Source: an uncultured Lachnospira sp.
Lineage (GTDB): Bacteria > Bacillota > Clostridia > Lachnospirales > Lachnospiraceae
Direction of reading: 5' to 3'
Length of the DNA stretch: 64,000 nucleotides
NCBI GenBank assembly: GCA_934343805.1
Contig: CAKRIN010000007.1
Location: forward strand, 1 to 64,000
Part shown: positions 1 to 64,000 of the stretch, one piece after another
How the letters are laid out: each line of letters opens with the position of its first letter
How positions within the stretch are numbered: the first letter of the stretch is position 1
Notes under the pieces: generated by a model
Databases searched by the model: none
Seen by the model: only the letters and a program-made list of their open reading frames with translations
What the model was told of the DNA's origin: nothing
Program-made: the position numbers and the translations under genes

Positions 1-224
1 AGTACTATGTTACGGTTCTACAGAGAGAGGCATATATGGTGGAAGTGCCTTAGAATACGGATATGGGAAAACCACCTCCGAGCGGCCCTAATAAGGCACG
101 GTGATTCCGTTATAATCATAATGAGATGTTCTCCTGATTGAGAGAATAATAAGGGTGGAACCGCGGATTGAATATTCGCCCCTTATACAGTAAGCTGGAA
201 AGCCGCTGTATAAGGGGCTTTTTT
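1..224 (+). promoter_or_regulatory. T-box leader of thrS (5' end cut by window)
   Basis: This is a tRNA-sensing leader that lets thrS be transcribed when uncharged tRNA-Thr accumulates. The T-box core AGGGTGGAACCGCG lies at 152-165 and is followed at once by a strong terminator hairpin (179-224), the standard T-box expression platform. Upstream, the AGAGAGAGG segment near 23-31 and the following GGTGGAAGTGCC look like stem I. An ACC triplet at 71-73, followed by A, is a plausible threonine specifier codon. That assignment is inferred from position, not from a folded model. The 5' start of stem I is probably outside the window. Confidence 0.9.
179..224 (+). terminator. T-box-controlled terminator
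   Basis: The 12-bp arms CCCCTTATACAG (179-190) and CTGTATAAGGGG (206-217) are perfect complements around a 15-nt loop, followed by a run of six T. In the T-box mechanism, binding of uncharged tRNA stabilises the competing antiterminator, which uses the T-box bases just upstream. Confidence 0.9.
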
Positions 225-290
225 GCGAGAGTAACGCGTAAGCTCTGGAACATGAGCTACTCGCGAGCAGCGATGAGAATAATATCAAAA
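225..290 (+). repeat. GC-rich imperfect palindrome between T-box and thrS
   Basis: Between the terminator and the thrS ribosome binding site lies a short stretch much richer in G+C than its surroundings. It has GCGAG...CTCGC and AGCTC...GAGCT complementary pairs. It resembles in style, but is not identical to, the structured spacer at 21031-21182. It could be a degenerate copy of a dispersed palindromic element or a 5'-UTR hairpin. No function can be assigned. Confidence 0.3.
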
Positions 291-315
291 ATATTAACAC
301 AAAAGGAGATTTATC

Positions 316-2091
316 ATGGTTAATTTTAAAGAAGATGAAAGACTGAATACTCTTAATCATTCATGTGCACATGTTATGGCACAGGCAGTTAAGCATTTAT
401 ATCCACATGCTAAGTTCTGGGTTGGACCAGTAGTTAAAGAGGGATTCTATTATGATATAGACCTTGGAGATAATGTAATCAATGATGAAGCGATTGAAGC
501 TATTGAGAAAGAAATGAAGAAAATCTGCAAGGAAGGCAAGAAGATATACAGAAGAGAAGTTTCTAAGTCTGAAGCACTTGAGATGTTCAAGGATGACATG
601 TATAAGCTTGACCTTATAAGTGGACTTGAAGACGGCAACATTACAGTTTATGACCAGGGTGATTTTACAGACCTCTGTCGCGGACCTCATGTTGATAATA
701 CTAAGCTCTGCAAGAACTTCAAGCTTGTTAAATATTCTGGTGTATACTGGAAGGGCGATGCCAGCAATCATGTAATGCAGAGAATCTATGGTGTATGTTT
801 CCCAACAGCAGAGGAACTTGAAGAACATCTTAAGCTTCTTGAGGAGGCAAAGGAACGTGACCACAGAAAGATTGGCAAGGAAATGGAACTTTTCATGTCA
901 GATGATTTAATCGGTCGTGGACTTCCAATGTTCTTACCAAAGGGATATACAGTATGGCAGGAGCTTGAGAATTACATTAAGGACAAGGAAAGAAAGCTTG
1001 GATACCTTCATGTAATGACACCATGTGTAGGTACAGTTAATCTTTACAAGACATCAGGACACTGGGATCACTATAAGGAAAACATGTTCCCTGCTATGGA
1101 AGTAGAAGGCGAATCATTTGTATTAAGACCAATGAACTGTCCTCACCACATGATGATATATGCTAACAAGATGCATTCTTATAAGGACCTTCCAATAAGA
1201 ATCGGTGAGATTGCACATGACTTCAGATTTGAGGCAAGTGGAACATTAAAGGGTATTGAAAGAGGAAGACATTTCTGCCAGAATGATGCCCATCTTTTTG
1301 TGACACCTGAGCAGATTGAATCAGAATTTGCCAAGGTAGTAGACCTTATATTCGAGACATATAAGGATTTCAATATTACAGATTACCGCTGTGTTCTCTC
1401 ATTAAGAGATCCAGAAGATAAGGTTAAGTATCATGATGATGATGAAATGTGGAACAATGCTGAGAACGCATTAAGAAAGGTTCTTAATGATATCGGAATT
1501 GAGTATACAGAGGAAATCGGAGAGGCTGCATTCTACGGACCTAAGCTTGATGTAAATGTTAAGCCTGCTATTGGTAATGAATATACTTTATCAACATGCC
1601 AGCTTGATTTCTGTCTTCCATCTAAGTTCAACTTAACATACATTGATAAAGATGGACAGAGAAAGACACCTGTAGTTCTTCACAGAGCTATCCTTGGTTC
1701 TCTTGACAGATTCATGGCTTATATACTTGAGGAGACAAAGGGTAACCTTCCATTATGGCTTGCTCCTGTACAGGCTGTAATTCTTCCGGTTAAGAATGAA
1801 GATGAGGAGTTAAATGCTTATGCACATGGTCTCTATGATTATCTTGCAGATAATGGAATCAGAGTTGAGATTGACGAGAGAGCAGAAAAGCTTGGATACA
1901 GAGTAAGAGAAGCTCAGGTTAAGAAGATTCCTTATCTTATTGTACTTGGCAAGAATGAAGCAGCAGAAGGAACTGTAAGCTACAGACTCCACGGAGAGCA
2001 GAAGTCAACTACAGTATCTAAGGATGAATTTGTTGCAATGCTTAAAGATGAGATTGCTACTAAGAAGAATAACCCTGCTGCAGTTAAATAA
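316..2091 (+). CDS. thrS: Threonyl-tRNA synthetase, short form lacking the TGS domain
   Basis: Charges tRNA-Thr with threonine in the cytoplasm. The 591-aa protein starts directly in the editing domain, with the H15-x3-H19 pair and the C121-x3-H125 pair of its metal site. It lacks the ~60-residue N-terminal TGS domain of standard ThrRS (~640 aa). The class II catalytic core follows: RPMNCPHHMM supplies the zinc cysteine, the RFEASG...GRHFCQNDAH stretch is motif 2, and PVVLHRAILGSLDRF is motif 3. A C-terminal anticodon-binding domain ends the protein. The ATG at 316 has AAGGAG 8 nt upstream, so the missing TGS domain is not a start-site error. The T-box leader upstream supports the identity. 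An unusual point is GIERGRHF in motif 2, where most bacterial ThrRS have an arginine-rich LxRVRxF. Confidence 0.95.
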   Translation: MVNFKEDERLNTLNHSCAHVMAQAVKHLYPHAKFWVGPVVKEGFYYDIDLGDNVINDEAIEAIEKEMKKICKEGKKIYRREVSKSEALEMFKDDMYKLDLISGLEDGNITVYDQGDFTDLCRGPHVDNTKLCKNFKLVKYSGVYWKGDASNHVMQRIYGVCFPTAEELEEHLKLLEEAKERDHRKIGKEMELFMSDDLIGRGLPMFLPKGYTVWQELENYIKDKERKLGYLHVMTPCVGTVNLYKTSGHWDHYKENMFPAMEVEGESFVLRPMNCPHHMMIYANKMHSYKDLPIRIGEIAHDFRFEASGTLKGIERGRHFCQNDAHLFVTPEQIESEFAKVVDLIFETYKDFNITDYRCVLSLRDPEDKVKYHDDDEMWNNAENALRKVLNDIGIEYTEEIGEAAFYGPKLDVNVKPAIGNEYTLSTCQLDFCLPSKFNLTYIDKDGQRKTPVVLHRAILGSLDRFMAYILEETKGNLPLWLAPVQAVILPVKNEDEELNAYAHGLYDYLADNGIRVEIDERAEKLGYRVREAQVKKIPYLIVLGKNEAAEGTVSYRLHGEQKSTTVSKDEFVAMLKDEIATKKNNPAAVK

Positions 2092-2130
2092 TAAAAGTGC
2101 ATTTTAATAATGTGCTAAATATAGTGTTTG

Positions 2131-2176
2131 GAAAGCGTGGCAATATATAATCCTATTATACATTGTCACGCTTTTG
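2131..2176 (+). terminator. Terminator after thrS
   Basis: A 13-bp stem (AAAGCGTGGCAAT with ATTGTCACGCTTT, one G-U pair) encloses an 18-nt AT-rich loop and ends in TTTT. The T-run is short, so termination may be partial. It separates thrS from the helicase gene. Confidence 0.6.
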
Positions 2177-2206
2177 GATTTGTATGGAATGATAATAGGA
2201 AGATAA

Positions 2207-3835
2207 ATGGCTGGATATTACAATAAGAAGAAAAAAAAGAAATTTGTACCAAAAGATTTAGCAAGTCTTAAGGAACTTAAGATAAAGACTGCATTAATGG
2301 AGAGTATTCCTGAGGATATAACACAGTTATACCCGGAGGCCAGAAGTATAAAGAGACATTTTATTCTTCATATAGGTGAAACTAATACTGGGAAAACACA
2401 TGATGCACTTGAAGATTTTTATAATGCGGATTCAGGAATGTATCTTGCTCCCTTAAGACTTCTTGCGCTTGAAATTCAGGAAATGAGTATTGCAAGGAAT
2501 GTAAACTGCTCATTAACAACAGGTGAGGAGAGGGATATAAGGGAAGGAGCAACACATTTATCGTGTACAGTAGAGAAGATGGACATGAGCAGACATTTTG
2601 ATGTCTGTGTAATAGATGAAGCTCAGATGGTGTCAGACAAAGACAGGGGATGGGCATGGACAGAGGCTATACTTGGTGTCAATGCGGATGTCATACATAT
2701 ATGCATGTCACCTAATGCAATACATATAGTTAAAATGCTCATAAAAATGTGTGGGGATTCCTATATGGATATAAGGCACAAGCGTAATTCCAGACTTATA
2801 ATGGAGGACAACGATTTCATATTTCCTGATGATATACAGGATGGAGATGCACTGGTTGCATTTTCACGAAGAAAAGTACTTATGCTTGCAACACTGCTTA
2901 AGAAGGAAGGATACAAGGTAAGTGTTATATATGGCTCTCTTCCGTATAGTGTAAGAAAATCAGAGGTCGCAAGATTCTTAAGCGGAGAAAGCCGGATAGT
3001 TGTATGTACAGACGCAATTGGAATGGGGGTTAATCTCCCGATAAGGCGAGTAATATTTACTGAGTCAAGAAAGTTTGATGGAAAGACTAAAAGACCACTC
3101 AACATGGGCGAAGTTAAGCAGATTGCTGGAAGAGCAGGAAGAAAGGGCATGTATGATCAGGGATATGTCAATTCTATAGAAGAACGTGAGCAGATAGGCG
3201 GACTTTTACATGGAAAATATGAACAGATAACAAGCTGTGTTATACAGCCTCCTAGAAAAGTGCTTGATATGCCATACAGTTTGTCAGAGATATTTAAGAT
3301 ATGGTTAAAGACAATTGAGAAGAAATGTTTTTCGGTTGCAGATTTAAAGAACCGGATCAGACTGGCTGAATATATTGAGAAAAAACATGGTAAAAAGATA
3401 AATAAAGATTTAGAATACAGTCTTATTAACATACCATTTGATGAGAATAGTGAGAAGCTAAAGTATTTGTGGCAGGATCTGGTTGATATGACGGCAGATG
3501 GAGAGCCAGTAAGCAGAATGTGGTATTATGTGGATACAGATTCGGAAGATATAGAAACAATGAAGCTGGATGATCTTGAACAACTCTACAAAAAGCTGGA
3601 TCTGCTTAATTCATATTGCAATGCACTTAATATATCAGAGTATAATGAACGTATAAGAATGTTTAAGGAAGAGATATCTGAAAGGATAGTCAGCGAGCTC
3701 ACTAATGGGGAATTCTTTAACAGATGCAAGCGCTGTGGGAAAAGACTTGAATGGAACAGCAGATTTGGAATGTGTGATAAATGCTTTGAGATAAACAGAC
3801 TCGAAAGAATACGATATAGAAACAGAATATTATAG
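2207..3835 (+). CDS. SUV3-like superfamily 2 helicase
   Basis: An ATP-dependent nucleic-acid helicase resembling mitochondrial SUV3 RNA helicase, so probably cytoplasmic RNA unwinding (inferred). Visible motifs in order are a lysine-rich N-terminus (KKKKKK, residues 8-13), motif I GETNTGKT, motif II DEAQ in VIDEAQMV, TDAIGMGVNLP, and motif VI QIAGRAGRKG. The C-terminus carries a CxxC...CxxC zinc ribbon (CKRCGK...CDKC). Length is 542 aa. The start ATG follows AGGA. It stands alone between a terminator and the pflA promoter region. SUV3-like proteins occur sporadically in Clostridia and their bacterial role is not established. Confidence 0.8.
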   Translation: MAGYYNKKKKKKFVPKDLASLKELKIKTALMESIPEDITQLYPEARSIKRHFILHIGETNTGKTHDALEDFYNADSGMYLAPLRLLALEIQEMSIARNVNCSLTTGEERDIREGATHLSCTVEKMDMSRHFDVCVIDEAQMVSDKDRGWAWTEAILGVNADVIHICMSPNAIHIVKMLIKMCGDSYMDIRHKRNSRLIMEDNDFIFPDDIQDGDALVAFSRRKVLMLATLLKKEGYKVSVIYGSLPYSVRKSEVARFLSGESRIVVCTDAIGMGVNLPIRRVIFTESRKFDGKTKRPLNMGEVKQIAGRAGRKGMYDQGYVNSIEEREQIGGLLHGKYEQITSCVIQPPRKVLDMPYSLSEIFKIWLKTIEKKCFSVADLKNRIRLAEYIEKKHGKKINKDLEYSLINIPFDENSEKLKYLWQDLVDMTADGEPVSRMWYYVDTDSEDIETMKLDDLEQLYKKLDLLNSYCNALNISEYNERIRMFKEEISERIVSELTNGEFFNRCKRCGKRLEWNSRFGMCDKCFEINRLERIRYRNRIL

Positions 3836-3914
3836 ATTACATAAGAATCTGGATAGATGAGCGTGCAGTGTTCAATAATATATATGTAATAGAAAAGTCT
3901 ACATTTGCACATAT

Positions 3915-3967
3915 TTGTAAAATATCATATTTACAACTGACAATATATTGGGGATGTGATATATTAT
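3915..3967 (+). promoter_or_regulatory. Candidate pflA promoter with upstream inverted repeat
   Basis: A perfect 7-bp inverted repeat, TTGTAAA (3915-3921) and TTTACAA (3930-3936), is separated by 8 bp. It directly abuts a possible promoter with CTGACA at 3937-3942, a 17-bp spacer and TATATT at 3960-3965. The position suggests an operator for a redox or fermentation regulator. It does not match the usual 18-bp Rex site spacing, so no regulator is named. Confidence 0.45.
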
Positions 3968-4069
3968 AGACACCAAATATATGTCTTCATAAAATGTAGA
4001 TATATTTGGAGTAAATATAATAGTTTTTGCGATAATGCTATAATAAAGATAATAAAAGAGGAAAAGAAA

Positions 4070-4834
4070 ATGAGTGATAATATTAAAGGAAGAATACATC
4101 AGGTAGAGAGCTTTGGATCTGTTGATGGACCAGGGGTAAGATATATTGTTTTTCTTAAAGGATGTCATATGAGATGCAGATACTGCCATAATCCTGAGAC
4201 ATGGAAAGAAGAAGGCGGAACACTGGAGACAGCCCAGGAGGTATTTGATAAGGCATATCGTTACAGAAATTACTGGAAAAATGGTGGGGGCATCACTGTA
4301 AGTGGAGGAGAGGCACTTCTCCAAATTGAATTCGTGACAGAGCTTTTTGAAATTGCAAAAAAGAATGGTGTGCATACAACTCTTGATACATCTGGAAATC
4401 CATTTAGCATGGAACCGGAATATCTTGCTAAGTTTGATCGACTTATGGCTGTAACAGATTTGTTCCTTTTGGATATTAAAGAGATAGATGAAGAAAAGCA
4501 TAAAGATCTTACAGGATGGACTAACAAGAATATACTTGAACTTGCACAGTATCTGTCAGATAACAATAAGGATATGTGGATAAGACATGTACTGGTTCCG
4601 GGAGTAACTGATTCTAAGGAAGATTTAGAGAAGCTTTCAGATTATGTGGCAGGATTAAAGACTGTTCAGCGTTTTGAAGTTCTTCCATATCATACTCTTG
4701 GTGTATTTAAGTGGGAAGAATTAGGAGTGCCATATACACTTTCAGATGTAATGCCGCCAACAAAGGAAGAGATAGCAAGGGCTAATGAGATTTTGAAAAC
4801 AGCACAATATACAGGTTATCTTAATAATAAGTGA
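4070..4834 (+). CDS. pflA: Pyruvate formate-lyase-activating enzyme
   Basis: A radical SAM enzyme that installs the glycyl radical on pyruvate formate-lyase during anaerobic growth. The 254-aa protein carries GRIHQVESFGSVDGPGVR at its N-terminus, then the CHMRCRYC iron-sulfur motif (CX3CX2C) and the TVSGGEALLQ glycine-rich SAM motif. The start at 4070 is preferred over an upstream GTG at 3956 because AGAGGAAAAG lies just before it and because PFL-AE family members begin close to this point. No pfl structural gene lies in the window. Several glycyl-radical activases look alike, so another glycyl-radical partner is possible, but the sequence is a close match to PflA. Confidence 0.9.
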   Translation: MSDNIKGRIHQVESFGSVDGPGVRYIVFLKGCHMRCRYCHNPETWKEEGGTLETAQEVFDKAYRYRNYWKNGGGITVSGGEALLQIEFVTELFEIAKKNGVHTTLDTSGNPFSMEPEYLAKFDRLMAVTDLFLLDIKEIDEEKHKDLTGWTNKNILELAQYLSDNNKDMWIRHVLVPGVTDSKEDLEKLSDYVAGLKTVQRFEVLPYHTLGVFKWEELGVPYTLSDVMPPTKEEIARANEILKTAQYTGYLNNK

Positions 4835-4867
4835 TATCTGTAAGGCTTGGCTATATGGAGGATAGAA

Positions 4868-5692
4868 ATGATTGTTCGCAAAAGCAAAGTAACTGTACTG
4901 TGGATTGCAGTTATAATGGCTGCAGGACTGCTGGGAGGATGTGGTACTGCAGGTAAGAATGCTCAGGAATCGGAAACTAATAATAATGGTGATGTGCCTA
5001 CATTTTATTATGATGATACTGAGAGTACTTCAACAAAAGAGGAGACTAAAACCGAGGAAACGACAGAAGAGACAATACAAGAAACATCAGAAGAAACATC
5101 AGAAGAGATAACACAAGAAACGACAGAAGAGACAACGCAGGAGACTTCTGAAATGATATCGGAGGATAATCAGGTAGATGCTCAGCCTGATAATAAGCCT
5201 GAAGAAAGTGCAGAACAGACACAACAGCAGACTGCTCCAGTTGTTAATATCAATGATCAGAGTTCGCTTCTGGAAGCGGCCAAGAGAAACACTGTTAATT
5301 ATTCGCAGTATGCTAATGAAGTGTTAAATCTTGTTAATGCATATAGAGCAGCAGATGGAATACCGGCGCTTGTCCTTGATGAGAATTTATGTAATGCAGC
5401 TAATATGAGATCTATAGAGATGGATTATGGCAATTATTTTGAGCATGCAAGAAAAGATGGATCAAGTTGTTTCTCGGTACTTGGACAGTGTGGAATTACA
5501 TCATTCAGAATATGTGGAGAGAATATTGCAGCTGGGCAGAGGAGTCCGTCAGAAGTTGTTGAATCGTGGTATAATTCTCCAGGACATAAAGCTAATATGC
5601 TCAATGCTGAGTTTACAAAGATGGGACTTGGATATAGTAATAGCGGAAATGGCGAATATGGTACATATTGGACACAGCTGTTTTTTGGATAA
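4868..5692 (+). CDS. CAP/SCP-domain lipoprotein with Thr/Glu-rich linker
   Basis: A surface lipoprotein. An N-terminal hydrophobic segment ends in the lipobox LLGGC (Cys25 counted from the ATG at 4868). That start has GGAGG 6 nt upstream and is preferred over an in-frame ATG 21 nt earlier. After a disordered linker made of repeated TTEETxQETSEE-like units comes a CAP (cysteine-rich secretory protein/allergen-5/PR-1) domain. It has LVNAYRAADGIPAL, then HARKDGSS, then ENIAAGQ...VVESWYNSPGHKANML. In bacteria such domains are found in YkwD-like secreted proteins of unclear activity. The repetitive linker probably spans the cell wall. Confidence 0.85.
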   Translation: MIVRKSKVTVLWIAVIMAAGLLGGCGTAGKNAQESETNNNGDVPTFYYDDTESTSTKEETKTEETTEETIQETSEETSEEITQETTEETTQETSEMISEDNQVDAQPDNKPEESAEQTQQQTAPVVNINDQSSLLEAAKRNTVNYSQYANEVLNLVNAYRAADGIPALVLDENLCNAANMRSIEMDYGNYFEHARKDGSSCFSVLGQCGITSFRICGENIAAGQRSPSEVVESWYNSPGHKANMLNAEFTKMGLGYSNSGNGEYGTYWTQLFFG

Positions 5693-5707
5693 TAATTATT
5701 GCAATAA

Positions 5708-5747
5708 AGAACAGGGGCATATCTTAGATATGTCCCTGTTCTCATTT
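5708..5747. terminator. Bidirectional terminator between convergent genes
   Basis: A 16-bp stem with a 3-nt TTA loop (5708-5742; one G-U pair) lies between the CAP lipoprotein gene and the convergent DtxR-type gene. AT-rich tails flank both sides, though neither T-run is long. Confidence 0.65.
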
Positions 5748-5776
5748 AGAAAGAAAGGTATGAAAAGAAAGATTTC

Positions 5777-6139
5777 TTATGAAATAGCTTTCTTGATAGC
5801 TTCAAATGTTTCTTTACTTATGTCATGTTCAATTCGGCATGCATCTTCTTCGGCAACCTTAGGATCAACCCCGAGTCGTGTGAGCCATGAGGTTAAAAGC
5901 TGATGACGCTCGTAAATCATTTCGGCAATTTCTTTACCGGATTCGGTAAGGTATATGTAACCTTCTTTAGTTACGGTAATATGATTAGATTCTCTAAGAT
6001 TCTTCATTGCAATGCTTACGCTGGATTTCTTGAAGCCAAGCTCGTTGGCAACATCTATTGAACGGACAACAGGAAGCTGCTTGCTTAGCATTAATATTGA
6101 TTCCAGGTAATTTTCAGCTGATTCATGAATGACTGACAT
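5777..6139 (-). CDS. DtxR/MntR-family metal-dependent transcriptional regulator
   Basis: A 120-aa cytoplasmic DNA-binding protein with an N-terminal winged helix (residues ~5-65: SAENYLESILML, RSIDVANELGFKKSSVSIAMKNL, then a wing GYIYLTESGKEIA). A dimerisation/metal-binding helix follows, with the RHQLLTSWLTRLGV and ACRIEHDIS signature of DtxR/MntR proteins. It lacks the C-terminal SH3-like domain, as MntR does. It likely senses Fe2+ or Mn2+; which metal cannot be told. GGGGG precedes the start codon. A manganese riboswitch elsewhere in the window (53 kb) makes Mn2+ homeostasis one plausible theme, without direct linkage. Confidence 0.85.
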   Translation of the reverse strand: MSVIHESAENYLESILMLSKQLPVVRSIDVANELGFKKSSVSIAMKNLRESNHITVTKEGYIYLTESGKEIAEMIYERHQLLTSWLTRLGVDPKVAEEDACRIEHDISKETFEAIKKAIS

Positions 6140-6181
6140 AAAATATATCCCCCAATATTAACTACGATTATTTATATATAG

Positions 6182-6210
6182 ATTATAACATGTTGCGTGG
6201 GTTATTGCAA
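6182..6210 (-). promoter_or_regulatory. Promoter of the DtxR-type gene
   Basis: Reading the minus strand, TTGCAA (6210-6205) and TATAAT (6187-6182) are spaced by 17 bp, close to the sigma-A consensus, about 40 bp upstream of the start codon. The rest of the 6140-6359 gap is plain AT-rich sequence. A TATAAT at 6334-6339 may serve the downstream deaminase operon but has no clear -35 box. Confidence 0.6.
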
Positions 6211-6359
6211 ACAGCACAAATATTAATTAATAATAAAAATTATAATAAGACAGGCTAAAAATTGTATATACGTATTGGGAAATGTTGCAAATAAAGTTAA
6301 TGCAGTTTAAAATATAGAATAATTAATGTCAGATATAATATATGTAAGAGGGTGTTTTT

Positions 6360-7415
6360 TTGAATAGTAATATTGAATGGATAAAAGATCTGAACTGTCT
6401 GACAGATATACATGTACATCTTGATGGTTCACTTTCTTATGAAACAGTTAAATATCTTGCCAGACTTCAGAAAATAGATATTGATGATAATGGAGAGTTA
6501 AAGAATATCCTAAGTGTGGAATCGGACTGCAGGGATCTTAATGAATATCTGCAGAAGTTTGAATTTCCGTTGAAACTGCTTCAGACACAAGAAGCTATAA
6601 GGTATGCTGTAAGCGAACTTATAAGGGAACAGGAACAACAGGGAATAATATATAGTGAAATAAGATTTGCGCCACAGTTACACACACAGAAAGGACTGAC
6701 ACAGAAAGAAGTGGTAGAAGCTGCGTGTATGGGGATTGATGATTCTAGAAAATACTGGAGAATGTATTCGGATCATAATCTGATATTATGCTGCATGCGC
6801 GGAAAAGATAATGAGGCTCTTAATTATGAAACAGTTGATGTGGCAAAAAGATATGTGGGGAAAGGCAATGGAACTGTTGTTGCAGTAGATCTGGCTGGAG
6901 CAGAAGGACTGTATCCAACAAGTATGTTTTCGGGTATATTCAGAGAAATATATTTATCAGGAATACCGTTCACAATCCACGCAGGGGAAGCTGCTGGAGT
7001 GGAAAGCATGAAATATGCTATTGATTTTGGGGCAAAAAGAATAGGACATGGTATCAGATCAGTTGAGAGTGATGATATGGTTGAATATCTGGTTAAGAAT
7101 GATATATATCTGGAATTATGTCCGACAAGCAATCTTAATACAAAAATATATCAGAGAATAGAAGATTATCCGGTTACAGAGCTTATAGAAAGAGGGGTGA
7201 AAGTTACTGTTAATACGGATAATATGACTGTTTCTGATACGAATGAAGCAAAGGAAATGGCTTTGCTTGCTGATACATTTAATCTGGATAAAAGGAGTAT
7301 CAGACAGCTGGTTATGAACAGCATAGAGGCATCATTTACTGATGAATCAATTAAGAACCGCCTGAGAGCAATAGTAGAGATGGAGTTTGCACAGGTGATG
7401 GGAGTAAGAGGTTAG
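6360..7415 (+). CDS. add: Adenosine deaminase
   Basis: Hydrolyses adenosine (or a related nucleoside) to inosine plus ammonia; purine salvage in the cytoplasm. The 351-aa TIM-barrel amidohydrolase has the zinc-site HVHLDGS (His18, His20), HAGEAAG, GHGIRS, and the C-terminal metal/substrate motif as NTDNMTVS. Most ADAs have NTDD there, but the N variant occurs in Firmicutes. The start is TTG at 6360, with AGAGGGTG upstream and HxH falling at the expected distance. It is the first gene of a tight operon with the alarmone-synthetase-like protein (3-nt gap) and a receiver protein. Confidence 0.85.
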   Translation: MNSNIEWIKDLNCLTDIHVHLDGSLSYETVKYLARLQKIDIDDNGELKNILSVESDCRDLNEYLQKFEFPLKLLQTQEAIRYAVSELIREQEQQGIIYSEIRFAPQLHTQKGLTQKEVVEAACMGIDDSRKYWRMYSDHNLILCCMRGKDNEALNYETVDVAKRYVGKGNGTVVAVDLAGAEGLYPTSMFSGIFREIYLSGIPFTIHAGEAAGVESMKYAIDFGAKRIGHGIRSVESDDMVEYLVKNDIYLELCPTSNLNTKIYQRIEDYPVTELIERGVKVTVNTDNMTVSDTNEAKEMALLADTFNLDKRSIRQLVMNSIEASFTDESIKNRLRAIVEMEFAQVMGVRG

Positions 7416-7418
7416 AAT

Positions 7419-9248
7419 ATGGGTGAAGTTAATGAATTATTTACAAAAGAGAATGTTGAGAAGATTTATGTTCCGGATATAGTCAAAGATGATCTTCTCA
7501 GTATTATAGAGGAAAAGCTTAAAAAAGCAGGGTTTTATTACAGAGTTGCTTATCGTATTAAAGCACCTGACTCAATGCTTAATAAGCTTATTCTTAAGGA
7601 CTATAGAAGACCGGGTACAGATAATGAAGACAAAAAAATGCAGGATCTTATAGGAATAAGAATTATTCTTTATTACGCTGATGATGTTGATATAGTCAGA
7701 AATTTTCTTGATTCAATATTTTCAATGCCGGGCGTTTGGAATACAACAGAGGCCAGTGAGTATGAATTCAGGGCGATGAAGATAAATGGTATATTTAAGC
7801 TTCCTGGATATCTTAGCAAGACAATAGTTAATCCTGAACTTAGTGAATATGTTGATGATACATTTGAAATTCAGGTAAGAACTAATTCTTTTGAGGGCTG
7901 GCATGAGATAGAGCATGATATGAGATACAAGGGCTCTGCTTTTGGAACCGGCAATGAAGCACTAGCAAGAAAGATGAACAGTATTCTTGCAACATTGGAG
8001 CTGTGTGATGATTCAGTTGTCGGACTGATTGAAGATTTAGGACATCAGCATTATAAGGACAGAAAGTGGAATTACATGTTGAGATGTCATTACAGATTGA
8101 AGTTTACAAGCGAACCACTTCATCCGTATATTGAGGAAATATTTAACAACGATACAGAGCTTGCCAAGAAGTTCTATAAGTTTAAGAGGGAACCACTTAT
8201 AAAGCAGTTGTGGGATAACACAGGAGATAAGGGAAACGAAATTACAGTTAATAATATTGTTAGAATAGTTAATCAGATAGGACCGGATGATGATCGGCTA
8301 AAAGAAGCATTTGCAAGAATCGAGCATGAGAAGAAGCAGGAAACAGATAATATAGGCAAAAGAAGAAGATTTGAACCGTTTAAACAACTGGGTTCATATA
8401 TGGTATTTAAGGCGGATACATATATTGATCTTAGCAATCTGTCCATGCAGGATGCATTCAGAAAGGCCACAGGATATATATATTCATGGGTTAAGTCCCG
8501 CTTTGAGGATGTTTTTGAAGACCTTCCAGACAGTGCACAGTCATATATTAATGTTGAACCTGGATATTCGGTTAATCTTGAATATGACAGCGACAGCATG
8601 TATTTTAAAGAAAAAACAACACATCTTGATACTAAAATACCTACAAGGGTGTGGATATCAGAAGCGGTAGTCTGCAAAGACAAAGACAGATTAAGGTTCA
8701 AGGTTTCTAACAGATATGCTGAACCATCAGAAAGATACAGAGATAATGAAAATGTCCTGTTTTCACGTCCGAATTTCTTTGGCGAAATTGCAGATAACAT
8801 AGGTATAGTTGATGTTGAGAGAATGAGGGAATCTGTTCGTTATGTTGAGGACAGCAGGGATTATGATGAACTTACAACTTTGATTGCTGATGAAAACCGG
8901 GCATTTCCTGTTGTCGTATTTATGGCTACAGATGGAAGATGGCTTGACAAGTTTGACATGAACTATTTTGCATATCTTGTTGGATATTATGCTCACATAA
9001 AGATGATAAGAAGTCCTTATGAATCCCGCAAATTTGCAAAGGATTATGGGCTTAAAATGGACGAGTGCGCAGATTCAATAACTGTATTTTATCCTGGAAA
9101 GGAACCATACACGAGCTATAAAACAGACATATTCCATACAACATTTGAAGTTATAAAGGTTGAAAAGAGAAAGTATTGGAATGAAAATGGCTGTAGAGCA
9201 TACAGAAGGAAACTTGTTTCTGAGATAAGAGAGAATAATGTTTTATAA
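7419..9248 (+). CDS. RelA/SpoT synthetase-domain protein without HD domain, with long novel C-terminus
   Basis: Probable (p)ppGpp or related alarmone synthetase. Residues ~35-175 form a RelA/SpoT nucleotidyltransferase domain: YRIKAPDSMLNKL, the Mg-binding QDLIGIRI (Asp76), FEIQVRT (Glu150) and the following WHEIEHDMRYK. The G-loop reads LPGYLSKTIV (Tyr131), where classical enzymes have GYxSLHT, so a lysine replaces the usual histidine. There is no N-terminal HD hydrolase and no TGS/ACT region. Residues ~220-609 match nothing I recognise. The bifunctional Rel is encoded separately at 18 kb, so this is an additional synthetase-like protein. Operon position after adenosine deaminase and before a receiver domain suggests nucleotide-linked signalling (inference). 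Confidence 0.7.
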   Translation: MGEVNELFTKENVEKIYVPDIVKDDLLSIIEEKLKKAGFYYRVAYRIKAPDSMLNKLILKDYRRPGTDNEDKKMQDLIGIRIILYYADDVDIVRNFLDSIFSMPGVWNTTEASEYEFRAMKINGIFKLPGYLSKTIVNPELSEYVDDTFEIQVRTNSFEGWHEIEHDMRYKGSAFGTGNEALARKMNSILATLELCDDSVVGLIEDLGHQHYKDRKWNYMLRCHYRLKFTSEPLHPYIEEIFNNDTELAKKFYKFKREPLIKQLWDNTGDKGNEITVNNIVRIVNQIGPDDDRLKEAFARIEHEKKQETDNIGKRRRFEPFKQLGSYMVFKADTYIDLSNLSMQDAFRKATGYIYSWVKSRFEDVFEDLPDSAQSYINVEPGYSVNLEYDSDSMYFKEKTTHLDTKIPTRVWISEAVVCKDKDRLRFKVSNRYAEPSERYRDNENVLFSRPNFFGEIADNIGIVDVERMRESVRYVEDSRDYDELTTLIADENRAFPVVVFMATDGRWLDKFDMNYFAYLVGYYAHIKMIRSPYESRKFAKDYGLKMDECADSITVFYPGKEPYTSYKTDIFHTTFEVIKVEKRKYWNENGCRAYRRKLVSEIRENNVL

Positions 9249-9268
9249 TGGTATATGGGGAAAACTGA

Positions 9269-9679
9269 ATGGAAGAATTAGGTATATGTAATAACTCCGG
9301 AGCTAAGACAGTTCTTGTGGTTGATGATAATGAATTTAACAGGGAGCTTGTCAGGGATATACTTGAAGACGAAGATATAATAGTGTATGAAGCGGAAGAC
9401 GGAATGAAAGCTGTTGAAATTATAAGGTCAGATATTCATAAGAAAATAGATGTTGTTCTTATGGATATCAGAATGCCGGTTATGGATGGAATTGAAGCAA
9501 CGTGTTTAATCAGGAAGGGGAATGGATTAAATGCAAATGTGCCGATAATAGCAATGACTGCCAATACATTTGAAGCAGATTGTAAGGAATTGTTATCCAA
9601 GGGAGTGAACGGAGTGATTGCCAAGCCGGTAGATGTCAATACGCTGGCTGACCAAATAGCAAAACTGGCAGGATGGTAA
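9269..9679 (+). CDS. Single-domain response regulator (receiver)
   Basis: A 136-aa CheY-like receiver with no output domain. It has the acidic pair in VVDDNEFNRELV, the phosphoacceptor in LMDIRMPVMDG, the conserved Thr in AMTANTF and the Lys in IAKPVD. This form is typical of receivers from hybrid kinases or phosphorelays. It lies 20 nt after the alarmone-synthetase-like gene and is likely co-transcribed. No histidine kinase is in the window, so its partner is unknown. The terminator hairpin begins within its last codons. Confidence 0.85.
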   Translation: MEELGICNNSGAKTVLVVDDNEFNRELVRDILEDEDIIVYEAEDGMKAVEIIRSDIHKKIDVVLMDIRMPVMDGIEATCLIRKGNGLNANVPIIAMTANTFEADCKELLSKGVNGVIAKPVDVNTLADQIAKLAGW

Positions 9680-9702
9680 TAAGACCATTCTGCCAGTTTT
9701 GC
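9659..9702. terminator. Bidirectional terminator overlapping a stop codon
   Basis: A 13-bp perfect outer stem (GCAAAACTGGCAG with CTGCCAGTTTTGC) plus an inner ATGGT/ACCAT pair. It lies between the convergent receiver and DegV genes; the receiver stop codon sits in the loop. A/T runs within the stem give termination signals in both directions. Confidence 0.75.
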
Positions 9703-9722
9703 TATATATGTATAATGAATGA

Positions 9723-10592
9723 CTATCGTGATTCGCCCATAAAGAAAAGAGCAACTGTTCCAGGGCCGGAATGTGTACCGATAGTTGGACATATATAGTT
9801 AATCCATATATTGTCTATTCCAAAGCGTTTTTTTACGAGATCAGCAACAAACTGAGCGTCTTCTAAACAGTCTCCATGACTGATGAAAACAACATCGTTC
9901 TTATCCCGATATGAACCAATAAGTTCTTCCATGCGGTCAACTAAAGCAATCAGAGATTTCTTACGTCCGCGTACTTTTCCTATATTAATAAGTCTGCCTT
10001 CATTATCGACATGAAGAATAGGCTTGATGCTGGCTAATGTACCAATAATAGCAGTTGTTTTGGAAACCCTTCCGCCTCTATATAAGTGGTTGAGATCATC
10101 AACTGTAAAATTATGTACAAAGTTAAGAATATGTTTATTGAGAAAATCTATAATCTCATCCATTGATTTTCCGTTTTTCTTCATTTCAACGGCTTTATAA
10201 ACAACAAGACCTTCACCCATTGATGCAGATAAAGAATCTATAACTACAACACGGGCATCCGGATGTTCTTCCATTACTTCATCAGCAGCAATACATGCAT
10301 TATTATAGCTGCTTGACAGGGCAGAAGAGAATGCAATATGAAGAATGTCATAACCTTCATTAACACGTTTTTCAAAGATTGTTTTGCAATCCTGAGGATT
10401 ACAGGCCATAGTTGTAGGCATTTCTCCATTTCTCATTCTGGCAAAAAATTCTTTTTCGGGTATTATATTATCTGTTCCATATACAACTTCACCAAAAGCA
10501 TAAAAAAGAGTGTGGATATCTATATTGTTTTCTTTTACATAACTATTGGGAAGGTCAGCAGTTGTATCTGTTGATATTAAAAAATCTCTCAT
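9723..10592 (-). CDS. DegV-family fatty-acid-binding protein
   Basis: A 289-aa cytoplasmic DegV-fold protein. Family members bind a fatty acid and present it to the FakA kinase for acyl-phosphate formation. Visible family features are the N-terminal STDTTADLP, the AFSSALSSSYNNACIAADE stretch with serines that bind the carboxylate, YRGGRVSKTTAIIGTLASIKPIL, and a C-terminal THSGPGTVALFF. AAAGGA precedes the start. A FakA-like C-terminal domain is encoded alone at 44.4 kb, but no full FakA is in the window. Confidence 0.85.
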   Translation of the reverse strand: MRDFLISTDTTADLPNSYVKENNIDIHTLFYAFGEVVYGTDNIIPEKEFFARMRNGEMPTTMACNPQDCKTIFEKRVNEGYDILHIAFSSALSSSYNNACIAADEVMEEHPDARVVVIDSLSASMGEGLVVYKAVEMKKNGKSMDEIIDFLNKHILNFVHNFTVDDLNHLYRGGRVSKTTAIIGTLASIKPILHVDNEGRLINIGKVRGRKKSLIALVDRMEELIGSYRDKNDVVFISHGDCLEDAQFVADLVKKRFGIDNIWINYICPTIGTHSGPGTVALFFMGESR

Positions 10593-10721
10593 AAATATGA
10601 AATCCTTTCTTGATTTATTACTTATTTTATAATATCATTAGCAGAGTCATAATCCAAGAGATATATTTTTATTTTTAGTGGAAATTTTGATGAAATATTT
10701 TGATAAAATAATAAAAATGTG

Positions 10722-10750
10722 TTGACATGTAAAATTTCATGTGATATTAT
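10722..10750 (+). promoter_or_regulatory. Promoter of infC-rpmI-rplT
   Basis: A consensus -35 TTGACA (10722-10727), a 17-bp spacer and TATTAT (10745-10750) place transcription start near 10757, about 150 nt upstream of infC. The AT-rich gap 10593-10721 shows nothing else beyond whatever drives the divergent DegV gene. Confidence 0.8.
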
Positions 10751-10756
10751 GCAATG

Positions 10757-10909
10757 GTTGTAAAGCAAAGCAGAGTGTCCACTCTCACCTCAGCGCATAG
10801 GGCGTCTCGGGTTGATATTTAAGAATTACACATCACAGTATGTGTTTTGATTAAAGAAAGTGGATAGCTATGCTATTCACTTTAATTTTTTATATGGGGG
10901 TGTACCGCT
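10757..10909 (+). promoter_or_regulatory. Attenuator leader of the IF3-L35-L20 operon (L20-leader-like)
   Basis: The 150-nt untranslated leader contains several hairpins (AGAGTG/CACTCT at 10772-10785, ACACAT/ATGTGT near 10829-10845). It then has a strong terminator (10857-10889: 12-bp stem, TAT loop, T-run) just before infC. The bases GTCCACTCT at 10777-10785 are complementary (8 of 9, allowing G-U) to the 5' arm of the terminator, so an antiterminator can form. This is the layout of ribosomal-protein-L20-controlled leaders in Firmicutes. Assignment to the named Rfam family is inferred. Confidence 0.7.
10857..10890 (+). terminator. Attenuator terminator upstream of infC
   Basis: AAAGTGGATAGC (10857-10868) pairs with GCTATTCACTTT (10872-10883) around a TAT loop, followed by a T-rich tail. 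It lies 20 nt before the infC start codon and so must act as a regulated terminator. Confidence 0.8.
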
Positions 10910-11416
10910 ATTAACGAGTTAATGATTAACGAACAGATTAGATGCAAAGAGGTTCGTGTTATTGGAGAAGAAGGACAGCAGCTTGGAGTTATGGCATCAA
11001 GAGATGCTTTAAACATGGCTAAAGATGCAGGAGTTGATTTGGTTATGGTCTCACCATCAGCTAACCCACCTGTGTGCAGAATAGTAGATTATGGCAAGTT
11101 CAAGTACGAACAGCTTCGTAAGGAAAAGGAAGCCAAGAAGAAACAGAAAGTTGTTGAGGTTAAGGAAGTTCGTTTATCACCTAATATCGATGTCAATGAT
11201 CTGAATACAAAGTGCAACGCTGCCAGAAAGTTCATTGAAAAAGGTAATAAGGTTAAAGTATCATTGAGATTCAGAGGAAGAGAGATGGCTCATATTGATA
11301 GTACGAAGCACATTCTGGAAGACTTTGCTGAGAAACTTAGTGATATAGCAGTAATTGAAAAGGCTCCAAAGATGGAAGGCAGGAGCATGATGATGTTTTT
11401 AACTGAAAAACGTTAA
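10910..11416 (+). CDS. infC: Translation initiation factor IF-3
   Basis: Binds the 30S subunit and polices start-codon selection. The 168-aa protein has the IF3 N-domain (NEQIRCKEVRVIGEEGQQLG), a lysine-rich linker (KEKEAKKKQK) and the C-domain (EVRLSPNIDVND, VKVSLRFRGREMAH). The start is placed at ATT 10910. Reading from there gives INELMINEQIR, the common Lachnospiraceae N-terminus, with GGGGG 9 nt upstream. The ATG at 10922 has no suitably spaced Shine-Dalgarno. Rare AUU-type starts on infC are the known basis of IF3 autoregulation. It is the first gene of infC-rpmI-rplT. Confidence 0.93.
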   Translation: MNELMINEQIRCKEVRVIGEEGQQLGVMASRDALNMAKDAGVDLVMVSPSANPPVCRIVDYGKFKYEQLRKEKEAKKKQKVVEVKEVRLSPNIDVNDLNTKCNAARKFIEKGNKVKVSLRFRGREMAHIDSTKHILEDFAEKLSDIAVIEKAPKMEGRSMMMFLTEKR

Positions 11417-11455
11417 AATAAATAACAATTAACAGATATTTTTAGGAGGATTATT

Positions 11456-11653
11456 ATGCCAAAGGTAAAGACAAAAAGAGCAGCTGCAAAGCGTTTTAAA
11501 GTAACTGGAACAGGTAAGTTAAAGAGAATGAAGGCATACAAGAGCCACATTCTTACAAAGAAGTCAGCTAAGAGAAAGAGAAATCTTAGACAGGCAGCTA
11601 TGACTGATGCAACTAATGTTAAGACAATGAAGAAGATTATGCCTTATCTCTAA
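11456..11653 (+). CDS. rpmI: 50S ribosomal protein L35
   Basis: A 65-aa basic large-subunit protein with the family N-terminus [20 protein letters not shown] and the [16 protein letters not shown] core. It is preceded by AGGAGG and lies between infC and rplT, the universal order of this operon. Confidence 0.97.
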
Positions 11654-11708
11654 GATTAATGGTATAACACATTTATTTAGAGATATAGTTTAAGGAGGAA
11701 TATATAAA

Positions 11709-12065
11709 ATGGCAAGAATTAAAGGCGGATTAAACGCAAAGAAGAAGCATAACAGAGTATTAAAGCTCGCTAAGGGTTATAGAGGAGCAAGATCTAAACA
11801 GTACAGAGTTGCAAAACAGTCAGTTATGAGAGCTCTTACAGAGAGCTACAAGGGTAGAAAGCAGAAGAAGAGACAGTTCAGACAGTTATGGATTGCCAGA
11901 ATCAATGCTGCTGCAAGAATTAATGGACTTTCATACAGCAAGTTTATGTATGGTCTTAAGTTAGCTAATATTGATCTTAACAGAAAGGTATTATCTGAGA
12001 TGGCTGTTAATGATGCAGAGGGATTTGCTAAACTCGCAGAGGTTGCTAAGTCTAAGCTTGCATAA
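11709..12065 (+). CDS. rplT: 50S ribosomal protein L20
   Basis: A 118-aa 23S rRNA-binding assembly protein. It has the long basic N-terminal helix ([33 protein letters not shown]) and the conserved [13 protein letters not shown] and [11 protein letters not shown] segments. L20 is the usual autoregulator of this operon through the leader described at 10757-10909. AAGGAGG precedes the start. Confidence 0.97.
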
Positions 12066-12099
12066 TTAATCATATTTTTGAATATCAATCATAATATAT

Positions 12100-12128
12100 A
12101 AGCTGTCGTTATTACGGCAGCTTATTTT
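12100..12128 (+). terminator. Terminator after rplT
   Basis: A 10-bp stem (AAGCTGTCGT with ACGGCAGCTT, one G-U) and a TATT loop are followed by ATTTTG. It ends the infC operon. Confidence 0.75.
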
Positions 12129-12261
12129 GCGCTAAAGGCATTATTAAATATGATTATTTTGTGAACTAATGCTGATAAATATGGATAAAAAATCTTTTAT
12201 ATGGTATAGTATGAAAGTCAATTCTTTACCCTGATGAAAGGGCAAGAGCGGAGGTTTTATT

Positions 12262-13314
12262 GTGAAAAAGAGTTTTTTGAAGAAAGTATCAATAGTATTA
12301 ATGTCAGCTGTAATGCTATTGGGAACAGCATGTAATAACAAGATTAAGGTCAGCTATGATTATAATGTTGATGATTATGTTGAACTTGGACAGTATGAGA
12401 ATATAACTGTTGATGTAGATAAGACATCAATAGAAAATAAGCTTATCGAGAATAAGATCAAGCAGGATGTTGAGGATAATACAACATATACAGAGGTCGA
12501 CAGGGGAGCTGTGGAGACAGATCAGATTCTTGTGACATACACAGCATCTACATCAGGAGTTGCAACAAGCGGACTTACTAATACAGATGGTGTTACAATG
12601 ATTCTTGGAACAGATAAGCTCGGTCTTAACCTTGATGAACTGGATGAAGCACTTTATGGTATGAAGCCAGGCGAAACTAAGGTCATGGTTGTTGATATTC
12701 CTGGGGATTATAGCAATTCAATATATGCTGGAACTAAAGTTGTATTTGAACTTACCATGCAGACAGTTTCACAGGCCAATGTCCCTATGATAACAAATGC
12801 ATATGTTAAAGAGGCATTTGGATATGATACAGTAGAAGAGTATCGTGAATCTGTTAAGGAAGAACTTAAGACAAAGATTGATTCACAGGTTGAAGATGAA
12901 ATGCAGGGGAAAATACTTTCTGCTTTACAGGATACATCTAAGGTTTCAGGATATCCGGATTCATTATTTGAGGAACTTAATGACAGATATAACGAGTCTA
13001 TTGGTTTTTATGCTGATTTTACAAATATGTCAAAGGATGAGTATTGCCAGAGCCAGTATGGACTTACATTTGATGAATATGTAAAGAAATCAGCTGCTCA
13101 GCAGCTCATAATGGAAGCGATTGTTAAGAAACTTAATATAACTATAAGAGATTATGATTATAAGGGGGATCTTTCTGATTTTGCTTCTGATAATGGATAT
13201 TCAGATGCGTCTAAGTTTGAAGAAAAGTATGGAAAAGATAAAATAGTAAAAGCTATGCTTATACAGAAGGCACAGGATTATGTAATAGATCATGCTAATG
13301 TAACATATAATTAA
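12262..13314 (+). CDS. Trigger-factor-like FKBP peptidyl-prolyl isomerase lipoprotein
   Basis: A predicted extracytoplasmic foldase. The N-terminal signal ends in the lipobox LLGTAC (Cys24), so the protein should be membrane-anchored outside the cell. Residues ~75-170 match the FKBP domain of trigger factor (TDQILVTYTAS, LDEALYGMKPGETKVMVVDIP, GTKVVFELTMQTV). Residues ~175-350 match the helical C-terminal substrate-binding domain (VKEAFGYDTVEEYRESVKEELK). The ribosome-binding N-domain is absent, as expected for a secreted form. The start is GTG with GGAGG 7 nt upstream. It parallels the PrsA-type secreted foldases but belongs to the trigger-factor lineage. Confidence 0.85.
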   Translation: MKKSFLKKVSIVLMSAVMLLGTACNNKIKVSYDYNVDDYVELGQYENITVDVDKTSIENKLIENKIKQDVEDNTTYTEVDRGAVETDQILVTYTASTSGVATSGLTNTDGVTMILGTDKLGLNLDELDEALYGMKPGETKVMVVDIPGDYSNSIYAGTKVVFELTMQTVSQANVPMITNAYVKEAFGYDTVEEYRESVKEELKTKIDSQVEDEMQGKILSALQDTSKVSGYPDSLFEELNDRYNESIGFYADFTNMSKDEYCQSQYGLTFDEYVKKSAAQQLIMEAIVKKLNITIRDYDYKGDLSDFASDNGYSDASKFEEKYGKDKIVKAMLIQKAQDYVIDHANVTYN

Positions 13315-13334
13315 TATCTGGCAGGAATATAATT

Positions 13335-13394
13335 AAAAGCAGGTAAGCGTTATGATTCAGAAAAAATCTTAATCATAACGCTTACCTGCTTTTT
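13335..13394. terminator. Strong bidirectional terminator
   Basis: A long, perfectly paired stem (arms 13336-13357 and 13371-13392) with an A-rich 13-nt loop, A-run on the left and T-run on the right. It lies between the convergent foldase and dut genes and should terminate both ways. Confidence 0.9.
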
Positions 13395-13409
13395 GATATA
13401 TCCGATATA

Positions 13410-13853
13410 TTATTTTGTTCCAGTTGAACCGAATCCACCAGTACCACGTTCAGTGTCATTTAGCTCTTGAACTGTATTGAAATCAGCTGTTACATATGGA
13501 GCAAGGACAATCTGAGCTATACGCTCTCTAGGTTCTATGGTTACAGGATTCTGGGAATGGTTATGAAGCGCTACTATTATCTCACCTCTGTAATCTGAAT
13601 CTATTACACCGACTTTATTGGCAGGAGCAACACCTTTTTTGCATGCCATTCCGCTTCTTGCATATATAAGACCAACAAGTCCTGTCGGAATTTCCATGGC
13701 AATACCTGTTTTGATGAATTCTGTTGCGCCTGGAGCAATTGTAACAGCTTCAGACAAGCCTGAATATAAATCGGCTCCTGCAGAAAATTCAGTGCCATAT
13801 GTAGGGATACAGGCATTTTCATTTAATTTTTTGATATTAACTTTTTGTGACAT
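13410..13853 (-). CDS. dut: dUTP diphosphatase
   Basis: Hydrolyses dUTP to dUMP and PPi, keeping uracil out of DNA. The 147-aa trimeric dUTPase has all five motifs: AGADLYS, RSGMACKKG, GVIDSDYRGEI, RIAQIVL and the C-terminal RGTGGFGSTG that closes the active site. GGAGG precedes the ATG. It lies 26 nt after nrdG on the same strand, giving a deoxynucleotide-metabolism pair. Confidence 0.95.
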   Translation of the reverse strand: MSQKVNIKKLNENACIPTYGTEFSAGADLYSGLSEAVTIAPGATEFIKTGIAMEIPTGLVGLIYARSGMACKKGVAPANKVGVIDSDYRGEIIVALHNHSQNPVTIEPRERIAQIVLAPYVTADFNTVQELNDTERGTGGFGSTGTK

Positions 13854-13879
13854 AACAATCCTCCATTTAGTTTTTAATA

Positions 13880-14401
13880 TTAATTATATAATAAAATTAT
13901 TTTGCCGGCTTCTAACGATTCTTTGACAAGAATAGTACGCTGGTTAGAGGAACCTTTGAACTTTAACATCATATCTTTCTTATCTTCCTCAAACTTGCCA
14001 TCAACAATTACATCTATGTATTTCAGTAATTCATTGGTTTCTTTCCATTCTTTACACATGCGGTCAACAATATCTTTATCAAACAGATATCCTGTAAAAC
14101 ACCAGATGCTTAATTCGGGATATACTTTTCTGACTTCCCGTAAAAGTGGAAGTAATCCCTGCTGGTTACAGTGTTCAAAAGGCTCTCCACCGAGCAGGGT
14201 TAATCCAGTAACATAATCTGGTGCAAGAGAATCAATAATTTCTTTTATTGTTTCATCTGTGAAATCAGGACCATAATTGAAATCCCATGCAATTTCGTTA
14301 AAACAGCCTTTACACCTGTGAGTACAGCCGCTTACGAAAAGAGAAGTGCGGACACCGGGACCATTGGCAATATCGCATGTTTTTATCTCTGCATAATGCA
14401 T
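13880..14401 (-). CDS. nrdG: Anaerobic ribonucleoside-triphosphate reductase activating protein
   Basis: A radical SAM activase that generates the glycyl radical on the class III reductase NrdD. It has the CTHRCKGC iron-sulfur motif (CX3CX2C), GPGVRTSLFVSGC before it and LLGGEPFEH as the glycine-rich SAM motif. The start is placed at 14401 (MHYAEIKTCDIANG), where AGGAGG lies 5 nt upstream; an in-frame ATG at 14437 has no ribosome binding site. This gives 173 aa, normal for NrdG. The nrdD gene is not in the window. It is followed by dut. Confidence 0.92.
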   Translation of the reverse strand: MHYAEIKTCDIANGPGVRTSLFVSGCTHRCKGCFNEIAWDFNYGPDFTDETIKEIIDSLAPDYVTGLTLLGGEPFEHCNQQGLLPLLREVRKVYPELSIWCFTGYLFDKDIVDRMCKEWKETNELLKYIDVIVDGKFEEDKKDMMLKFKGSSNQRTILVKESLEAGKIILLYN

Positions 14402-14581
14402 ATAAACCTCCTTTGAAAGTATATCCAAATAGGACAATAAATCTGTATTATAGTTAAAAAAGACTATAATAACCCATGAAACACTGAAATATAAATGCTA
14501 TATTAAGCATATAGAAAATGTTTCAAATCTGATGTACAATTATAGCAGATTTATTCGTGACAAACAATGGAGGGTATGATT

Positions 14582-16957
14582 ATGCATATTTATTTTGACA
14601 AGCTTTACAGATATGACAGGATAGAGGAGCCAGCGGGAATTGCTATTCCTTTTAAAGAGGGTGAACTGACATCAATAGATAATATTGCAATTAAACAGAA
14701 TGAAAAGATGTGCATGGTTCAGCCAAAAGTTACATCAAGACATGCGGATGGAAGTGTCAGATATCTGTATGTTGATTTTTTGGCAGATATTCCGGCTAAC
14801 AAAGGAACTGTTCTTGAATTTGAGAAATACTCTGACAGACAATACAATGGGGCTGAAGGCGTATTAGTGAAAAAGACAGACTCTGGGCTGCTGGTTGATA
14901 CGGGGTGTATTAACTTTACCGTTGATAATAATTCAGACAGTATATTTGAATCACTGTATGATGGAAGAAGATATTATAATTCACGGAATTTTGAGGGACC
15001 ATATCTGAAAGATGATTCAGGTAAGTATGATGTTAGTATTAATACATGGGAAGTTCTGGCAGCTGGACCAGTAAAAGCAGTCCTGAGAGCGCACGGAACT
15101 AATACACATGGCAATAAGAATATTGAATTTGAGATAATACTTACAGCATATGCAGGTAAATCGTGGGTTGATATGGGTTATAGGATTATTAACACGACAG
15201 ATGATGAGTTGCACATAAAGTCTTTGGTCTTCTATGTTAAACCAGATCCGGATGCAAATGTTAGTGACGATTTATTTGATATGCATATTAATGCCGGTAA
15301 TGATTCTACAGGATGTGGAGATGTACTTACTGATAATTCCAATGAGGATGGACCGGTATTTCATACACGGGGAACGGCTGAATTGGAGATGATATCGCAT
15401 AAAGCTCCTGTAAGTTCAATAAGAACAATAGTGGGAAGTTCCAATTATAAAACGGATTTCTATATTGGAAAAGGTGGAGTTCAGGTTAATAAAGTTATAG
15501 ATGATTCATATCTTGTAAAAGAGGCTAATGAGCATTTTGCGGAGGTGTTCTATGGAACATTTATGGCAGATTATACAGATAAAGTGGATGGAGTGTGTGT
15601 GACTGTGTTTCAGGCACAGCAGAATTATCCTAAAGCCATAAAAGCATATGATGGTGGAATAGCTGTTATGCTTGTTCCAGAGGATATAGGCAATGTTGTT
15701 ATGCAGCCAGGAATGGCAAAAGAACAAAGGGTTCTTATGCATTTTCATGAACCTGAAACTCCAATGTGGGAACTTGATAACAGAAGTACAATATATCAGA
15801 TGCCAGACAGACCATGCATATCACCAGATGTGTTCAGGAATGCAGGAGTAGGTCTGGATGTGTATCCACAGCATCTGACAGATGAGGTTGAAATAGCTTT
15901 AATTTCAAAAGCGGATAATCATTCAAGATGTTATGGCATGATTAACTGGGGTGATTCGGTTGATATGGGATATACCAAACAGGGAAGAGGTGGAGGAAAA
16001 CTTGTATGGAGCAATAATGAGTATGATTATCCACACTCATGCGCACTTATGTATGCAAGGACAGGCGTGAGAAGATTTTTGGATTATCTTCTTGTTTCTG
16101 CAAAACACCAGATGGATATAGATGTGTGTCATTATAGCTCTAATCCGTTAAGGATTGGCGGACAGTGGGAGCATACAGCAGGGCACTGCAGGAATGGAGT
16201 TATGGTATGCTCACATGAGTGGGTAGAAGGAATGCTTGACTATTACCATTTTACAGGAGATGAGAGAGGCCTTGAAACTGCAATTGGTATAGGAGATAAT
16301 ATTTTAAGGCTTCTTGATACCCCAATGTATGCTAAGCCGGGAGAAGCCAATGCGAGGGAAACAGGATGGGCCTTAAGAGCACTTACAGCATTGTATGTTG
16401 AGACCAGGGATGGTAAGTGGCTCACAAAATGTGAATGGATAATTGACAGCTTTAAGATATGGGAAGAGGAGTATGGTAACTGGCTTGCTCCGTATACAGA
16501 TAATACTCTTATAAGAGTTGGATTTATGATTTCTGTAGCAGTTGGAAGTGTAATGAGATATTACAGGGTATTTCCGAGAGAAGACATTAAACAGATGCTT
16601 ATAAGGGCTGTTGATGATATGGTGGAAAATTGTACCCTTGATAACGGATTGTTTTATTATAAGGAACTTCCGTCACTTTCAAGAAATGGAAACAATACGC
16701 TTCTTCTTGAATCACTTGCAATAGCATATGAGTTAACAGGTGATAAGAAGTATCTTGAATATGGTTTTAAAACATTTGAGACAAACATAAATAATACCCA
16801 GAGGGCAGGAGTTGGTTCAAAGCAGATTATAGACGACACAGTTATGGTTGCAGGTGACAGCACAAAAGGATTTGCACAGAGCTTTATTCCTCTTGTTACA
16901 TACTATAAGGCTCTTGGGGATGCAGGAATGATGGATAAAATCAGACTGTACGTGTAA
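14582..16957 (+). CDS. PcRGLX/YetA-like protein, probable exo-rhamnogalacturonan lyase (PL26-type)
   Basis: A large (~791 aa) protein without signal peptide. Its layout resembles Bacillus YetA and the fungal exo-rhamnogalacturonan lyase that founded PL26. A beta-rich N-terminal half (~1-400) is followed by an alpha/alpha-barrel C-terminal half (GGQWEHTAGHCRNGVMVCSH, GWALRALTALY, GNNTLLLESLAIAYELTGDKKYLE). A cytoplasmic lyase acting on imported rhamnogalacturonan oligosaccharides fits a pectin-using gut bacterium. The start is taken at 14582, 7 nt after GGAGGG; in-frame ATGs at 14567 and 14576 overlap or abut that site. The family call is from memory of sequence style and moderate in certainty; the enzymatic activity is inferred. 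Confidence 0.65.
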   Translation: MHIYFDKLYRYDRIEEPAGIAIPFKEGELTSIDNIAIKQNEKMCMVQPKVTSRHADGSVRYLYVDFLADIPANKGTVLEFEKYSDRQYNGAEGVLVKKTDSGLLVDTGCINFTVDNNSDSIFESLYDGRRYYNSRNFEGPYLKDDSGKYDVSINTWEVLAAGPVKAVLRAHGTNTHGNKNIEFEIILTAYAGKSWVDMGYRIINTTDDELHIKSLVFYVKPDPDANVSDDLFDMHINAGNDSTGCGDVLTDNSNEDGPVFHTRGTAELEMISHKAPVSSIRTIVGSSNYKTDFYIGKGGVQVNKVIDDSYLVKEANEHFAEVFYGTFMADYTDKVDGVCVTVFQAQQNYPKAIKAYDGGIAVMLVPEDIGNVVMQPGMAKEQRVLMHFHEPETPMWELDNRSTIYQMPDRPCISPDVFRNAGVGLDVYPQHLTDEVEIALISKADNHSRCYGMINWGDSVDMGYTKQGRGGGKLVWSNNEYDYPHSCALMYARTGVRRFLDYLLVSAKHQMDIDVCHYSSNPLRIGGQWEHTAGHCRNGVMVCSHEWVEGMLDYYHFTGDERGLETAIGIGDNILRLLDTPMYAKPGEANARETGWALRALTALYVETRDGKWLTKCEWIIDSFKIWEEEYGNWLAPYTDNTLIRVGFMISVAVGSVMRYYRVFPREDIKQMLIRAVDDMVENCTLDNGLFYYKELPSLSRNGNNTLLLESLAIAYELTGDKKYLEYGFKTFETNINNTQRAGVGSKQIIDDTVMVAGDSTKGFAQSFIPLVTYYKALGDAGMMDKIRLYV

Positions 16958-16982
16958 ATGCTGCTATATACAGAGTTTATTA

Positions 16983-17037
16983 CGATGAGAGAAAGCAAAC
17001 AAATTTCGCTTGGGCGAGCTTTCTCTCATCGTTTTTT
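16983..17037 (+). terminator. Terminator after the YetA-like gene
   Basis: A 14-bp perfect stem (16983-16996 with 17018-17031) around a 21-nt loop is followed by a run of six T. It isolates the lyase gene from the next one. Confidence 0.9.
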
Positions 17038-17158
17038 GTATATAGCGGCATTTATGCCTGCACAGCTTGGAAAAGTCGCAGATATTTACTGGTTTTTTCA
17101 TGTGAGATATAGTATAATCTTTCAAAAGTGTTTGTTTTTGGAGGAAAGGTGGTTTTTT

Positions 17159-18019
17159 ATGAGAATTGGAATAAGAGCACATGATGTTGCATACGCTCCA
17201 CTTGAAGAGCTTATACCTAATATACACGCACAGGGATTTCATTGCATGCATATAGCACTCAGCAAGTCTATTAAGGAATTTAAACCAGGGGTTGAGACGA
17301 TGACTCCCGGACTTGCAATGTATATTAAAGAATTATGTATAGAGAATAAAGTAGATGTTGCGGTACTTGGTTGTTATCTTAACCTTTGCAATCCTAATCC
17401 TGAGAAGCATAAGGAGATTGTTGAAAAGTATAAGGCACATATAAGATTTGCAAGTATTCTTGGCTGTGGAGTTGTCGGTACTGAGACTGGTGCGGTTAAT
17501 GAGGAGTACAAGTATGAGCCGGCTAATCATAGTGAAGAGGCACTCCAGTGCTTTATTGATAATTTAAGACCAATTGTTAAATATGCAGAACAATTTGGCG
17601 TTATTGTGGCAATAGAGCCAGTATGGAAGCATATTGTATACACTGTTGAACGTGCAAGAAAGGTGCTTGATGCTATTGATTCACCTAACCTGCAGATTAT
17701 ATTTGATCCAGTTAATCTGTTATGCGTTGATAATCTTGCACAGCAGGACGAGATTATTGAGAAAGCATTTGACCTTTTATTAAAGGATATTGCTGTTGTC
17801 CACTGCAAGGATTATATTGTTGAAGGCAGTGAGCTTAAGTCCGTGGCAGCAGGTACAGGAAAGGGTAATCCGGTGACACAGGGAGGCCTTAATTATCCGC
17901 TTCTGTTAAAGAAGATTAAGGAACATAAGCCATATGTACATTGTACTCTGGAGAATACTGTTCCGGAAAATGCAGTAGCTACAAGAGAATTTATGGAAAG
18001 AACATATGCCAGTGTATAA
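17159..18019 (+). CDS. Sugar phosphate isomerase/epimerase (xylose-isomerase-like TIM barrel)
   Basis: A 286-aa AP-endonuclease-2/xylose-isomerase-like TIM-barrel protein, probably isomerising or epimerising a sugar or sugar derivative. It contains IGIRAHDV at the N-terminus, GVVGTETGAV, VAIEPVWKH with a metal-binding Glu, IIFDPVNLL, VVHCKDY and a final HCTLENT. An open frame extends upstream to 16958, but it runs back over a terminator hairpin. The ATG at 17159 has GGAGG and AGGTGG upstream, and the family N-terminus starts here. A TATAAT at 17113-17118 is the likely -10. The substrate is unknown; the adjacent lyase suggests plant-sugar catabolism. Confidence 0.75.
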   Translation: MRIGIRAHDVAYAPLEELIPNIHAQGFHCMHIALSKSIKEFKPGVETMTPGLAMYIKELCIENKVDVAVLGCYLNLCNPNPEKHKEIVEKYKAHIRFASILGCGVVGTETGAVNEEYKYEPANHSEEALQCFIDNLRPIVKYAEQFGVIVAIEPVWKHIVYTVERARKVLDAIDSPNLQIIFDPVNLLCVDNLAQQDEIIEKAFDLLLKDIAVVHCKDYIVEGSELKSVAAGTGKGNPVTQGGLNYPLLLKKIKEHKPYVHCTLENTVPENAVATREFMERTYASV

Positions 18020-18087
18020 GTAAGTGACATATATTAAGAATTATATTGAAATCAGACACTGGAAATTACCAGAGAATGGAGGCATGT

Positions 18088-20388
18088 ATGCCAGAGAATA
18101 TTGAATTACCAGGCACAAGCCATAATAAAACTAATCAGGTTGAGAGAGCTGTGGATACACCAGCTGATTTTACAAGCCCTGAGGAACTTTATAATGATCT
18201 TATTACTGAAATAAAAAAATATCATCCCTCAACAGATCTGTCTGATATCCAGAAGGCATACGATACAGCCCGTAAAGCACATGAGGGACAGTTTAGAAAA
18301 TCAGGAGAACCATATATTATTCATCCATTATGTGTTGCAATAATTTTAGCTGAACTCGAACTCGATAAAGAATCAATTATAGCAGGTCTGCTTCATGATG
18401 TTGTTGAGGACACTGTAATGACAAGTGAAGATGTTACAAGAGAATTTGGTGACGAGGTTGCATTGCTTGTTGATGGTGTAACAAAGCTGACACAGCTCAA
18501 TTATCAGCATGATAAGATTGAGGTTCAGGCTGAGAATCTTAGAAAAATGTTCCTTGCGATGGCAAAGGATATAAGAGTAATTCTTATAAAGCTTGCCGAC
18601 AGACTTCATAATATGAGAACAATGCAGTATCAGTCGCCTGCAAAGCAGATTGAGAAATCAAGAGAAACAATGGAGATATATGCTCCAATTGCACACAGGT
18701 TAGGTATTTCCAAGATCAAGGTAGAACTTGACGATTTATCAATGAAGTATCTTATGCCAGATGTTTATAATGATCTTGTTGAGCAGGTTAATATAAACAG
18801 ACCAGGCAGGGAAGCATTTATTAAGAGTATAATTAAGGAAGTAGGCATGCATATAAGTAATGCCGGTATAGAGGCTGAGATTGATGGAAGAGTTAAACAT
18901 TTCTTTTCAATCTACAGGAAAATGGTTAACCAGAACAAGACACTTGACCAGATATATGACATATTTGCAGTAAGAATTAAAGTGGATACTGTAAAGGACT
19001 GTTATGCGGCACTTGGCGTAATCCATGAAATGTATAAGCCTATTCCTGGCCGATTCAAGGACTATATTGCTATGCCAAAGCCTAATAATTACCAGTCACT
19101 TCACACAACACTTATTGCATCTAATGGACAGCCATTTGAAATACAGATAAGAACTTACGAGATGCATAAGATTGCTGAATATGGTATTGCTGCACACTGG
19201 AAGTATAAGGAAGGCAAGACAGGAGAAAAGGACAACCAGAGTGAGGAAGCAAAGCTTAGCTGGTTAAGACAGATTCTTGAGTGGCAGAAAGAAATGTCAG
19301 ATAATAAAGAATTCTTATCATCCATCAAGAATGATCTGGATCTTTTCTCAGACAGTGTTTATTGCTTTACACCTTCAGGTGATGTAAAGAACCTTCCGGC
19401 AGGTTCTTGCCCGATAGATTTTGCGTATAGTATTCATAGTGCTGTAGGTAATAAGATGGTAGGTGCAAGAGTTAATGGCAAGCTTGTTAATATCGATTAT
19501 GTCATCAAGAATGGTGACAGAATTGAAATTATAACATCTCAGAATTCCAAAGGACCAAGCCGTGACTGGCTTTCAATTGTAAAGAGTACACAGGCTAAAA
19601 ACAAGATTAACCAGTGGTTTAAGCAGGAGTTAAAGGAAGATAATATCCTAAAAGGTAAAGAAATGGTTGCAAACTATTGTAAGACCAAGGGAATCATTCT
19701 TTCTGATATTACCAAGCCGGAATATGTCGAGAAGTGTCTTAACAAATATGGATTTAAGGACTGGGATTCTATTCTTGCTGCGGTAGGACATGGTGCACTT
19801 AAAGAGAGCCAGATTGTAAACAGACTTAATGAGGAACATTTAAAGACTAAGAAGGCAGAAGTTACAGATAAAGATGTACTTGAGGAGATTGTTGCCGCTG
19901 AGTCCAAGGAAAAAGTAAAGAAAAAAGAAGGCAAGGGTGGAATTGTCGTCAAGGGAATCCATGATGTTGCTGTAAGATTTTCAAAATGCTGTAATCCGGT
20001 TCCGGGTGATGAGATTGTCGGCTTTGTTACAAGAGGAAGAGGTATATCAATTCACAGAACGGATTGTGTCAATATAATTAATTTTCCAGCTAATGAACGT
20101 GCACGTCTTATTGAAGCTGAATGGGAGCAGGGACAGACTAATAGTGATACATATGAGGTTGAAATCAATATTTTTGCTAATAACAGAACAGGTCTTATCG
20201 TTGATATATCAAGAATGTTTACAGAAGCAGAGATTGATGTCAAGTCTATGAACTGCAGACTTAATAAGAAAGATGTAGCAACTATTAGTGTAGGCTTTGA
20301 TATTCATGGCAAGGAAGAACTTAACAGGATTATTGATAAGTTAAGAAAGATAGACGGAGTTACTGATATTACAAGAACTGCCGGCTAA
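18088..20388 (+). CDS. relA: Bifunctional (p)ppGpp synthetase/hydrolase Rel
   Basis: Makes and degrades the stringent-response alarmone (p)ppGpp in response to ribosome-bound uncharged tRNA. The 766-aa protein has the full long-RSH order. The HD hydrolase is first (GLLHDVVEDT, KLADRLHNMRTM). The synthetase follows (DIFAVRIKV, FKDYIAMPKPNNYQSLHT, FEIQIRT). Then come TGS (FTPSGDVKNLPAGSCPIDFAY), a Cys-rich zinc-finger region (FSKCCNPVPGDEIVGF) and a C-terminal ACT/RRM domain. The start at ATG 18088 has GGAGG 5 nt upstream; an in-frame TTG at 18046 has no ribosome site. It is followed by a metallo-beta-lactamase gene, a common neighbour in Clostridia. Confidence 0.96.
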   Translation: MPENIELPGTSHNKTNQVERAVDTPADFTSPEELYNDLITEIKKYHPSTDLSDIQKAYDTARKAHEGQFRKSGEPYIIHPLCVAIILAELELDKESIIAGLLHDVVEDTVMTSEDVTREFGDEVALLVDGVTKLTQLNYQHDKIEVQAENLRKMFLAMAKDIRVILIKLADRLHNMRTMQYQSPAKQIEKSRETMEIYAPIAHRLGISKIKVELDDLSMKYLMPDVYNDLVEQVNINRPGREAFIKSIIKEVGMHISNAGIEAEIDGRVKHFFSIYRKMVNQNKTLDQIYDIFAVRIKVDTVKDCYAALGVIHEMYKPIPGRFKDYIAMPKPNNYQSLHTTLIASNGQPFEIQIRTYEMHKIAEYGIAAHWKYKEGKTGEKDNQSEEAKLSWLRQILEWQKEMSDNKEFLSSIKNDLDLFSDSVYCFTPSGDVKNLPAGSCPIDFAYSIHSAVGNKMVGARVNGKLVNIDYVIKNGDRIEIITSQNSKGPSRDWLSIVKSTQAKNKINQWFKQELKEDNILKGKEMVANYCKTKGIILSDITKPEYVEKCLNKYGFKDWDSILAAVGHGALKESQIVNRLNEEHLKTKKAEVTDKDVLEEIVAAESKEKVKKKEGKGGIVVKGIHDVAVRFSKCCNPVPGDEIVGFVTRGRGISIHRTDCVNIINFPANERARLIEAEWEQGQTNSDTYEVEINIFANNRTGLIVDISRMFTEAEIDVKSMNCRLNKKDVATISVGFDIHGKEELNRIIDKLRKIDGVTDITRTAG

Positions 20389-20404
20389 GAAAGGTTTGCA
20401 GATT

Positions 20405-21028
20405 ATGATTAAGATAGAATCAAGAGTATTGGGACCGGTAGCAACTAACTGCTATCTTATAATCAATAAAGATAATAATGAAAGTATTATTGTTGATCCG
20501 GCAGATTCACCGGAAGCTATATATGATATGGTTGTGCGTTCTGGAAGCAAGCCACAGGCAATACTTCTTACACATGGACATTTTGATCATATTGGTGCTG
20601 CTAATGAAGTGCGTGAGCATTATGGAATTAAGATATATGCTTCATGTGATGAGGAAAAGCTTCTTGCATCACCAGCAAGAAATCTGTCAAATGCATATGG
20701 TATGAGCCTCAGGGTGACAGCAGATGTACTTCATAATGATGGAGATATTCTTGAACTTGCAGGACTTAAAATAAAGGCAATTCATACACCAGGACACACA
20801 GCAGGTGGAACATGCTATTATATTGAATCAGACAAGACACTTATGTCAGGAGACACACTTTTTGCAGGCTCTGTTGGAAGAACAGATTATCCTACTGCAA
20901 GTTCTGCTGCAATGATGGAATCGCTTCATGATAAACTTTGCAAGCTTCCTGATAATACAGACGTATATCCGGGACATGGCGAGTTTACAACGATTGGATA
21001 TGAAAAGCAGAATAATCCGTTTATGTGA
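20405..21028 (+). CDS. Metallo-beta-lactamase-fold hydrolase (glyoxalase II-like)
   Basis: A 207-aa cytoplasmic hydrolase of the YcbL/glyoxalase-II-like group. It has the metal motif THGHFDHIG (HxHxDH), further ligands in HTPGHTAGG and MSGDTLFAGSVGRTD, and a late histidine in YPGHGEFTTI. The substrate is unknown; thioesters such as S-lactoylglutathione analogues are typical. The ATG at 20405 is preferred over TTG at 20396, with GAAAGG upstream. It lies 16 nt after relA and is probably co-transcribed. Confidence 0.85.
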   Translation: MIKIESRVLGPVATNCYLIINKDNNESIIVDPADSPEAIYDMVVRSGSKPQAILLTHGHFDHIGAANEVREHYGIKIYASCDEEKLLASPARNLSNAYGMSLRVTADVLHNDGDILELAGLKIKAIHTPGHTAGGTCYYIESDKTLMSGDTLFAGSVGRTDYPTASSAAMMESLHDKLCKLPDNTDVYPGHGEFTTIGYEKQNNPFM

Positions 21029-21030
21029 TG

Positions 21031-21182
21031 TGATGTCTGCAAGCGAAAAGGAAGCAACGCGAAGCGTTATTTACTTTTCACGGGACATCAACGAGCAAAC
21101 GCCTGCGAAGCAGGCTGGAAAGCACGATAGTGCGGGTTTGCGAGTATGAGAGCGTAAATATCAGTGCGAAAAGGAAGCAACG
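21031..21182 (+). repeat. Structured GC-rich spacer with 17-bp direct repeat
   Basis: An unusual 150-bp spacer between the hydrolase and hemZ. The 17-mer GCGAAAAGGAAGCAACG occurs at 21043-21059 and again at 21166-21182, where its AAGGAAG acts as the hemZ ribosome site. Between the copies lie an AACGC/GCGTT hairpin with a GAA loop (about 21055-21067) and a GATGTC/GACATC pair enclosing it. Next comes a three-way junction: outer GCAAAC/GTTTGC (21095-21100, 21136-21141), inner hairpins GCCTGC-GAA-GCAGGC (21101-21115) and GCAC-GATA-GTGC (21122-21133). Composition and structure differ from all neighbours. It may be a dispersed palindromic element or a structured RNA. Confidence 0.6.
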
Positions 21183-22598
21183 ATGATATATATTAAGATT
21201 GACAATGATGTATTTTATGATGATGCGGTTGTACTTGTCCGATCGTTTTATCCAAGAACTGATGTTACGGCACTAAAGGCAGATTCCAAGCCGGAAGAGA
21301 ATGATGAGATATTTTCAATAGAAGTGCCGGATATCACAGGACTTGATAAGAAGAATGCCCACGAAATATTTAAGGACAGCTTATATAGGAAGCTTTCAGC
21401 CAAGACAGGGAAGAAGCTGCCATGGGGATATCTTACAGGAGTAAGACCTAGTAAGATTGCGTATACAATGCTTGAAGAGGGCGCAACCGAAGAGCAGATT
21501 AAGAAACATTTTATGGATAAACATTATGCGAGTGAGAAAAAGGCAGACCTTGCGCTCACAGTAGCAAAGAAAGAGCTGAATATACTTACAGATATGGATT
21601 ATAAGACAGGCTATAGTCTGTATATTGGAATTCCGTTCTGTCCAAGTATCTGTCTTTACTGCTCATTTTCATCATATGCACTTGGTGCATACAAAGATTA
21701 TGTTGATAATTATGTTGATGCACTTATTAAGGAGATAAGATTTGTAGCTGAATCCATGAGGGGAAGAAGACTTGACACAGTGTATATGGGTGGCGGAACA
21801 CCTACGACTTTAAGTGCTGAACAATTGGACAGAGTATTGACAGAGGTTGAGGAGGCATTTGACTTGAGCAGATGCCGTGAGATTACTGTGGAAGCAGGCA
21901 GACCAGACAGCGTGACACCGGATAAATTCAGGGCCCTAAAGGCTCATAATGTGGGAAGAATATCAATTAATCCGCAGACAATGAACCAGAAAACACTAGA
22001 CCTGATTGGAAGAAAGCATACAGTTGAAGATATTAAGAATGCTTATGCAATGGCAAGAGAAGCCGGACTTGATAATATCAACATGGATATGATTCTTGGA
22101 CTTCCGGGAGAGGGCGTGGATGAGGTTTACCATACACTTAATGAAATTAAGATAATGAAGCCCGAAAGTCTTACGGTACATTCACTTGCAATTAAGAGAG
22201 CTTCAAGACTTAATATATTACGTCAGCAGTACACAGAGTTATCAATTGAGAATACAGACAGTATCATCACAATGACTGAGCAGACAGCAAGAGATCTTAA
22301 CATGCAGCCTTATTATATGTACCGCCAGAAGAATATGGCAGGCAATTTTGAAAATGTAGGCTATGCAGTTTCTGGACTTGAGTGCATTTATAATATTCTT
22401 ATTATGGAAGAGAAACAGACTATCGTGGCGTGCGGAGCAGGAGCATCGACTAAGGTTGTGTTCCATAATGAGGGAGACGAAAACCATTCTGTAAGGATTG
22501 AAAGAATTGAGAATGTTAAGGATGTCAGAAGCTATGTCGAGAGAATTGATGAGATGATTGACAGGAAGAGAAAATTTTTTGAAGACAATGTCATTTGA
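21183..22598 (+). CDS. hemZ: HemZ-type radical SAM coproporphyrinogen III oxidase-like protein
   Basis: Oxygen-independent coproporphyrinogen dehydrogenase family (HemN/HemZ). The 471-aa protein has the iron-sulfur motif CPSICLYC (CX3CX2C) followed by SFSSY, MGGGTPTTL as the SAM-binding glycine motif, and HAHN...NMDMILGLPGEG as in HemZ proteins. The N-terminal ~150 residues, including LPWGYLTGVRPSKI, are the typical HemZ extension absent from HemN. Whether it makes heme or acts in another radical SAM reaction in this anaerobe is unproven. The start ATG uses AAGGAAG from the upstream direct repeat. Confidence 0.85.
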   Translation: MIYIKIDNDVFYDDAVVLVRSFYPRTDVTALKADSKPEENDEIFSIEVPDITGLDKKNAHEIFKDSLYRKLSAKTGKKLPWGYLTGVRPSKIAYTMLEEGATEEQIKKHFMDKHYASEKKADLALTVAKKELNILTDMDYKTGYSLYIGIPFCPSICLYCSFSSYALGAYKDYVDNYVDALIKEIRFVAESMRGRRLDTVYMGGGTPTTLSAEQLDRVLTEVEEAFDLSRCREITVEAGRPDSVTPDKFRALKAHNVGRISINPQTMNQKTLDLIGRKHTVEDIKNAYAMAREAGLDNINMDMILGLPGEGVDEVYHTLNEIKIMKPESLTVHSLAIKRASRLNILRQQYTELSIENTDSIITMTEQTARDLNMQPYYMYRQKNMAGNFENVGYAVSGLECIYNILIMEEKQTIVACGAGASTKVVFHNEGDENHSVRIERIENVKDVRSYVERIDEMIDRKRKFFEDNVI

Positions 22599-22635
22599 TT
22601 AATAATAAAATAAATCAGAGGATAAGAGGAAACAC

Positions 22636-24513
22636 ATGAAGGAATATGATAAGTATCTGAGGCTTTTGAAAGAAAAGTATCCCACAAAGCAGTCAGTTTA
22701 CCGTGAACTTATTAACCTGAATGCAATTATGAACCTGCCTAAAGGTACAGAGCATTTTATGAGTGATCTCCATGGCGAGTATGATGCGTTTTATCACATA
22801 GTCAATAATTGCTCAGGAGTAATAAAGGAAAAGGTGACAATGCTTTATGGAGACGAACTTACATTATTTGAACAGCAGGAGCTGTGTACACTTATATATT
22901 ATCCAAGAGAGAAACTATCAATACTTGCGGATGAAAATAAGATAACTGATGAATGGTATAGAAATGTACTTGACCAGTTGATTCAGATTGCAAAACTGTT
23001 GTCTTCTAAATATACAAGATCCAAGGTAAGAAAAGCAATGCCTGTGGATTTTGCGTATATCATAGACGAGCTTATACATGCACAGAAGGATGAGGATGAC
23101 AACAGAAGTGTATACCATAAACAGATCATGGAAACAATTCTTCGGCTTCACAATGGAGACGAATTTCTGATAGCACTTACTGATTTAATTAAAAGACTGG
23201 CGGTGGATCATCTTCATATATTAGGAGACATATATGACAGAGGATCACATGCAGATAAAATTTTAGATCTTTTGATGGATCATCATAGCGTTGATATCCA
23301 GTGGGGTAATCATGATATATTATGGATGGGCGCATTTTGTGGAAATCCAGTATGTATGGCACTTGTAGTCAGGAATAATATTAAGTATAAAACAATGTCA
23401 ATACTTGAGAATGGATATGGAATAAGTCTTCGTTTTCTTCTACAGTTTGCAGTCAAAACATATTCAGAAGAATGTGTTGATGACGCAGTATATAAGGCTA
23501 TTTCTGTGATTTTATTTAAGCTTGAGGGGCAGCTTATTAAGAAACATCCGGAGTACAGAATGGAAGGCAGACTCTTACTGGATAAGATGAATCTGGATAA
23601 TGGCACAGTAAGAATTGGTAATAAAGATTACTTCCTTAATACTACCGAATTTCCGACAATTGATAATAATAATCCTTATGAGCTTACTATGGAAGAAATG
23701 TTTCTGATGGGAAGATTCAGGGCAGATTTTGTTAATAGTACTGCACTTGGAAAGCATATTGATTTCTTATACGACAAAGGTAACATTTATAAGATATATA
23801 ATGGAAATCTTTTGTTTCATGGCTGCGTGCCACTTGATGAGCAGGGGGTGTTCGACGGAATTGTTGTGGATGGTAAGTCATATGCAGGTTGTGAGTATCT
23901 TGATTATTGTGAGTCAATGGTTAGACAGGCAAGGACAGGAAGTTCAGATGCAGTGGACTTTATGTGGTTTTTGTGGAGCAATATATTATCACCAGTGACA
24001 GGAAGAAACATTAAAACATTTGAACGAACCTTTCTGGATAAGGAGAAAAATGCTGACTATAGGGATGTGATAAAAGAAGACAAAAATCCATATTATACGC
24101 ATTATGAAAATGAAAGAATCTGCAAGATGATTTTAAGAGAGTTTAATCTCTATAATGATAATGCACATATTATCAATGGACATACTCCGGTGAGAACAAA
24201 AGAAGGACAACATCCGGTAAGGGCGAATGGAAGACTTATTGTTATAGACGGAGGCTTCTGTGAGGGATATCATGATGCTACAGGAATTGCTGGATATACG
24301 CTTATTTATAATTCCCACGGAATGAAGATAAAAGAGCATCATCCGTTTATGAGCATTAATATGGCAATCAATAGTAACCGGGATATAGAATCTGAGTCGC
24401 AGGTTGTTTATGTGGAAAAACAAAGGATATTTGTAAAGGACACTGATAATGGGAAAAAGATATCGGAAGAAATTAACGATTTGATGAATCTGTTAAAAAT
24501 GTATAATACATAA
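22636..24513 (+). CDS. fbp: Fructose-1,6-bisphosphatase, class III
   Basis: Converts fructose-1,6-bisphosphate to fructose-6-phosphate in gluconeogenesis. The 625-aa protein belongs to the large Firmicute class III type with a calcineurin-like metallophosphatase core. It has FMSDLHGEYDAF, ILGDIYDRGSHADKIL, WGNHDILWMG, and the C-terminal INGHTPV and IDGGFCEGYH. The N-terminus KYLRLLKEKYPTKQSVYREL is characteristic of the family. AGAGG precedes the ATG. It follows hemZ by 37 nt. Confidence 0.95.
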   Translation: MKEYDKYLRLLKEKYPTKQSVYRELINLNAIMNLPKGTEHFMSDLHGEYDAFYHIVNNCSGVIKEKVTMLYGDELTLFEQQELCTLIYYPREKLSILADENKITDEWYRNVLDQLIQIAKLLSSKYTRSKVRKAMPVDFAYIIDELIHAQKDEDDNRSVYHKQIMETILRLHNGDEFLIALTDLIKRLAVDHLHILGDIYDRGSHADKILDLLMDHHSVDIQWGNHDILWMGAFCGNPVCMALVVRNNIKYKTMSILENGYGISLRFLLQFAVKTYSEECVDDAVYKAISVILFKLEGQLIKKHPEYRMEGRLLLDKMNLDNGTVRIGNKDYFLNTTEFPTIDNNNPYELTMEEMFLMGRFRADFVNSTALGKHIDFLYDKGNIYKIYNGNLLFHGCVPLDEQGVFDGIVVDGKSYAGCEYLDYCESMVRQARTGSSDAVDFMWFLWSNILSPVTGRNIKTFERTFLDKEKNADYRDVIKEDKNPYYTHYENERICKMILREFNLYNDNAHIINGHTPVRTKEGQHPVRANGRLIVIDGGFCEGYHDATGIAGYTLIYNSHGMKIKEHHPFMSINMAINSNRDIESESQVVYVEKQRIFVKDTDNGKKISEEINDLMNLLKMYNT

Positions 24514-24551
24514 TATAACTTATGTGATATATTATTATAAGGAGTTGCAAA

Positions 24552-24773
24552 ATGGAAATATATGAAATGATTGATTTACAGGATTGTCCAAGATGCTTTG
24601 GACCTTCTATATTAGAGGAGGAGGATCACTCATATTATGTGATGTGTATGGATTGTGGTTGTCAGTCTGCACCATTTAGTTTTAAAAATGATGAAGACAG
24701 ACTGGATGCAGCAAAGAGAACTGCGGAATTGTGGAATACAGGTAAAGTAATCTATACAGGACGAACAGAGTAA
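24552..24773 (+). CDS. Small zinc-ribbon protein, Lar-like
   Basis: A 73-aa protein with two CxxC pairs (CPRC and CMDC, the latter followed by GCQS) and a C-terminal AAKRTAELWNTGKV. It resembles the Lar restriction-alleviation-type zinc ribbon fold, in which a Cys4 site is followed by an A..xWN motif. That similarity says little about function here. It has AAGGAG before the ATG and sits 38 nt after fbp and 29 nt before another small gene. It is probably a genuine small protein. Confidence 0.6.
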   Translation: MEIYEMIDLQDCPRCFGPSILEEEDHSYYVMCMDCGCQSAPFSFKNDEDRLDAAKRTAELWNTGKVIYTGRTE

Positions 24774-24802
24774 CATAATAGATCATTAGGAGATGTTTAA
24801 TT

Positions 24803-25006
24803 ATGAAAAGCAAAGAAGAACTTTTAAATATGACAATAATAGAATTGAGACAGTATATTAATTCTTTATCAAATCCTGAAATAAAGGAAGTGGCTGAGAT
24901 ATTTGAAGAGGATGATATAGAAAGAGATCCTCTTGAACTTCTTACTGCTTCTAAACTTTTTGATTATATGAAATATGTGAATGGGGCAGTTGATATTGAA
25001 TTTTAG
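24803..25006 (+). CDS. Small acidic protein of unknown function
   Basis: A 67-aa acidic protein, predicted helical, with the stretch VAEIFEEDDIERDPLELL. I recognise no family. TAGGAGA lies 11 nt before the ATG. The reading frame shows the same codon style as its neighbours. It follows the small zinc-ribbon gene by 29 nt and could be in the same transcript. The 130-nt gap after it (25007-25138) holds no feature I can name. Confidence 0.55.
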   Translation: MKSKEELLNMTIIELRQYINSLSNPEIKEVAEIFEEDDIERDPLELLTASKLFDYMKYVNGAVDIEF

Positions 25007-25138
25007 TCTTTCATATTGTCATTTACGATATAGCTTATTGCAGAGATAGAGCAGCTACAGAGCAAAGAGATGAGAAGTTTCTTAAAGTCTATCATACGCT
25101 GTATGAGAGTAAATAAATATTAACCAGGAGGATTATTG

Positions 25139-26017
25139 ATGAAAATAGCAGTAGCATATGAGAATGGACAGGTTTTTCAGCATTTTGGACATTCTAAGAA
25201 TTTTAAAGTATATGAGACAGAAGGAAATAATATTGTAAAGGCAGAAGTTATTGGAGCTGATGGTGCTGGTCATAGCGAACAGGCAGCAGCACTTAAAAAT
25301 ATAGGAGTGGAAGTTGTAATCTGTGGTGGAATCGGCAATGGTGCAGTTACAGCACTTTCAGAAGCTGGAATAGATGTGTATTCAGGAGCGTATGGAGAGG
25401 CCGATGCATCAGTTGAGGCATATCTTAATGGAGATTTAGCTTCAGCAGGTGTTAATTGTGATCATCATCATGACAATGGAGATGGTCATGGCTGCGGACA
25501 TTGTGGTAATCATGATGAAGAAGAGAGTGGTTGTGGACATGGATGTGGAGGCTGCGGCGGTGGCTGTGGTACATTTACACCATCATTTGAAGGACCAAAT
25601 GTTGGAAAGAAGGTAAAGGTTCATTATAAAGGAACATTTGATGATGGAACACAGTTTGACTCATCATATGACAGAGGAGAACCACTAGAATTTACATGCG
25701 GAGCCGGAATGATGATTCAGGGATTTGATAAGGCTGTAGCGACTATGAATGCTGGTGATGTTATAGATGTTCATCTTATGCCGGAAGAAGCATATGGCGA
25801 AGCAGATCCAGAAGCTTTCATTACATTGCCTATAAGTGAGCTCCCAGGAGCAGAAGAACTTAAAAGAGATGATAAAGTATATCTTCAGAACATGTATGGA
25901 CAGCCATTCCCTGCAAGGGTATCAGCATTAACTGACACAGATATTACATTTGATGCTAATCATGAGATGGCAGGAAAAGAACTGAATTTCAGAATAGAGC
26001 TTGTTGAAGTATTATAA
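25139..26017 (+). CDS. NifX-like / SlyD-like FKBP fusion with His-Cys-Gly metal-binding linker
   Basis: A two-domain metalloprotein of 292 aa. Residues 1-~105 form a dinitrogenase iron-molybdenum cofactor-binding (NifX/NafY-like) domain: MKIAVAYENGQVFQHFGHS, VVICGGIGNGAVTALSEAGIDVYSG. Residues ~110-145 are a His/Cys/Gly-rich metal-binding segment with repeated CGHC/CGGC-type pairs. Residues ~150-292 are an FKBP isomerase of SlyD type, with the insert-in-flap region (KVKVHYKGTFDDGTQFDSSY, GMMIQGFDKAV, PEEAYGEADPE). SlyD normally carries its metal-binding tail at the C-terminus; here the metal segment is the linker to an added domain. It may be a metal-delivery chaperone (inference). CCAGGAGG precedes the ATG at 25139. 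Confidence 0.85.
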   Translation: MKIAVAYENGQVFQHFGHSKNFKVYETEGNNIVKAEVIGADGAGHSEQAAALKNIGVEVVICGGIGNGAVTALSEAGIDVYSGAYGEADASVEAYLNGDLASAGVNCDHHHDNGDGHGCGHCGNHDEEESGCGHGCGGCGGGCGTFTPSFEGPNVGKKVKVHYKGTFDDGTQFDSSYDRGEPLEFTCGAGMMIQGFDKAVATMNAGDVIDVHLMPEEAYGEADPEAFITLPISELPGAEELKRDDKVYLQNMYGQPFPARVSALTDTDITFDANHEMAGKELNFRIELVEVL

Positions 26018-26027
26018 TAATAATGAG

Positions 26028-26068
26028 GAGCACCGTACTAAGAAAAACTAGTGCGGTGCTCTACTTTT
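26028..26068. terminator. Terminator after the SlyD fusion gene
   Basis: A 13-bp stem (GAGCACCGTACTA with TAGTGCGGTGCTC, one G-U) and an A-rich loop are followed by TACTTTTTA. It lies between convergent genes and probably also helps end aspA transcripts. Confidence 0.8.
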
Positions 26069-26098
26069 TATCAGGGCATCATAATAAATATGACTAAT

Positions 26099-27511
26099 TT
26101 ACATTGCTTTAGCGCGGTTGTTTTTAGGATTAGTTAAAGTGTAAGGATTCAGAATAGAAGATAGTTCTTTCTCAGATAATAAATGTTCTTCTATAACAAG
26201 ATCATGAACACTTACCCCTGTTTTTAAAGATTTTTTTGCCAGCTGGGCTGACTTTACATATCCAAGATATGGACAGAGGGCGGTAGCTATTCCTGCACTA
26301 CTTTCCATAAGCTGTCTGCAATGCTCTTTGTTAGCAGTTATACCTGATATGCAGTTAGTTACCAGTGTATTAACAGCACATGTCAGAGTTTCTATTGATT
26401 CAAATATGTTATAAAAAATAACTGGTTCAAATGCATTTAATTCCATCTGTCCAGCCTCGGCAGCCATTGCAATAGCTGTATCGTTGCCGGCAATGTTAAA
26501 TGCAACCTGATTGACAACTTCTGGGATTACAGGATTAACTTTACCTGGCATGATTGAGCTTCCATTTTGTCTGGCTGGAAGATTTATTTCAGACAGGCCT
26601 GTTTTAGGTCCGGAAGATAACAGACGCAGATCATTGCACATTTTTGATAAATCAAGGGCACATGTCTTGAGAGTGCCGGATACTGTGACAAAACAGTCAA
26701 GGTTTTCTGTCGCGTCAAACAAATCATCTGCCTGAGTAAGAGGGTATTTAGTGAGTGTGCCAAGACATGGAACAATGCTGTCAAGATAGAACTCTGATAC
26801 ATTAATGGCCGAGCCTATAGCAGTTGCTCCAAGATTAAGAGTATACATTTCCTTTCTGACAGCTTCTAATCTTTTCATATCACGGTTAATCATTGATGCA
26901 TAACTGTGAAAGGTCTGTCCCAGTCTCATTGGAACAGCGTCCTGAAGCTGTGTTCTGCCCATTTTTATTATATCATCAAATTCATCAGATTTAGCAAGAA
27001 GAGATTTGCTCAGATATCTATATGATTTAATCAATGGATTTAAAAGATCAAGAACAGTAAGCTTTCCGGCAGTAGGGATAACATCGTTAGTTGATTGCGA
27101 CATATTGACATGGTCGTTAGGATGTACTTTATCATAAGTTCCAAGCTTTCCTCCAAGAATTTCATTAGCTCTGTTGGCAATTACTTCATTCATATTCATG
27201 TTAGCACTTGTTCCGGCACCGCCCTGAATAGCATCCACTATAAACTGGTCATCAAATTGGTGGCTGATAACCTCATCGCATGCCTTTGCAATTGCTCTGG
27301 CTACATTACTCTCAAGATTACCAGAATTGCAATTGGTTATTGCAGCAGCCTTTTTTATTGTTGCCAGATTTCTGATAAATGTCTTATTCATTGTTGTACC
27401 TGTTATTGGAAAATTTTCTTTTGCACGTAAGCTCTGGACGCCATAGTATACATCTGCAGGTACTTCCAATGTTCCAATTGAGTCTGATTCTAAGCGGGTT
27501 GTCTTTAACAT
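26099..27511 (-). CDS. aspA: Aspartate ammonia-lyase
   Basis: Interconverts aspartate with fumarate plus ammonia. The 470-aa member of the aspartase/fumarase superfamily begins TRLESDSIGTLEVPADVYYGVQ, nearer to aspartases than to class II fumarases. It has HVNMSQSTND, GRTQLQDAVPM and the superfamily signature GSSIMPGKVNP with the catalytic serine loop. AGAGG precedes the ATG. It is monocistronic by context: terminators or divergent genes lie on both sides. Class II fumarase is the main alternative. Confidence 0.85.
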   Translation of the reverse strand: MLKTTRLESDSIGTLEVPADVYYGVQSLRAKENFPITGTTMNKTFIRNLATIKKAAAITNCNSGNLESNVARAIAKACDEVISHQFDDQFIVDAIQGGAGTSANMNMNEVIANRANEILGGKLGTYDKVHPNDHVNMSQSTNDVIPTAGKLTVLDLLNPLIKSYRYLSKSLLAKSDEFDDIIKMGRTQLQDAVPMRLGQTFHSYASMINRDMKRLEAVRKEMYTLNLGATAIGSAINVSEFYLDSIVPCLGTLTKYPLTQADDLFDATENLDCFVTVSGTLKTCALDLSKMCNDLRLLSSGPKTGLSEINLPARQNGSSIMPGKVNPVIPEVVNQVAFNIAGNDTAIAMAAEAGQMELNAFEPVIFYNIFESIETLTCAVNTLVTNCISGITANKEHCRQLMESSAGIATALCPYLGYVKSAQLAKKSLKTGVSVHDLVIEEHLLSEKELSSILNPYTLTNPKNNRAKAM

Positions 27512-27700
27512 ATTAATCCTCTTTCTGCCTTTGGCTATTTTATTATTAGTTTTAAGTTATCCCTCGTATTTGATTTCTTAAAACGTTGCTAAGAATATCA
27601 CTCTGACTGTGAGAAGTAAATATTATTAATCAAAATGCGAATAAAGTCGTAGATATGGATAAAATAACTTTATAAAATTAAGAAAAAGTTATGATGTGAC

Positions 27701-27863
27701 TTTACAATAGATGAAAAAATATGCCAGAAAAACAAATGGATTGACAGCGAAAATAGATAATGATAATATCATAAAAACATTTAAAACTCAGGCAAAGGAG
27801 CCAGCAACATGGCTTTTTGTCTGGGTTTTTCTTTTTTTAAAAACAAAAAGGAGGTGCATTTAT
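27701..27863 (+). promoter_or_regulatory. Leader of the AraC gene with terminator
   Basis: TTTACAATAGATGAA at 27701-27715 contains TACAAT, a plausible -10, with no -35 box. This is typical of activator-dependent promoters. A leader with a strong hairpin and T-runs (27783-27838) follows before the gene. Almost the same motif (TTTACAATACGATGAA, 28652-28667) and another hairpin precede the downstream catabolic operon. The rest of the 27512-27700 gap is AT-rich and carries the aspA promoter region, without a clear consensus. Confidence 0.5.
27783..27838 (+). terminator. Attenuator-type terminator before the AraC gene
   Basis: A long imperfect hairpin: the arms AAAACTCAGGCAAAGGAGCC and GGCTTTTTGTCTGGGTTTTT pair with several G-U pairs and small internal mismatches. 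A run of seven T follows. It ends 25 nt before the AraC start codon, so AraC expression needs readthrough or an internal promoter. Confidence 0.65.
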
Positions 27864-28631
27864 ATGGTACGAACATTTTGTCTTAGCAGTGAAATTGATT
27901 ATAGAGAGGTATATTTAAACAGTGACTTATATTATAAATATTATGAAATTGATAATCCCAATAATCTTGATATAGTTGGATTCCCAGATGGAATGATTGA
28001 TATTCAGGTTGGATTATCAAATGGGGAAGTGGCAATTCAATTCGTTGGAAGTTTTCTGGAGGGAAAGATTGCGACAACAACATCTTTTGAAAGATGCTTT
28101 GGTATAAAATTAAGACCTGATGTGATTCCGGTGTGCCTTATAGGTAAAATGGAGCTGCTTAATGAAAATATGAGAATTGATGTTGAGGAGCTTCTTGATA
28201 TAGATAGAGAAATGGTGCAACAGATTTTCGAAGAAAGTTGTTCTGTTGAGAAAAAAGTAGAAATTATGAGTACAATAGTTAAGAGAGAATACATTCAAAA
28301 ACAAAATGAAATAACTGCTTATGTTATTAATGTTGTTAATAAGAAGCAGGGCAATGTTAATGTTGCGGATATAATTAATGGACTTGGCTATAGTCATAGG
28401 TACAGTGATACAATATTTAAGAATAATGTTGGATTTACAATAAAAAAATATGCACGGATATACAGACTGCAGGAAGCAATGAATATGCTTGTAGATAATG
28501 TGGAAAATGTATGTTATGAATTGGGATATTATGATCAGTCACATTTTATCCATGACTTTAAGAAGTTCTCTTCATTTACTCCCACAGCTTTTAGGAATGT
28601 AATAGGAGTAGGCTATATGAAAATTGTTTAA
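27864..28631 (+). CDS. AraC-family transcriptional regulator
   Basis: A 255-aa regulator with an N-terminal effector-binding region (residues ~1-140) and a C-terminal double helix-turn-helix (ADIINGLGYSHRYSDTIFKNNVGFTIKKYARIYRLQEAM, ELGYYDQSHFIHDFKKFSSFTPTAF). The ATG at 27864 has AAGGAGGTG upstream and fits the family. An open frame continues to 27711 but crosses the terminator and motif described above. It lies just before and co-directional with the aminotransferase/Dpp operon and is its likely local regulator (inference). The ligand is unknown. Confidence 0.85.
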   Translation: MVRTFCLSSEIDYREVYLNSDLYYKYYEIDNPNNLDIVGFPDGMIDIQVGLSNGEVAIQFVGSFLEGKIATTTSFERCFGIKLRPDVIPVCLIGKMELLNENMRIDVEELLDIDREMVQQIFEESCSVEKKVEIMSTIVKREYIQKQNEITAYVINVVNKKQGNVNVADIINGLGYSHRYSDTIFKNNVGFTIKKYARIYRLQEAMNMLVDNVENVCYELGYYDQSHFIHDFKKFSSFTPTAFRNVIGVGYMKIV

Positions 28632-28651
28632 AAAATATAATGGTCATTTTT

Positions 28652-28724
28652 TTACAATACGATGAAGTGACGAAAAGATAGTATATTAGCAAGCAAAGGC
28701 GCGAAGGAATAAAATCCTGTTGCG
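28652..28724 (+). promoter_or_regulatory. Operon leader: AraC-gene-like motif plus terminator hairpin
   Basis: TTTACAATACGATGAA (28652-28667) repeats the motif found before the AraC gene. It is followed by a hairpin (AAAGGCGCGAAGGA with TCCTGTTGCGTCTTT) and seven T's ending near 28724. It could be the terminator of the AraC transcript or an attenuator of the catabolic operon. The duplicated motif is a candidate AraC site or activator-dependent -10 region. Confidence 0.55.
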
Positions 28725-28756
28725 TCTTTTTTTATTTAGTTAAGGAGGTATGTATT

Positions 28757-30046
28757 ATGTCAGATGTTATGAAGTTTGAAGATTACAAGCAGTACTTTAA
28801 TCCGGTATTTGCCAAAGCAACAGATATTGTTGCAACAAAAGGAAAAGGATGTTACCTGTGGGATGTGAATGGTGAAAAATATCTTGATTTTGTTCAGGGT
28901 ATTGCTGTTAATGCTTTAGGACATTGTTTTCCACCAATAGTTGAAGCTGTTAAGGAACAGGTTGGAAATCTTATAGATGCATCCTTTAACCTTGTTAATT
29001 ATGAGTCAACATTAAAACTTGCCAAAAAGCTTACAAGTGTTGCTCCTGAAGGGCTATCTCAGGTGTTTTTTACTAATGGTGGAGCAGAAGCTACGGATTC
29101 AGCTTTAAAGATGGCTATGGCTTATTCAGGAAGAGCAGCCGGTATTGCATTTATGGGTTCTTTTCATGGAAGAACATGTGGAGCAACATCAATCACAGGT
29201 TCTAATTCAAAGTATAGAAGACATTATGAAGGACTTATGGGAAAGGTATATTTTGCTCCATATCCTGGAAGAGATCTTTGTCCACCAGAAATACCAGCAG
29301 ATAAAAGAGGCGAATATTCATTGTTTGAACTTAATAAGCTTCTCAGATATATCGTATCACCAGAAGACGTTGCTTACATATATATGGAGCCAGTTATGGG
29401 TGAAGGAGGTTATGTTGTTCCTCCTAAGGAATTCATGCAGGAAGTAAGAAAAATATGTGATAAATATGGAATCCTTCTCATATATGATGAAGTTCAGGCT
29501 GGATATGGAAGAACTGGAAAGATGTGGGCAAGCCAGAATTTTGATGTTATACCGGATATTATGACAGTAGGAAAAGCGATTGCCGGAGGACTTCCAATGA
29601 GTGCTGTGCTTACAAGACCTGATATTGCAGAGAAATGGCCTGTAGGAACTCATGGAACAACATTTGGCGGTAATCCTGTTGCAGCTGCAGCAGCCTGTGT
29701 AGTACTTGAACAGTATGAAGATGGATCATTACTAAAGAATGTTAATGAAATGGGAGAGTATTTAAGAAGTGAATTGAAGAAACTTCAGGAGAAGCACCCG
29801 ATTATATATGACGTAAGAGGTCTGGGACTTATGGTTGCTATAGAATTTGCACAGGCAGATGGAACACCTGCACCAGAGATATGGGCTAAGGTCAAGGCAG
29901 AATGTCTTAAGAGACATATGCTGACACTTAATTGTGGAGTTCATGGCAATGGAATGAGATTTGCCACACCACTTAATGTTAAGAAAGAAGAGATAGACGA
30001 AGGTCTTGGAATACTTGATGAGTCATTAATTGCATTAGGCTTATAA
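28757..30046 (+). CDS. Class III PLP aminotransferase, GABA-aminotransferase-like
   Basis: A 429-aa PLP enzyme, probably moving the omega-amino group of a substrate such as 4-aminobutyrate to an oxo acid. Visible features are GKGCYLWDVNGEKYLDFVQGIAVNALGH, FTNGGAEATDSALKMA (phosphate binding), SFHGRTCGATS, IYDEVQAGYGRTG with the PLP aspartate region, and MTVGKAIAGGLPM with the Schiff-base lysine. Ornithine or acetylornithine aminotransferase is an alternative. It is the first gene of a ten-gene operon. With the next dehydrogenase it could convert GABA through succinate semialdehyde to 4-hydroxybutyrate (inference). AAGGAGG precedes the start. Confidence 0.8.
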   Translation: MSDVMKFEDYKQYFNPVFAKATDIVATKGKGCYLWDVNGEKYLDFVQGIAVNALGHCFPPIVEAVKEQVGNLIDASFNLVNYESTLKLAKKLTSVAPEGLSQVFFTNGGAEATDSALKMAMAYSGRAAGIAFMGSFHGRTCGATSITGSNSKYRRHYEGLMGKVYFAPYPGRDLCPPEIPADKRGEYSLFELNKLLRYIVSPEDVAYIYMEPVMGEGGYVVPPKEFMQEVRKICDKYGILLIYDEVQAGYGRTGKMWASQNFDVIPDIMTVGKAIAGGLPMSAVLTRPDIAEKWPVGTHGTTFGGNPVAAAAACVVLEQYEDGSLLKNVNEMGEYLRSELKKLQEKHPIIYDVRGLGLMVAIEFAQADGTPAPEIWAKVKAECLKRHMLTLNCGVHGNGMRFATPLNVKKEEIDEGLGILDESLIALGL

Positions 30047-30069
30047 AAATGTTGAAGGGAGAAATATAT

Positions 30070-31218
30070 ATGAAACAGGTTACTTTAACAGCGGATATGC
30101 TTGTCACAGGAGATGGCGCATTAAATTATCTTGAAAATGTTGATTATACAAAAGCTGTAATTATTACGGGTGGTTCATCTATGCTGCGAACAGGTGTAAT
30201 AGACAGAATAAAAAGTATTATGAAAGCTGGAAACAGAGAAATAGCTGTTTTTTCAGGAATATCAAAGAATCCGACAACGGATCAGGTAATGCAGGGACTT
30301 GAATTTATAAAAAAAGAGCAACCTGATTGTATTATTGCAGTTGGTGGTGGATCAGCAATTGATGCTGCTAAAGTAATGCTTATTTTTTATGATTTCCCTG
30401 AATATAATTTTGATAATGTAATCCAGCGTATGGGAGAGCTTGATTCCTTAAAGACAAAAACAAAGTTTATAGCGGTTCCGTCAACTTCTGGTACGGCATC
30501 AGAGGTAACGAAGGTTAGCGTAATTACATATGCTAAAGACCAGATAAAGAGACCTATAAGATCAATTAATATGTTTCCAGATATAGCTATTCTTGATCCG
30601 GATCTGCCAATGACACTTCCTAAGAGAATAGCTGCGGAAACAGGAATGGATGCTTTAACACATGCTTTGGAAAGCTACATTAATAAAAATGGAAACGATT
30701 TTACAGATGCATTAGCAAAAGAAGCGATAGAAGGATTGATTAACTGGCTCCCAATATCTGTTAATGAAGGAACAAAAGAGGCAAGGGAGCATGTGCACAA
30801 TTATCAATGTATGGCAGGAATGGCATTTGCCAATTCAGGTCTTGGTGTGGTTCATGGTATATCACATGCATTAGGTGGGAAATACAATATTGCACATGGT
30901 CTTGCCAATGCAATAATACTTCCATATTCCATGGATTATAACAAAAAAGATACTGATACAGCCAGAAAGTATGAAAAGCTTTCAAGGATAATTGGATGCA
31001 GTATTATAGAAAAAGTCAGACAGGTTAAACGTGAGGTTGAGATTCCTGAGACGATTAAAGAGGCAGGAATTGATGAGGATACATTTAAGAATGATAAAGA
31101 GTTTCTTATAGAAAGTGCCATGCTTGGCCCAACAGGAGTTAATCCTGTGAAGGTATCAAAGGAAGACATGAGTAAAATACTTGATTGTATTTATTACGGA
31201 AGACAGGTGGATTTCTGA
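30070..31218 (+). CDS. Iron-containing alcohol dehydrogenase
   Basis: An NAD(P)H-dependent group III alcohol dehydrogenase (382 aa) reducing an aldehyde to an alcohol. The nucleotide site is VGGGSAIDAAKVM. Iron ligands are in DALTHALESY and in GISHALGGKYNIAHGLANA, with the expected histidines. The start at 30070 is preferred over 30049 because AAGGGAG lies 8 nt upstream. Paired with an omega-aminotransferase it may act on succinate semialdehyde, as a 4-hydroxybutyrate dehydrogenase would. The substrate is not visible in the sequence. Confidence 0.85.
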   Translation: MKQVTLTADMLVTGDGALNYLENVDYTKAVIITGGSSMLRTGVIDRIKSIMKAGNREIAVFSGISKNPTTDQVMQGLEFIKKEQPDCIIAVGGGSAIDAAKVMLIFYDFPEYNFDNVIQRMGELDSLKTKTKFIAVPSTSGTASEVTKVSVITYAKDQIKRPIRSINMFPDIAILDPDLPMTLPKRIAAETGMDALTHALESYINKNGNDFTDALAKEAIEGLINWLPISVNEGTKEAREHVHNYQCMAGMAFANSGLGVVHGISHALGGKYNIAHGLANAIILPYSMDYNKKDTDTARKYEKLSRIIGCSIIEKVRQVKREVEIPETIKEAGIDEDTFKNDKEFLIESAMLGPTGVNPVKVSKEDMSKILDCIYYGRQVDF

Positions 31219-31250
31219 ATGATACATCTAAAGGAAGAGGTGATTCATTA

Positions 31251-32210
31251 ATGGTTAAATATATATTTAAAAGATTAGGATATGTTCTTATAACATTAAT
31301 TATTCTGTCTGTGTTTGTTTTTACGCTGATACATATAACACCAGGCGATCCTGCAAGAATAATTCTTGGACAGGATGCTACGACAGAAGAAGTAAGTGCA
31401 TTAACAGAACAGCTGGGATTGAATAAGCCTTTGATTCAGCAATATTTTGACTGGGCATTAGGGGCATTGCATGGAGATCTTGGTACAAGTTATTCAAGAA
31501 AAGGAAGTGTTATGAGTGAGATTGCAACTGCACTTGGCCCTACAATGGAGCTTGCATTATGGGCACAGCTTTTAGCTACAGCCATAGCAATTCCGTTGGG
31601 AATAATAGCCGCCAGAAAAAAAGGAAAAATTGCTGATTCAGGAATAATTGCATTCGCACAGCTTGGAATATCAATACCATCGTTTTTATTAAGCCTTATT
31701 CTTGTGATTGTTTTTTCTGTAAATCTTAAACTTCTTCCGGTTGCAGGATATAAACAGATTGCGGCAGTAGGGTTGCAAAGACATATTGAATATATGATTC
31801 TGCCAGTTATATCACTTGCAATGATGCAATGTGCAATGCTTACAAGAATGACGAGAGCATCTGTTATAGATGTAATTAATATGGATTATATTAAAACAGC
31901 AAAGGCTAAAGGCGTAAAACAGAATGTAATTATGTATAAACATGCTTTAAGAAATGCGTTGATACCAATTCTTACTGCTATAGGACAGTCATTTGCGACA
32001 TTGCTTTCAGGAGCAGCAGTAGTAGAGACAGTATTTGGTATTCCTGGGGTTGGACAGCTGATAGTAAGCTCTGTTACAAAAAGAGATTATCCTATGATTC
32101 AGGGAATAGTACTTGTTGTCAGTCTTATATACATTTTAATTAATCTTGTCATTGATTTACTTTATGGTGTGGTTGATCCTAGAGTAAGAGTGACAGGCAG
32201 ATCAAAATAA
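31251..32210 (+). CDS. Opp/Dpp ABC transporter permease (DppB-like)
   Basis: A 319-aa six-TM inner-membrane permease for peptides or related compounds. It starts MVKYIFKRLGYVLITLIILS, continues FTLIHITPGDPARIILG and has the EAA loop DYIKTAKAKGVKQNVIMYKHALRNALIPI, then a C-terminal DLLYGVVDPRVR. The ATG at 31251 has GGAAGAGGTGA upstream; an open frame back to 31185 overlaps the dehydrogenase gene. It pairs with the next permease. Confidence 0.9.
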   Translation: MVKYIFKRLGYVLITLIILSVFVFTLIHITPGDPARIILGQDATTEEVSALTEQLGLNKPLIQQYFDWALGALHGDLGTSYSRKGSVMSEIATALGPTMELALWAQLLATAIAIPLGIIAARKKGKIADSGIIAFAQLGISIPSFLLSLILVIVFSVNLKLLPVAGYKQIAAVGLQRHIEYMILPVISLAMMQCAMLTRMTRASVIDVINMDYIKTAKAKGVKQNVIMYKHALRNALIPILTAIGQSFATLLSGAAVVETVFGIPGVGQLIVSSVTKRDYPMIQGIVLVVSLIYILINLVIDLLYGVVDPRVRVTGRSK

Positions 32211-32223
32211 AGGCGGTGATTAT

Positions 32224-33102
32224 ATGAGTGATAATAAGAAAAATAAAAAAATATCTAAAGACGGCCTTAAGGAGTACAGAAAGCTGGTGCTTAAGAATTT
32301 TCTGAAGAAAAAACTGGTTGTTGCAGGTTTTGTAATAACAGTAATCATGGCTCTTATAGCTATATTTGCACCAGTCATAACACCATATGGAATATATGAT
32401 ATAGATGTATTTAACAAACTTGCAGCACCAGGAAATGGACATATATTTGGCACAGATAATCTTGGAAGGGATGTGTTTTCAAGAGTATTGTATGGAGTCA
32501 GAATTTCAATGGAAGTAGGATTATTTACAGCATTAATTTCTTTTATATTTGGAATAGTTCTTGGTTTGCTGGCAGGATATGTACACTGGCTTGATAATCT
32601 GATTATGAGGATATGTGAAGCATTAAATGCAATACCTGCAATACTGATTGCAATAGCACTTGTAGCAGCATTAGGAGCATCTATATTTAATATTGTTGTA
32701 GCACTTGCAATAGTATATGTACCAAGTATAGCAAGAGTTGCAAGAGCGTCAACACTTTCAATAAAAGAAATGACATATATAGAGGCGGAAAAAGCACAGG
32801 GAGCAAGTCAGTTCAGGATATTATTCAGACACATTGCACCTAATATTCTTTCACCTGTCATTGTCCAGACAACATATATATTTGCTTCTGCAATTATTAT
32901 TGAAGCATCTCTGAGCTTTTTGGGAGCAGGAGTTCCAGCACCAACACCTTCGTTAGGAAATATGCTTTTTGAGGCAAAGTCATATATCTATAATGCGTGG
33001 TGGATGACGATATATCCCGGCATATTTACAATATTAATTGTGCTTGGACTGAATCTTTTTGGAGATGGGTTAAGAGATATAATCGATCCAATGTCTAATT
33101 AA
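32224..33102 (+). CDS. Opp/Dpp ABC transporter permease (DppC-like)
   Basis: A 292-aa second permease. It has a cytoplasmic N-tail before the first TM segment, FGTDNLGRDVFSRVLYGVRISMEVG, the EAA loop EAEKAQGASQFRILFRHIAPN and a terminal ALNLFGDGLRDIIDP-like ending (LGLNLFGDGLRDIIDP). It begins 14 nt after the DppB-like gene and completes the transmembrane channel. Confidence 0.9.
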   Translation: MSDNKKNKKISKDGLKEYRKLVLKNFLKKKLVVAGFVITVIMALIAIFAPVITPYGIYDIDVFNKLAAPGNGHIFGTDNLGRDVFSRVLYGVRISMEVGLFTALISFIFGIVLGLLAGYVHWLDNLIMRICEALNAIPAILIAIALVAALGASIFNIVVALAIVYVPSIARVARASTLSIKEMTYIEAEKAQGASQFRILFRHIAPNILSPVIVQTTYIFASAIIIEASLSFLGAGVPAPTPSLGNMLFEAKSYIYNAWWMTIYPGIFTILIVLGLNLFGDGLRDIIDPMSN

Positions 33103-33141
33103 TAATATTTAATATACCTGCAATGAAAGGGGGAATTGTAT

Positions 33142-34152
33142 ATGGAAGAATTATTAGAATTAAAGAATCTTAAAACATCTTTTAAAACCATACGAGGAAA
33201 AGTAACAGCAGTTGATGGTGTAAGCTTTTCTATAGGAAAAGGTGAAATAGTTGGTATCTGTGGCGAATCGGGCTGCGGAAAATCTGTTACATCACAATCA
33301 ATTATGCGTTTATATGATGAAAAAAGTCTTGCGAGCTATGAAGGTGAAGTGCTTTTTCAAGGTGAGAATATACTTAATAAGAGTGAAAAGGAAATGCAGG
33401 ATATCCGTGGAGATGGAATTGCAATGATATTTCAGGATGCTTTAAGTTCACTTAATCCCCTTTATACGGTCGGAGATCAGATCGCAGAAGTAGTTCTTAA
33501 GCACAAGAAGGTTAAGAATAAGAAAGAGGCATATAAAGTCGCAGAAAAAATGCTTCGCTTAACTGGAATTCCGGCACCAGAGGAAAGAGTTAATTCATAT
33601 CCACATGAGATGTCAGGTGGTATGAGACAGAGAGCAATGATAGCAATGGCTCTTGCCTGTGAACCCAAACTTCTTATAGCAGATGAGCCGACAACAGCTC
33701 TTGATGTAACAATACAGGCACAGATAATGAAACTGATAGTTGATCTTAACAAGGAACTTGGAATGGGAATAATGCTTATTACCCACGATCTTGGAGTTGT
33801 AGCACAGACATGTCAGAGAGTAATTATTATGTATCTTGGACATATTGTTGAAGAGGGACTTGTAACAGATATATTTGACAGACCTTTGCATCCATATACG
33901 ATGGGACTCATTAAGTCAATTCCTACCCTTGAAACTAAAAAGGGAGAGAAACTATATATGATTAAAGGTACAGTTCCAGCTCTTAGTGAGATGCAGACCG
34001 GCTGCAGATTCTGTGGCAGATGTCCATATGCAACTGATAAATGCAGAAAAGAGGATCCGGAGCTTGTAAAGATAAATCAGACACAGAGTGTGCGTTGCCA
34101 TTATGCAGGGAAGCTGCCATCATTAAATGATACAGTAAATGATAATGAATAG
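33142..34152 (+). CDS. Opp/Dpp ABC transporter ATPase (DppD-like)
   Basis: A 336-aa ATP-binding subunit. It has Walker A GESGCGKS, Q-loop FQDALSSLNPLYTV, signature MSGGMRQRAMIAMAL, Walker B LLIADEPTTALD and H-loop ITHDLGVV. The C-terminal oligopeptide extension carries the Cys-rich GCRFCGRCPYATDKC segment. The ATG at 33142 follows AAAGGGGG. It works with the DppF-like ATPase 24 nt downstream. Confidence 0.92.
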   Translation: MEELLELKNLKTSFKTIRGKVTAVDGVSFSIGKGEIVGICGESGCGKSVTSQSIMRLYDEKSLASYEGEVLFQGENILNKSEKEMQDIRGDGIAMIFQDALSSLNPLYTVGDQIAEVVLKHKKVKNKKEAYKVAEKMLRLTGIPAPEERVNSYPHEMSGGMRQRAMIAMALACEPKLLIADEPTTALDVTIQAQIMKLIVDLNKELGMGIMLITHDLGVVAQTCQRVIIMYLGHIVEEGLVTDIFDRPLHPYTMGLIKSIPTLETKKGEKLYMIKGTVPALSEMQTGCRFCGRCPYATDKCRKEDPELVKINQTQSVRCHYAGKLPSLNDTVNDNE

Positions 34153-34175
34153 GAATAATCAGGGAGGAAAACGCT

Positions 34176-35171
34176 ATGGAAAGACAAAAAATTCTTGAGG
34201 TTAAGAATCTGAAAAAATATTTTCCTATACAGAAGTCTGTAATAAGGCAGGTATATAAGAATGTTAAAGCGGTCGATGATGTTTCATTTTCTATATATAA
34301 AGGAGAAACATTCAGTCTGGTAGGAGAGTCCGGATGTGGAAAGAGCACAACAGGAAGAACTGTTATAGGGCTGCTGAAGGCTACACAGGGACAGGTGTTA
34401 TATAATGGTAAGAATATTGCTAATTTGAATAACAAGGAACAGAGAAAAATAACGAGTGAATTACAGATGATTTTTCAGGATCCATATTCTTCACTAGATC
34501 CAAGAATGACGGTCGGTGAGATTATAGAAGAGCCGCTACTTGTACATAAAGTATGCAAAAACAAAAAAGAACGAATGGAAAAAGCAATGGATATGCTTAA
34601 GAAGGTTGGATTAAGAGAAGATCAGTACTTCAGATATCCACATGAATTCTCAGGAGGACAGAAGCAAAGAATCGGAATAGCCAGAGCACTTATATTAAAT
34701 CCAAAGCTTATTGTATGTGATGAACCTGTATCAGCATTGGACGTATCAATCCAGTCACAGGTTCTTAATCTCCTTAATGATATGAAAAATGAATTTGATA
34801 TGACATATCTTTTTATATCACACAATATGAGCGTTGTCAGATACATATCGGACAGGATAGGCGTAATGTATCTTGGACATCTGGTAGAAGTAGCTCCGAC
34901 AGAGGAGTTATTCAATAATCCGCTTCATCCGTATACTAAGGCACTGTTATCGGCAGTTCCTGAGATTAATCCTCATATAAAGAAAAATAGAATTATTCTT
35001 GAGGGAGATATTCCATCACCTATTAATCCTCCATCTGGCTGTGTATTTCATGACAGATGCCCAGAGTGTAAGAAAGTGTGCAGTGAATTCCAGTCACATT
35101 TACAGCTTGTCTCTCCACAACACTGGGTAGCATGTATTGATCATCAGACCAATAAGAACAAAGTGGGGTGA
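34176..35171 (+). CDS. Opp/Dpp ABC transporter ATPase (DppF-like)
   Basis: A 331-aa second ATPase. It has Walker A GESGCGKST, Q-loop FQDPYSSLDPRMTV, signature FSGGQKQRIGIARAL, Walker B LIVCDEPVSALD and H-loop ISHNMSVV. The C-terminal oligopeptide-type region contains SGCVFHDRCPECKKVC. It forms the ATPase heterodimer with the preceding product. The following carrier gene starts 6 nt later. Confidence 0.92.
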   Translation: MERQKILEVKNLKKYFPIQKSVIRQVYKNVKAVDDVSFSIYKGETFSLVGESGCGKSTTGRTVIGLLKATQGQVLYNGKNIANLNNKEQRKITSELQMIFQDPYSSLDPRMTVGEIIEEPLLVHKVCKNKKERMEKAMDMLKKVGLREDQYFRYPHEFSGGQKQRIGIARALILNPKLIVCDEPVSALDVSIQSQVLNLLNDMKNEFDMTYLFISHNMSVVRYISDRIGVMYLGHLVEVAPTEELFNNPLHPYTKALLSAVPEINPHIKKNRIILEGDIPSPINPPSGCVFHDRCPECKKVCSEFQSHLQLVSPQHWVACIDHQTNKNKVG

Positions 35172-35177
35172 TGTCAG

Positions 35178-36089
35178 GTGATAATGCTTCAGCAAATGAT
35201 AATATTATTTATAGTTATGATGACCGGACTGTTAGCCAGTAAGCTGGATATTATTAAAGGTGAAGCAGTAAAAAAACTGACATCACTAGTTGTTAATATT
35301 ACTAATCCATGTTTTATTCTTTCCAGTGTAATAGGAGATGAGGTTGTTGATAAGAGTGAACTGTTATTAATGACGGGAATTTCAATAAGCATGTTCGGGG
35401 TTCTTATAATTATAGCTGTATTTCTTCCTGTTATATTGCACGTCCCAAAGAAATCATATGGAGTATATCGTGCAATGCTTGTATTTAACAATCTCGGATT
35501 TATGGGTGCACCAATAATATCAGGAATATATGGAAGTAAGGCTTTACTGCTTCTGGTTACATTTATTCTTCCATTCAATGTTCTTATATATACATATGGA
35601 GTTGCCGTGATTAAAGATGATGAACACAATGATGGCTTCAGATGGACAAATATATTAAATCCGGGTGTTATTGCGGCGGTTATGGCTATATTTATATATT
35701 TGTTACAGTTAAAGATTCCGTATATATTATCTAACAGTATACAGCTTATAGGTAATATAACAGCACCAATGAGCATGATGATTATTGGTGCATCATTTGC
35801 AGATATTAATTTTAAGAAAATATTATCGGATTATAAATTAATGATTTTCACAGTTATTAAATTAGTTATTATTCCGGTTGTCAGTATTCTGGTTCTTAAA
35901 ATGTTTGTTAATAATCCGATGATACTTGGTGTATGTGCAGTAACGATGAGCGTTCCGGTTGGAAGTATGGTTCCGATGCTGGCGACTATATATGGTGGAG
36001 ATTATGAACTTGGTTCAATTGGAGTGGCTGTTACTACTTTAGTGTCTGTTATTACTATGCCGGTTATATTTGTTATATTCGGATTATAA
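35178..36089 (+). CDS. AEC-family transporter
   Basis: A 303-aa integral membrane protein of the auxin efflux carrier family, with ~10 TM segments. Family features include LVVNITNPCFILSSV, a repeated fold half after residue ~165, and VTMSVPVGSMVPMLATIYGG. It may export or exchange an organic acid or product of the pathway; substrate unknown. The start is taken as GTG at 35178, with GGGGTGA upstream overlapping the previous stop; ATG 35184 is the alternative. Confidence 0.85.
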   Translation: MIMLQQMIILFIVMMTGLLASKLDIIKGEAVKKLTSLVVNITNPCFILSSVIGDEVVDKSELLLMTGISISMFGVLIIIAVFLPVILHVPKKSYGVYRAMLVFNNLGFMGAPIISGIYGSKALLLLVTFILPFNVLIYTYGVAVIKDDEHNDGFRWTNILNPGVIAAVMAIFIYLLQLKIPYILSNSIQLIGNITAPMSMMIIGASFADINFKKILSDYKLMIFTVIKLVIIPVVSILVLKMFVNNPMILGVCAVTMSVPVGSMVPMLATIYGGDYELGSIGVAVTTLVSVITMPVIFVIFGL

Positions 36090-36106
36090 ATGAAGGGATG
36101 ATGTGT

Positions 36107-37207
36107 ATGGAACACAATGAAATAAAGAAATTAATAAAAAAAGACTTCTTTAATATGAATGGTCTTATTGGAACTACTGGAAGAGAGCAGGAAGTTATCA
36201 GATATTGCAGGGATATTGTACAGGATTACGCAGATGAAACTGAAATTATGGACACAGGTAATCTTATTGCAACTTTTTATGGTGATATGCCAGGAAAAAC
36301 TGTGATGATCAGCGCTCATACAGATGAAGTTGGATATATAGTAAAGAATATAACAGAGAGCGGATTTATCCTTTTTGAAAAGCTGGGAGGAGCTAATGTC
36401 AAATCCATTCCATCCCACAGGATGCTTATTCAGGGTAATAAAGGTGTGGTTATAGGAATTGTAGGAATTACACCGGGACATATTCAGAAAAGTGATGAAG
36501 AATACAAGGTTCCGTTGATATCAGATAGTTACATTGATGTTGGTGCCGCAAGTAAAAGAGAAGTATATGAACTTGGAATTGATATAGGAAGCAGGATTGT
36601 TCCAGACAGTCCGGCGATAGAATTGAATAAATCGGACATTATTACAGGGCGAGCCATTGATGACAGAATAGGATGTGCAGTGCTTCTTCATATGTGCAGA
36701 ACTATGGACAGAAGCAGAATAAAAGGAGTCGTAAAGATTGTGTTTTCTGTAATGGAGGAGATATATGTCATTGGTGCTGCTATGGCAAGTTCGTATATTA
36801 ATCCAGATTACCATATACTTATTGATACATTTGTTGCAGGCGGAACTCCTGATATTAAGCCGGAAAGACTTAATATTGATATAGGAAAAGGTCCCGTAAT
36901 TAGTTATATAGATGTTATTCCTGGTGTGGGGGCGTCATTGCAGAATGACAGGCTTGTAGATGCAGTTAAAGATATAACGGATAGTAATCATCTTCCCGTA
37001 CAATTCACAACTATGGCACAGGACAGATATGGTGGTGATGCGATGGCAATATTAAGGAATGGTAATCAGAGACCATGTCTTACACTTACAATTCCCAGAA
37101 GATATTCACATTCGCCATCTGAGGTGGCAGATTTGAATGATGCGGAAGTTACATATGAAATATTGATGAATATGGTAGAAAGAGATATTAAGCTGGAATT
37201 TTTGTAG
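36107..37207 (+). CDS. M42-family metallopeptidase (glutamyl aminopeptidase/FrvX-like)
   Basis: A 366-aa dinuclear metal aminopeptidase of the TET type, probably trimming imported peptides in the cytoplasm. Metal ligands lie in SAHTDEVGY, AIDDRIGCAV, VMEEIYVIGA (the family has QEE or similar), LIDTFVAGGTPD and HSPSEVAD near the C-terminus. The ATG at 36107 has AAGGG 9 nt upstream and is preferred over ATGs at 36098 and 36101. Its place in a Dpp importer operon fits peptide or N-acyl amino acid breakdown. Confidence 0.88.
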   Translation: MEHNEIKKLIKKDFFNMNGLIGTTGREQEVIRYCRDIVQDYADETEIMDTGNLIATFYGDMPGKTVMISAHTDEVGYIVKNITESGFILFEKLGGANVKSIPSHRMLIQGNKGVVIGIVGITPGHIQKSDEEYKVPLISDSYIDVGAASKREVYELGIDIGSRIVPDSPAIELNKSDIITGRAIDDRIGCAVLLHMCRTMDRSRIKGVVKIVFSVMEEIYVIGAAMASSYINPDYHILIDTFVAGGTPDIKPERLNIDIGKGPVISYIDVIPGVGASLQNDRLVDAVKDITDSNHLPVQFTTMAQDRYGGDAMAILRNGNQRPCLTLTIPRRYSHSPSEVADLNDAEVTYEILMNMVERDIKLEFL

Positions 37208-37265
37208 ATAATTATAAGTCATATGGCTTTAATTATATATTTTATATTATTAAGGAGGAAGTGCT

Positions 37266-38861
37266 ATGAATATTTTAATGGATCAGGTGTTTTATAATGG
37301 AAAGATATACACCATGGTTAAGGAAAAGGATTTTGTTGAAGCTGTTGCTGTATATGATGGTAAGATTATGTGGACAGGAAGCAATAGTGAGGCACAAGGC
37401 ATTGATGCAAAGAAAAAAATTGATTTGCAGGGGAAATGTGTGCTCCCGGCGTTCAAAGATACTCATATGCATCTTACTCATACGAGAGACAGGTTCAAGC
37501 AGGTTGATCTGAGTGAATGCTATTCACTTGAAGAGATTAATAATGTGTTAAAGGAAAAGGATAAGCAGCTTAATCCGGGAGAATGGATTGTAGGTTACAG
37601 AATACATATTGAAAAGTTATCAGATGGAAGATTTCCAGACAGATATGATCTGGACAAGGTATCAAAAGAAAGACCAATCTATGTTACAAGTTATTGTGGA
37701 CATGCAGCAATGGCTAATAGTAAGGCACTGGAGATTACTAAGATAGATAAGGAATTCGTACCGCCAGAAGGCGCATTTGTTGACAGAGATGAAAATGGAG
37801 AACCTACAGGAATATTAAGAGAACATATTTCGGCATATATGATGCAGTATATTGGTCCAATGTTTAAAACATATGAAGACAAGATGGAAGGATTAAAAGA
37901 AATACTTAATAAATATGCTTCATATGGTTACACAACAGTTCAGTCGAATGAGATGCAGCCGGATGGAGAGGAAACAGTTCGTCAGTTAGTAACATTAAAA
38001 AATCAGGATAAACTGCCTGTAAGAGTCACTATTGATTATACTAATTTTACAGGCAATTATCTAGGCATAATATCTGGCTTTGGTGATGATATGTTAAAGG
38101 CTGGATCACATAAATTCTTTATAGATGGCTCATTGAATTCACATACTGCAGCTTTGAAAGAGCCATACAGCTGTGAACCTAAGACAAAAGGGCAGCTTAT
38201 CTATGAAACAGATCAGGATTTTATTAATGCCGTCAAGACTGCTTATGATTATGGTAATACAATTGCTGTTCATACAATAGGTGACTACGCAATGGATCTT
38301 ATGATAAGGGCAATTGAGAATTGTTATGTCCCAGGAGATACAAGAAGATTCAGGATAATACATGCAATGGTTGTTAATGAAGAACAGCTTGAAAAGTTAA
38401 AGAAACTTCCAGTTATTCTTGATACACAGCCTAATTTCCTTCTCAACTGGGTTAATTCATGCAAACAGAACATCGGCGAGGAGAGAGCCAGATTATTCCT
38501 TCCATATAAAACATATCTTGAAAAGGGACTGGTCGTAACAGGAGGTTCGGATTCACCTGTTGAGGTATTTGATCCATTTGTTGGAATACAGTGTGCTGTG
38601 ACAAGACAGGATATGTCTGGAAGTCCGGAGGAAGTATTTGAACCACAGGAGAGGATAAGCACATACGAAGCAGTATGTTTATATAACAAATATGCAGCAT
38701 ACAGCTGTAATGAGGAAAATTATAAGGGAACTGTTGAGTGTGGAAAGTATGCTGACTTTGCTGTACTTGACTCTGATATATTTGAAACAGAACCATCAGA
38801 AATAAAGAATATTTCTGTATTGAAAACAATTCTTGGTGGTAAAGTTGTTTATGAAAAGTAG
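37266..38861 (+). CDS. Amidohydrolase family 3 protein (YtcJ-like)
   Basis: A 531-aa metal-dependent hydrolase of the YtcJ/N-substituted formamide deformylase group. It has FYNGKIYTM at the N-terminus, LQGKCVLPAFKDTHMHL with the HxH ligands, KFFIDGSLNSHTAAL, AVHTIGDYAMDLMI, RIIHAMVV and a late GGSDSPVEVFDP aspartate. It probably releases an amide-linked group from the imported substrate. AAGGAGG precedes the ATG. With the peptidase, aminotransferase and dehydrogenase it outlines an uptake-and-cleavage pathway for an amide compound. Confidence 0.85.
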   Translation: MNILMDQVFYNGKIYTMVKEKDFVEAVAVYDGKIMWTGSNSEAQGIDAKKKIDLQGKCVLPAFKDTHMHLTHTRDRFKQVDLSECYSLEEINNVLKEKDKQLNPGEWIVGYRIHIEKLSDGRFPDRYDLDKVSKERPIYVTSYCGHAAMANSKALEITKIDKEFVPPEGAFVDRDENGEPTGILREHISAYMMQYIGPMFKTYEDKMEGLKEILNKYASYGYTTVQSNEMQPDGEETVRQLVTLKNQDKLPVRVTIDYTNFTGNYLGIISGFGDDMLKAGSHKFFIDGSLNSHTAALKEPYSCEPKTKGQLIYETDQDFINAVKTAYDYGNTIAVHTIGDYAMDLMIRAIENCYVPGDTRRFRIIHAMVVNEEQLEKLKKLPVILDTQPNFLLNWVNSCKQNIGEERARLFLPYKTYLEKGLVVTGGSDSPVEVFDPFVGIQCAVTRQDMSGSPEEVFEPQERISTYEAVCLYNKYAAYSCNEENYKGTVECGKYADFAVLDSDIFETEPSEIKNISVLKTILGGKVVYEK

Positions 38862-38949
38862 AGTGCTACTTCAAAAAATTACAATAACAAGTGGATTATA
38901 TGAGTATAATGATGCTTAACAGAAAACGGTAGCAAAGTTCTATGCGGAC

Positions 38950-39006
38950 AAAGGCGTTTGCAAAACATGTGGGTGCATGTTTTACAAATGCCTTTATTGT
39001 TTTTTG
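38950..39006 (+). terminator. Terminator between amidohydrolase and binding-protein genes
   Basis: A ~20-bp imperfect stem (arms 38950-38969 and 38976-38995) with a TGGGTG loop is followed by ATTGTTTTTTG. It sits 50 nt before the binding-protein gene. It may reduce readthrough or be an attenuator, so the binding protein could be expressed differently from the permeases. The rest of the 38862-39054 gap shows nothing else. Confidence 0.75.
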
Positions 39007-39054
39007 TATCTTATTGTAGTCAATAAGAAATGTGAAATAGAAGGAGGAAGGTTT

Positions 39055-40638
39055 ATGAAAAGATTATTTAAGAAACTGGCAGCAGTTGGTACGGCATTAA
39101 CGATGATACTTCCAATGGCAGCATGTGGAGGCGGAAGTGGAGCAACACATAGTGATACATTAAAGAAAACAATTAATGTAGCATTTGATGCACAGCCAAA
39201 TACATATGATCCACATGCTTCAGGAGCAACAGCCGTAGCACAGGTTGCAACATGGATATTTGAAAAATTATTTGAACTTGATGAAAATGGAGAGCCTAAA
39301 TGCCAATTATGTGAAAGTTATGATGTAAGTTCAGATAATACAGAATGGACATTCCATATCCGTACCGGAGTAAAGTTTCATAATGGAGAAACGATGGATG
39401 CAGATGACGTTGCTGCTTCAATGAACAGATGGTATAGTAAGAGTACTATAGCACAGAAAGCAATACAGACTACGTCACAGTTCGAGGCAGTTGATGATTC
39501 TACAGTTAAGATTAAACTTGATGCACCATGCCTGTTATTGCCTTATATAATTGCAAATGATGTTCAGCAGGCATCTATAATGCCTGAGTCAGTTATTGAT
39601 GTTGCGGGTAATAATAATCTTTCAGTAGATCAGCTTATTGGTACAAGTTCACTTAAATTTACAGAATGGGTTGTTGACAGTTACATCAGACTTGACAAAT
39701 TTGATGATTATGTACCATTTACAGAAGAATATTCTGGAGACTGGGGAAACAAATCAGTTAACTTTGATACAGCGATGGTATATATTGTAACTGACTCTAC
39801 AACAAGAGCTAATGGTCTGGAAACAGGCGAGTATGACATAGCATTTAATATCCAGAATGCTGATGTTACAAGACTTAATGCATCTGATAATGTAAAGGTG
39901 GAAAATTATGGCCAGGGTGATATGACAATTACAATGAATAAGTCATCAGGAGCATTATTTAATGATTTCAAATGGAGACAGGTTATTGGCTATGCAGTAG
40001 ACATTGCACAGATGATGGAGGCTGCTTATCCTACCATAGATGGATATTGCCCATATGTAGTTGATGGTTCTTATTTTGAAGGAGATTCACCATGGCATAC
40101 AGATGTATCAGAAGCAGTTTCACAGAATGTATCTAAAGCTAAGGAACTTTTGAAGGAACTTAATTACGATGGTACACCTATAAGAATGGTTACAACAGAA
40201 ACATATCCTAATCAGTACAATGCAGCACTTGTTATGAAGCAGGAACTTGAAGCTATTGGTCTTACAGTAGATTTACAGGTATATGAATGGGGTACTTTAC
40301 TTACAAAGATTGCTGATCCTACAGCATTTGACCTTTATCCAATGTCATATCCTTATGATGATAATCCGGCAAGTAAGAATTATATCAGAAAGACTAATAC
40401 ATCAGGTTATACAAATGATGCGACACTTGACCAGTATATTCTTAATATGAATTCTTTATCATCATATTCTGATGCACAGGAGTACTGGAAGACAACAATC
40501 CAGCCATATTGTATTGAAACAATGCAGATAATACATTTAGGTGATTATAAAATAAATGTAGGTCTTACGAAGAACGTTGAAGACTTCAGATTTTATCATA
40601 ATATCCAGCTGGGTGGAGTTAAAGTATACGAAGATTAG
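39055..40638 (+). CDS. Substrate-binding lipoprotein, SBP family 5 (Opp/Dpp)
   Basis: A 527-aa extracellular binding lipoprotein delivering substrate to the Dpp-like permease. The signal ends in LPMAAC (Cys24). Family features are INVAFDAQPNTYDPH, TEWTFHIRTGVKFHNGETMDADDVAASMNRW, and KSSGALFNDFKWRQVIGYAVDIAQMM. The ATG at 39055 has AAGGAGGAAGG upstream; the open frame back to 38977 runs into the terminator hairpin. It is the last gene of the operon. Confidence 0.92.
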   Translation: MKRLFKKLAAVGTALTMILPMAACGGGSGATHSDTLKKTINVAFDAQPNTYDPHASGATAVAQVATWIFEKLFELDENGEPKCQLCESYDVSSDNTEWTFHIRTGVKFHNGETMDADDVAASMNRWYSKSTIAQKAIQTTSQFEAVDDSTVKIKLDAPCLLLPYIIANDVQQASIMPESVIDVAGNNNLSVDQLIGTSSLKFTEWVVDSYIRLDKFDDYVPFTEEYSGDWGNKSVNFDTAMVYIVTDSTTRANGLETGEYDIAFNIQNADVTRLNASDNVKVENYGQGDMTITMNKSSGALFNDFKWRQVIGYAVDIAQMMEAAYPTIDGYCPYVVDGSYFEGDSPWHTDVSEAVSQNVSKAKELLKELNYDGTPIRMVTTETYPNQYNAALVMKQELEAIGLTVDLQVYEWGTLLTKIADPTAFDLYPMSYPYDDNPASKNYIRKTNTSGYTNDATLDQYILNMNSLSSYSDAQEYWKTTIQPYCIETMQIIHLGDYKINVGLTKNVEDFRFYHNIQLGGVKVYED

Positions 40639-40671
40639 TATGTAGCAGAGCTAAAATATTTGCAGTGAATT

Positions 40672-40706
40672 AATCAGGCGGAGGAGAAATCCAAAGCCTG
40701 ATTTTT
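40672..40706 (+). terminator. Terminator of the aminotransferase/Dpp operon
   Basis: AATCAGGC (40672-40679) pairs with GCCTGATT (40696-40703), followed by a T-run. It closes the operon that began near 28757. Confidence 0.8.
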
Positions 40707-40759
40707 GTATTTATGGGTAAAAGGACATAAAAATACAACATAATTATATATAAAAATTA

Positions 40760-40790
40760 TTGACAAAAAATAATCGGGGGGGGGTAAAAT
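40760..40790 (+). promoter_or_regulatory. Promoter with G9 homopolymer in the spacer (possible phase switch)
   Basis: TTGACA at 40760-40765 and TAAAAT at 40785-40790 are separated by 19 bp, of which the last nine are all G. Runs of nine G are out of place in so AT-rich a region. A homopolymer inside the -35/-10 spacer is the known arrangement for slipped-strand switching of promoter strength, as in Neisseria porA. Transcription would start at about 40797, directly at the Shine-Dalgarno of the next gene, so the exact -10 is less certain. Confidence 0.5.
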
Positions 40791-40807
40791 AATATAGAGG
40801 ATTTAAT

Positions 40808-41242
40808 ATGATTGATTATTTTAAAATATTAAAAATTACAGAAGATGCTGAGCCGGAAATTATAAAAGCCTCATACAGAGCATTAGTGAAAAAATATCAT
40901 CCAGACAATAAAGATATACCGCAGGATGTATCTATACAACAAATGCAGTTAATAAATGAGGCGTATGATGTATTGAGCGATAGAAATAAAAGAGAAAAAT
41001 ATATAAATGAATTAAGAACTCAGAATGGTACATATTCATCTAATACAGATAAGAAAAATACATTTACAGATGAAGAATCAGATAAAAATGAATTATTACA
41101 TAATAAAATAGTTATGGTAATGTTAATGGTTCTGGCTATTTGTTTTATGGTATGTATTATTTATTTTGGAATACCAGAAATAATAAAATTTTTTAAACAA
41201 TTAGGTCAATCATTTAATGATTTTATAAAAACGTTTAGGTAA
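40808..41242 (+). CDS. J-domain membrane protein
   Basis: A 144-aa protein with an N-terminal DnaJ J-domain (residues 2-65). HPD is at 31-33 in KKYHPDNKD, and AYDVLSDRNKREKY ends the domain. A charged linker follows, then one TM segment (~99-121) and a short tail. There is no Gly/Phe region or zinc domain. It probably recruits Hsp70 (DnaK) to the membrane. It is the first gene of an AT-rich five-gene cassette with unusual leucine codon use (TTA/TTG rather than CTT). GAGG precedes the ATG. Confidence 0.85.
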   Translation: MIDYFKILKITEDAEPEIIKASYRALVKKYHPDNKDIPQDVSIQQMQLINEAYDVLSDRNKREKYINELRTQNGTYSSNTDKKNTFTDEESDKNELLHNKIVMVMLMVLAICFMVCIIYFGIPEIIKFFKQLGQSFNDFIKTFR

Positions 41243-41254
41243 GGAGATTATTAT

Positions 41255-41809
41255 ATGAGGAGAAAAAATAAAATATTTGAAATAATAATTTTATTGTTAA
41301 TATGCATTTTTCCATTAGCAATTTCAACAGGCTGTGGTTCAAATAGTTGTGTAAGATTAGAAATGTGTGGAGATGATGATACGAGATTTTTATTTTATGC
41401 AAAAGGAATAGATGAAAATGGAGTGGAATATACAAGCTGTGTAGGTCCTGCAGGATGTTTAGGAATTGGAATTAATTCAAAATGCTGGCCGACAGAATGT
41501 ACAAGTATAAAGACATCTTCAAATGGCACTGAAAAATTATCAGGATGTGTTGTGTATTACAATGAGGCAGGATGCATTGCTAATTCAAAAGTGAAAAGCA
41601 ATGGAAGTTATACTAAAGATGCAACCTGTTTTGGAATTTCTTTAGCTGGAAATCAATACAAAGAAAAAATAGCAGAAAGTACACAGGCAACACAGACATC
41701 TACCTGTTTTGGAATTTCATGCGGGCAGAAGACAAAAGTTGAAGAGAAAAATTATAATGAGAAAATGCCAAGATCATTTACAAAGGGATGTTGGTCAAGT
41801 GATAAATAG
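41255..41809 (+). CDS. Cysteine-rich putative lipoprotein
   Basis: A 184-aa predicted secreted protein of unknown family. A hydrophobic N-terminal segment (residues 8-26) leads to AISTGC, which may be a lipobox with Cys27. The mature part has 13 cysteines, unusually many, and a repeated element TCFGIS (residues ~124-129 and ~150-155). At DNA level this is the 17-mer ACCTGTTTTGGAATTTC, at 41624-41640 and 41702-41718. The next gene encodes an Lgt-type diacylglyceryl transferase, making lipidation plausible. AAGGAG precedes the ATG, 12 nt after the J-domain gene. Confidence 0.65.
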   Translation: MRRKNKIFEIIILLLICIFPLAISTGCGSNSCVRLEMCGDDDTRFLFYAKGIDENGVEYTSCVGPAGCLGIGINSKCWPTECTSIKTSSNGTEKLSGCVVYYNEAGCIANSKVKSNGSYTKDATCFGISLAGNQYKEKIAESTQATQTSTCFGISCGQKTKVEEKNYNEKMPRSFTKGCWSSDK

Positions 41810-41818
41810 GTGTAAGTA

Positions 41819-42541
41819 ATGTTACCAGAGATATATTTAGTTATACCATCTTATGCGTTGATGGCAGCAATAGGATTAATATTTGCAGTTATGTATATAT
41901 ATTTTAAAAAAGATGAAATAGGATTATCTTTTTTTGATATTATTCAATACTTGTTGTTTAGTATAATAATTGGCTTTTTGTGTGCAAGATTGCTATTTGT
42001 GATAGGGATTATTCCATCTGTAGGAATAACGAATTTTAATAAAATTGTATATTATATTTTGAATGGCGGAATAGTTTTTTATGGTGGTTTAATAGGAGTA
42101 ATTATATCAGTATTGATATTGTCCAGAATTAAGAATCAAGATGGAAAGAAAATATTGAATTATATAGCACCGGCTATACCACTTTTTCATGCATTTGCAA
42201 GATTTGGCTGTTTATTAGCAGGCTGCTGTTACGGAACAGTATCTAATTGGGGCGTGATATTGGCAAATGAACCAGAAGTTATAAGATTACCAGTTCAAGC
42301 TTTTGAAAGTATATGTAATATTATTATTTTTGTGATTTTAAGGATACATATAAAAAAGAAAAATAGTGATAATAATATGTTTTTATACCTGACGTTGTAT
42401 GCACTTTGCCGATTTGTTTTGGAATTCTTCCGGGGAGATACTATAAGGGGATTATGGATATTTGGGTTATCAACAGCACAGATTATATCAGTTATAATTG
42501 TTATAGTTCTGGCTGTTTATAAAATGCGGAAGCAAAATTAA
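41819..42541 (+). CDS. Prolipoprotein diacylglyceryl transferase (Lgt) paralogue
   Basis: A 240-aa seven-TM-type membrane enzyme of the Lgt family. Lgt transfers diacylglycerol from phosphatidylglycerol to lipobox cysteines. It has GGIVFYGGLIG (residues ~83-93), where E. coli Lgt has the essential His103 in FHGG and this protein has Tyr. It also has HAFARFGCLLAGCCYG (124-139), covering the conserved Arg, and a C-terminal RFVLEFFRGD. It is the clostridial RxGC...GCCYG variant and likely not the housekeeping copy. It lies 9 nt after the Cys-rich lipoprotein gene, suggesting a dedicated pair (inference). Confidence 0.8.
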   Translation: MLPEIYLVIPSYALMAAIGLIFAVMYIYFKKDEIGLSFFDIIQYLLFSIIIGFLCARLLFVIGIIPSVGITNFNKIVYYILNGGIVFYGGLIGVIISVLILSRIKNQDGKKILNYIAPAIPLFHAFARFGCLLAGCCYGTVSNWGVILANEPEVIRLPVQAFESICNIIIFVILRIHIKKKNSDNNMFLYLTLYALCRFVLEFFRGDTIRGLWIFGLSTAQIISVIIVIVLAVYKMRKQN

Positions 42542-42561
42542 ATATACACAGGAGGATAATA

Positions 42562-42804
42562 ATGTTTTGTGAAAAATGCGGAATGAAAGTGGAAAATAAC
42601 TGGGTAAATTGTCCAAGGTGTGGAGCCAGAATAGGTGGGACTGATATACTGCAGGAAAATATCAAGCAGGATACAATTGAAAAAAATGAACAAACACAAT
42701 CTACATATAGTTTCATGGACTGGGTTAAGTTCAGATTAATCTTGGCAGGTATCGGAGTAATATTGATGGTGATTTGTGTACTACTTGTTGGTATTTTTGG
42801 CTGA
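42562..42804 (+). CDS. Small zinc-ribbon membrane protein
   Basis: An 80-aa protein: an N-terminal zinc ribbon (CEKCGMKV...CPRCGARI), a polar linker, and a C-terminal TM segment (residues ~58-79). GGAGG precedes the ATG. The next gene encodes a larger protein with the same ribbon-plus-membrane design. No known function. Confidence 0.65.
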   Translation: MFCEKCGMKVENNWVNCPRCGARIGGTDILQENIKQDTIEKNEQTQSTYSFMDWVKFRLILAGIGVILMVICVLLVGIFG

Positions 42805-42833
42805 GTCTATATGAATAAAAAGGGGTGGTTAAT

Positions 42834-43625
42834 GTGTTTTGTAAGAACTGTGGAAAAGAAATTGCGGACAATGCACAATTTTGCAAGTTTTGTGGAAAAG
42901 AAAATATAGCTGCAGCAAGTAGCGGAGGCAATATTGATAGTGATTGTGTTAAAATTGATTCATCGGCATTTGGTGGAACAACGATTGAAGAACATACAAC
43001 ATTAAATGATTCAGAAGACAGGAATAAAGGTCGTCTGATTATGAAAATAGCTGCTGTTATTGTTATTGCATGTTTCTTTTTCCCAATGTTTACTGTATCA
43101 TGTGCAGGAATTGATGTAATGGATGTAAGTCTTGTTAATATTTTTGCTGGAATAGATAATACAGATGAAACAGAGTATTACGAAGATTATGAATATGATT
43201 CTGACGAAGAGGATGAAGAAGTTGGAGCTGATGGCATGATCGTTTACCTGGTAGCTCCAGTAATTGCATTTGCTTTATGTATGAAGAAAAAGAGTAAAAA
43301 AGTTTCTGAACAGGATATTGCTGCAATATTTATAGCAAGTGCATTGTCACTGATAGTGCAATATACATACATGACTGGTCAAATTGCTGATGTATATGAA
43401 TATATAAAAATAAAACCATTATTTACGTATTATTTGTACATAATAGCCTGTGCAATAGGTGCTATTTGTGGCATCAGAACTGCCCAGAAGAAACAGACGA
43501 TGTGTATTAGTGATGAACAGATATCAAAACATATTAAAATGACTTTGCTAATTAAAACGATATTGATGTCTCTTGGAGGTACATTCGCTATGGTTGCAAT
43601 TTATTATTTGTTGAATGATATATAA
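42834..43625 (+). CDS. Zinc-ribbon multi-pass membrane protein
   Basis: A 263-aa protein. An N-terminal zinc ribbon (FCKNCGKEIADNAQFCKFCGKEN) is followed by a TM segment (~66-82), an acidic loop (TDETEYYEDYEYDSDEEDEE, ~107-128) and further TM segments. The start is placed at GTG 42834 with AGGGGTGG 6 nt upstream, matching the MFCxKCG start of the preceding gene; an in-frame GTG at 42825 lies within that ribosome site. The family is unknown. It is the last gene of the AT-rich cassette; 43626-43711 holds only AT-rich spacer. Confidence 0.65.
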   Translation: MFCKNCGKEIADNAQFCKFCGKENIAAASSGGNIDSDCVKIDSSAFGGTTIEEHTTLNDSEDRNKGRLIMKIAAVIVIACFFFPMFTVSCAGIDVMDVSLVNIFAGIDNTDETEYYEDYEYDSDEEDEEVGADGMIVYLVAPVIAFALCMKKKSKKVSEQDIAAIFIASALSLIVQYTYMTGQIADVYEYIKIKPLFTYYLYIIACAIGAICGIRTAQKKQTMCISDEQISKHIKMTLLIKTILMSLGGTFAMVAIYYLLNDI

Positions 43626-43711
43626 TAATACAGTAAATTATATGGTAATTTCCATGACATAGTTATATAATATGAAAATTGGCAGTTTTTTATTATGTTG
43701 GAGTATGGATT

Positions 43712-44269
43712 ATGGAATTACTTGATGTTGTTGATGAATATGGAATGCCTACAGGCGAGAAGGTTGAGCGTAAAATTGCGCATAGTGAGGGAATCAGACA
43801 TAGAACAGCTCATGTGTGGATTGTAAGAAAATCCGATGAAGGTGTAGAAGTGTTGCTGCAGAAAAGAGCTATGAACAAGGATTCATTTCCGGGAAGATAT
43901 GATACTTCTTCGGCTGGACATATCCAGGCTGGAGATGAACCGGAAGAGTCTGCTATAAGAGAATTGCATGAGGAGCTTGGAATTAAGGCGTCAGTTGATG
44001 ATTTGCAGTTTGCTGATACATTTGTAATCCAGTATGATAAAGAATTCTATGGCAAGATGTTTAAGGACAGAGAGGTTGCATTTGTATATATATACACAAA
44101 AAATGTTAATCCAGATGAGCTTGTTTTGCAGAAGGAAGAACTGGACGGGGTAGAATGGTTTAACCTTGAATATGTATATAAAGAATGTAAAAAACATAAT
44201 CAGAAATTCTGTGTACCAATTGGAGGACTGGAGATTGTGAGAGAATTTGTGAAGAATGAAAGCTTCTGA
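43712..44269 (+). CDS. Nudix hydrolase
   Basis: A 185-aa Nudix protein related to the isopentenyl-diphosphate-isomerase/YfcD-like branch. It begins MELLDVVDEYGMPTG, and HRTAHVWIVR leads to the Nudix helix. That helix has the REL.EELGI end intact, but the first Glu of the GX5E part is Asp (in AGDEPEE). The substrate is unknown. The ATG at 43712 has TTGGAG upstream; an in-frame TTG at 43679 lacks a ribosome site. Confidence 0.85.
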   Translation: MELLDVVDEYGMPTGEKVERKIAHSEGIRHRTAHVWIVRKSDEGVEVLLQKRAMNKDSFPGRYDTSSAGHIQAGDEPEESAIRELHEELGIKASVDDLQFADTFVIQYDKEFYGKMFKDREVAFVYIYTKNVNPDELVLQKEELDGVEWFNLEYVYKECKKHNQKFCVPIGGLEIVREFVKNESF

Positions 44270-44368
44270 TACTTGAAGTTATGGCTGGGATGTGAGATAA
44301 TGTGCCAGGTTAGCCAGGTAAAACACACTGACTGCCACACATAAAGACAGATTATGGAGGATTGTTTT

Positions 44369-44662
44369 ATGTCAGATATACATAGCGTAGATGTTGAGGA
44401 TGATCAGTTTGCATATCGTTATGATACACAGCTTCTTATTGACAGAAGAGATGAAGATTTAGATGAGGATGTAATTGCAGATTATATCACTGAGCATTTT
44501 GAGGGAAACTGCCTGATTGCAGCAGGTGATGAGGATCTTATCAAGATACATTTCCATACTAATGAGCCATGGAAAGTACTTGAGTACTGCAGTACTATTG
44601 GCGAGATATATGATATTGTTGTTGAGGATATGATTCGTCAGTCAGCAGGACTTCATGGATAA
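44369..44662 (+). CDS. Stand-alone FakA/YloV C-terminal domain protein
   Basis: A 97-aa protein resembling only the C-terminal domain of FakA/YloV fatty acid kinase: FAYRYDTQLLID, GNCLIAAGDEDLIKIHFHTNEPWKVLEY and EIYDIVVEDMIRQ. The kinase domain is absent and no larger remnant is nearby, so it may be a genuine single-domain protein and not a fragment. The ATG at 44369 has GGAGG 8 nt upstream; the ATG at 44354 contains that site. A DegV lipid-binding partner is encoded at 9.7 kb. Confidence 0.75.
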   Translation: MSDIHSVDVEDDQFAYRYDTQLLIDRRDEDLDEDVIADYITEHFEGNCLIAAGDEDLIKIHFHTNEPWKVLEYCSTIGEIYDIVVEDMIRQSAGLHG

Positions 44663-44680
44663 TAATTGTAAATTGGGCTT

Positions 44681-44726
44681 AAGGCTGTATACAAGTGATG
44701 GATATCACGAGTATACAGCTTTTTTA
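44681..44726 (+). terminator. Terminator before the XrtG operon
   Basis: GCTGTATAC (44684-44692) pairs with GTATACAGC (44711-44719), with an inner GTGAT/ATCAC stem and a T-run after. It separates the FakA-domain gene from the exosortase operon. Confidence 0.8.
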
Positions 44727-44762
44727 GTATGATAAAGTAAATGTGAAATTTATGTTAAATAA

Positions 44763-44791
44763 TTGACACTAATGTGCCGATAATCTAAAAT
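44763..44791 (+). promoter_or_regulatory. Promoter of the XrtG operon
   Basis: TTGACA (44763-44768), a 17-bp spacer and TAAAAT (44786-44791) form a near-consensus sigma-A promoter. The expected start near 44798 leaves an ~88-nt leader before the first gene. Confidence 0.75.
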
Positions 44792-44885
44792 ATATATAAG
44801 ATATGAAGAAATTTGAATATATATGAGTGAATATGGTGAAATGTATAATTCCATTATTTATATACGAAGAAAGAAGGGAATTACC

Positions 44886-46076
44886 ATGAAATACAATTTT
44901 AAGATAATGTCGGCTCTGGCGGTATTAATGGCTTTGATTATGATAATACCCGCTGTTAGTGTATCAGCAGATCCGGTTTACAATGGAATTACAATTGACG
45001 GAGATTTTTCTGATTGGGATGCTGTGACAAAATATGATGCTGAGTGTCCTAATGAATGGCATAAGAACTGCTTATCACAGGCTGCAATGGTGTTTGATGG
45101 AGATTATGCATACATATATATCAAGGATGGAGATGGTCCTGACTGGGAAGGTGCCTTTGGTGCAGGGTTATATAGTAATGCAAGATATTCAATTGTAACA
45201 GATCTTGGATATGAGCTGGTTTTTCAGCTGACAAGGGATGGCAAGGTTAATGGTGTTGATGGTATTGAATGTGTCCATGCAGACAGACAATGGGAGATAT
45301 CGGTTCCTAAAAGTGTAATACCAGAATACAACAAGACTATTTCATTTGGTTTATATGAGATGGAGCCATTTGTAAAGGATGTTGCCAATCTTAAGGATGA
45401 TGGTTCAGATGATAATGTAATATATGATATTAGATATGACGGATTGTATGGGGACTGGGACAGGTATCCTCATGTAAGACTGGGATATACAACAGCCGGA
45501 ACACATCATAATATAGCTGATGGATATGGTGCAATATATAGTGATGGCAATATTGTACTTGGACATGTATTTACAGAACTACCTGCACATCTTAATGAGA
45601 AAGGTGGAGAATTAACATCAGCAGTTTCGTTTAAACTGAATGATTCAAAATATTTTTATGCAAGAATGGTTACTGTTGATGAGAATGGTAATATTAACTG
45701 GAATCCCAGAACAAACGGATTAGATAATGGTACATATGAGTTCTATATATTTGCGGGTGATGAAGGTCATGATATTACCAATATGTCCCAACTTAATGAT
45801 TATATCAGATGTTATGGTAAGATGATGGTAACCATTGGTGATAGCAAAGATCAATGTGAATATTACATTGACTTTAATGAACTGGCTAAGAAATATGGCT
45901 GGGAATCAAGTGATTTTAAACAGATAGAAGCTCAGTTTGGAAGAATAGGACAGCAATGGATTGGAACTGCCGGAGCATCTTCGGGTGCCTGGTTAGGGCT
46001 GTTTATATGTATATGTGCCGTATGTGGGGTAGTTGTTTATAAGAACAGGAAAGGTAATAAGCAGGTAAAGAATTAA
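44886..46076 (+). CDS. Firmicu-CTERM surface protein, predicted XrtG substrate
   Basis: A 396-aa secreted protein. The signal peptide (residues 1-28) ends SVSA. The mature part begins with a DOMON/CBM9-like ITIDGDFSDWDAV segment, and a second GDWD (YDGLYGDWDRY) occurs near residue 196. The C-terminus is a sorting signal: a small-residue motif (GTAGASSGAWLG, ~360-371), a TM helix (~368-385) and a basic tail (KNRKGNK). This is the Firmicu-CTERM layout recognised by exosortase G. The ATG at 44886 has AAGGGA upstream. The stop overlaps the XrtG start by 1 nt. It is probably cleaved and anchored outside the cell; the ligand is unknown. Confidence 0.8.
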   Translation: MKYNFKIMSALAVLMALIMIIPAVSVSADPVYNGITIDGDFSDWDAVTKYDAECPNEWHKNCLSQAAMVFDGDYAYIYIKDGDGPDWEGAFGAGLYSNARYSIVTDLGYELVFQLTRDGKVNGVDGIECVHADRQWEISVPKSVIPEYNKTISFGLYEMEPFVKDVANLKDDGSDDNVIYDIRYDGLYGDWDRYPHVRLGYTTAGTHHNIADGYGAIYSDGNIVLGHVFTELPAHLNEKGGELTSAVSFKLNDSKYFYARMVTVDENGNINWNPRTNGLDNGTYEFYIFAGDEGHDITNMSQLNDYIRCYGKMMVTIGDSKDQCEYYIDFNELAKKYGWESSDFKQIEAQFGRIGQQWIGTAGASSGAWLGLFICICAVCGVVVYKNRKGNKQVKN

Positions 46077-46681
46077 TGAAACCAATTATGGTAATAGCTA
46101 TTATTGTTATCTGGCTGTATATATTATCTGTACTAAAGAGAGCAAGGCTGCATGCATGGGAATTTGTGTGGGGAAGCCTTGGACTGTTTGTGATAATGAT
46201 GCTTACAATTCAACCGGTTCTTACCATGCCATTGGCAAGGTGCGTTGCGGCTATGGCAGGAATTGTTGGAGATATTACCGGAACATTTACCGCATATTTC
46301 AAATATGGAATAATATTTATACATACAGGAGTTACATCAACAACTCTGCTGATTGATTTTGAGTGTTCTGGAATAATAGAGATTATGGCATTCATATCAT
46401 TATTGGCTTTCTTTAATGTGTACAATATAAGTGAGAAGATAATGATAGGAATAGGTGGATTTTGCTATATAATGCTTTGCAATACGTTAAGAATCATAAT
46501 GATATGTATTGCTGTTCATTTCGGAGGAATGGATGTTTACTATGTTGTACATACATTCATAGGAAGAATATTCTTTTATGTTCTTAGTATTGCTTTATAT
46601 TTTTACGTGTTTACCAAACCACAGATTATTAAAATGAAAGTAGGAAATTTCTCATATGGGAATAGTAAAAGTAATTCTTAA
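46076..46681 (+). CDS. xrtG: Exosortase G (XrtG)
   Basis: A 201-aa multi-pass membrane cysteine transpeptidase-like protein. It shows the exosortase/archaeosortase triad: Cys97 in DFECSGIIE, Arg139 in NTLRI and His159 in VHTFIGRIFFY. XrtG is the exosortase form found in Gram-positive bacteria. It should cleave the Firmicu-CTERM tail and transfer the protein to an unknown acceptor. The next gene starts inside its last 26 nt, implying translational coupling. The family name is from memory of the TIGRFAM definitions. Confidence 0.85.
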   Translation: MKPIMVIAIIVIWLYILSVLKRARLHAWEFVWGSLGLFVIMMLTIQPVLTMPLARCVAAMAGIVGDITGTFTAYFKYGIIFIHTGVTSTTLLIDFECSGIIEIMAFISLLAFFNVYNISEKIMIGIGGFCYIMLCNTLRIIMICIAVHFGGMDVYYVVHTFIGRIFFYVLSIALYFYVFTKPQIIKMKVGNFSYGNSKSNS

Positions 46682-48101
46682 TTCATTTCTTTTCTGGGGT
46701 GGGTGGATAATAATTCCCTTCATAATGGAAATTGTACCTGCCCTGGGAAGTATATATTTTCTTATCAGGAGAAATCTGCGGCATAAGCGCAATCTGAAAA
46801 AGTTAAAAGTTTTTCCAGAGATTTCGCTTATCATTCCTGTGTACAATTCTGCTGATACATTATATGGATGTATCAAGTCGATTAATGATAGTACGTATCC
46901 CAATGACAAGATTAGAATATTCCTTGTTAATAATAAGGGACAGGATAATAGCTTTGAAATATATGCAGAGTGTCAGAAAAAGTTTCCAGAACTGCTTATG
47001 CAGTGGATGAATGCTGAACAGGGAAAGTCCAGGGCACTTAATCTTGCTTTATACAATAGTGAGGGAAAGTATATTATTAACCTTGACAGTGACGGAATGC
47101 TTGAAAAGAATGCACTGATTAACATGATAACCAGGTTTGAGAACAATACAAACATTAACTGTATGACAGGAGCGATACTTACAGTTCCAGAGAAAATCAA
47201 GGAATATAAAAAGTTTTTTCCAAGATTAATCAGAAATCTTGAGTTTATGGAATATGCACAGGCATTTCTTGCAGGAAGAAGTTATGCTTCAGAACTTAAT
47301 TCTGTATATACTTTATCGGGAGCATTTTCAGCTTTTAGAAAGTCGGTTGTGTTAAAGTCATGGATGTATAATACAGATACTATATGTGAAGATACACATA
47401 TAACATTCCAGATGCGCTATCTGCAGAATGAGAAAGTAGAAGTGTGTGAAGAGGCATTATTTTTTGTTGATCCGATAGAGAATCTTAATAAGTTATATAC
47501 TCAGAGACAGCGGTGGCAGAGAGGAAGCCTTGAAGTATCCAAAATGTTTATGAATAAGGATTTTAAGCTTACAGGAATATTTAAGGATATTGGAATAAAG
47601 ACTTTGTTATATGATCATACATTTGCATTTCCAAGAATGATATGGTATCTGGCATTAATGTGCCTTATTGTTATTGGATATTCTGGAAAGACTGTTCTTA
47701 TGTCTACTGGTATAATATTTTTGTTATACATAGTTATAGGATATTTGTATTTTATAACAGTTGCATATTTTCTAAGGATTAATAAGGATATAAGGACATA
47801 TTACATTAATCACTGGTGGTGTGTGCTGTTTCTTTCGCTTTTTAATTTTGTAATATTTTTTATAAGACTGGCAGGAATAATTAATAGCATAGAAACGGAT
47901 AGTTCATGGAAGACTATGACATTTACAGAAGAATGTCATGCATTTGCAGATATTATAAGAAGTGATTTTGCCAAGCCGGTGGCTATAATCAGAAATATAC
48001 GCAGGACTATTAATTATTATGAAGAATCAGATTTTATTGGAACAGATAACAGTAAAGTGATGAATACAGAAAATGAGCAAAATTCCGATAAGGAGAAATG
48101 A
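46656..48101 (+). CDS. Exosortase G-associated family 2 glycosyltransferase
   Basis: A 481-aa membrane-bound processive-type GT2. An N-terminal TM (~6-36) is followed by the GT-A domain, with SLIIPVYNSADTL, NLDSDGM (donor/metal site), a CEDTHITFQMR acid motif and QRQRWQRG. Four or so C-terminal TM helices follow (~330-420). The design resembles cellulose/hyaluronan synthase-like enzymes, so it may both make and move a glycan. Its constant association with XrtG suggests the glycan is the anchor for the sorted protein (inference). Its start overlaps xrtG. Confidence 0.85.
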   Translation: MGIVKVILNSFLFWGGWIIIPFIMEIVPALGSIYFLIRRNLRHKRNLKKLKVFPEISLIIPVYNSADTLYGCIKSINDSTYPNDKIRIFLVNNKGQDNSFEIYAECQKKFPELLMQWMNAEQGKSRALNLALYNSEGKYIINLDSDGMLEKNALINMITRFENNTNINCMTGAILTVPEKIKEYKKFFPRLIRNLEFMEYAQAFLAGRSYASELNSVYTLSGAFSAFRKSVVLKSWMYNTDTICEDTHITFQMRYLQNEKVEVCEEALFFVDPIENLNKLYTQRQRWQRGSLEVSKMFMNKDFKLTGIFKDIGIKTLLYDHTFAFPRMIWYLALMCLIVIGYSGKTVLMSTGIIFLLYIVIGYLYFITVAYFLRINKDIRTYYINHWWCVLFLSLFNFVIFFIRLAGIINSIETDSSWKTMTFTEECHAFADIIRSDFAKPVAIIRNIRRTINYYEESDFIGTDNSKVMNTENEQNSDKEK

Positions 48102-49207
48102 GGCTTATTATGAGAAAGCACAATCTGAAATTACATAATAAAAGAATATTAAAGTCAGATAATAAACACATCCTTGGATTTACAACGCTTTGCGTTATAT
48201 TATTTTCAATAATTGCGGCACTACTTGCGTACACAAGAATTATTTCATACGAAGATGGTATTCTTGAAATATGTGCAAAGCAGCAGGATGCATATGTACA
48301 GCTTGTACTTGACCAGATTAACCTTAAAAGTAATCGTGATGATGAACAGATTATTAATGAGATTCTTAGTACGATGGATGCCTCGTCTAATAAATACTGG
48401 ATATTCTCTAAGAACCAGTCAATGCTTTTTGTTAAGGATGTACTTGAAACTAACAGATATAAGGGTATAACAGCGGCATCATATTACAGTTCTGACAGTG
48501 CCAAAGCTTTTCTTGATAATCTGCAGCTTGATTATGTAACTCATGACAATATTATGATTAATGAGAAAGTATATATTGCATCGGGAGTATCATTTGAATA
48601 TAAGGATGAAGAGTATAAGCTGTGTCTGCTTACAGATAAGAGTGTCCTTCTTGATAATAACAGCTATTTGCAGATTAAGATAGAAATGGAAACATTTGTT
48701 GTAATAATATTACTTGCGCTTGTTGTCACTTCTATGATATTTGCTTATACAGTTAAGAAACTGAGCATAAAGAACAGTTTGCAGGATGATAATATTTCAT
48801 CTCTTAATGTAATGTTGTCAAAGATGAATGACAGACTTATGGAAAAGGATTTACATGATACCAAGGATAATGTGTGGGAACAGAATGCCATTAAGCCGTT
48901 TATGGACAGAATAGCTGAACGTAATATTACGCCAGTTACATTTGTTCATATTCATTGCACTGATGTAACATACAGAGACAGATTTATATCAAAGGCTGTG
49001 ATAATGCTTGACAAAAATGTTTTACGTTTCAGATATTTGGAATGTGATATTGTATTGTTGTGCGTTCAGATTGATATGAATCGCACAAAGGAGAGTATTA
49101 ATGTCCTGAAAGATGAGCATACAATGATAGACAATGTTGAGAATATTGCAGGCAGAGAGGATGTACTTAAAATTCAGAAAAAATACAACCTGCATGATGA
49201 GGATTGA
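48098..49207 (+). CDS. Two-TM protein of the XrtG operon with possible degenerate GGDEF-like domain
   Basis: A 369-aa membrane protein with TM1 ~27-47, an extracellular region of ~150 residues, TM2 ~207-229, then a cytoplasmic domain. The cytoplasmic part reads VTFVHIHCTDVTYRD...FRYLECDIVLLCV. This has the strand pattern of a GGDEF domain but none of its catalytic residues (a weak inference). It overlaps the glycosyltransferase stop (ATGA). An in-frame ATG at 48110 with TGAGG upstream is an equally good start. It may sense or regulate the system, or be a structural component. No named family recognised. Confidence 0.6.
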   Translation: MRLIMRKHNLKLHNKRILKSDNKHILGFTTLCVILFSIIAALLAYTRIISYEDGILEICAKQQDAYVQLVLDQINLKSNRDDEQIINEILSTMDASSNKYWIFSKNQSMLFVKDVLETNRYKGITAASYYSSDSAKAFLDNLQLDYVTHDNIMINEKVYIASGVSFEYKDEEYKLCLLTDKSVLLDNNSYLQIKIEMETFVVIILLALVVTSMIFAYTVKKLSIKNSLQDDNISSLNVMLSKMNDRLMEKDLHDTKDNVWEQNAIKPFMDRIAERNITPVTFVHIHCTDVTYRDRFISKAVIMLDKNVLRFRYLECDIVLLCVQIDMNRTKESINVLKDEHTMIDNVENIAGREDVLKIQKKYNLHDED

Positions 49208-49234
49208 TTTTGTTATCAGGAAAGAAGGCAGAAT

Positions 49235-49714
49235 ATGGCAGTTAATTTGTATCGGGAATACAGAATGAAATTCTATCTTAATATGAGACATTACATAATT
49301 ATTAATGGAACAAAGGGTGAGATTCACCCTCATACATGGGAGTTTGCCTTAGATATAAAATTTGGAAGAAGTTCGTTCGTTGAATTTAATATATTTGAAA
49401 AAGGAATATCTGAATTTCTGGAAAAATATCAGAATAAGGTACTGAATGAAGAATACCCTTTTGATGGAATGCTTCCAACAATTGAGAATGTTACAGATTA
49501 TTTCTCACAGAAATTTTATGAGATAATATATGATATAGGAGGAATGCTTACTAGTGTTGAAGCAAGTGAGACTCCAACCAGAAGTTATATCGTTAATATT
49601 TCAGAACAGGAAGAACATGAAATTATGAATAGAAAGGCTGATAAACAGATATTGTCAGAAGTTATGGATTCTGTACTTGATGAGATAGCAGCCGATAATA
49701 AACAGCCAGAGTAG
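49235..49714 (+). CDS. 6-pyruvoyl-tetrahydropterin synthase-like protein of the XrtG system
   Basis: A 159-aa protein with the PTPS/QueD fold signature. Putative zinc histidines are His19, His31 and His33 (FYLNMRHY, GEIHPHTWEF), and SVEASETPTRSYIV matches the conserved Glu strand that binds a pterin. The catalytic Cys/Asp/His set of true PTPS is not evident, so it may bind a pterin-like ligand or act in a different reaction. PTPS-related proteins are a known but unexplained part of XrtG loci. AGAAGG lies upstream of the ATG. Confidence 0.75.
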   Translation: MAVNLYREYRMKFYLNMRHYIIINGTKGEIHPHTWEFALDIKFGRSSFVEFNIFEKGISEFLEKYQNKVLNEEYPFDGMLPTIENVTDYFSQKFYEIIYDIGGMLTSVEASETPTRSYIVNISEQEEHEIMNRKADKQILSEVMDSVLDEIAADNKQPE

Positions 49715-49731
49715 GCAGATTGGAGTTACAG

Positions 49732-52170
49732 TTGAAAAAGAACAGATCAACATATTTGCTTTTTCTTATGCCATTGATATATGCAGCTGTATCTGTAATT
49801 GTTGTGTGGTTTGTCAGAACAAGTGGAACATATCCGCTTGGCTCAGATACAATGTATCATATATACAGGGGCAACTATGTATACAATTCCATAAAAGCAG
49901 GTAACTTGTATCCGATGTATGATCCGATGTGGTATAACGGCGTTGAATTATTACGTTTCTGGGCGCCATTGCCTGCTTATTTTATTGCATTATGCCAATT
50001 GATTGCAGGTGGAAGCCAGATGGGTGGCTACCTGGTGTTTGTAGGAGCAATATGCTTTTGGGGAGCTTTACCATGGCTTTTTGCAGGCTATAAACTGGAA
50101 AGACCATTCCTTGGAGCATTTATGGGACTGATATGGTTCTTTATGCCTAATAATCTCGTTGCGTTCTTTGCTGAAGGTAATCTGGCAAGGTCACTAAGCA
50201 TGGTATTTCTGCCAGTGTTTATATATGCAGCTGCAATGTATTTAAGGTATATGTACTTAAGGTATATTCCTATGATGATAATAAGCTTTATGTTTATAAT
50301 TATGTGTCATTTAGGATATGCAGGTATGGTTGCTTTGGCGGTAATATTATACTGTATAGTATATCTTATACAAAAAGGCAGAAAGAAAGCAGTGGCAGAT
50401 GTAATAATATCGATGCTTGCCGGGTTTATGATACTGGGAATATGGATTGTTGCATCACTTAATGGAGGAATAACTTCACTTGATAATTCAGAAAATATGG
50501 CTAATTTTTTCCAGAATATATGGGTGTCACTTAATCCTGTAAGAAGGATTAAGAATGGTAATGTAGATTTCTATTTTGGACTGGCAGCAGCTATTATTGC
50601 TGTATTTGGCGCATTTTTTGGATATAAGAAATCAAGGACTGGATTTATTACAGCAATTATAATTCTTATACTTACTACTAATGGTATATATCCGGTTCTT
50701 AAATTACTTCCGGGAAGCCAGTATTTATGGATGCTGAGATTTATTTCAATAGCATTGTGCATGATTCTTATGAGCTTTCTTATGTGGAACACATTAAAAA
50801 AGCCTTTTGTTGTGATAATGTGTGTATTGCTCCTTGCTGATATCATTCCATCTGTGACACTGATTACTGGTAATCATAATTCGGAATCTGTAGAAGACAG
50901 AATAGAAACAACACAGGATAACACGCTGATATCTAAGGCAAAAGAGATTACCACACAGAGAATGGCATTGATGGATGAGAGCAGTCTTGGATCAATGGGA
51001 GCATGGCTTGTTTCAGGTTATGGTAATGGCGTGGCCTCAACATTTGGAGCAGGAAGAGAGGCTGCAAATACAGCTGTTAATATAGTTAATCTCAATAAAG
51101 CTCTTGCGAACAGTAAGTTTTATTACATGTTTGACAGATGTCTTGAACTTGGCAATGATACTGTGCTTGTGAGGAAATCACTTCTTAAACAATATGGAGA
51201 TACTATAGATAATCTTGATATGGCAGCAACTGCTAATGGATATTCTATGGTTGAAGATAATGGAACATATAGATTGTATCATATTGATGTAAGTGGAAAC
51301 TGGGGAACGGTATGTAATTACGAGGCAATTGCTATAGGTACAGGTGCGGACAATATTACGATGCAGTTCCCTGTAGCAAAAGAAGGAAAGTCTGATAATC
51401 TTAATGATTACACATATAAGGAGCTGGCAGAGTATAAAGAAATATTTCTGGATGGATTCACATATGATGATAAGGAGGAAGCAGAGCGTCTGCTTATAAG
51501 ACTTAGCCAGTCTGGAGTGAGAGTTATTATATATGCTGATGGAATTCCTCTTAACAAAGATACACATACACAGACATTTCTTGGGGTTACATGCAGTTCA
51601 ATTGCATTTAGTAACGGATATCCAGATATGGATACAAGAATAGGAAAGATATATCCGGATATGTTTCCGCAAGGGCATACAACCTGGAATACTGTATATC
51701 TTGATGGACTTGACAGGACATGGGGAACATTCTACGATAACGGACTTAAACTTGCCTTTTATGGAACTGTTAAGAATGAAAATATAGTTGTAACAGGACT
51801 TAATCTCACATATTTCTATAGCCTCACAGGAGATCAGGCTATAGGAAAGCTTCTGGATAATATGACTGGACTTACATCGGAAAAACTGCCATTAAGAAAG
51901 ATTGTTCCATTAAAGATAGAATATTCTGATAACAGCATAAGTGTTATATCTAATAGTGATAATGTTAATACAACTCTGTCTTATCATGATATATTTAATT
52001 CTGAATCAGAGATATATGGAGAGAATAATCTGTTGTATGTTAACAAAGGAACAACGGTTATTAACATGAAAGTTCCGTATTTATGGCAGGGTGCTGTAAT
52101 AAGTGGATTAGGAATACTTATAACTATTATATGGATTATAATTAAAAGACGCAGACTCAGCCATTTATAA
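49732..52170 (+). CDS. Large polytopic membrane protein (PTPS-related, GT-C/YfhO-like) of the XrtG system
   Basis: An ~812-aa protein with about eleven N-terminal TM helices (residues ~1-385), a large extracellular domain and one C-terminal TM plus basic tail (RRRLSHL). The loop after TM1 has PLGSDTMYHIYRGNYVYNS, like the acidic first loop of GT-C glycosyltransferases using lipid-linked sugars. The family is usually annotated as 6-pyruvoyl-tetrahydropterin synthase-related membrane protein. The start is placed at TTG 49732, with GGAG 6 nt upstream; TTG 49720 is the alternative. A plausible role is glycan transfer in surface anchoring (inference). Confidence 0.75.
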   Translation: MKKNRSTYLLFLMPLIYAAVSVIVVWFVRTSGTYPLGSDTMYHIYRGNYVYNSIKAGNLYPMYDPMWYNGVELLRFWAPLPAYFIALCQLIAGGSQMGGYLVFVGAICFWGALPWLFAGYKLERPFLGAFMGLIWFFMPNNLVAFFAEGNLARSLSMVFLPVFIYAAAMYLRYMYLRYIPMMIISFMFIIMCHLGYAGMVALAVILYCIVYLIQKGRKKAVADVIISMLAGFMILGIWIVASLNGGITSLDNSENMANFFQNIWVSLNPVRRIKNGNVDFYFGLAAAIIAVFGAFFGYKKSRTGFITAIIILILTTNGIYPVLKLLPGSQYLWMLRFISIALCMILMSFLMWNTLKKPFVVIMCVLLLADIIPSVTLITGNHNSESVEDRIETTQDNTLISKAKEITTQRMALMDESSLGSMGAWLVSGYGNGVASTFGAGREAANTAVNIVNLNKALANSKFYYMFDRCLELGNDTVLVRKSLLKQYGDTIDNLDMAATANGYSMVEDNGTYRLYHIDVSGNWGTVCNYEAIAIGTGADNITMQFPVAKEGKSDNLNDYTYKELAEYKEIFLDGFTYDDKEEAERLLIRLSQSGVRVIIYADGIPLNKDTHTQTFLGVTCSSIAFSNGYPDMDTRIGKIYPDMFPQGHTTWNTVYLDGLDRTWGTFYDNGLKLAFYGTVKNENIVVTGLNLTYFYSLTGDQAIGKLLDNMTGLTSEKLPLRKIVPLKIEYSDNSISVISNSDNVNTTLSYHDIFNSESEIYGENNLLYVNKGTTVINMKVPYLWQGAVISGLGILITIIWIIIKRRRLSHL

Positions 52171-52191
52171 CAGGCTGGGTCTGCGTTTTTT
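52149..52191. terminator. Terminator closing the XrtG operon
   Basis: A 14-bp stem (ACGCAGACTCAGCC with GGCTGGGTCTGCGT, one G-U) overlaps the last codons of the membrane protein gene and is followed by a T-run. It is also placed to end the convergent antiporter transcript. Confidence 0.85.
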
Positions 52192-53109
52192 CTATCTGAT
52201 AAACAGATATGCAGTGTAGCATATATATAAGGTGACACAAACGGCTCCTTCTAACCGGTTCATATTCTTTTTCGTAAATGCAAATATAAATAATATAATG
52301 CTGCTTACCAGAAGTATTATACAATCTATCATAGATTCGGTAAGTACATGGAGAGGGTGTATTGTTGCTGACATACCCAGTATGAATAATATGTTAAAAA
52401 TATTAGAACCAATAGCGTTACCTAATGCCAGCCCGCTATCCCCTTTTCTTGTAGCTACAATAGATGTTACAAGCTCTGGTAAAGATGTGCCAATTGCAAC
52501 AATTGTAAGACCGATGAAATTCTGGCTTACTCCGAAATTAGATGCAATAATACAGGCGTTATCAACTACCAGATTACCGCCAAATATAACAGCGGCAAGA
52601 CCGCCGGCTATAAAAATAAGACTTTTGGGTAGAGGCATTACCTTGCAGTCTTCTACAGATGATCTGTTTTTCAGTGCAGATATTATCATACATGTGATGT
52701 ATCCTATCATTCCGGCAAGGAGAATTATACCTTCAAGTCTGCTGAGTTTTCCGTCAATAAACATAAAAATAAGGATAACAGTAACAATGATGTTGAAAGG
52801 CATATCGCGCTTTAGTATATCAAGATTGGTTTTAAAACCAGACATAAAGGCACAGATTCCAACAACAACGAGACCATTAAATATGTTGGAACCAACAATG
52901 TTGCTTATGGCAATATCATTGTTGCCAGATATTGCAGCATTGATGCTTACCGAAGCTTCTGGGGCGCTTGTTCCCATAGCAACAATTGTAAGACCTATAA
53001 TAACACTTGGTACTTTGAGAATTTTGGCAAGGGAAGAACTTCCCTCCACGAAGAAATCTGCTCCTTTTACTAAGAGAGCAAAGCCGATGAGTAGTAATAA
53101 ATATTCCAT
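52192..53109 (-). CDS. CaCA-family cation antiporter, probable Ca2+/Mn2+ exporter
   Basis: A 305-aa ten-TM cation exchanger with the two alpha repeats of the family: VAMGTSAPEASVSINAA with GSNIFN, and VAIGTSLPELVTSIVA with GSNIFN. It moves cations out in exchange for Na+ or H+. The family is usually annotated Na+/Ca2+. The upstream yybP-ykoY riboswitch points to Mn2+ export as at least one role. AAAGGAG precedes the ATG. It has its own promoter at the end of pdxT. Confidence 0.88.
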   Translation of the reverse strand: MEYLLLLIGFALLVKGADFFVEGSSSLAKILKVPSVIIGLTIVAMGTSAPEASVSINAAISGNNDIAISNIVGSNIFNGLVVVGICAFMSGFKTNLDILKRDMPFNIIVTVILIFMFIDGKLSRLEGIILLAGMIGYITCMIISALKNRSSVEDCKVMPLPKSLIFIAGGLAAVIFGGNLVVDNACIIASNFGVSQNFIGLTIVAIGTSLPELVTSIVATRKGDSGLALGNAIGSNIFNILFILGMSATIHPLHVLTESMIDCIILLVSSIILFIFAFTKKNMNRLEGAVCVTLYICYTAYLFIR

Positions 53110-53143
53110 AAATGCTCCTTTCCGCGATAAAGAAATGGAATAT

Positions 53144-53270
53144 AAAAAGAGACCTTTATCGCATCAAAAATGAATTGATAAAAGTCTCGTTAATTATAAT
53201 AATAACCGGCCATATGGCGTGATGACGACTATTATTGCATCTGGGAAGATGCTAACTACTCCCTCTTATT
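53144..53270 (-). promoter_or_regulatory. yybP-ykoY (Mn2+) riboswitch with terminator
   Basis: On the minus strand the leader reads AAGAGGGAGTAG, then a short hairpin (AGCATCTTCCCAGATGC), GTCGTCA, a second helix ending CCGG, then ACGAGAC and CTTTTATC. These are the conserved blocks of the yybP-ykoY manganese aptamer, in order, with P1 formed by ATAAGAG and CTTTTAT. The 3' P1 strand GAGACTTTTATC (53188-53177) is complementary to GATAAAGGTCTC (53160-53149). That pair forms a terminator followed by TTTTT (53148-53144). Metal binding should favour the aptamer and transcription of the antiporter. Confidence 0.9.
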
Positions 53271-53276
53271 AACAAT

Positions 53277-53305
53277 ATATTAATATATATGCTAATGCGT
53301 GTCAA
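53277..53305 (-). promoter_or_regulatory. Promoter of the riboswitch/antiporter transcript
   Basis: On the minus strand, TTGACA (53305-53300), a 17-bp spacer and TAATAT (53282-53277) form a near-consensus promoter abutting the pdxT stop codon. The predicted start near 53270 coincides with the 5' edge of the aptamer. Confidence 0.8.
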
Positions 53306-53884
53306 TTATTTACTGATAATATTATTCTGGCAAAGAGAAATAAAATATTCGTGGATTCTTGAATCATCTGATAATTCAGGATGGAAAGCAAGACCAACCT
53401 GATTATTGTACTGTACAGCAACAATTCGGTCATCAACTGTTGCAAGTACATCAACGTGATCATTGACAGATGAAACAAAAGGCGCGCGGATGAAGGTCAT
53501 AGGAAATTCACCAAAACCTTTTAGTGAGGCAGTTCTTATGAAACTGCCAAGCTGTCTGCCATATGCATTTCTCCTTACTGTAACAGGAAGGGTGCCGATA
53601 TGTACATTATTATCATTGTCAATATGCTCGGCTAAAAGAATCAGACCGGCACAGGTTGCAAGGGTTGGGAGTCCATCTGTAATTAAATCTTTGATAGTAT
53701 CCAGCATATCAAGCTTTCTTAAAAGCTGCCCCTGGACAGTGCTTTCTCCACCTGGAAGAATGAGCCCATCAATACCGTTAAGATCATCTTTCTGACGTAT
53801 TTCAACTGCGTCATGACCGATTTTTTCAATTATGTGTTTGTGCTCAATAAATGCACCCTGTACGGCGAGAATACCTATTTTCAT
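53306..53884 (-). CDS. pdxT: Pyridoxal 5'-phosphate synthase glutaminase subunit
   Basis: Supplies ammonia from glutamine to PdxS. The 192-aa class I glutaminase has LPGGESTVQGQLLRK (oxyanion region), the nucleophile in LATCAGLILLA, and the His-x-Glu pair in AFHPELSDD. GAGG precedes the ATG. It follows pdxS by 37 nt on the minus strand. Confidence 0.95.
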   Translation of the reverse strand: MKIGILAVQGAFIEHKHIIEKIGHDAVEIRQKDDLNGIDGLILPGGESTVQGQLLRKLDMLDTIKDLITDGLPTLATCAGLILLAEHIDNDNNVHIGTLPVTVRRNAYGRQLGSFIRTASLKGFGEFPMTFIRAPFVSSVNDHVDVLATVDDRIVAVQYNNQVGLAFHPELSDDSRIHEYFISLCQNNIISK

Positions 53885-53921
53885 ATAATTCCTCTTTTCT
53901 GGACAGATAGTATTATTGTTA

Positions 53922-54803
53922 CTATCTTCCTCTTTCCTCCATGATTATCTGGATTTCGCTAGGATTAATACCAACCATAGCTTCGCCTAAATCTTCTGAT
54001 AACTTTGCAATAAGCGCAGCGTCTGTGTAATTAGTAACAGCCTGAACTATGGCAGATGCTCTCTTTGCAGGATTTCCAGACTTGAATATACCGGAACCTA
54101 CGAATACACCCTCGGCACCTAGCTGCATCATTAGTGCAGCATCAGCAGGAGTAGCAACACCACCGGCAGCAAAGTTTACAACAGGAAGTTTTCCATTATC
54201 ATGTACATAGAGGACAAGGTCATATGGAACCTGTAACTGTTTAGCTTCTTCAAAAAGCTCATCCTTCTGCATAGATGTTATCTTTCTGATTTCTGAATTC
54301 ATCTTTCTCATGTGGCGTACAGCCTGAACAACATCTCCTGTACCAGGTTCGCCCTTTGTTCTTATCATAGAAGCACCCTCGTTGATTCTTCTTAAAGCCT
54401 CGCCTAAATCTCTTGCGCCACATACGAAAGGTACTTTGAACTGTGTCTTATCAATATGGTATACATCATCAGCAGGAGACAATACTTCAGATTCATCAAT
54501 ATAGTCAATTTCAATTGCCTGTAAAATCTGTGCTTCAACAAAGTGACCTATACGGCATTTGGCCATAACAGGTATACTTACTGCATCCTGAATACCTTTT
54601 ATCATTTTAGGGTCACTCATACGTGATACACCGCCAGCAGCTCTTATGTCAGCGGGGATTCTTTCAAGAGCCATAACGGCACATGCACCAGCTGCCTCTG
54701 CAATCTTTGCCTGTTCCGGTGTGGTAACGTCCATGATAACACCACCCTTTAACATCTGTGCCAAACCCTTATTTAACTCATACTGTGAATTATTAGTTGT
54801 CAT
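53922..54803 (-). CDS. pdxS: Pyridoxal 5'-phosphate synthase lyase subunit
   Basis: Builds PLP from ribose-5-phosphate, glyceraldehyde-3-phosphate and PdxT-derived ammonia. The 293-aa (beta/alpha)8 protein is highly conserved: [37 protein letters not shown] with an active-site lysine, [25 protein letters not shown] and [26 protein letters not shown] lies upstream. A perfect palindrome lies in its upstream region (54861-54880). Confidence 0.97.
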
Positions 54804-54860
54804 AACTGACCTCCTTGATTACATATTTGTAATTGATTTTTACATATAATATTGCACAAC

Positions 54861-54880
54861 TGACTATAACAAAATAGTCA
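54861..54880. promoter_or_regulatory. Perfect palindrome upstream of pdxST
   Basis: TGACTAT and ATAGTCA flank 6 bp, 60-80 bp before pdxS. On the minus strand the right arm overlaps TTGACT, a possible -35. An operator that blocks or activates pdxST transcription is plausible. A smaller palindrome, ATTACA-TATT-TGTAAT, lies at 54819-54834, close to the ribosome site. No regulator can be named. Confidence 0.5.
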
Positions 54881-54930
54881 ATTTGATATAAATATTACAT
54901 GCCAGAATAAGGCCAGATGAGATTGTATAA

Positions 54931-55602
54931 TTATTCAAGCACAAGTAAAAGTGCCATCTTGAATCTTTCATTAGCTGTTACATTATGAAGGCCATTCTTT
55001 TCAAAATGGAAGCATTCTCCGGCGCTTATTTCATAATCTTTACCTTCATAACCGATAGTAGCTTTTCCATCAAGTGCGAAAACTATAGCATTACCAGGTG
55101 CACGATGAGGAGTAAGACCAGTACCCTTATCAAATGCCATAAGCACATATTTCATAGTAGGATTGCTTACGACATCCATATTGGCAATGCTGCCTTCCTC
55201 GTAAGATATAAGGTCTTTAAGTGCAAATACTTCGTTAGCTTTTACGTTTTTGTTCATAATGTTCTCCTTACTTAAAATTAATTCTGTGTATACAAGACCA
55301 GTGTTGGTCTGCATTCCGCATAGTGTCTTTTCTGGAACAATAACAGCCGTGTCAGGAAGAAGAGTAACAGTATCAGGTTTCGTTCCAAGAAGAAATTCGC
55401 CAGTGCCGGCAGCACCAATATACATAGTCATCCGGTCATAGCTTTCCTGACTTATGGAAGTATCCTTTCCCATAGAAAAGAATGTTACTTTGTTGACTGA
55501 TCCAAGCATGGAATCTCTGGAAATTGTCATGCCATCTCTTATCGGACGCATGTTTTCAATAGTAAATACATGATTCATATAGTTTTCTATGTTTCCTTTC
55601 AT
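54931..55602 (-). CDS. Double-cupin domain protein
   Basis: A 223-aa bicupin protein without signal peptide. The N-terminal cupin lacks a clear metal set. The C-terminal cupin has GLTPHRAPGNAIVFALDGKATIGYEGKDYEISAGECFHFEKNGLHNV, with the His, Glu/Asp and His expected of a metal site. The function is unknown; it may be a small-molecule sensor or enzyme. A decayed HxlR-type regulator lies divergently upstream, which suggests the pair was once regulator and target. Confidence 0.75.
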   Translation of the reverse strand: MKGNIENYMNHVFTIENMRPIRDGMTISRDSMLGSVNKVTFFSMGKDTSISQESYDRMTMYIGAAGTGEFLLGTKPDTVTLLPDTAVIVPEKTLCGMQTNTGLVYTELILSKENIMNKNVKANEVFALKDLISYEEGSIANMDVVSNPTMKYVLMAFDKGTGLTPHRAPGNAIVFALDGKATIGYEGKDYEISAGECFHFEKNGLHNVTANERFKMALLLVLE

Positions 55603-55664
55603 TAGTATTATTGTCCTTTTTCTTAATATATATTAAAATATAATAAATGGGAAGTACGCACATT

Positions 55665-55880
55665 TAAGTTATATACCTACCTGAAGTAAAGCGTAAGGAG
55701 AATAAGACTCTGAGCAGTACATTAAAGGAGATGGAAGCAGACGGATTGATTATAAGGAATGAGTATCCGCAGATTTCACCCAAAGTTTAATATAGTTTAT
55801 CGCCAAAAGGAAAGTCTCTTATACCTATACTCGTATCTATGTGTGAATGGGGAAGAGAACATAAAGAATTGACATTATAA
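55665..55880 (+). pseudogene. Decayed HxlR-family regulator
   Basis: Translating 55668-55880 gives a recognisable HxlR C-terminal half: NKTLSSTLKEMEADGLIIR, NEYPQISPKV, a TAA stop at 55788-55790, then YSLSPKGKSLIPIL and CEWGREHKEL, ending TAA at 55878. The stop replaces the Glu of the family's PPKVEYSL motif. The N-terminal helix-turn-helix start is missing: a stop precedes at 55665. Truncation plus nonsense codon mark a pseudogene. It is too short and interrupted to be seen as an ORF. Confidence 0.85.
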
Positions 55881-55926
55881 AATAGATGTACTATCATCCA
55901 AACAAGATGTAGGTACATCTATTTTT
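55879..55926 (+). terminator. Terminator of the former HxlR gene
   Basis: A 12-13-bp stem (AAAATAGATGTAC with GTACATCTATTTT) and a T-run, directly after the pseudogene stop codon. It also isolates the MarR operon from upstream. Confidence 0.85.
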
Positions 55927-55945
55927 ATTTATCAGGAGGTCTGAT

Positions 55946-56431
55946 ATGGATGATTCAGAAAGAAAGATAACGAAGATTGCAAGAGAAGCTGCCAAGTTCA
56001 CTGTGCAGACAATGAAAGAGGAAGGTATAGGAACAGCGGAATTTGACTTCATTCATCTTGTAAGACATAATCCGGGAATAACACAGGCAGATGTAAGAGA
56101 ACGATTAAAGATAGATAAGGGAGCAGCGGCCAGAAGGGCGGCAAGCCTTGAGAATAAAGGATATCTGTATAGAAAGCCGAATCCTGATGATGGGAGAAGC
56201 CAGTTATTATATGCTACAGAAAAGGCAGAACAGTTAAAGAACTCAAAGGCTAATATAGAAGGTAAATTCTATGAATGGCTTCTTGAAGGTTTTAACGATG
56301 AAGAAAGACAGTCATTCTGTGAGCTTCTTGACAAACTGTACTGGCGTTCTAAGCAGGAAAGACGGGCAGGATTTGTACATGTGGCAGAAAGAGTTGCAGC
56401 TGCTGGAAAAGAGGATAATGTACATGAATAA
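55946..56431 (+). CDS. MarR-family transcriptional regulator
   Basis: A 161-aa winged-helix regulator. Recognition region: NPGITQADVRERLKIDKGAAARRAASLENKGYLYRK; wing: NPDDGRSQLLYATEKAEQL. It overlaps the first exporter gene by 8 nt, so it probably controls the exporter operon in response to the transported or a related compound. AGGAGG precedes the ATG. No clear promoter is visible between it and the terminator 20 nt upstream. Confidence 0.88.
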   Translation: MDDSERKITKIAREAAKFTVQTMKEEGIGTAEFDFIHLVRHNPGITQADVRERLKIDKGAAARRAASLENKGYLYRKPNPDDGRSQLLYATEKAEQLKNSKANIEGKFYEWLLEGFNDEERQSFCELLDKLYWRSKQERRAGFVHVAERVAAAGKEDNVHE

Positions 56432-58169
56432 TAAGTGTAAGAATAGTCACACGACTGATCGTGTTTCATATTATTTTAAGTCAGAGTGGCATATTCTTGT
56501 GATAATAACTATTTCTGGTCTGATATATAATATCGGTCTGCTTGCAGGACCATGGTTTGAAGGAAGAATGACGGGGTGTCTTGTTGATATTCTTGGTGGT
56601 GATGCAGTATTTACGGATATGCTTACTATTGTTATATGTTATGTTTTGTCTATTGCGGTTGTACAGATATCAAGATACATAAAACGTTTCTATGTCAGAA
56701 GGTTTTCTAATAATGTTAACAGAAATATGAAAGAAGTTCTGTATAACAGCCTTGTACATAAGACAAGGTTACAGCTTCATGAAGAAGGAGCAGGAGATAT
56801 TCTTACGAAGGCTATTCTTGATGTTGATGACTGTGCAGAAGGAATGAGAAAGTTCACAACAGAGATATTTGATACTGGAGTGGCGTTAACAGCATATGCA
56901 GGAATGCTTTTGCTCTATGACTGGAGACTGGCACTTATAAGCATGATATTTCCACCGGTATCATATATTCTTGCTGAAAAAATGAAGATCGTTGTACAGA
57001 AAACAAGTACAGAATATAAAGCCCAGTCTGGAAAACTTAGTGCAGCAACACTTGACAGAGCAGGTAATGCTGTAACTTATCGTGTATATGGCTGTGAACA
57101 GGAAAGAAAGCAGGCGTATGAGGATAATTTATCAGCATATGAACATTCGGCGGTCAGGGCAAATATATGGGGAACAGCATTTCCACCTATATATCGTGTA
57201 ATATCACTTGCCGGAGTTATATTTATTCTATATTTCGGAAGCAGAAATGTATTGGGGATGGGGTGGAAAAGCTGGAATATAGCGGCACTGACCACATTCG
57301 TATCATGCTTTGCCAAGCTATCAGAAAAATCATCACATGCTGCAAAGCTGTTTAATGCAGTACATAAAGCGCAGGTTTCATGGAAGAGGATAAAACCTCT
57401 TATGAAGTACGAAGAGTATAACGAAGCAGATAAAGAAGTAAAATGCAATAATCTTGATATAATTGACTTAACATTTGCTTATCCTGGAAGCAGCAATATA
57501 TTTGAAAATGTTACGCTTAATGCTAAAAAAGGCGACATTATTGGTGTTACTGGAGCTGTTGCCAGTGGTAAATCTACATTTGGAAAGGTATTTCTATGCG
57601 AATATCCATATAATGGAAGTATAAAGATAGATGGAGATGAACTTGATAAGCTAGATGATACCAGAAAAGCAGGACTTGTTGCATATCTTGGACATGATCC
57701 GGAATTATTTAATGATACAGTTAAGAATAATATCCTGATGGGAGAAAATGCTGATATAACACCTCTTCTAAATTCTGTATGCTTTGAGGGTGAAGTGAAT
57801 GATATGGAGAATGGACAGGACACAATGATTGGAAATACGGGAGTCAGGTTATCAGGAGGGCAGGCCCAGCGTCTGGCTCTTGCAAGAACTCTTTGCCATA
57901 AGAAACCATTAATCATACTGGATGATCCATTTTCTGCGCTTGATAAGCAGACAGAGAAAGAAGTGTTTAATAACATGAAAAAATACACTTCAGACAGTAT
58001 AGTGATTCTTATATCACACAGATTATATCTGTTCCCACAGATGGATAAAGTTGTATGGATTGATAAAGGAAGAGCTGAAACTGGAACACATGAAGAGATT
58101 ATGAAAATGTGTCCGAAGTACGCAGCCCTTTATAATGAACAGAAAGGTGGAGAGACGGATGCAGGGTAA
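56424..58169 (+). CDS. Heterodimeric ABC exporter, subunit with degenerate Walker B
   Basis: A 581-aa half-transporter: six TM helices (~15-320) then an ATPase domain. Walker A is GAVASGKST, the signature is LSGGQAQRLALAR (intact), and Walker B is LIILDDPFSALD with Asp where the catalytic Glu normally sits. This marks the degenerate-site subunit of BmrCD/TM287-288-type heterodimers. The ATG at 56424 has AAAGAGG 9 nt upstream; an open frame continues far into the MarR gene. It overlaps the partner by 11 nt. The substrate is unknown (drug, peptide or lipid). Confidence 0.88.
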   Translation: MNNKCKNSHTTDRVSYYFKSEWHILVIITISGLIYNIGLLAGPWFEGRMTGCLVDILGGDAVFTDMLTIVICYVLSIAVVQISRYIKRFYVRRFSNNVNRNMKEVLYNSLVHKTRLQLHEEGAGDILTKAILDVDDCAEGMRKFTTEIFDTGVALTAYAGMLLLYDWRLALISMIFPPVSYILAEKMKIVVQKTSTEYKAQSGKLSAATLDRAGNAVTYRVYGCEQERKQAYEDNLSAYEHSAVRANIWGTAFPPIYRVISLAGVIFILYFGSRNVLGMGWKSWNIAALTTFVSCFAKLSEKSSHAAKLFNAVHKAQVSWKRIKPLMKYEEYNEADKEVKCNNLDIIDLTFAYPGSSNIFENVTLNAKKGDIIGVTGAVASGKSTFGKVFLCEYPYNGSIKIDGDELDKLDDTRKAGLVAYLGHDPELFNDTVKNNILMGENADITPLLNSVCFEGEVNDMENGQDTMIGNTGVRLSGGQAQRLALARTLCHKKPLIILDDPFSALDKQTEKEVFNNMKKYTSDSIVILISHRLYLFPQMDKVVWIDKGRAETGTHEEIMKMCPKYAALYNEQKGGETDAG

Positions 58170-59787
58170 AAGTGTTGGCAGAATTATATTAAATACAATA
58201 AAAAAGAAATGGCTTCTGACAGCAGGTATTGCGATTACTATTGTTGGAGCAATTGTATCAGCACTTATCCCACCACTTGTTCTGGCTAAGATTATTGACA
58301 CAATAACACAGGGAAGAATGCCTGAAGTATACATAATTATAATGTATTTTGGATTCCTGCTTATAACGGGACTTATGGAGAGCACAAGGGAAACACTTTT
58401 GACAGTTTTTGGACAGAAGATAACACATGCATTAAGAAGTGGCCTGATGGATAAATATATAAGCCTTACGACAGGTGGGCTGACAAATCAGGATCCGGGA
58501 ACAGTAGTTTCAAGATTCGTAGGAGATGTTGATACTGTTGAGAATCTTTTTACTTCTGGAATTATAAGCATGTTTGCGGATGCATGTAAGATAATAAGTA
58601 TTCTGGTTGTTATATGGTTTAAAACAAAAGGCCTTGCATTGGTCTTACTTGTACTTCTGCCATTTCTGTTTCTGTTTACAAGAATTGTCCAGAAAAATAT
58701 GCTGGCTGCACAGATAGATAACAGAAGGGCGGTAGGAAGAGCTTCGGGACATGTACCAGAGACACTTCATAATATAAGGACAATACATACACTTGGAAAA
58801 GAAAAATATATGGCAGAAAGATATGATAATTATATAAACGAAAGTTATGCGGCAGTTGAAAAAACCAATTTCTATGATGCGATATATTCACCAGTAATAC
58901 TTATACTTAATGCTGTGGTTGTTGCTGTTGTGATGCTGTTATCAGCATCTGGTAATTCTGCCATGCTTGCATTTTTTGGAATGACGGCAGGAACAGCAGT
59001 TGCGGTAATAAATTATATTTCACAGATATTTTCTCCAGTAGAAAGCCTTGGGATGGAAATACAGACGATACAGTCTGCAATAGCAGGTGTACGAAGAATT
59101 AATGAGTTTTTGGGACAGAAAGAAAATTCGTATACACAGAACAACATTACAGTCAGTAACAGTGAAAATGCTGTGGAGTTTTCAGATGTAACATTTGGCT
59201 ATGATGAAAATAAAATCCTTAATGATATAAGCTTTGTAATTAAAAAGGGAGAGCAGGTTACTTTACAGGGAAGAACAGGTGCTGGAAAAAGTACAATATT
59301 CAGATTGCTGCTTGGCTTATATAAGCCTGATAAAGGAAGGGTACTCATTGATGGACGAGATGCTTCGGGTATACCTGATTCGCAGAAGCGAAAGGTATAT
59401 GGATATGTAGAACAGACATTTCATATTGTTCCGGGAACAATCCGTGAACAGATAACATTATATGATAAGTCTATAGATGATGATGCAGTTGTAAGTGCAG
59501 CAAAAGCAGTCAGACTTCACGATTCAATAATGAAACTGGATAACGGTTATGATACTGTATGCACTCCGGAGATATTCTCGCAGGGACAGTGGCAGCTGCT
59601 TGCAATTGCCAGAGCGTGTGTGGAAAGACCAGAGGTACTTTTGCTGGATGAAATAACAGCTAACCTTGATGCGCAGACAGAAAGAGATGTACTGACAGCA
59701 CTTAATAAGGTCAGTGAAAATAGAACAGTTATTTCAATATCACACAGGGCAAGTGCAAGAACCGGAAGAATAATTGAAATTATTTAA
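58159..59787 (+). CDS. Heterodimeric ABC exporter, catalytic partner subunit
   Basis: A 542-aa half-transporter: six TM helices followed by an ATPase with Walker A GRTGAGKST and Walker B VLLLDEITANLD with the catalytic Glu. The signature is altered to FSQGQWQLLAIARA. With the partner's intact LSGGQ this gives one competent and one degenerate ATP site, as in known heterodimers. The ATG at 58159 has AAAGGTGGAGA upstream and overlaps the previous gene. Confidence 0.88.
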   Translation: MQGKSVGRIILNTIKKKWLLTAGIAITIVGAIVSALIPPLVLAKIIDTITQGRMPEVYIIIMYFGFLLITGLMESTRETLLTVFGQKITHALRSGLMDKYISLTTGGLTNQDPGTVVSRFVGDVDTVENLFTSGIISMFADACKIISILVVIWFKTKGLALVLLVLLPFLFLFTRIVQKNMLAAQIDNRRAVGRASGHVPETLHNIRTIHTLGKEKYMAERYDNYINESYAAVEKTNFYDAIYSPVILILNAVVVAVVMLLSASGNSAMLAFFGMTAGTAVAVINYISQIFSPVESLGMEIQTIQSAIAGVRRINEFLGQKENSYTQNNITVSNSENAVEFSDVTFGYDENKILNDISFVIKKGEQVTLQGRTGAGKSTIFRLLLGLYKPDKGRVLIDGRDASGIPDSQKRKVYGYVEQTFHIVPGTIREQITLYDKSIDDDAVVSAAKAVRLHDSIMKLDNGYDTVCTPEIFSQGQWQLLAIARACVERPEVLLLDEITANLDAQTERDVLTALNKVSENRTVISISHRASARTGRIIEII

Positions 59788-59869
59788 ATTAAGGTGGTTT
59801 ATTTTTTACAAAAGAAGTATAATACCAATGCGAAAATAATATGTTCAAAAGAGAAAGCTGGTAATAATA

Positions 59870-61324
59870 ATGAAAAAGAAATGGGTAATAGGTCTGATAG
59901 CGGGTTCGGCTGCAATACTTGCAGCGATTATAGGAGTATTTGCATATCAGTACTGGCTGGAAGACAATATTGTATTTACAAATAGTGATAAAATAATAGT
60001 ACAATATGGGGATAAATTTGATTTATCTGGTACAGATATTATAAAAAAAGGATATCTGAATAATAAAAAGGATGATATTGACGTTAGCTATAACGGAAAG
60101 GTTGATGAGAAATCTTTAGGGAAATATGATGTTGATGTAATCGTTCATAAGGGAAAGAAAAAGAAAACCAAAAAATATGTTGTTGAAGTTGTTGATACAG
60201 TTGCACCTGTGATTAAACTGGCAGGAGATAGTGAAGTTACCATTGAAGCCGGAGATGAATATAATGAACCGGGATATACAGCAACAGATAATTGTGATGA
60301 TGATGTAACTGACAATGTCATAGTTGATGGAAAGGCTGATACATCAGTACTGGGCGATTATACAATATCATATTCAGTTAAAGATTCATCAGGGAATGAG
60401 GCAACGGCTGCACGTATAGTACATGTTACAGATACAACAAGTCCTGAAATCACATTTGCTGGTGGAGATGTATATTATATGGCTAAGGGAACCAGTTACA
60501 GTGAACCGGGATATACAGCAACAGATAATTATGATGGAGATATATCAGATAAAGTAGATGTTTCGGGTACAGTGGATACTAATACTTCTGGCAAATATAC
60601 ATTGACATATACTGTAAAGGATTCAGCAGGAAATCAGGCAGAAGCGAACAGAACAGTGCGTGTATATTCACCGATGTCAGTGGATACAGTTAATCCGGGA
60701 AGTAAGGTTGTATATCTTACATTTGATGATGGACCGGGACCATATACAGCACAGTTACTTGATATTCTTGATAAATATAATGTTAAGGCAACATTTTTTG
60801 TAACTAATACTCATCCTGATTATCAGAATCTTATAGCACAGGAAGCACAGAGAGGTCATACTATTGCTATTCATTCTGCATCACACGATTACGCGAGAAT
60901 ATATCAGAATGTTGATGCATATTTTAATGATTTTGATGAAATGAATAATATTATAATTGCACAGACAGGTAAAAGTGCTGATATTGTCAGATTTCCGGGA
61001 GGTTCATCTAATACTATCAGTGCAAGATACTGCAGCGGTATTATGAGTCAGCTTGTGTATGAGGTAGAAGACAGAGGCTTCCAGTATTGCGACTGGAATG
61101 TATCAAGTGGAGATGCCGGTGGAACTACAAGTACAGGAGGGGTTTTTTGTAATGTGACAGAGGGGATAAGCAGAAATAATATATCAATAGTACTGCAGCA
61201 TGATATTAAGGATTTTAGTGTTAATGCTGTTGAACAGATAATTCAATGGGGATTATCAGAAGGATATACATTTCTTCCAATAACTGCGCAGACTCCTATG
61301 TCACATCACGGAGTCAACAACTAA
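59870..61324 (+). CDS. Membrane-anchored polysaccharide deacetylase with Ig-like repeats
   Basis: A 484-aa cell-surface enzyme, probably N-deacetylating peptidoglycan or another GlcNAc polymer. It has an N-terminal TM anchor (~6-27), a first beta domain, then two DUF5011-type Ig-like repeats (~110-192 and ~195-275) sharing EPGYTATDN and YTVKDSxGN. The NodB deacetylase domain follows (~285-475). Catalytic motifs are YLTFDDGPG (metal Asp), HSASH for the metal histidines, and RFPGGSSN. It appears monocistronic. Peptidoglycan deacetylation is a common lysozyme-resistance mechanism in gut Firmicutes. Confidence 0.88.
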   Translation: MKKKWVIGLIAGSAAILAAIIGVFAYQYWLEDNIVFTNSDKIIVQYGDKFDLSGTDIIKKGYLNNKKDDIDVSYNGKVDEKSLGKYDVDVIVHKGKKKKTKKYVVEVVDTVAPVIKLAGDSEVTIEAGDEYNEPGYTATDNCDDDVTDNVIVDGKADTSVLGDYTISYSVKDSSGNEATAARIVHVTDTTSPEITFAGGDVYYMAKGTSYSEPGYTATDNYDGDISDKVDVSGTVDTNTSGKYTLTYTVKDSAGNQAEANRTVRVYSPMSVDTVNPGSKVVYLTFDDGPGPYTAQLLDILDKYNVKATFFVTNTHPDYQNLIAQEAQRGHTIAIHSASHDYARIYQNVDAYFNDFDEMNNIIIAQTGKSADIVRFPGGSSNTISARYCSGIMSQLVYEVEDRGFQYCDWNVSSGDAGGTTSTGGVFCNVTEGISRNNISIVLQHDIKDFSVNAVEQIIQWGLSEGYTFLPITAQTPMSHHGVNN

Positions 61325-61406
61325 ATACAAATATAAAGATATATAAGATTGTCTTAGTCTGCGTAATAAGAATGAGATTTATATAGATTTAAGCAGAATC
61401 TTGTGC

Positions 61407-61412
61407 TATAAT
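61407..61412 (+). promoter_or_regulatory. Extended -10 promoter of the c-di-GMP pair
   Basis: TATAAT at 61407-61412 is preceded by TGC, an extended -10 element, with only a weak -35 (TAGATT) about 17 bp upstream. It lies ~45 nt before the GGDEF/EAL gene. The rest of the 61325-61457 gap is AT-rich with no other feature. Confidence 0.55.
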
Positions 61413-61457
61413 GACAGTATATTTTAGAGCGTGAATGATATATAAGGAGATAATCTT

Positions 61458-62738
61458 ATGAAAGGGTGTTATCTAGGAATGACGGGGCATGATGCATTCA
61501 ATGAAAGAATAAGAGAAATTGTCAGTGCAGGAGAACACAAAGTGGTTCTTATGGCCCTTGATATTAGTAATTTTAAATATATTAACGATTTCTATGGAAT
61601 GGATGAAGGCGACAAGGTAATGAAGGATATCGCAGATTATTATTTTGTCAATGAGCCATTATGCCTTGCATCACATGGAATAGGTTTTGATCAGTTCAGA
61701 GCTGCTTATTGCGTTGATGGCATGACAAAGGAAGATATTGTTGATTATATTACTAAGAAAAATACTGAATTTGAAGCTTTGCTGTCAAGCAGGTATCCTC
61801 TGGTTTATCAGCATGTATATGTTGGATTATATTTTTATGATGATGCGTCACTTGATGTAAGAATGGCAGTAGACAGAGCTAATCTTGCCAAGAAATCAAC
61901 CAAGGGAAGATTCGACATACCATGTTGTGTATATTCACAGGATAATTGCAATGAATATCTGGAACATATGGATATGTCCAATGAATTTGTCAAAGCATGT
62001 AAGGAAGACAGAATAGAGGTGTATTATCAGCCTAAGATTTCTGTTTCAGAGAAAAAGGCGGTAGGAGCAGAGGCTCTGGTAAGAATGAAATCCAATTATG
62101 GAACTGTTATTTCTCCTGCAAAGTTCATTCCTGTTCTTGAAGATACAGGGATGATAGGAAAGCTTGATGATATTATGCTTGAGAAGGTATTCAGGTTTCA
62201 GAGAATGTCAATGGATAAAGGTTTTGCTCCAATTCCGGTATCAGTTAATATATCACGGCAGAGGTTTACAAGTTCCGATTTGCTAAAATATGTCCTTAGT
62301 CTGCAGGAAAAATATCATGTGAGTTCGGAGTATATAGAACTGGAAATACTTGAAACTACATTTATTGATGCTCTCGATGCAATGGTTGATGTAATTAATG
62401 CATTAAGACAGAGAGGATTCAGAATTAACGTTGATGATTTTGGCTCAGGTTATTCGTCGCTTAACCAGATAGCAAGCATACCGGCTGACACAATCAAGTT
62501 TGACAGGGTTTTTGCGAGCAGATCGTTAAAGAATGATAAGGGACGTACTGTTATTAAATCATTAATAGAAATGCTTAAGAGCGTTGATTATGATCTTGTG
62601 TTTGAAGGTGTTGAAACTAAAGAAGAACTGGATCTTGTTGTAGAATATGGATGCGATGTTATTCAGGGATTTTATTTTGAAAAGCCAATCCCTGAACAGG
62701 AATTTATATCAAAATATCTGTCAACAGGGAATTTTTAA
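61458..62738 (+). CDS. Degenerate GGDEF plus EAL domain protein, probable c-di-GMP phosphodiesterase
   Basis: A 426-aa cytoplasmic signalling protein. The N-terminal GGDEF-like domain (~1-165) keeps VVLMALDISNFKYINDFYG but has SHGIGFDQF in place of the catalytic GGDEF, so it should not make c-di-GMP. The EAL domain (~175-426) looks complete: GAEALVRM, VNIS, EILET, VDDFGSGYSS, the IKFD lysine, EGVET and QGFYFEKP. It therefore probably degrades c-di-GMP. The next gene starts 2 nt after its stop codon. AAGGAG precedes the ATG. Confidence 0.9.
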   Translation: MKGCYLGMTGHDAFNERIREIVSAGEHKVVLMALDISNFKYINDFYGMDEGDKVMKDIADYYFVNEPLCLASHGIGFDQFRAAYCVDGMTKEDIVDYITKKNTEFEALLSSRYPLVYQHVYVGLYFYDDASLDVRMAVDRANLAKKSTKGRFDIPCCVYSQDNCNEYLEHMDMSNEFVKACKEDRIEVYYQPKISVSEKKAVGAEALVRMKSNYGTVISPAKFIPVLEDTGMIGKLDDIMLEKVFRFQRMSMDKGFAPIPVSVNISRQRFTSSDLLKYVLSLQEKYHVSSEYIELEILETTFIDALDAMVDVINALRQRGFRINVDDFGSGYSSLNQIASIPADTIKFDRVFASRSLKNDKGRTVIKSLIEMLKSVDYDLVFEGVETKEELDLVVEYGCDVIQGFYFEKPIPEQEFISKYLSTGNF

Positions 62739-62740
62739 GT

Positions 62741-63379
62741 ATGAATAATATAAAAATTAAAGACAATGAGCTGGGAGAATATATTGTCAATGATTTCAAA
62801 AGCGGCATTGAGCATGGTGTTCTTGTAGCTAATCTTGCATATGCTCTTGCTATCAGGCTCGGACTTGGTGAAGAAGATGCATATGAACTCAGGGTGGCAG
62901 GAATGGTGCATGATATTGGAAAACTTAAATTATCAGAATATCTTTATGGAAGAAATTCTGTAGAATTATCGGTTGAAGAAATGAAATATATGAGAATGCA
63001 CTCTAAAATCAGCTTTGATGTATTGAAAAATTATGATTATTCGGATAATATAATGAAAGTTGTTCTCTGGCACCATGAGTGTTACGATGGAAGCGGATAT
63101 CCTGATAACCTTAAAGGAACTGATATTCCGTTAGGAGCACGTATACTTAAGGTGGTGGATGAATTTGCTGCGCTGATATCTGACAGACCGTATAGAAAGG
63201 CATTTAATATTGATACGGCAGTTGATATTCTTATTGAAGAAATCAAGAATCTTGATATGAGAGTATTTATTGAATTTCAGCGGATGATTCACGAGGAAGA
63301 AACATTTGAATTGATTAGGAACAGCAAAATTAAACTTGATGCTCTTAGTCTTGAAGATATTCTATCCTTCGCAGATTAG
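62741..63379 (+). CDS. HD-GYP domain protein, probable c-di-GMP phosphodiesterase
   Basis: A 212-aa single-domain HD-GYP protein. It has the HD pair in MVHDIGKLKL, a following histidine in MRMHSKISFDVL, and the HHECYDGSGYPDNLKG motif with GYP intact, then DIPLGARILKVVDEFAALISDRPYR. HD-GYP enzymes hydrolyse c-di-GMP to pGpG or GMP. It is 2 nt after the EAL gene, so two phosphodiesterases of different folds are co-expressed; they may act in sequence. Confidence 0.9.
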   Translation: MNNIKIKDNELGEYIVNDFKSGIEHGVLVANLAYALAIRLGLGEEDAYELRVAGMVHDIGKLKLSEYLYGRNSVELSVEEMKYMRMHSKISFDVLKNYDYSDNIMKVVLWHHECYDGSGYPDNLKGTDIPLGARILKVVDEFAALISDRPYRKAFNIDTAVDILIEEIKNLDMRVFIEFQRMIHEEETFELIRNSKIKLDALSLEDILSFAD

Positions 63380-63409
63380 TAAGTAATTACAGGAAAGAGG
63401 TAAAGTAAG

Positions 63410-64000
63410 ATGGCAGAGTCAATGGTTGGCTTAAAGAGATCACACAGATGTACAGAGGTTTCATCGGCTGATATTGGTAAGAAAGTTACTGTTATGGGAT
63501 GGGTTGCTAAGAGAAGAAATCTTGGTTCACTCATATTTGTTGATTTAAGAGATAGAAGTGGAATACTTCAGATACTTTTTGATGAGAATATAATTGGTAA
63601 AGAAGGATTTGACAAGGCATATACACTTCGTAATGAATTCGTTATTGCTGTTGAGGGCGAAGTTATTAAGAGAAGCGGAGCTGTTAATGAGAATTTAAAG
63701 ACTGGTGATATTGAGATTGCCGCTAAGACTTTAAGAATTCTTTCAGAATCAGAGACACCTCCATTCCCAATTGAGGAGAATATCCAGACTAAGGAAGATA
63801 TCAGACTTAAGTACAGATGTCTTGATCTTAGAAGACCTGATATCCAGTCTAATATTATTATGAGAAGTAAGGTGGCAACTCTTACAAGAGCATTTCTTGC
63901 AAAGGAAGGTTTCTTAGAGATAGAAACACCTATGCTTACTAAGTCTACACCAGAAGGAGCAAGAGATTACCTTGTACCAAGCCGTATTCATCCGGGCAAA
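63410..64000 (+). CDS. aspS: Aspartyl-tRNA synthetase, N-terminal part (runs off the window)
   Basis: Charges tRNA-Asp. The 197 codons present (start ATG 63410, AGGAAAGAGG upstream) cover the OB-fold anticodon domain (VTVMGWVAKRRNLGSLIFVDLRDRSGILQ) and the start of the class II catalytic core. The core segment includes KYRCLDLRRPDIQSN, FLEIETPMLTKSTPEGARDYLVPSR and IHPGK. The open frame continues past 64000, so no stop codon is seen. It belongs to the bacterial-type AspRS. Confidence 0.95.
   Translation, partial: MAESMVGLKRSHRCTEVSSADIGKKVTVMGWVAKRRNLGSLIFVDLRDRSGILQILFDENIIGKEGFDKAYTLRNEFVIAVEGEVIKRSGAVNENLKTGDIEIAAKTLRILSESETPPFPIEENIQTKEDIRLKYRCLDLRRPDIQSNIIMRSKVATLTRAFLAKEGFLEIETPMLTKSTPEGARDYLVPSRIHPGK

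Follow-up and report, generated by a model that had tools for sequence, protein, structure and literature searches.

A six-gene XrtG exosortase operon from Lachnospira with a sensor-like membrane protein, and related loci in which client and enzyme are fused

Archaeosortase A (ArtA) and the exosortase XrtG share Cys/Arg/His chemistry. The archaeosortase A/PGF-CTERM system also resembles XrtG in pairing a membrane sorting enzyme with a tripartite C-terminal tail, and ArtA clients are reported to gain a C-terminal lipid (accessible sections of PMC7157517). The neighbours of ArtA can be lipid genes, whereas those of XrtG are glycan genes. The XrtG system of Lactiplantibacillus plantarum was over-expressed in interferon-inducing strains and, in the available part of PMC12854382, comprises only a client, XrtG and two glycosyltransferases, whereas the clostridial form adds a further protein, here called P4. 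Another point of comparison is Listeria pssA-E, which encodes the GT2 enzyme PssC, the BcsB-like PssD and PssE, a degenerate GGDEF receptor which is reported to bind c-di-GMP through its I-site and to be necessary for the PssC-dependent polymer; the accessible text of that source (PMC4125290) mentions no exosortase. In the literature on these systems, as far as its text was available, we found no biochemical work on any XrtG.

We analysed a stretch of 64,000 nucleotides from an uncultured Lachnospira sp. (the window), in which six open reading frames lie on the + strand, as do all features given below. A preliminary description had proposed six coupled genes, and the coordinates agree: neighbouring genes overlap by 1 nt (46076), 26 nt (46656-46681) and 4 nt (48098-48101), followed by gaps of 27 nt and 5 nt. 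It had also enclosed them between one promoter and one terminator, and both motifs are there. The candidate sigma-A promoter (TTGACA-17-TAAAAT, 44763..44791, 11 of 12 consensus letters) is suggestive only: it has the top score among 52 promoter-like sites in 10 kb, and since shuffled sequences give 53.6, finding one is not significant. The stem and T run resembling an intrinsic terminator (52171..52191) is one of 10 such sites, for 3.6 expected. The profiles anticipated for the operon, namely TIGR03110, TIGR03111, TIGR03112 and TIGR04145 of the XrtG/Firmicu-CTERM system together with PF10131, were each matched over their cut-off. All six families are present in 71 of 80 related loci, and of the remaining 9 loci 8 are truncated where a contig ends; the gene set is thus more than chance, and its conservation in relatives, on which the preliminary description depended, holds. 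Alignment A1 was built from 83 proteins: that of the window and 82 others, taken from the 120 listed out of 530.

The first gene (44886..46076) encodes a Firmicu-CTERM client of 396 aa with a signal peptide, two beta-rich lobes and a C-terminal sorting tail. Its likely start is the ATG at 44886, preceded by GAAAGAAGGGA, and an alternative at 44823 is less favoured. The protein scores 94 bits against TIGR04145 (cut-off 50) and adjoins xrtG, and its tail (45966..46073) has the order read directly in the sequence: a TAGASSG box (45966-45986), a hydrophobic helix and the basic end KNRKGNKQVKN. Among 49 aligned clients G363 and S365 of the box are invariant and G367 is nearly so, and a box similar to TAGASSG is found in 66 of 78 clients. 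The AF2 model of the client has a pLDDT of 87.2, and comparison with PDB structures gave no confident match to its fold; its DGxFxDW motif is reminiscent of the carbohydrate-binding module CBM9. The proposal of a single built-in substrate was upheld by the genome-wide search for further tails, since all TIGR04145 matches fell in one frame beside xrtG in each of 14 of the 19 known XrtG-positive genomes (G008, G196, G259, G330 and G384 were left out). At one related locus, L080, no client adjoins xrtG.

XrtG itself (46076..46681, 201 aa) belongs to the exosortase family, as had been predicted, with 195.6 bits against TIGR03110 (cut-off 102.75). The triad noticed earlier is intact, with Cys97 encoded at 46364-46366, Arg139 at 46490-46492 and His159 at 46550-46552, and it is invariant among 17 aligned XrtG. 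In a larger set of 110 rows, in which some genomes occur twice, the triad is kept in 102, and the other 8 are four genomes with fused proteins, each occurring twice.

Two glycan enzymes accompany this sorting pair. The processive-type family 2 glycosyltransferase (46656..48101, 481 aa) scores 610.1 bits against TIGR03111 (cut-off 363.95), and its motifs DSD (144-146), ED (245-246) and QRQRW (283-287) are invariant in 79 of 79 aligned proteins, in agreement with the initial assignment as GT2. It is related to the PNAG synthases PgaC/IcaA (TIGR03937) without being a member, at 126.7 bits for a cut-off of 422.3, and in some lineages it carries a PF00884 domain. The PTPS_related membrane protein (49720..52170, 816 aa) is a predicted glycosyltransferase with 447.8 bits against PF10131 (cut-off 26.4), a family placed in the GT-C clan (PMC7801869). 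The GT-C-like assignment therefore stands, and the length of about 812 aa given before corresponds to a start at TTG 49732, the frame being 816 aa from TTG 49720.

Between P4 and the GT-C protein lies a PTPS-fold protein of 159 aa (49235..49714), whose proposed pterin fold was borne out by 116.5 bits against TIGR03112 (cut-off 69.35). It shares with 6-pyruvoyl tetrahydropterin synthase/QueD (PF01242) the fold family, three zinc-type histidines (H19, H31 and H33) and a late Glu (E112), which are kept in all 73 downstream copies. The QueD catalytic positions are replaced: in an alignment with five QueD-type proteins, Lys27, Gln66 and Asn67 of the window protein stand where these have Cys, Asp and His. 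Across the 73 downstream copies the Asp position is Gln in every one, the His position is always Asn, Asp, Gly or Glu, and the Cys position is K, Q, R, E, N or P in at least 71. The catalytic Cys and the Asp-His pair of an active QueD/PTPS enzyme were not found in the window protein, and the loss of this pair and, as far as counted, of the Cys makes ordinary pterin-synthase chemistry unlikely. Unlike QueD, the operon protein works beside the GT-C protein, and other lineages have the two fused; it may be a ligand-binding or structural subunit of the GT-C protein.

The relatives also include a clade in which client and XrtG form a single protein and in which the catalytic Cys is lost throughout, while GT2 and PTPS/GT-C are retained next to the fusion gene. 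The search behind this evidence scored the 7999 candidates sharing most words, and the first tree was built on one in four of the loci L027-L106 and on alternate fused proteins, L061 being left out of it and of the client alignment. The clade is most simply explained by one origin (99/96 support), so that its 48 proteins, among them the partial fused protein P0168, count as about one event; repeated independent loss of the Cys was considered and is not supported by the trees. The function of the fused proteins may have changed. On a second tree P0197 sits within the clade, so that the fused label has to change twice. This protein of 202 aa has Ser at the Cys position and comes from a contig of 1239 bases; its gene is probably a truncated fusion. 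In the fused gene P0216 the XrtG region is unaligned over the triad, and both are within the count of 49. We also considered that every fusion loses the Cys and rejected it, since L061, from a Lachnospiraceae metagenome bin, has a single-frame client-XrtG of 623 aa with the Cys, Arg and His all kept. Fusion alone thus does not entail loss of the Cys, and the box is retained there too; this single frame may be recent, or may be an assembly error. In the open-licence literature, as far as its text was accessible, we found no paper on a client-XrtG fusion devoid of the nucleophile or on a P4-type tie between GGDEF and exosortases.

With client and enzyme in one chain and the Cys gone, the task of XrtG is likely to keep the client at the membrane, alongside the polymer machine, and the retention of GT2 and PTPS/GT-C makes it more plausible that the client ends up at the membrane than that it is transferred to a remote polymer. 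The reading we prefer, to which we give slightly less than an even chance, is that the six proteins form a membrane machine that makes a surface glycan in response to an external signal, in which XrtG cuts the client tail and the ectodomain stays on the outer face beside the machine. The attack by Cys97 would fall close to the TAGASSG box, leaving the ectodomain on a local acceptor (a lipid, a lipid-linked glycan or XrtG itself) and not on the distant wall. The polymer may be a PNAG/cellulose-type beta-glycan, which would carry a phosphate- or sulfate-type decoration in lineages whose GT2 has the PF00884 domain.

The idea put forward at the outset, that the system fixes a protein to a surface polymer, is not established. 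In its explicit form, XrtG would transfer the client C-terminus covalently to the GT2/GT-C glycan and the fused Cys-less clade would be a derived loss, which we regard as possible if on the improbable side. The intact triad and the constant linkage of XrtG, client, GT2 and GT-C speak for it, as does the tracking of exopolysaccharide genes by the first described exosortases (available part of PMC1569441), but GT2 and PTPS/GT-C stay beside the fusion in a clade where Cys transfer is impossible, and a single dedicated client per genome would be strange if the route anchored proteins to the wall in general. A rather doubtful extension of the membrane-side argument makes XrtG a tether and not an exporter, which binds the dedicated ectodomain to the glycan complex with XrtG itself or a partner inside the complex as acceptor; in Syntrophomonas-type bacteria a gene fusion would then have replaced the chemistry and the active site decayed, with Cys becoming Ser or Asn and then, in some, His becoming Gln. 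Anchoring of the ArtA kind, in which a membrane lipid replaces the C-terminal helix of the client and the glycan genes are linked without supplying the acceptor, would suit the shared tripartite tail, the lipid of ArtA clients and the topologically equivalent fused form, but it is unlikely, the operon having no lipid-synthesis gene and constant glycan genes.

The preferred machine would owe its signal input to P4 (48098..49207, 369 aa), listed before as an unfamiliar two-TM protein. No Pfam or NCBIfam family was matched over its cut-off in profile searches of this core subunit; its AF2 model (pLDDT 82.7) corrects the description to a sensor-like membrane protein ending in a degenerate GGDEF domain, the predicted GGDEF (PF00990) fold spanning residues 254-364 (48857..49189). 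LECDI replaces the motif, and neither GG[DE]EF nor the RxxD I-site was found, so that P4 as a catalytic cyclase was rejected and, the canonical c-di-GMP sites being absent, it may bind no nucleotide. Pfam gave no GGDEF match for the window protein, and GGDEF is absent from the 25 most-matched of 118 Pfam families over 83 P4 members. By hhalign the match to GGDEF is weak (E 0.003, probability 10%, against 1% for the P4 N-terminal control), and the identity therefore rests on the model and on distant relatives such as that of L143, which passes the Pfam GGDEF cut-off. The missing motif and I-site, the lack of a Pfam match and the weak profile match would all suit an ordinary membrane sensor with a merely GGDEF-like alpha/beta domain and no role in nucleotide signalling, which we consider improbable.

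Within the genus, P4 occurs in the same genomes as XrtG; its profile matches 8 of 20 more distant loci (several of the remaining loci are short), so P4 is not universal to XrtG. An additional partial P4 was seen on a different contig of genome G020. As in Listeria pssA-E (accessible text of PMC4125290), a GT2 of PNAG/cellulose type adjoins a degenerate-GGDEF protein, but P4, unlike PssE, has no I-site and bears an extracytoplasmic sensor-like part. The operon also differs from pssA-E, with its PssD, in having no BcsB; at L149 gene sets of the XrtG and pss types abut. By analogy with the need for PssE, the P4 ectodomain would sense something and the pseudo-GGDEF end would relay the signal to GT2.

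P4 would thereby link exosortases with a GGDEF type of control over the synthesis of exopolysaccharide, and the naturally fused clade devoid of the nucleophile hints at what the reaction of a Gram-positive exosortase must achieve. If XrtG is indeed a tether, the exosortase fold would have a scaffolding and not a catalytic role within a glycan synthase controlled by a signal.

The preliminary description had claimed six coupled genes, and these lie tightly packed on the + strand at 44886-52170, in the order client (the Firmicu-CTERM surface protein), xrtG (exosortase G), GT2 (a family 2 glycosyltransferase), P4, PTPS (a PTPS-fold protein) and GT-C (a membrane protein). Five of the six products exceeded the curated cut-offs of the families proposed for them (TIGR04145, TIGR03110, TIGR03111, TIGR03112 and PF10131), and the operon belongs to the XrtG system. 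In the same searches, P4, a 369-aa membrane sensor-like protein with a predicted degenerate GGDEF C-terminus, reached no family cut-off. Just upstream, a 102-aa ORF (44354-44662) that matches a FakA-like kinase in its middle domain only (62.8 bits) is probably a gene remnant. Roughly 9 kb past the operon (61458-63379) lie c-di-GMP turnover genes, encoding a protein with a partial GGDEF (34.7 bits) and a full EAL domain (215.6 bits), then an HD_5 (HD-GYP-type) protein.

The XrtG gene set is conserved but patchy. The closest match to the window among the genomes compared, G001, has 22% of sampled words in common with it. Profile searches found TIGR03110 in 7 of 41 relatives, in 13 of 391 genomes of the same class and in 13 of 398 genomes of the phylum, with 9 of these last 13 above the cut-off. 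The conservation on which the preliminary description had made its case depend was observed: among the best 80 of 198 loci, all six families occur together in 71, the last gene being truncated in some. Of the other nine, eight run off the end of their contig, and L080 has no client beside xrtG. The GT-C gene stands between client and xrtG in 15 of the 71 complete loci.

The idea of a single built-in substrate also held genome-wide, since in all 14 XrtG-positive genomes searched the TIGR04145 matches were confined to one frame adjoining xrtG (below the cut-off in G375), and additional matches were repeats within that frame. In the client tail a TAG[TA]S[ST]G-type box is followed by a hydrophobic helix and then a basic terminus, and a comparable box is present in 66 of 78 clients. 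The client of the window (44886-46076) has 396 aa against about 589-609 aa in the frames of the close relatives L028-L031, and its N-terminal part seems to have been lost or gained within the genus.

The GT2 motifs DSD, ED and QRQRW, hallmarks of a processive synthase, are intact in 79 of 79 aligned sequences, and by profile score the protein is akin to PgaC yet outside that family. Its frame reaches 946-994 aa in 12 of 80 loci; both long forms tested (L035:909-3866 and L074:10581-13541) carry a C-terminal PF00884 sulfatase-type domain, the ten further candidates being judged by frame length, and this fusion suggests a decorated glycan. At one locus, L149:274-14001 of G375, a same-strand run leads from the XrtG genes into GH8, degenerate-GGDEF, DUF2334, GT2 and BcsB genes. 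This single locus resembles the Listeria pss system, in which a degenerate GGDEF protein is reported to be the c-di-GMP receptor required for the polymer of a PNAG/cellulose-like GT2 (PMC4125290). A second, partial P4 relative was seen in G020 on a contig (C111) apart from that of XrtG.

Alignment of 73 downstream PTPS copies with five QueD-type proteins encoded in the genomes studied showed that the three histidines and late Glu of QueD are retained in all 73, whereas its Asp is replaced by Gln and its further His by Asn, Asp, Gly or Glu in every copy, and its Cys by K, Q, R, E, N or P in at least 71. Seven of 20 more distant loci fuse PTPS to GT-C, and L138 fuses it to a P4-type sensor. We infer that the protein senses a ligand or serves a structural purpose. 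In the 80 loci L027-L106, the client is immediately preceded in 36 cases by another, shorter PTPS-like gene (e.g., L106:4737-5096), and all 36 copies have the three histidines.

In four genomes (G503, G443, G637 and G560) the client ectodomain and XrtG form one protein of 398-400 aa, in which the catalytic Cys is replaced by Asn (codon AAT in all four). Each genome has one TIGR03110 match, and the TIGR04145 profile search gave none in the four. A database search with one fused protein retrieved 48, one of them partial and the other 47 spanning 388-403 aa, from named sources including Syntrophomonas and Peptococcaceae. None has the Cys, with Asn in 35 and Ser in 13; Arg persists in all 48 and His in 44, the other 4 having Gln. 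The sorting tail is absent, GDIQWAPFP leading directly into the first XrtG helix, where separate clients continue into their own tail. Among 49 further matches to the nearest unfused XrtG, C/R/H is intact in 47; of the two exceptions, one comes from a short contig and groups inside the fused clade, and the other is a truncated fused protein. Because the fused clade has 99/96 support in the tree, the Cys-less fusion would most simply have one origin rather than 48. L151, L152 and L155 carry GT2 beside the fused gene, and L152, L154 and L155 carry PTPS/GT-C there, the contigs of L151 and L154 being short.

Fusion alone is not coupled to Cys loss, as shown by L061:8448-10319 from a Lachnospiraceae metagenome bin: its single 623-aa frame joins the client box and half of the client helix to the first XrtG helix and retains box, Cys, Arg and His. 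This frame may have arisen recently, its product may undergo processing in cis, or it may stem from misassembly. In the Cys-less clade, unlike L061, the box is also missing; the nucleophile is gone where the gene itself ties client to XrtG and the box is absent. Two points are new to us, the fused clade that lacks the Cys and the role of P4 as a core subunit with a predicted degenerate GGDEF end; searches of the open-licence literature gave no account of either.

From the joint loss of Cys and box in the gene-fused clade we infer, as the simplest reading, that the normal XrtG reaction would leave the client ectodomain retained on the outer side of the membrane, close to the proposed membrane complex that makes the surface glycan. 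Transfer of the client to a distant wall polymer fits these losses less well, and would keep some likelihood insofar as the function of the fused clade may have changed. With an end state at the membrane, the acceptor could be a lipid, a lipid-linked glycan or XrtG itself.
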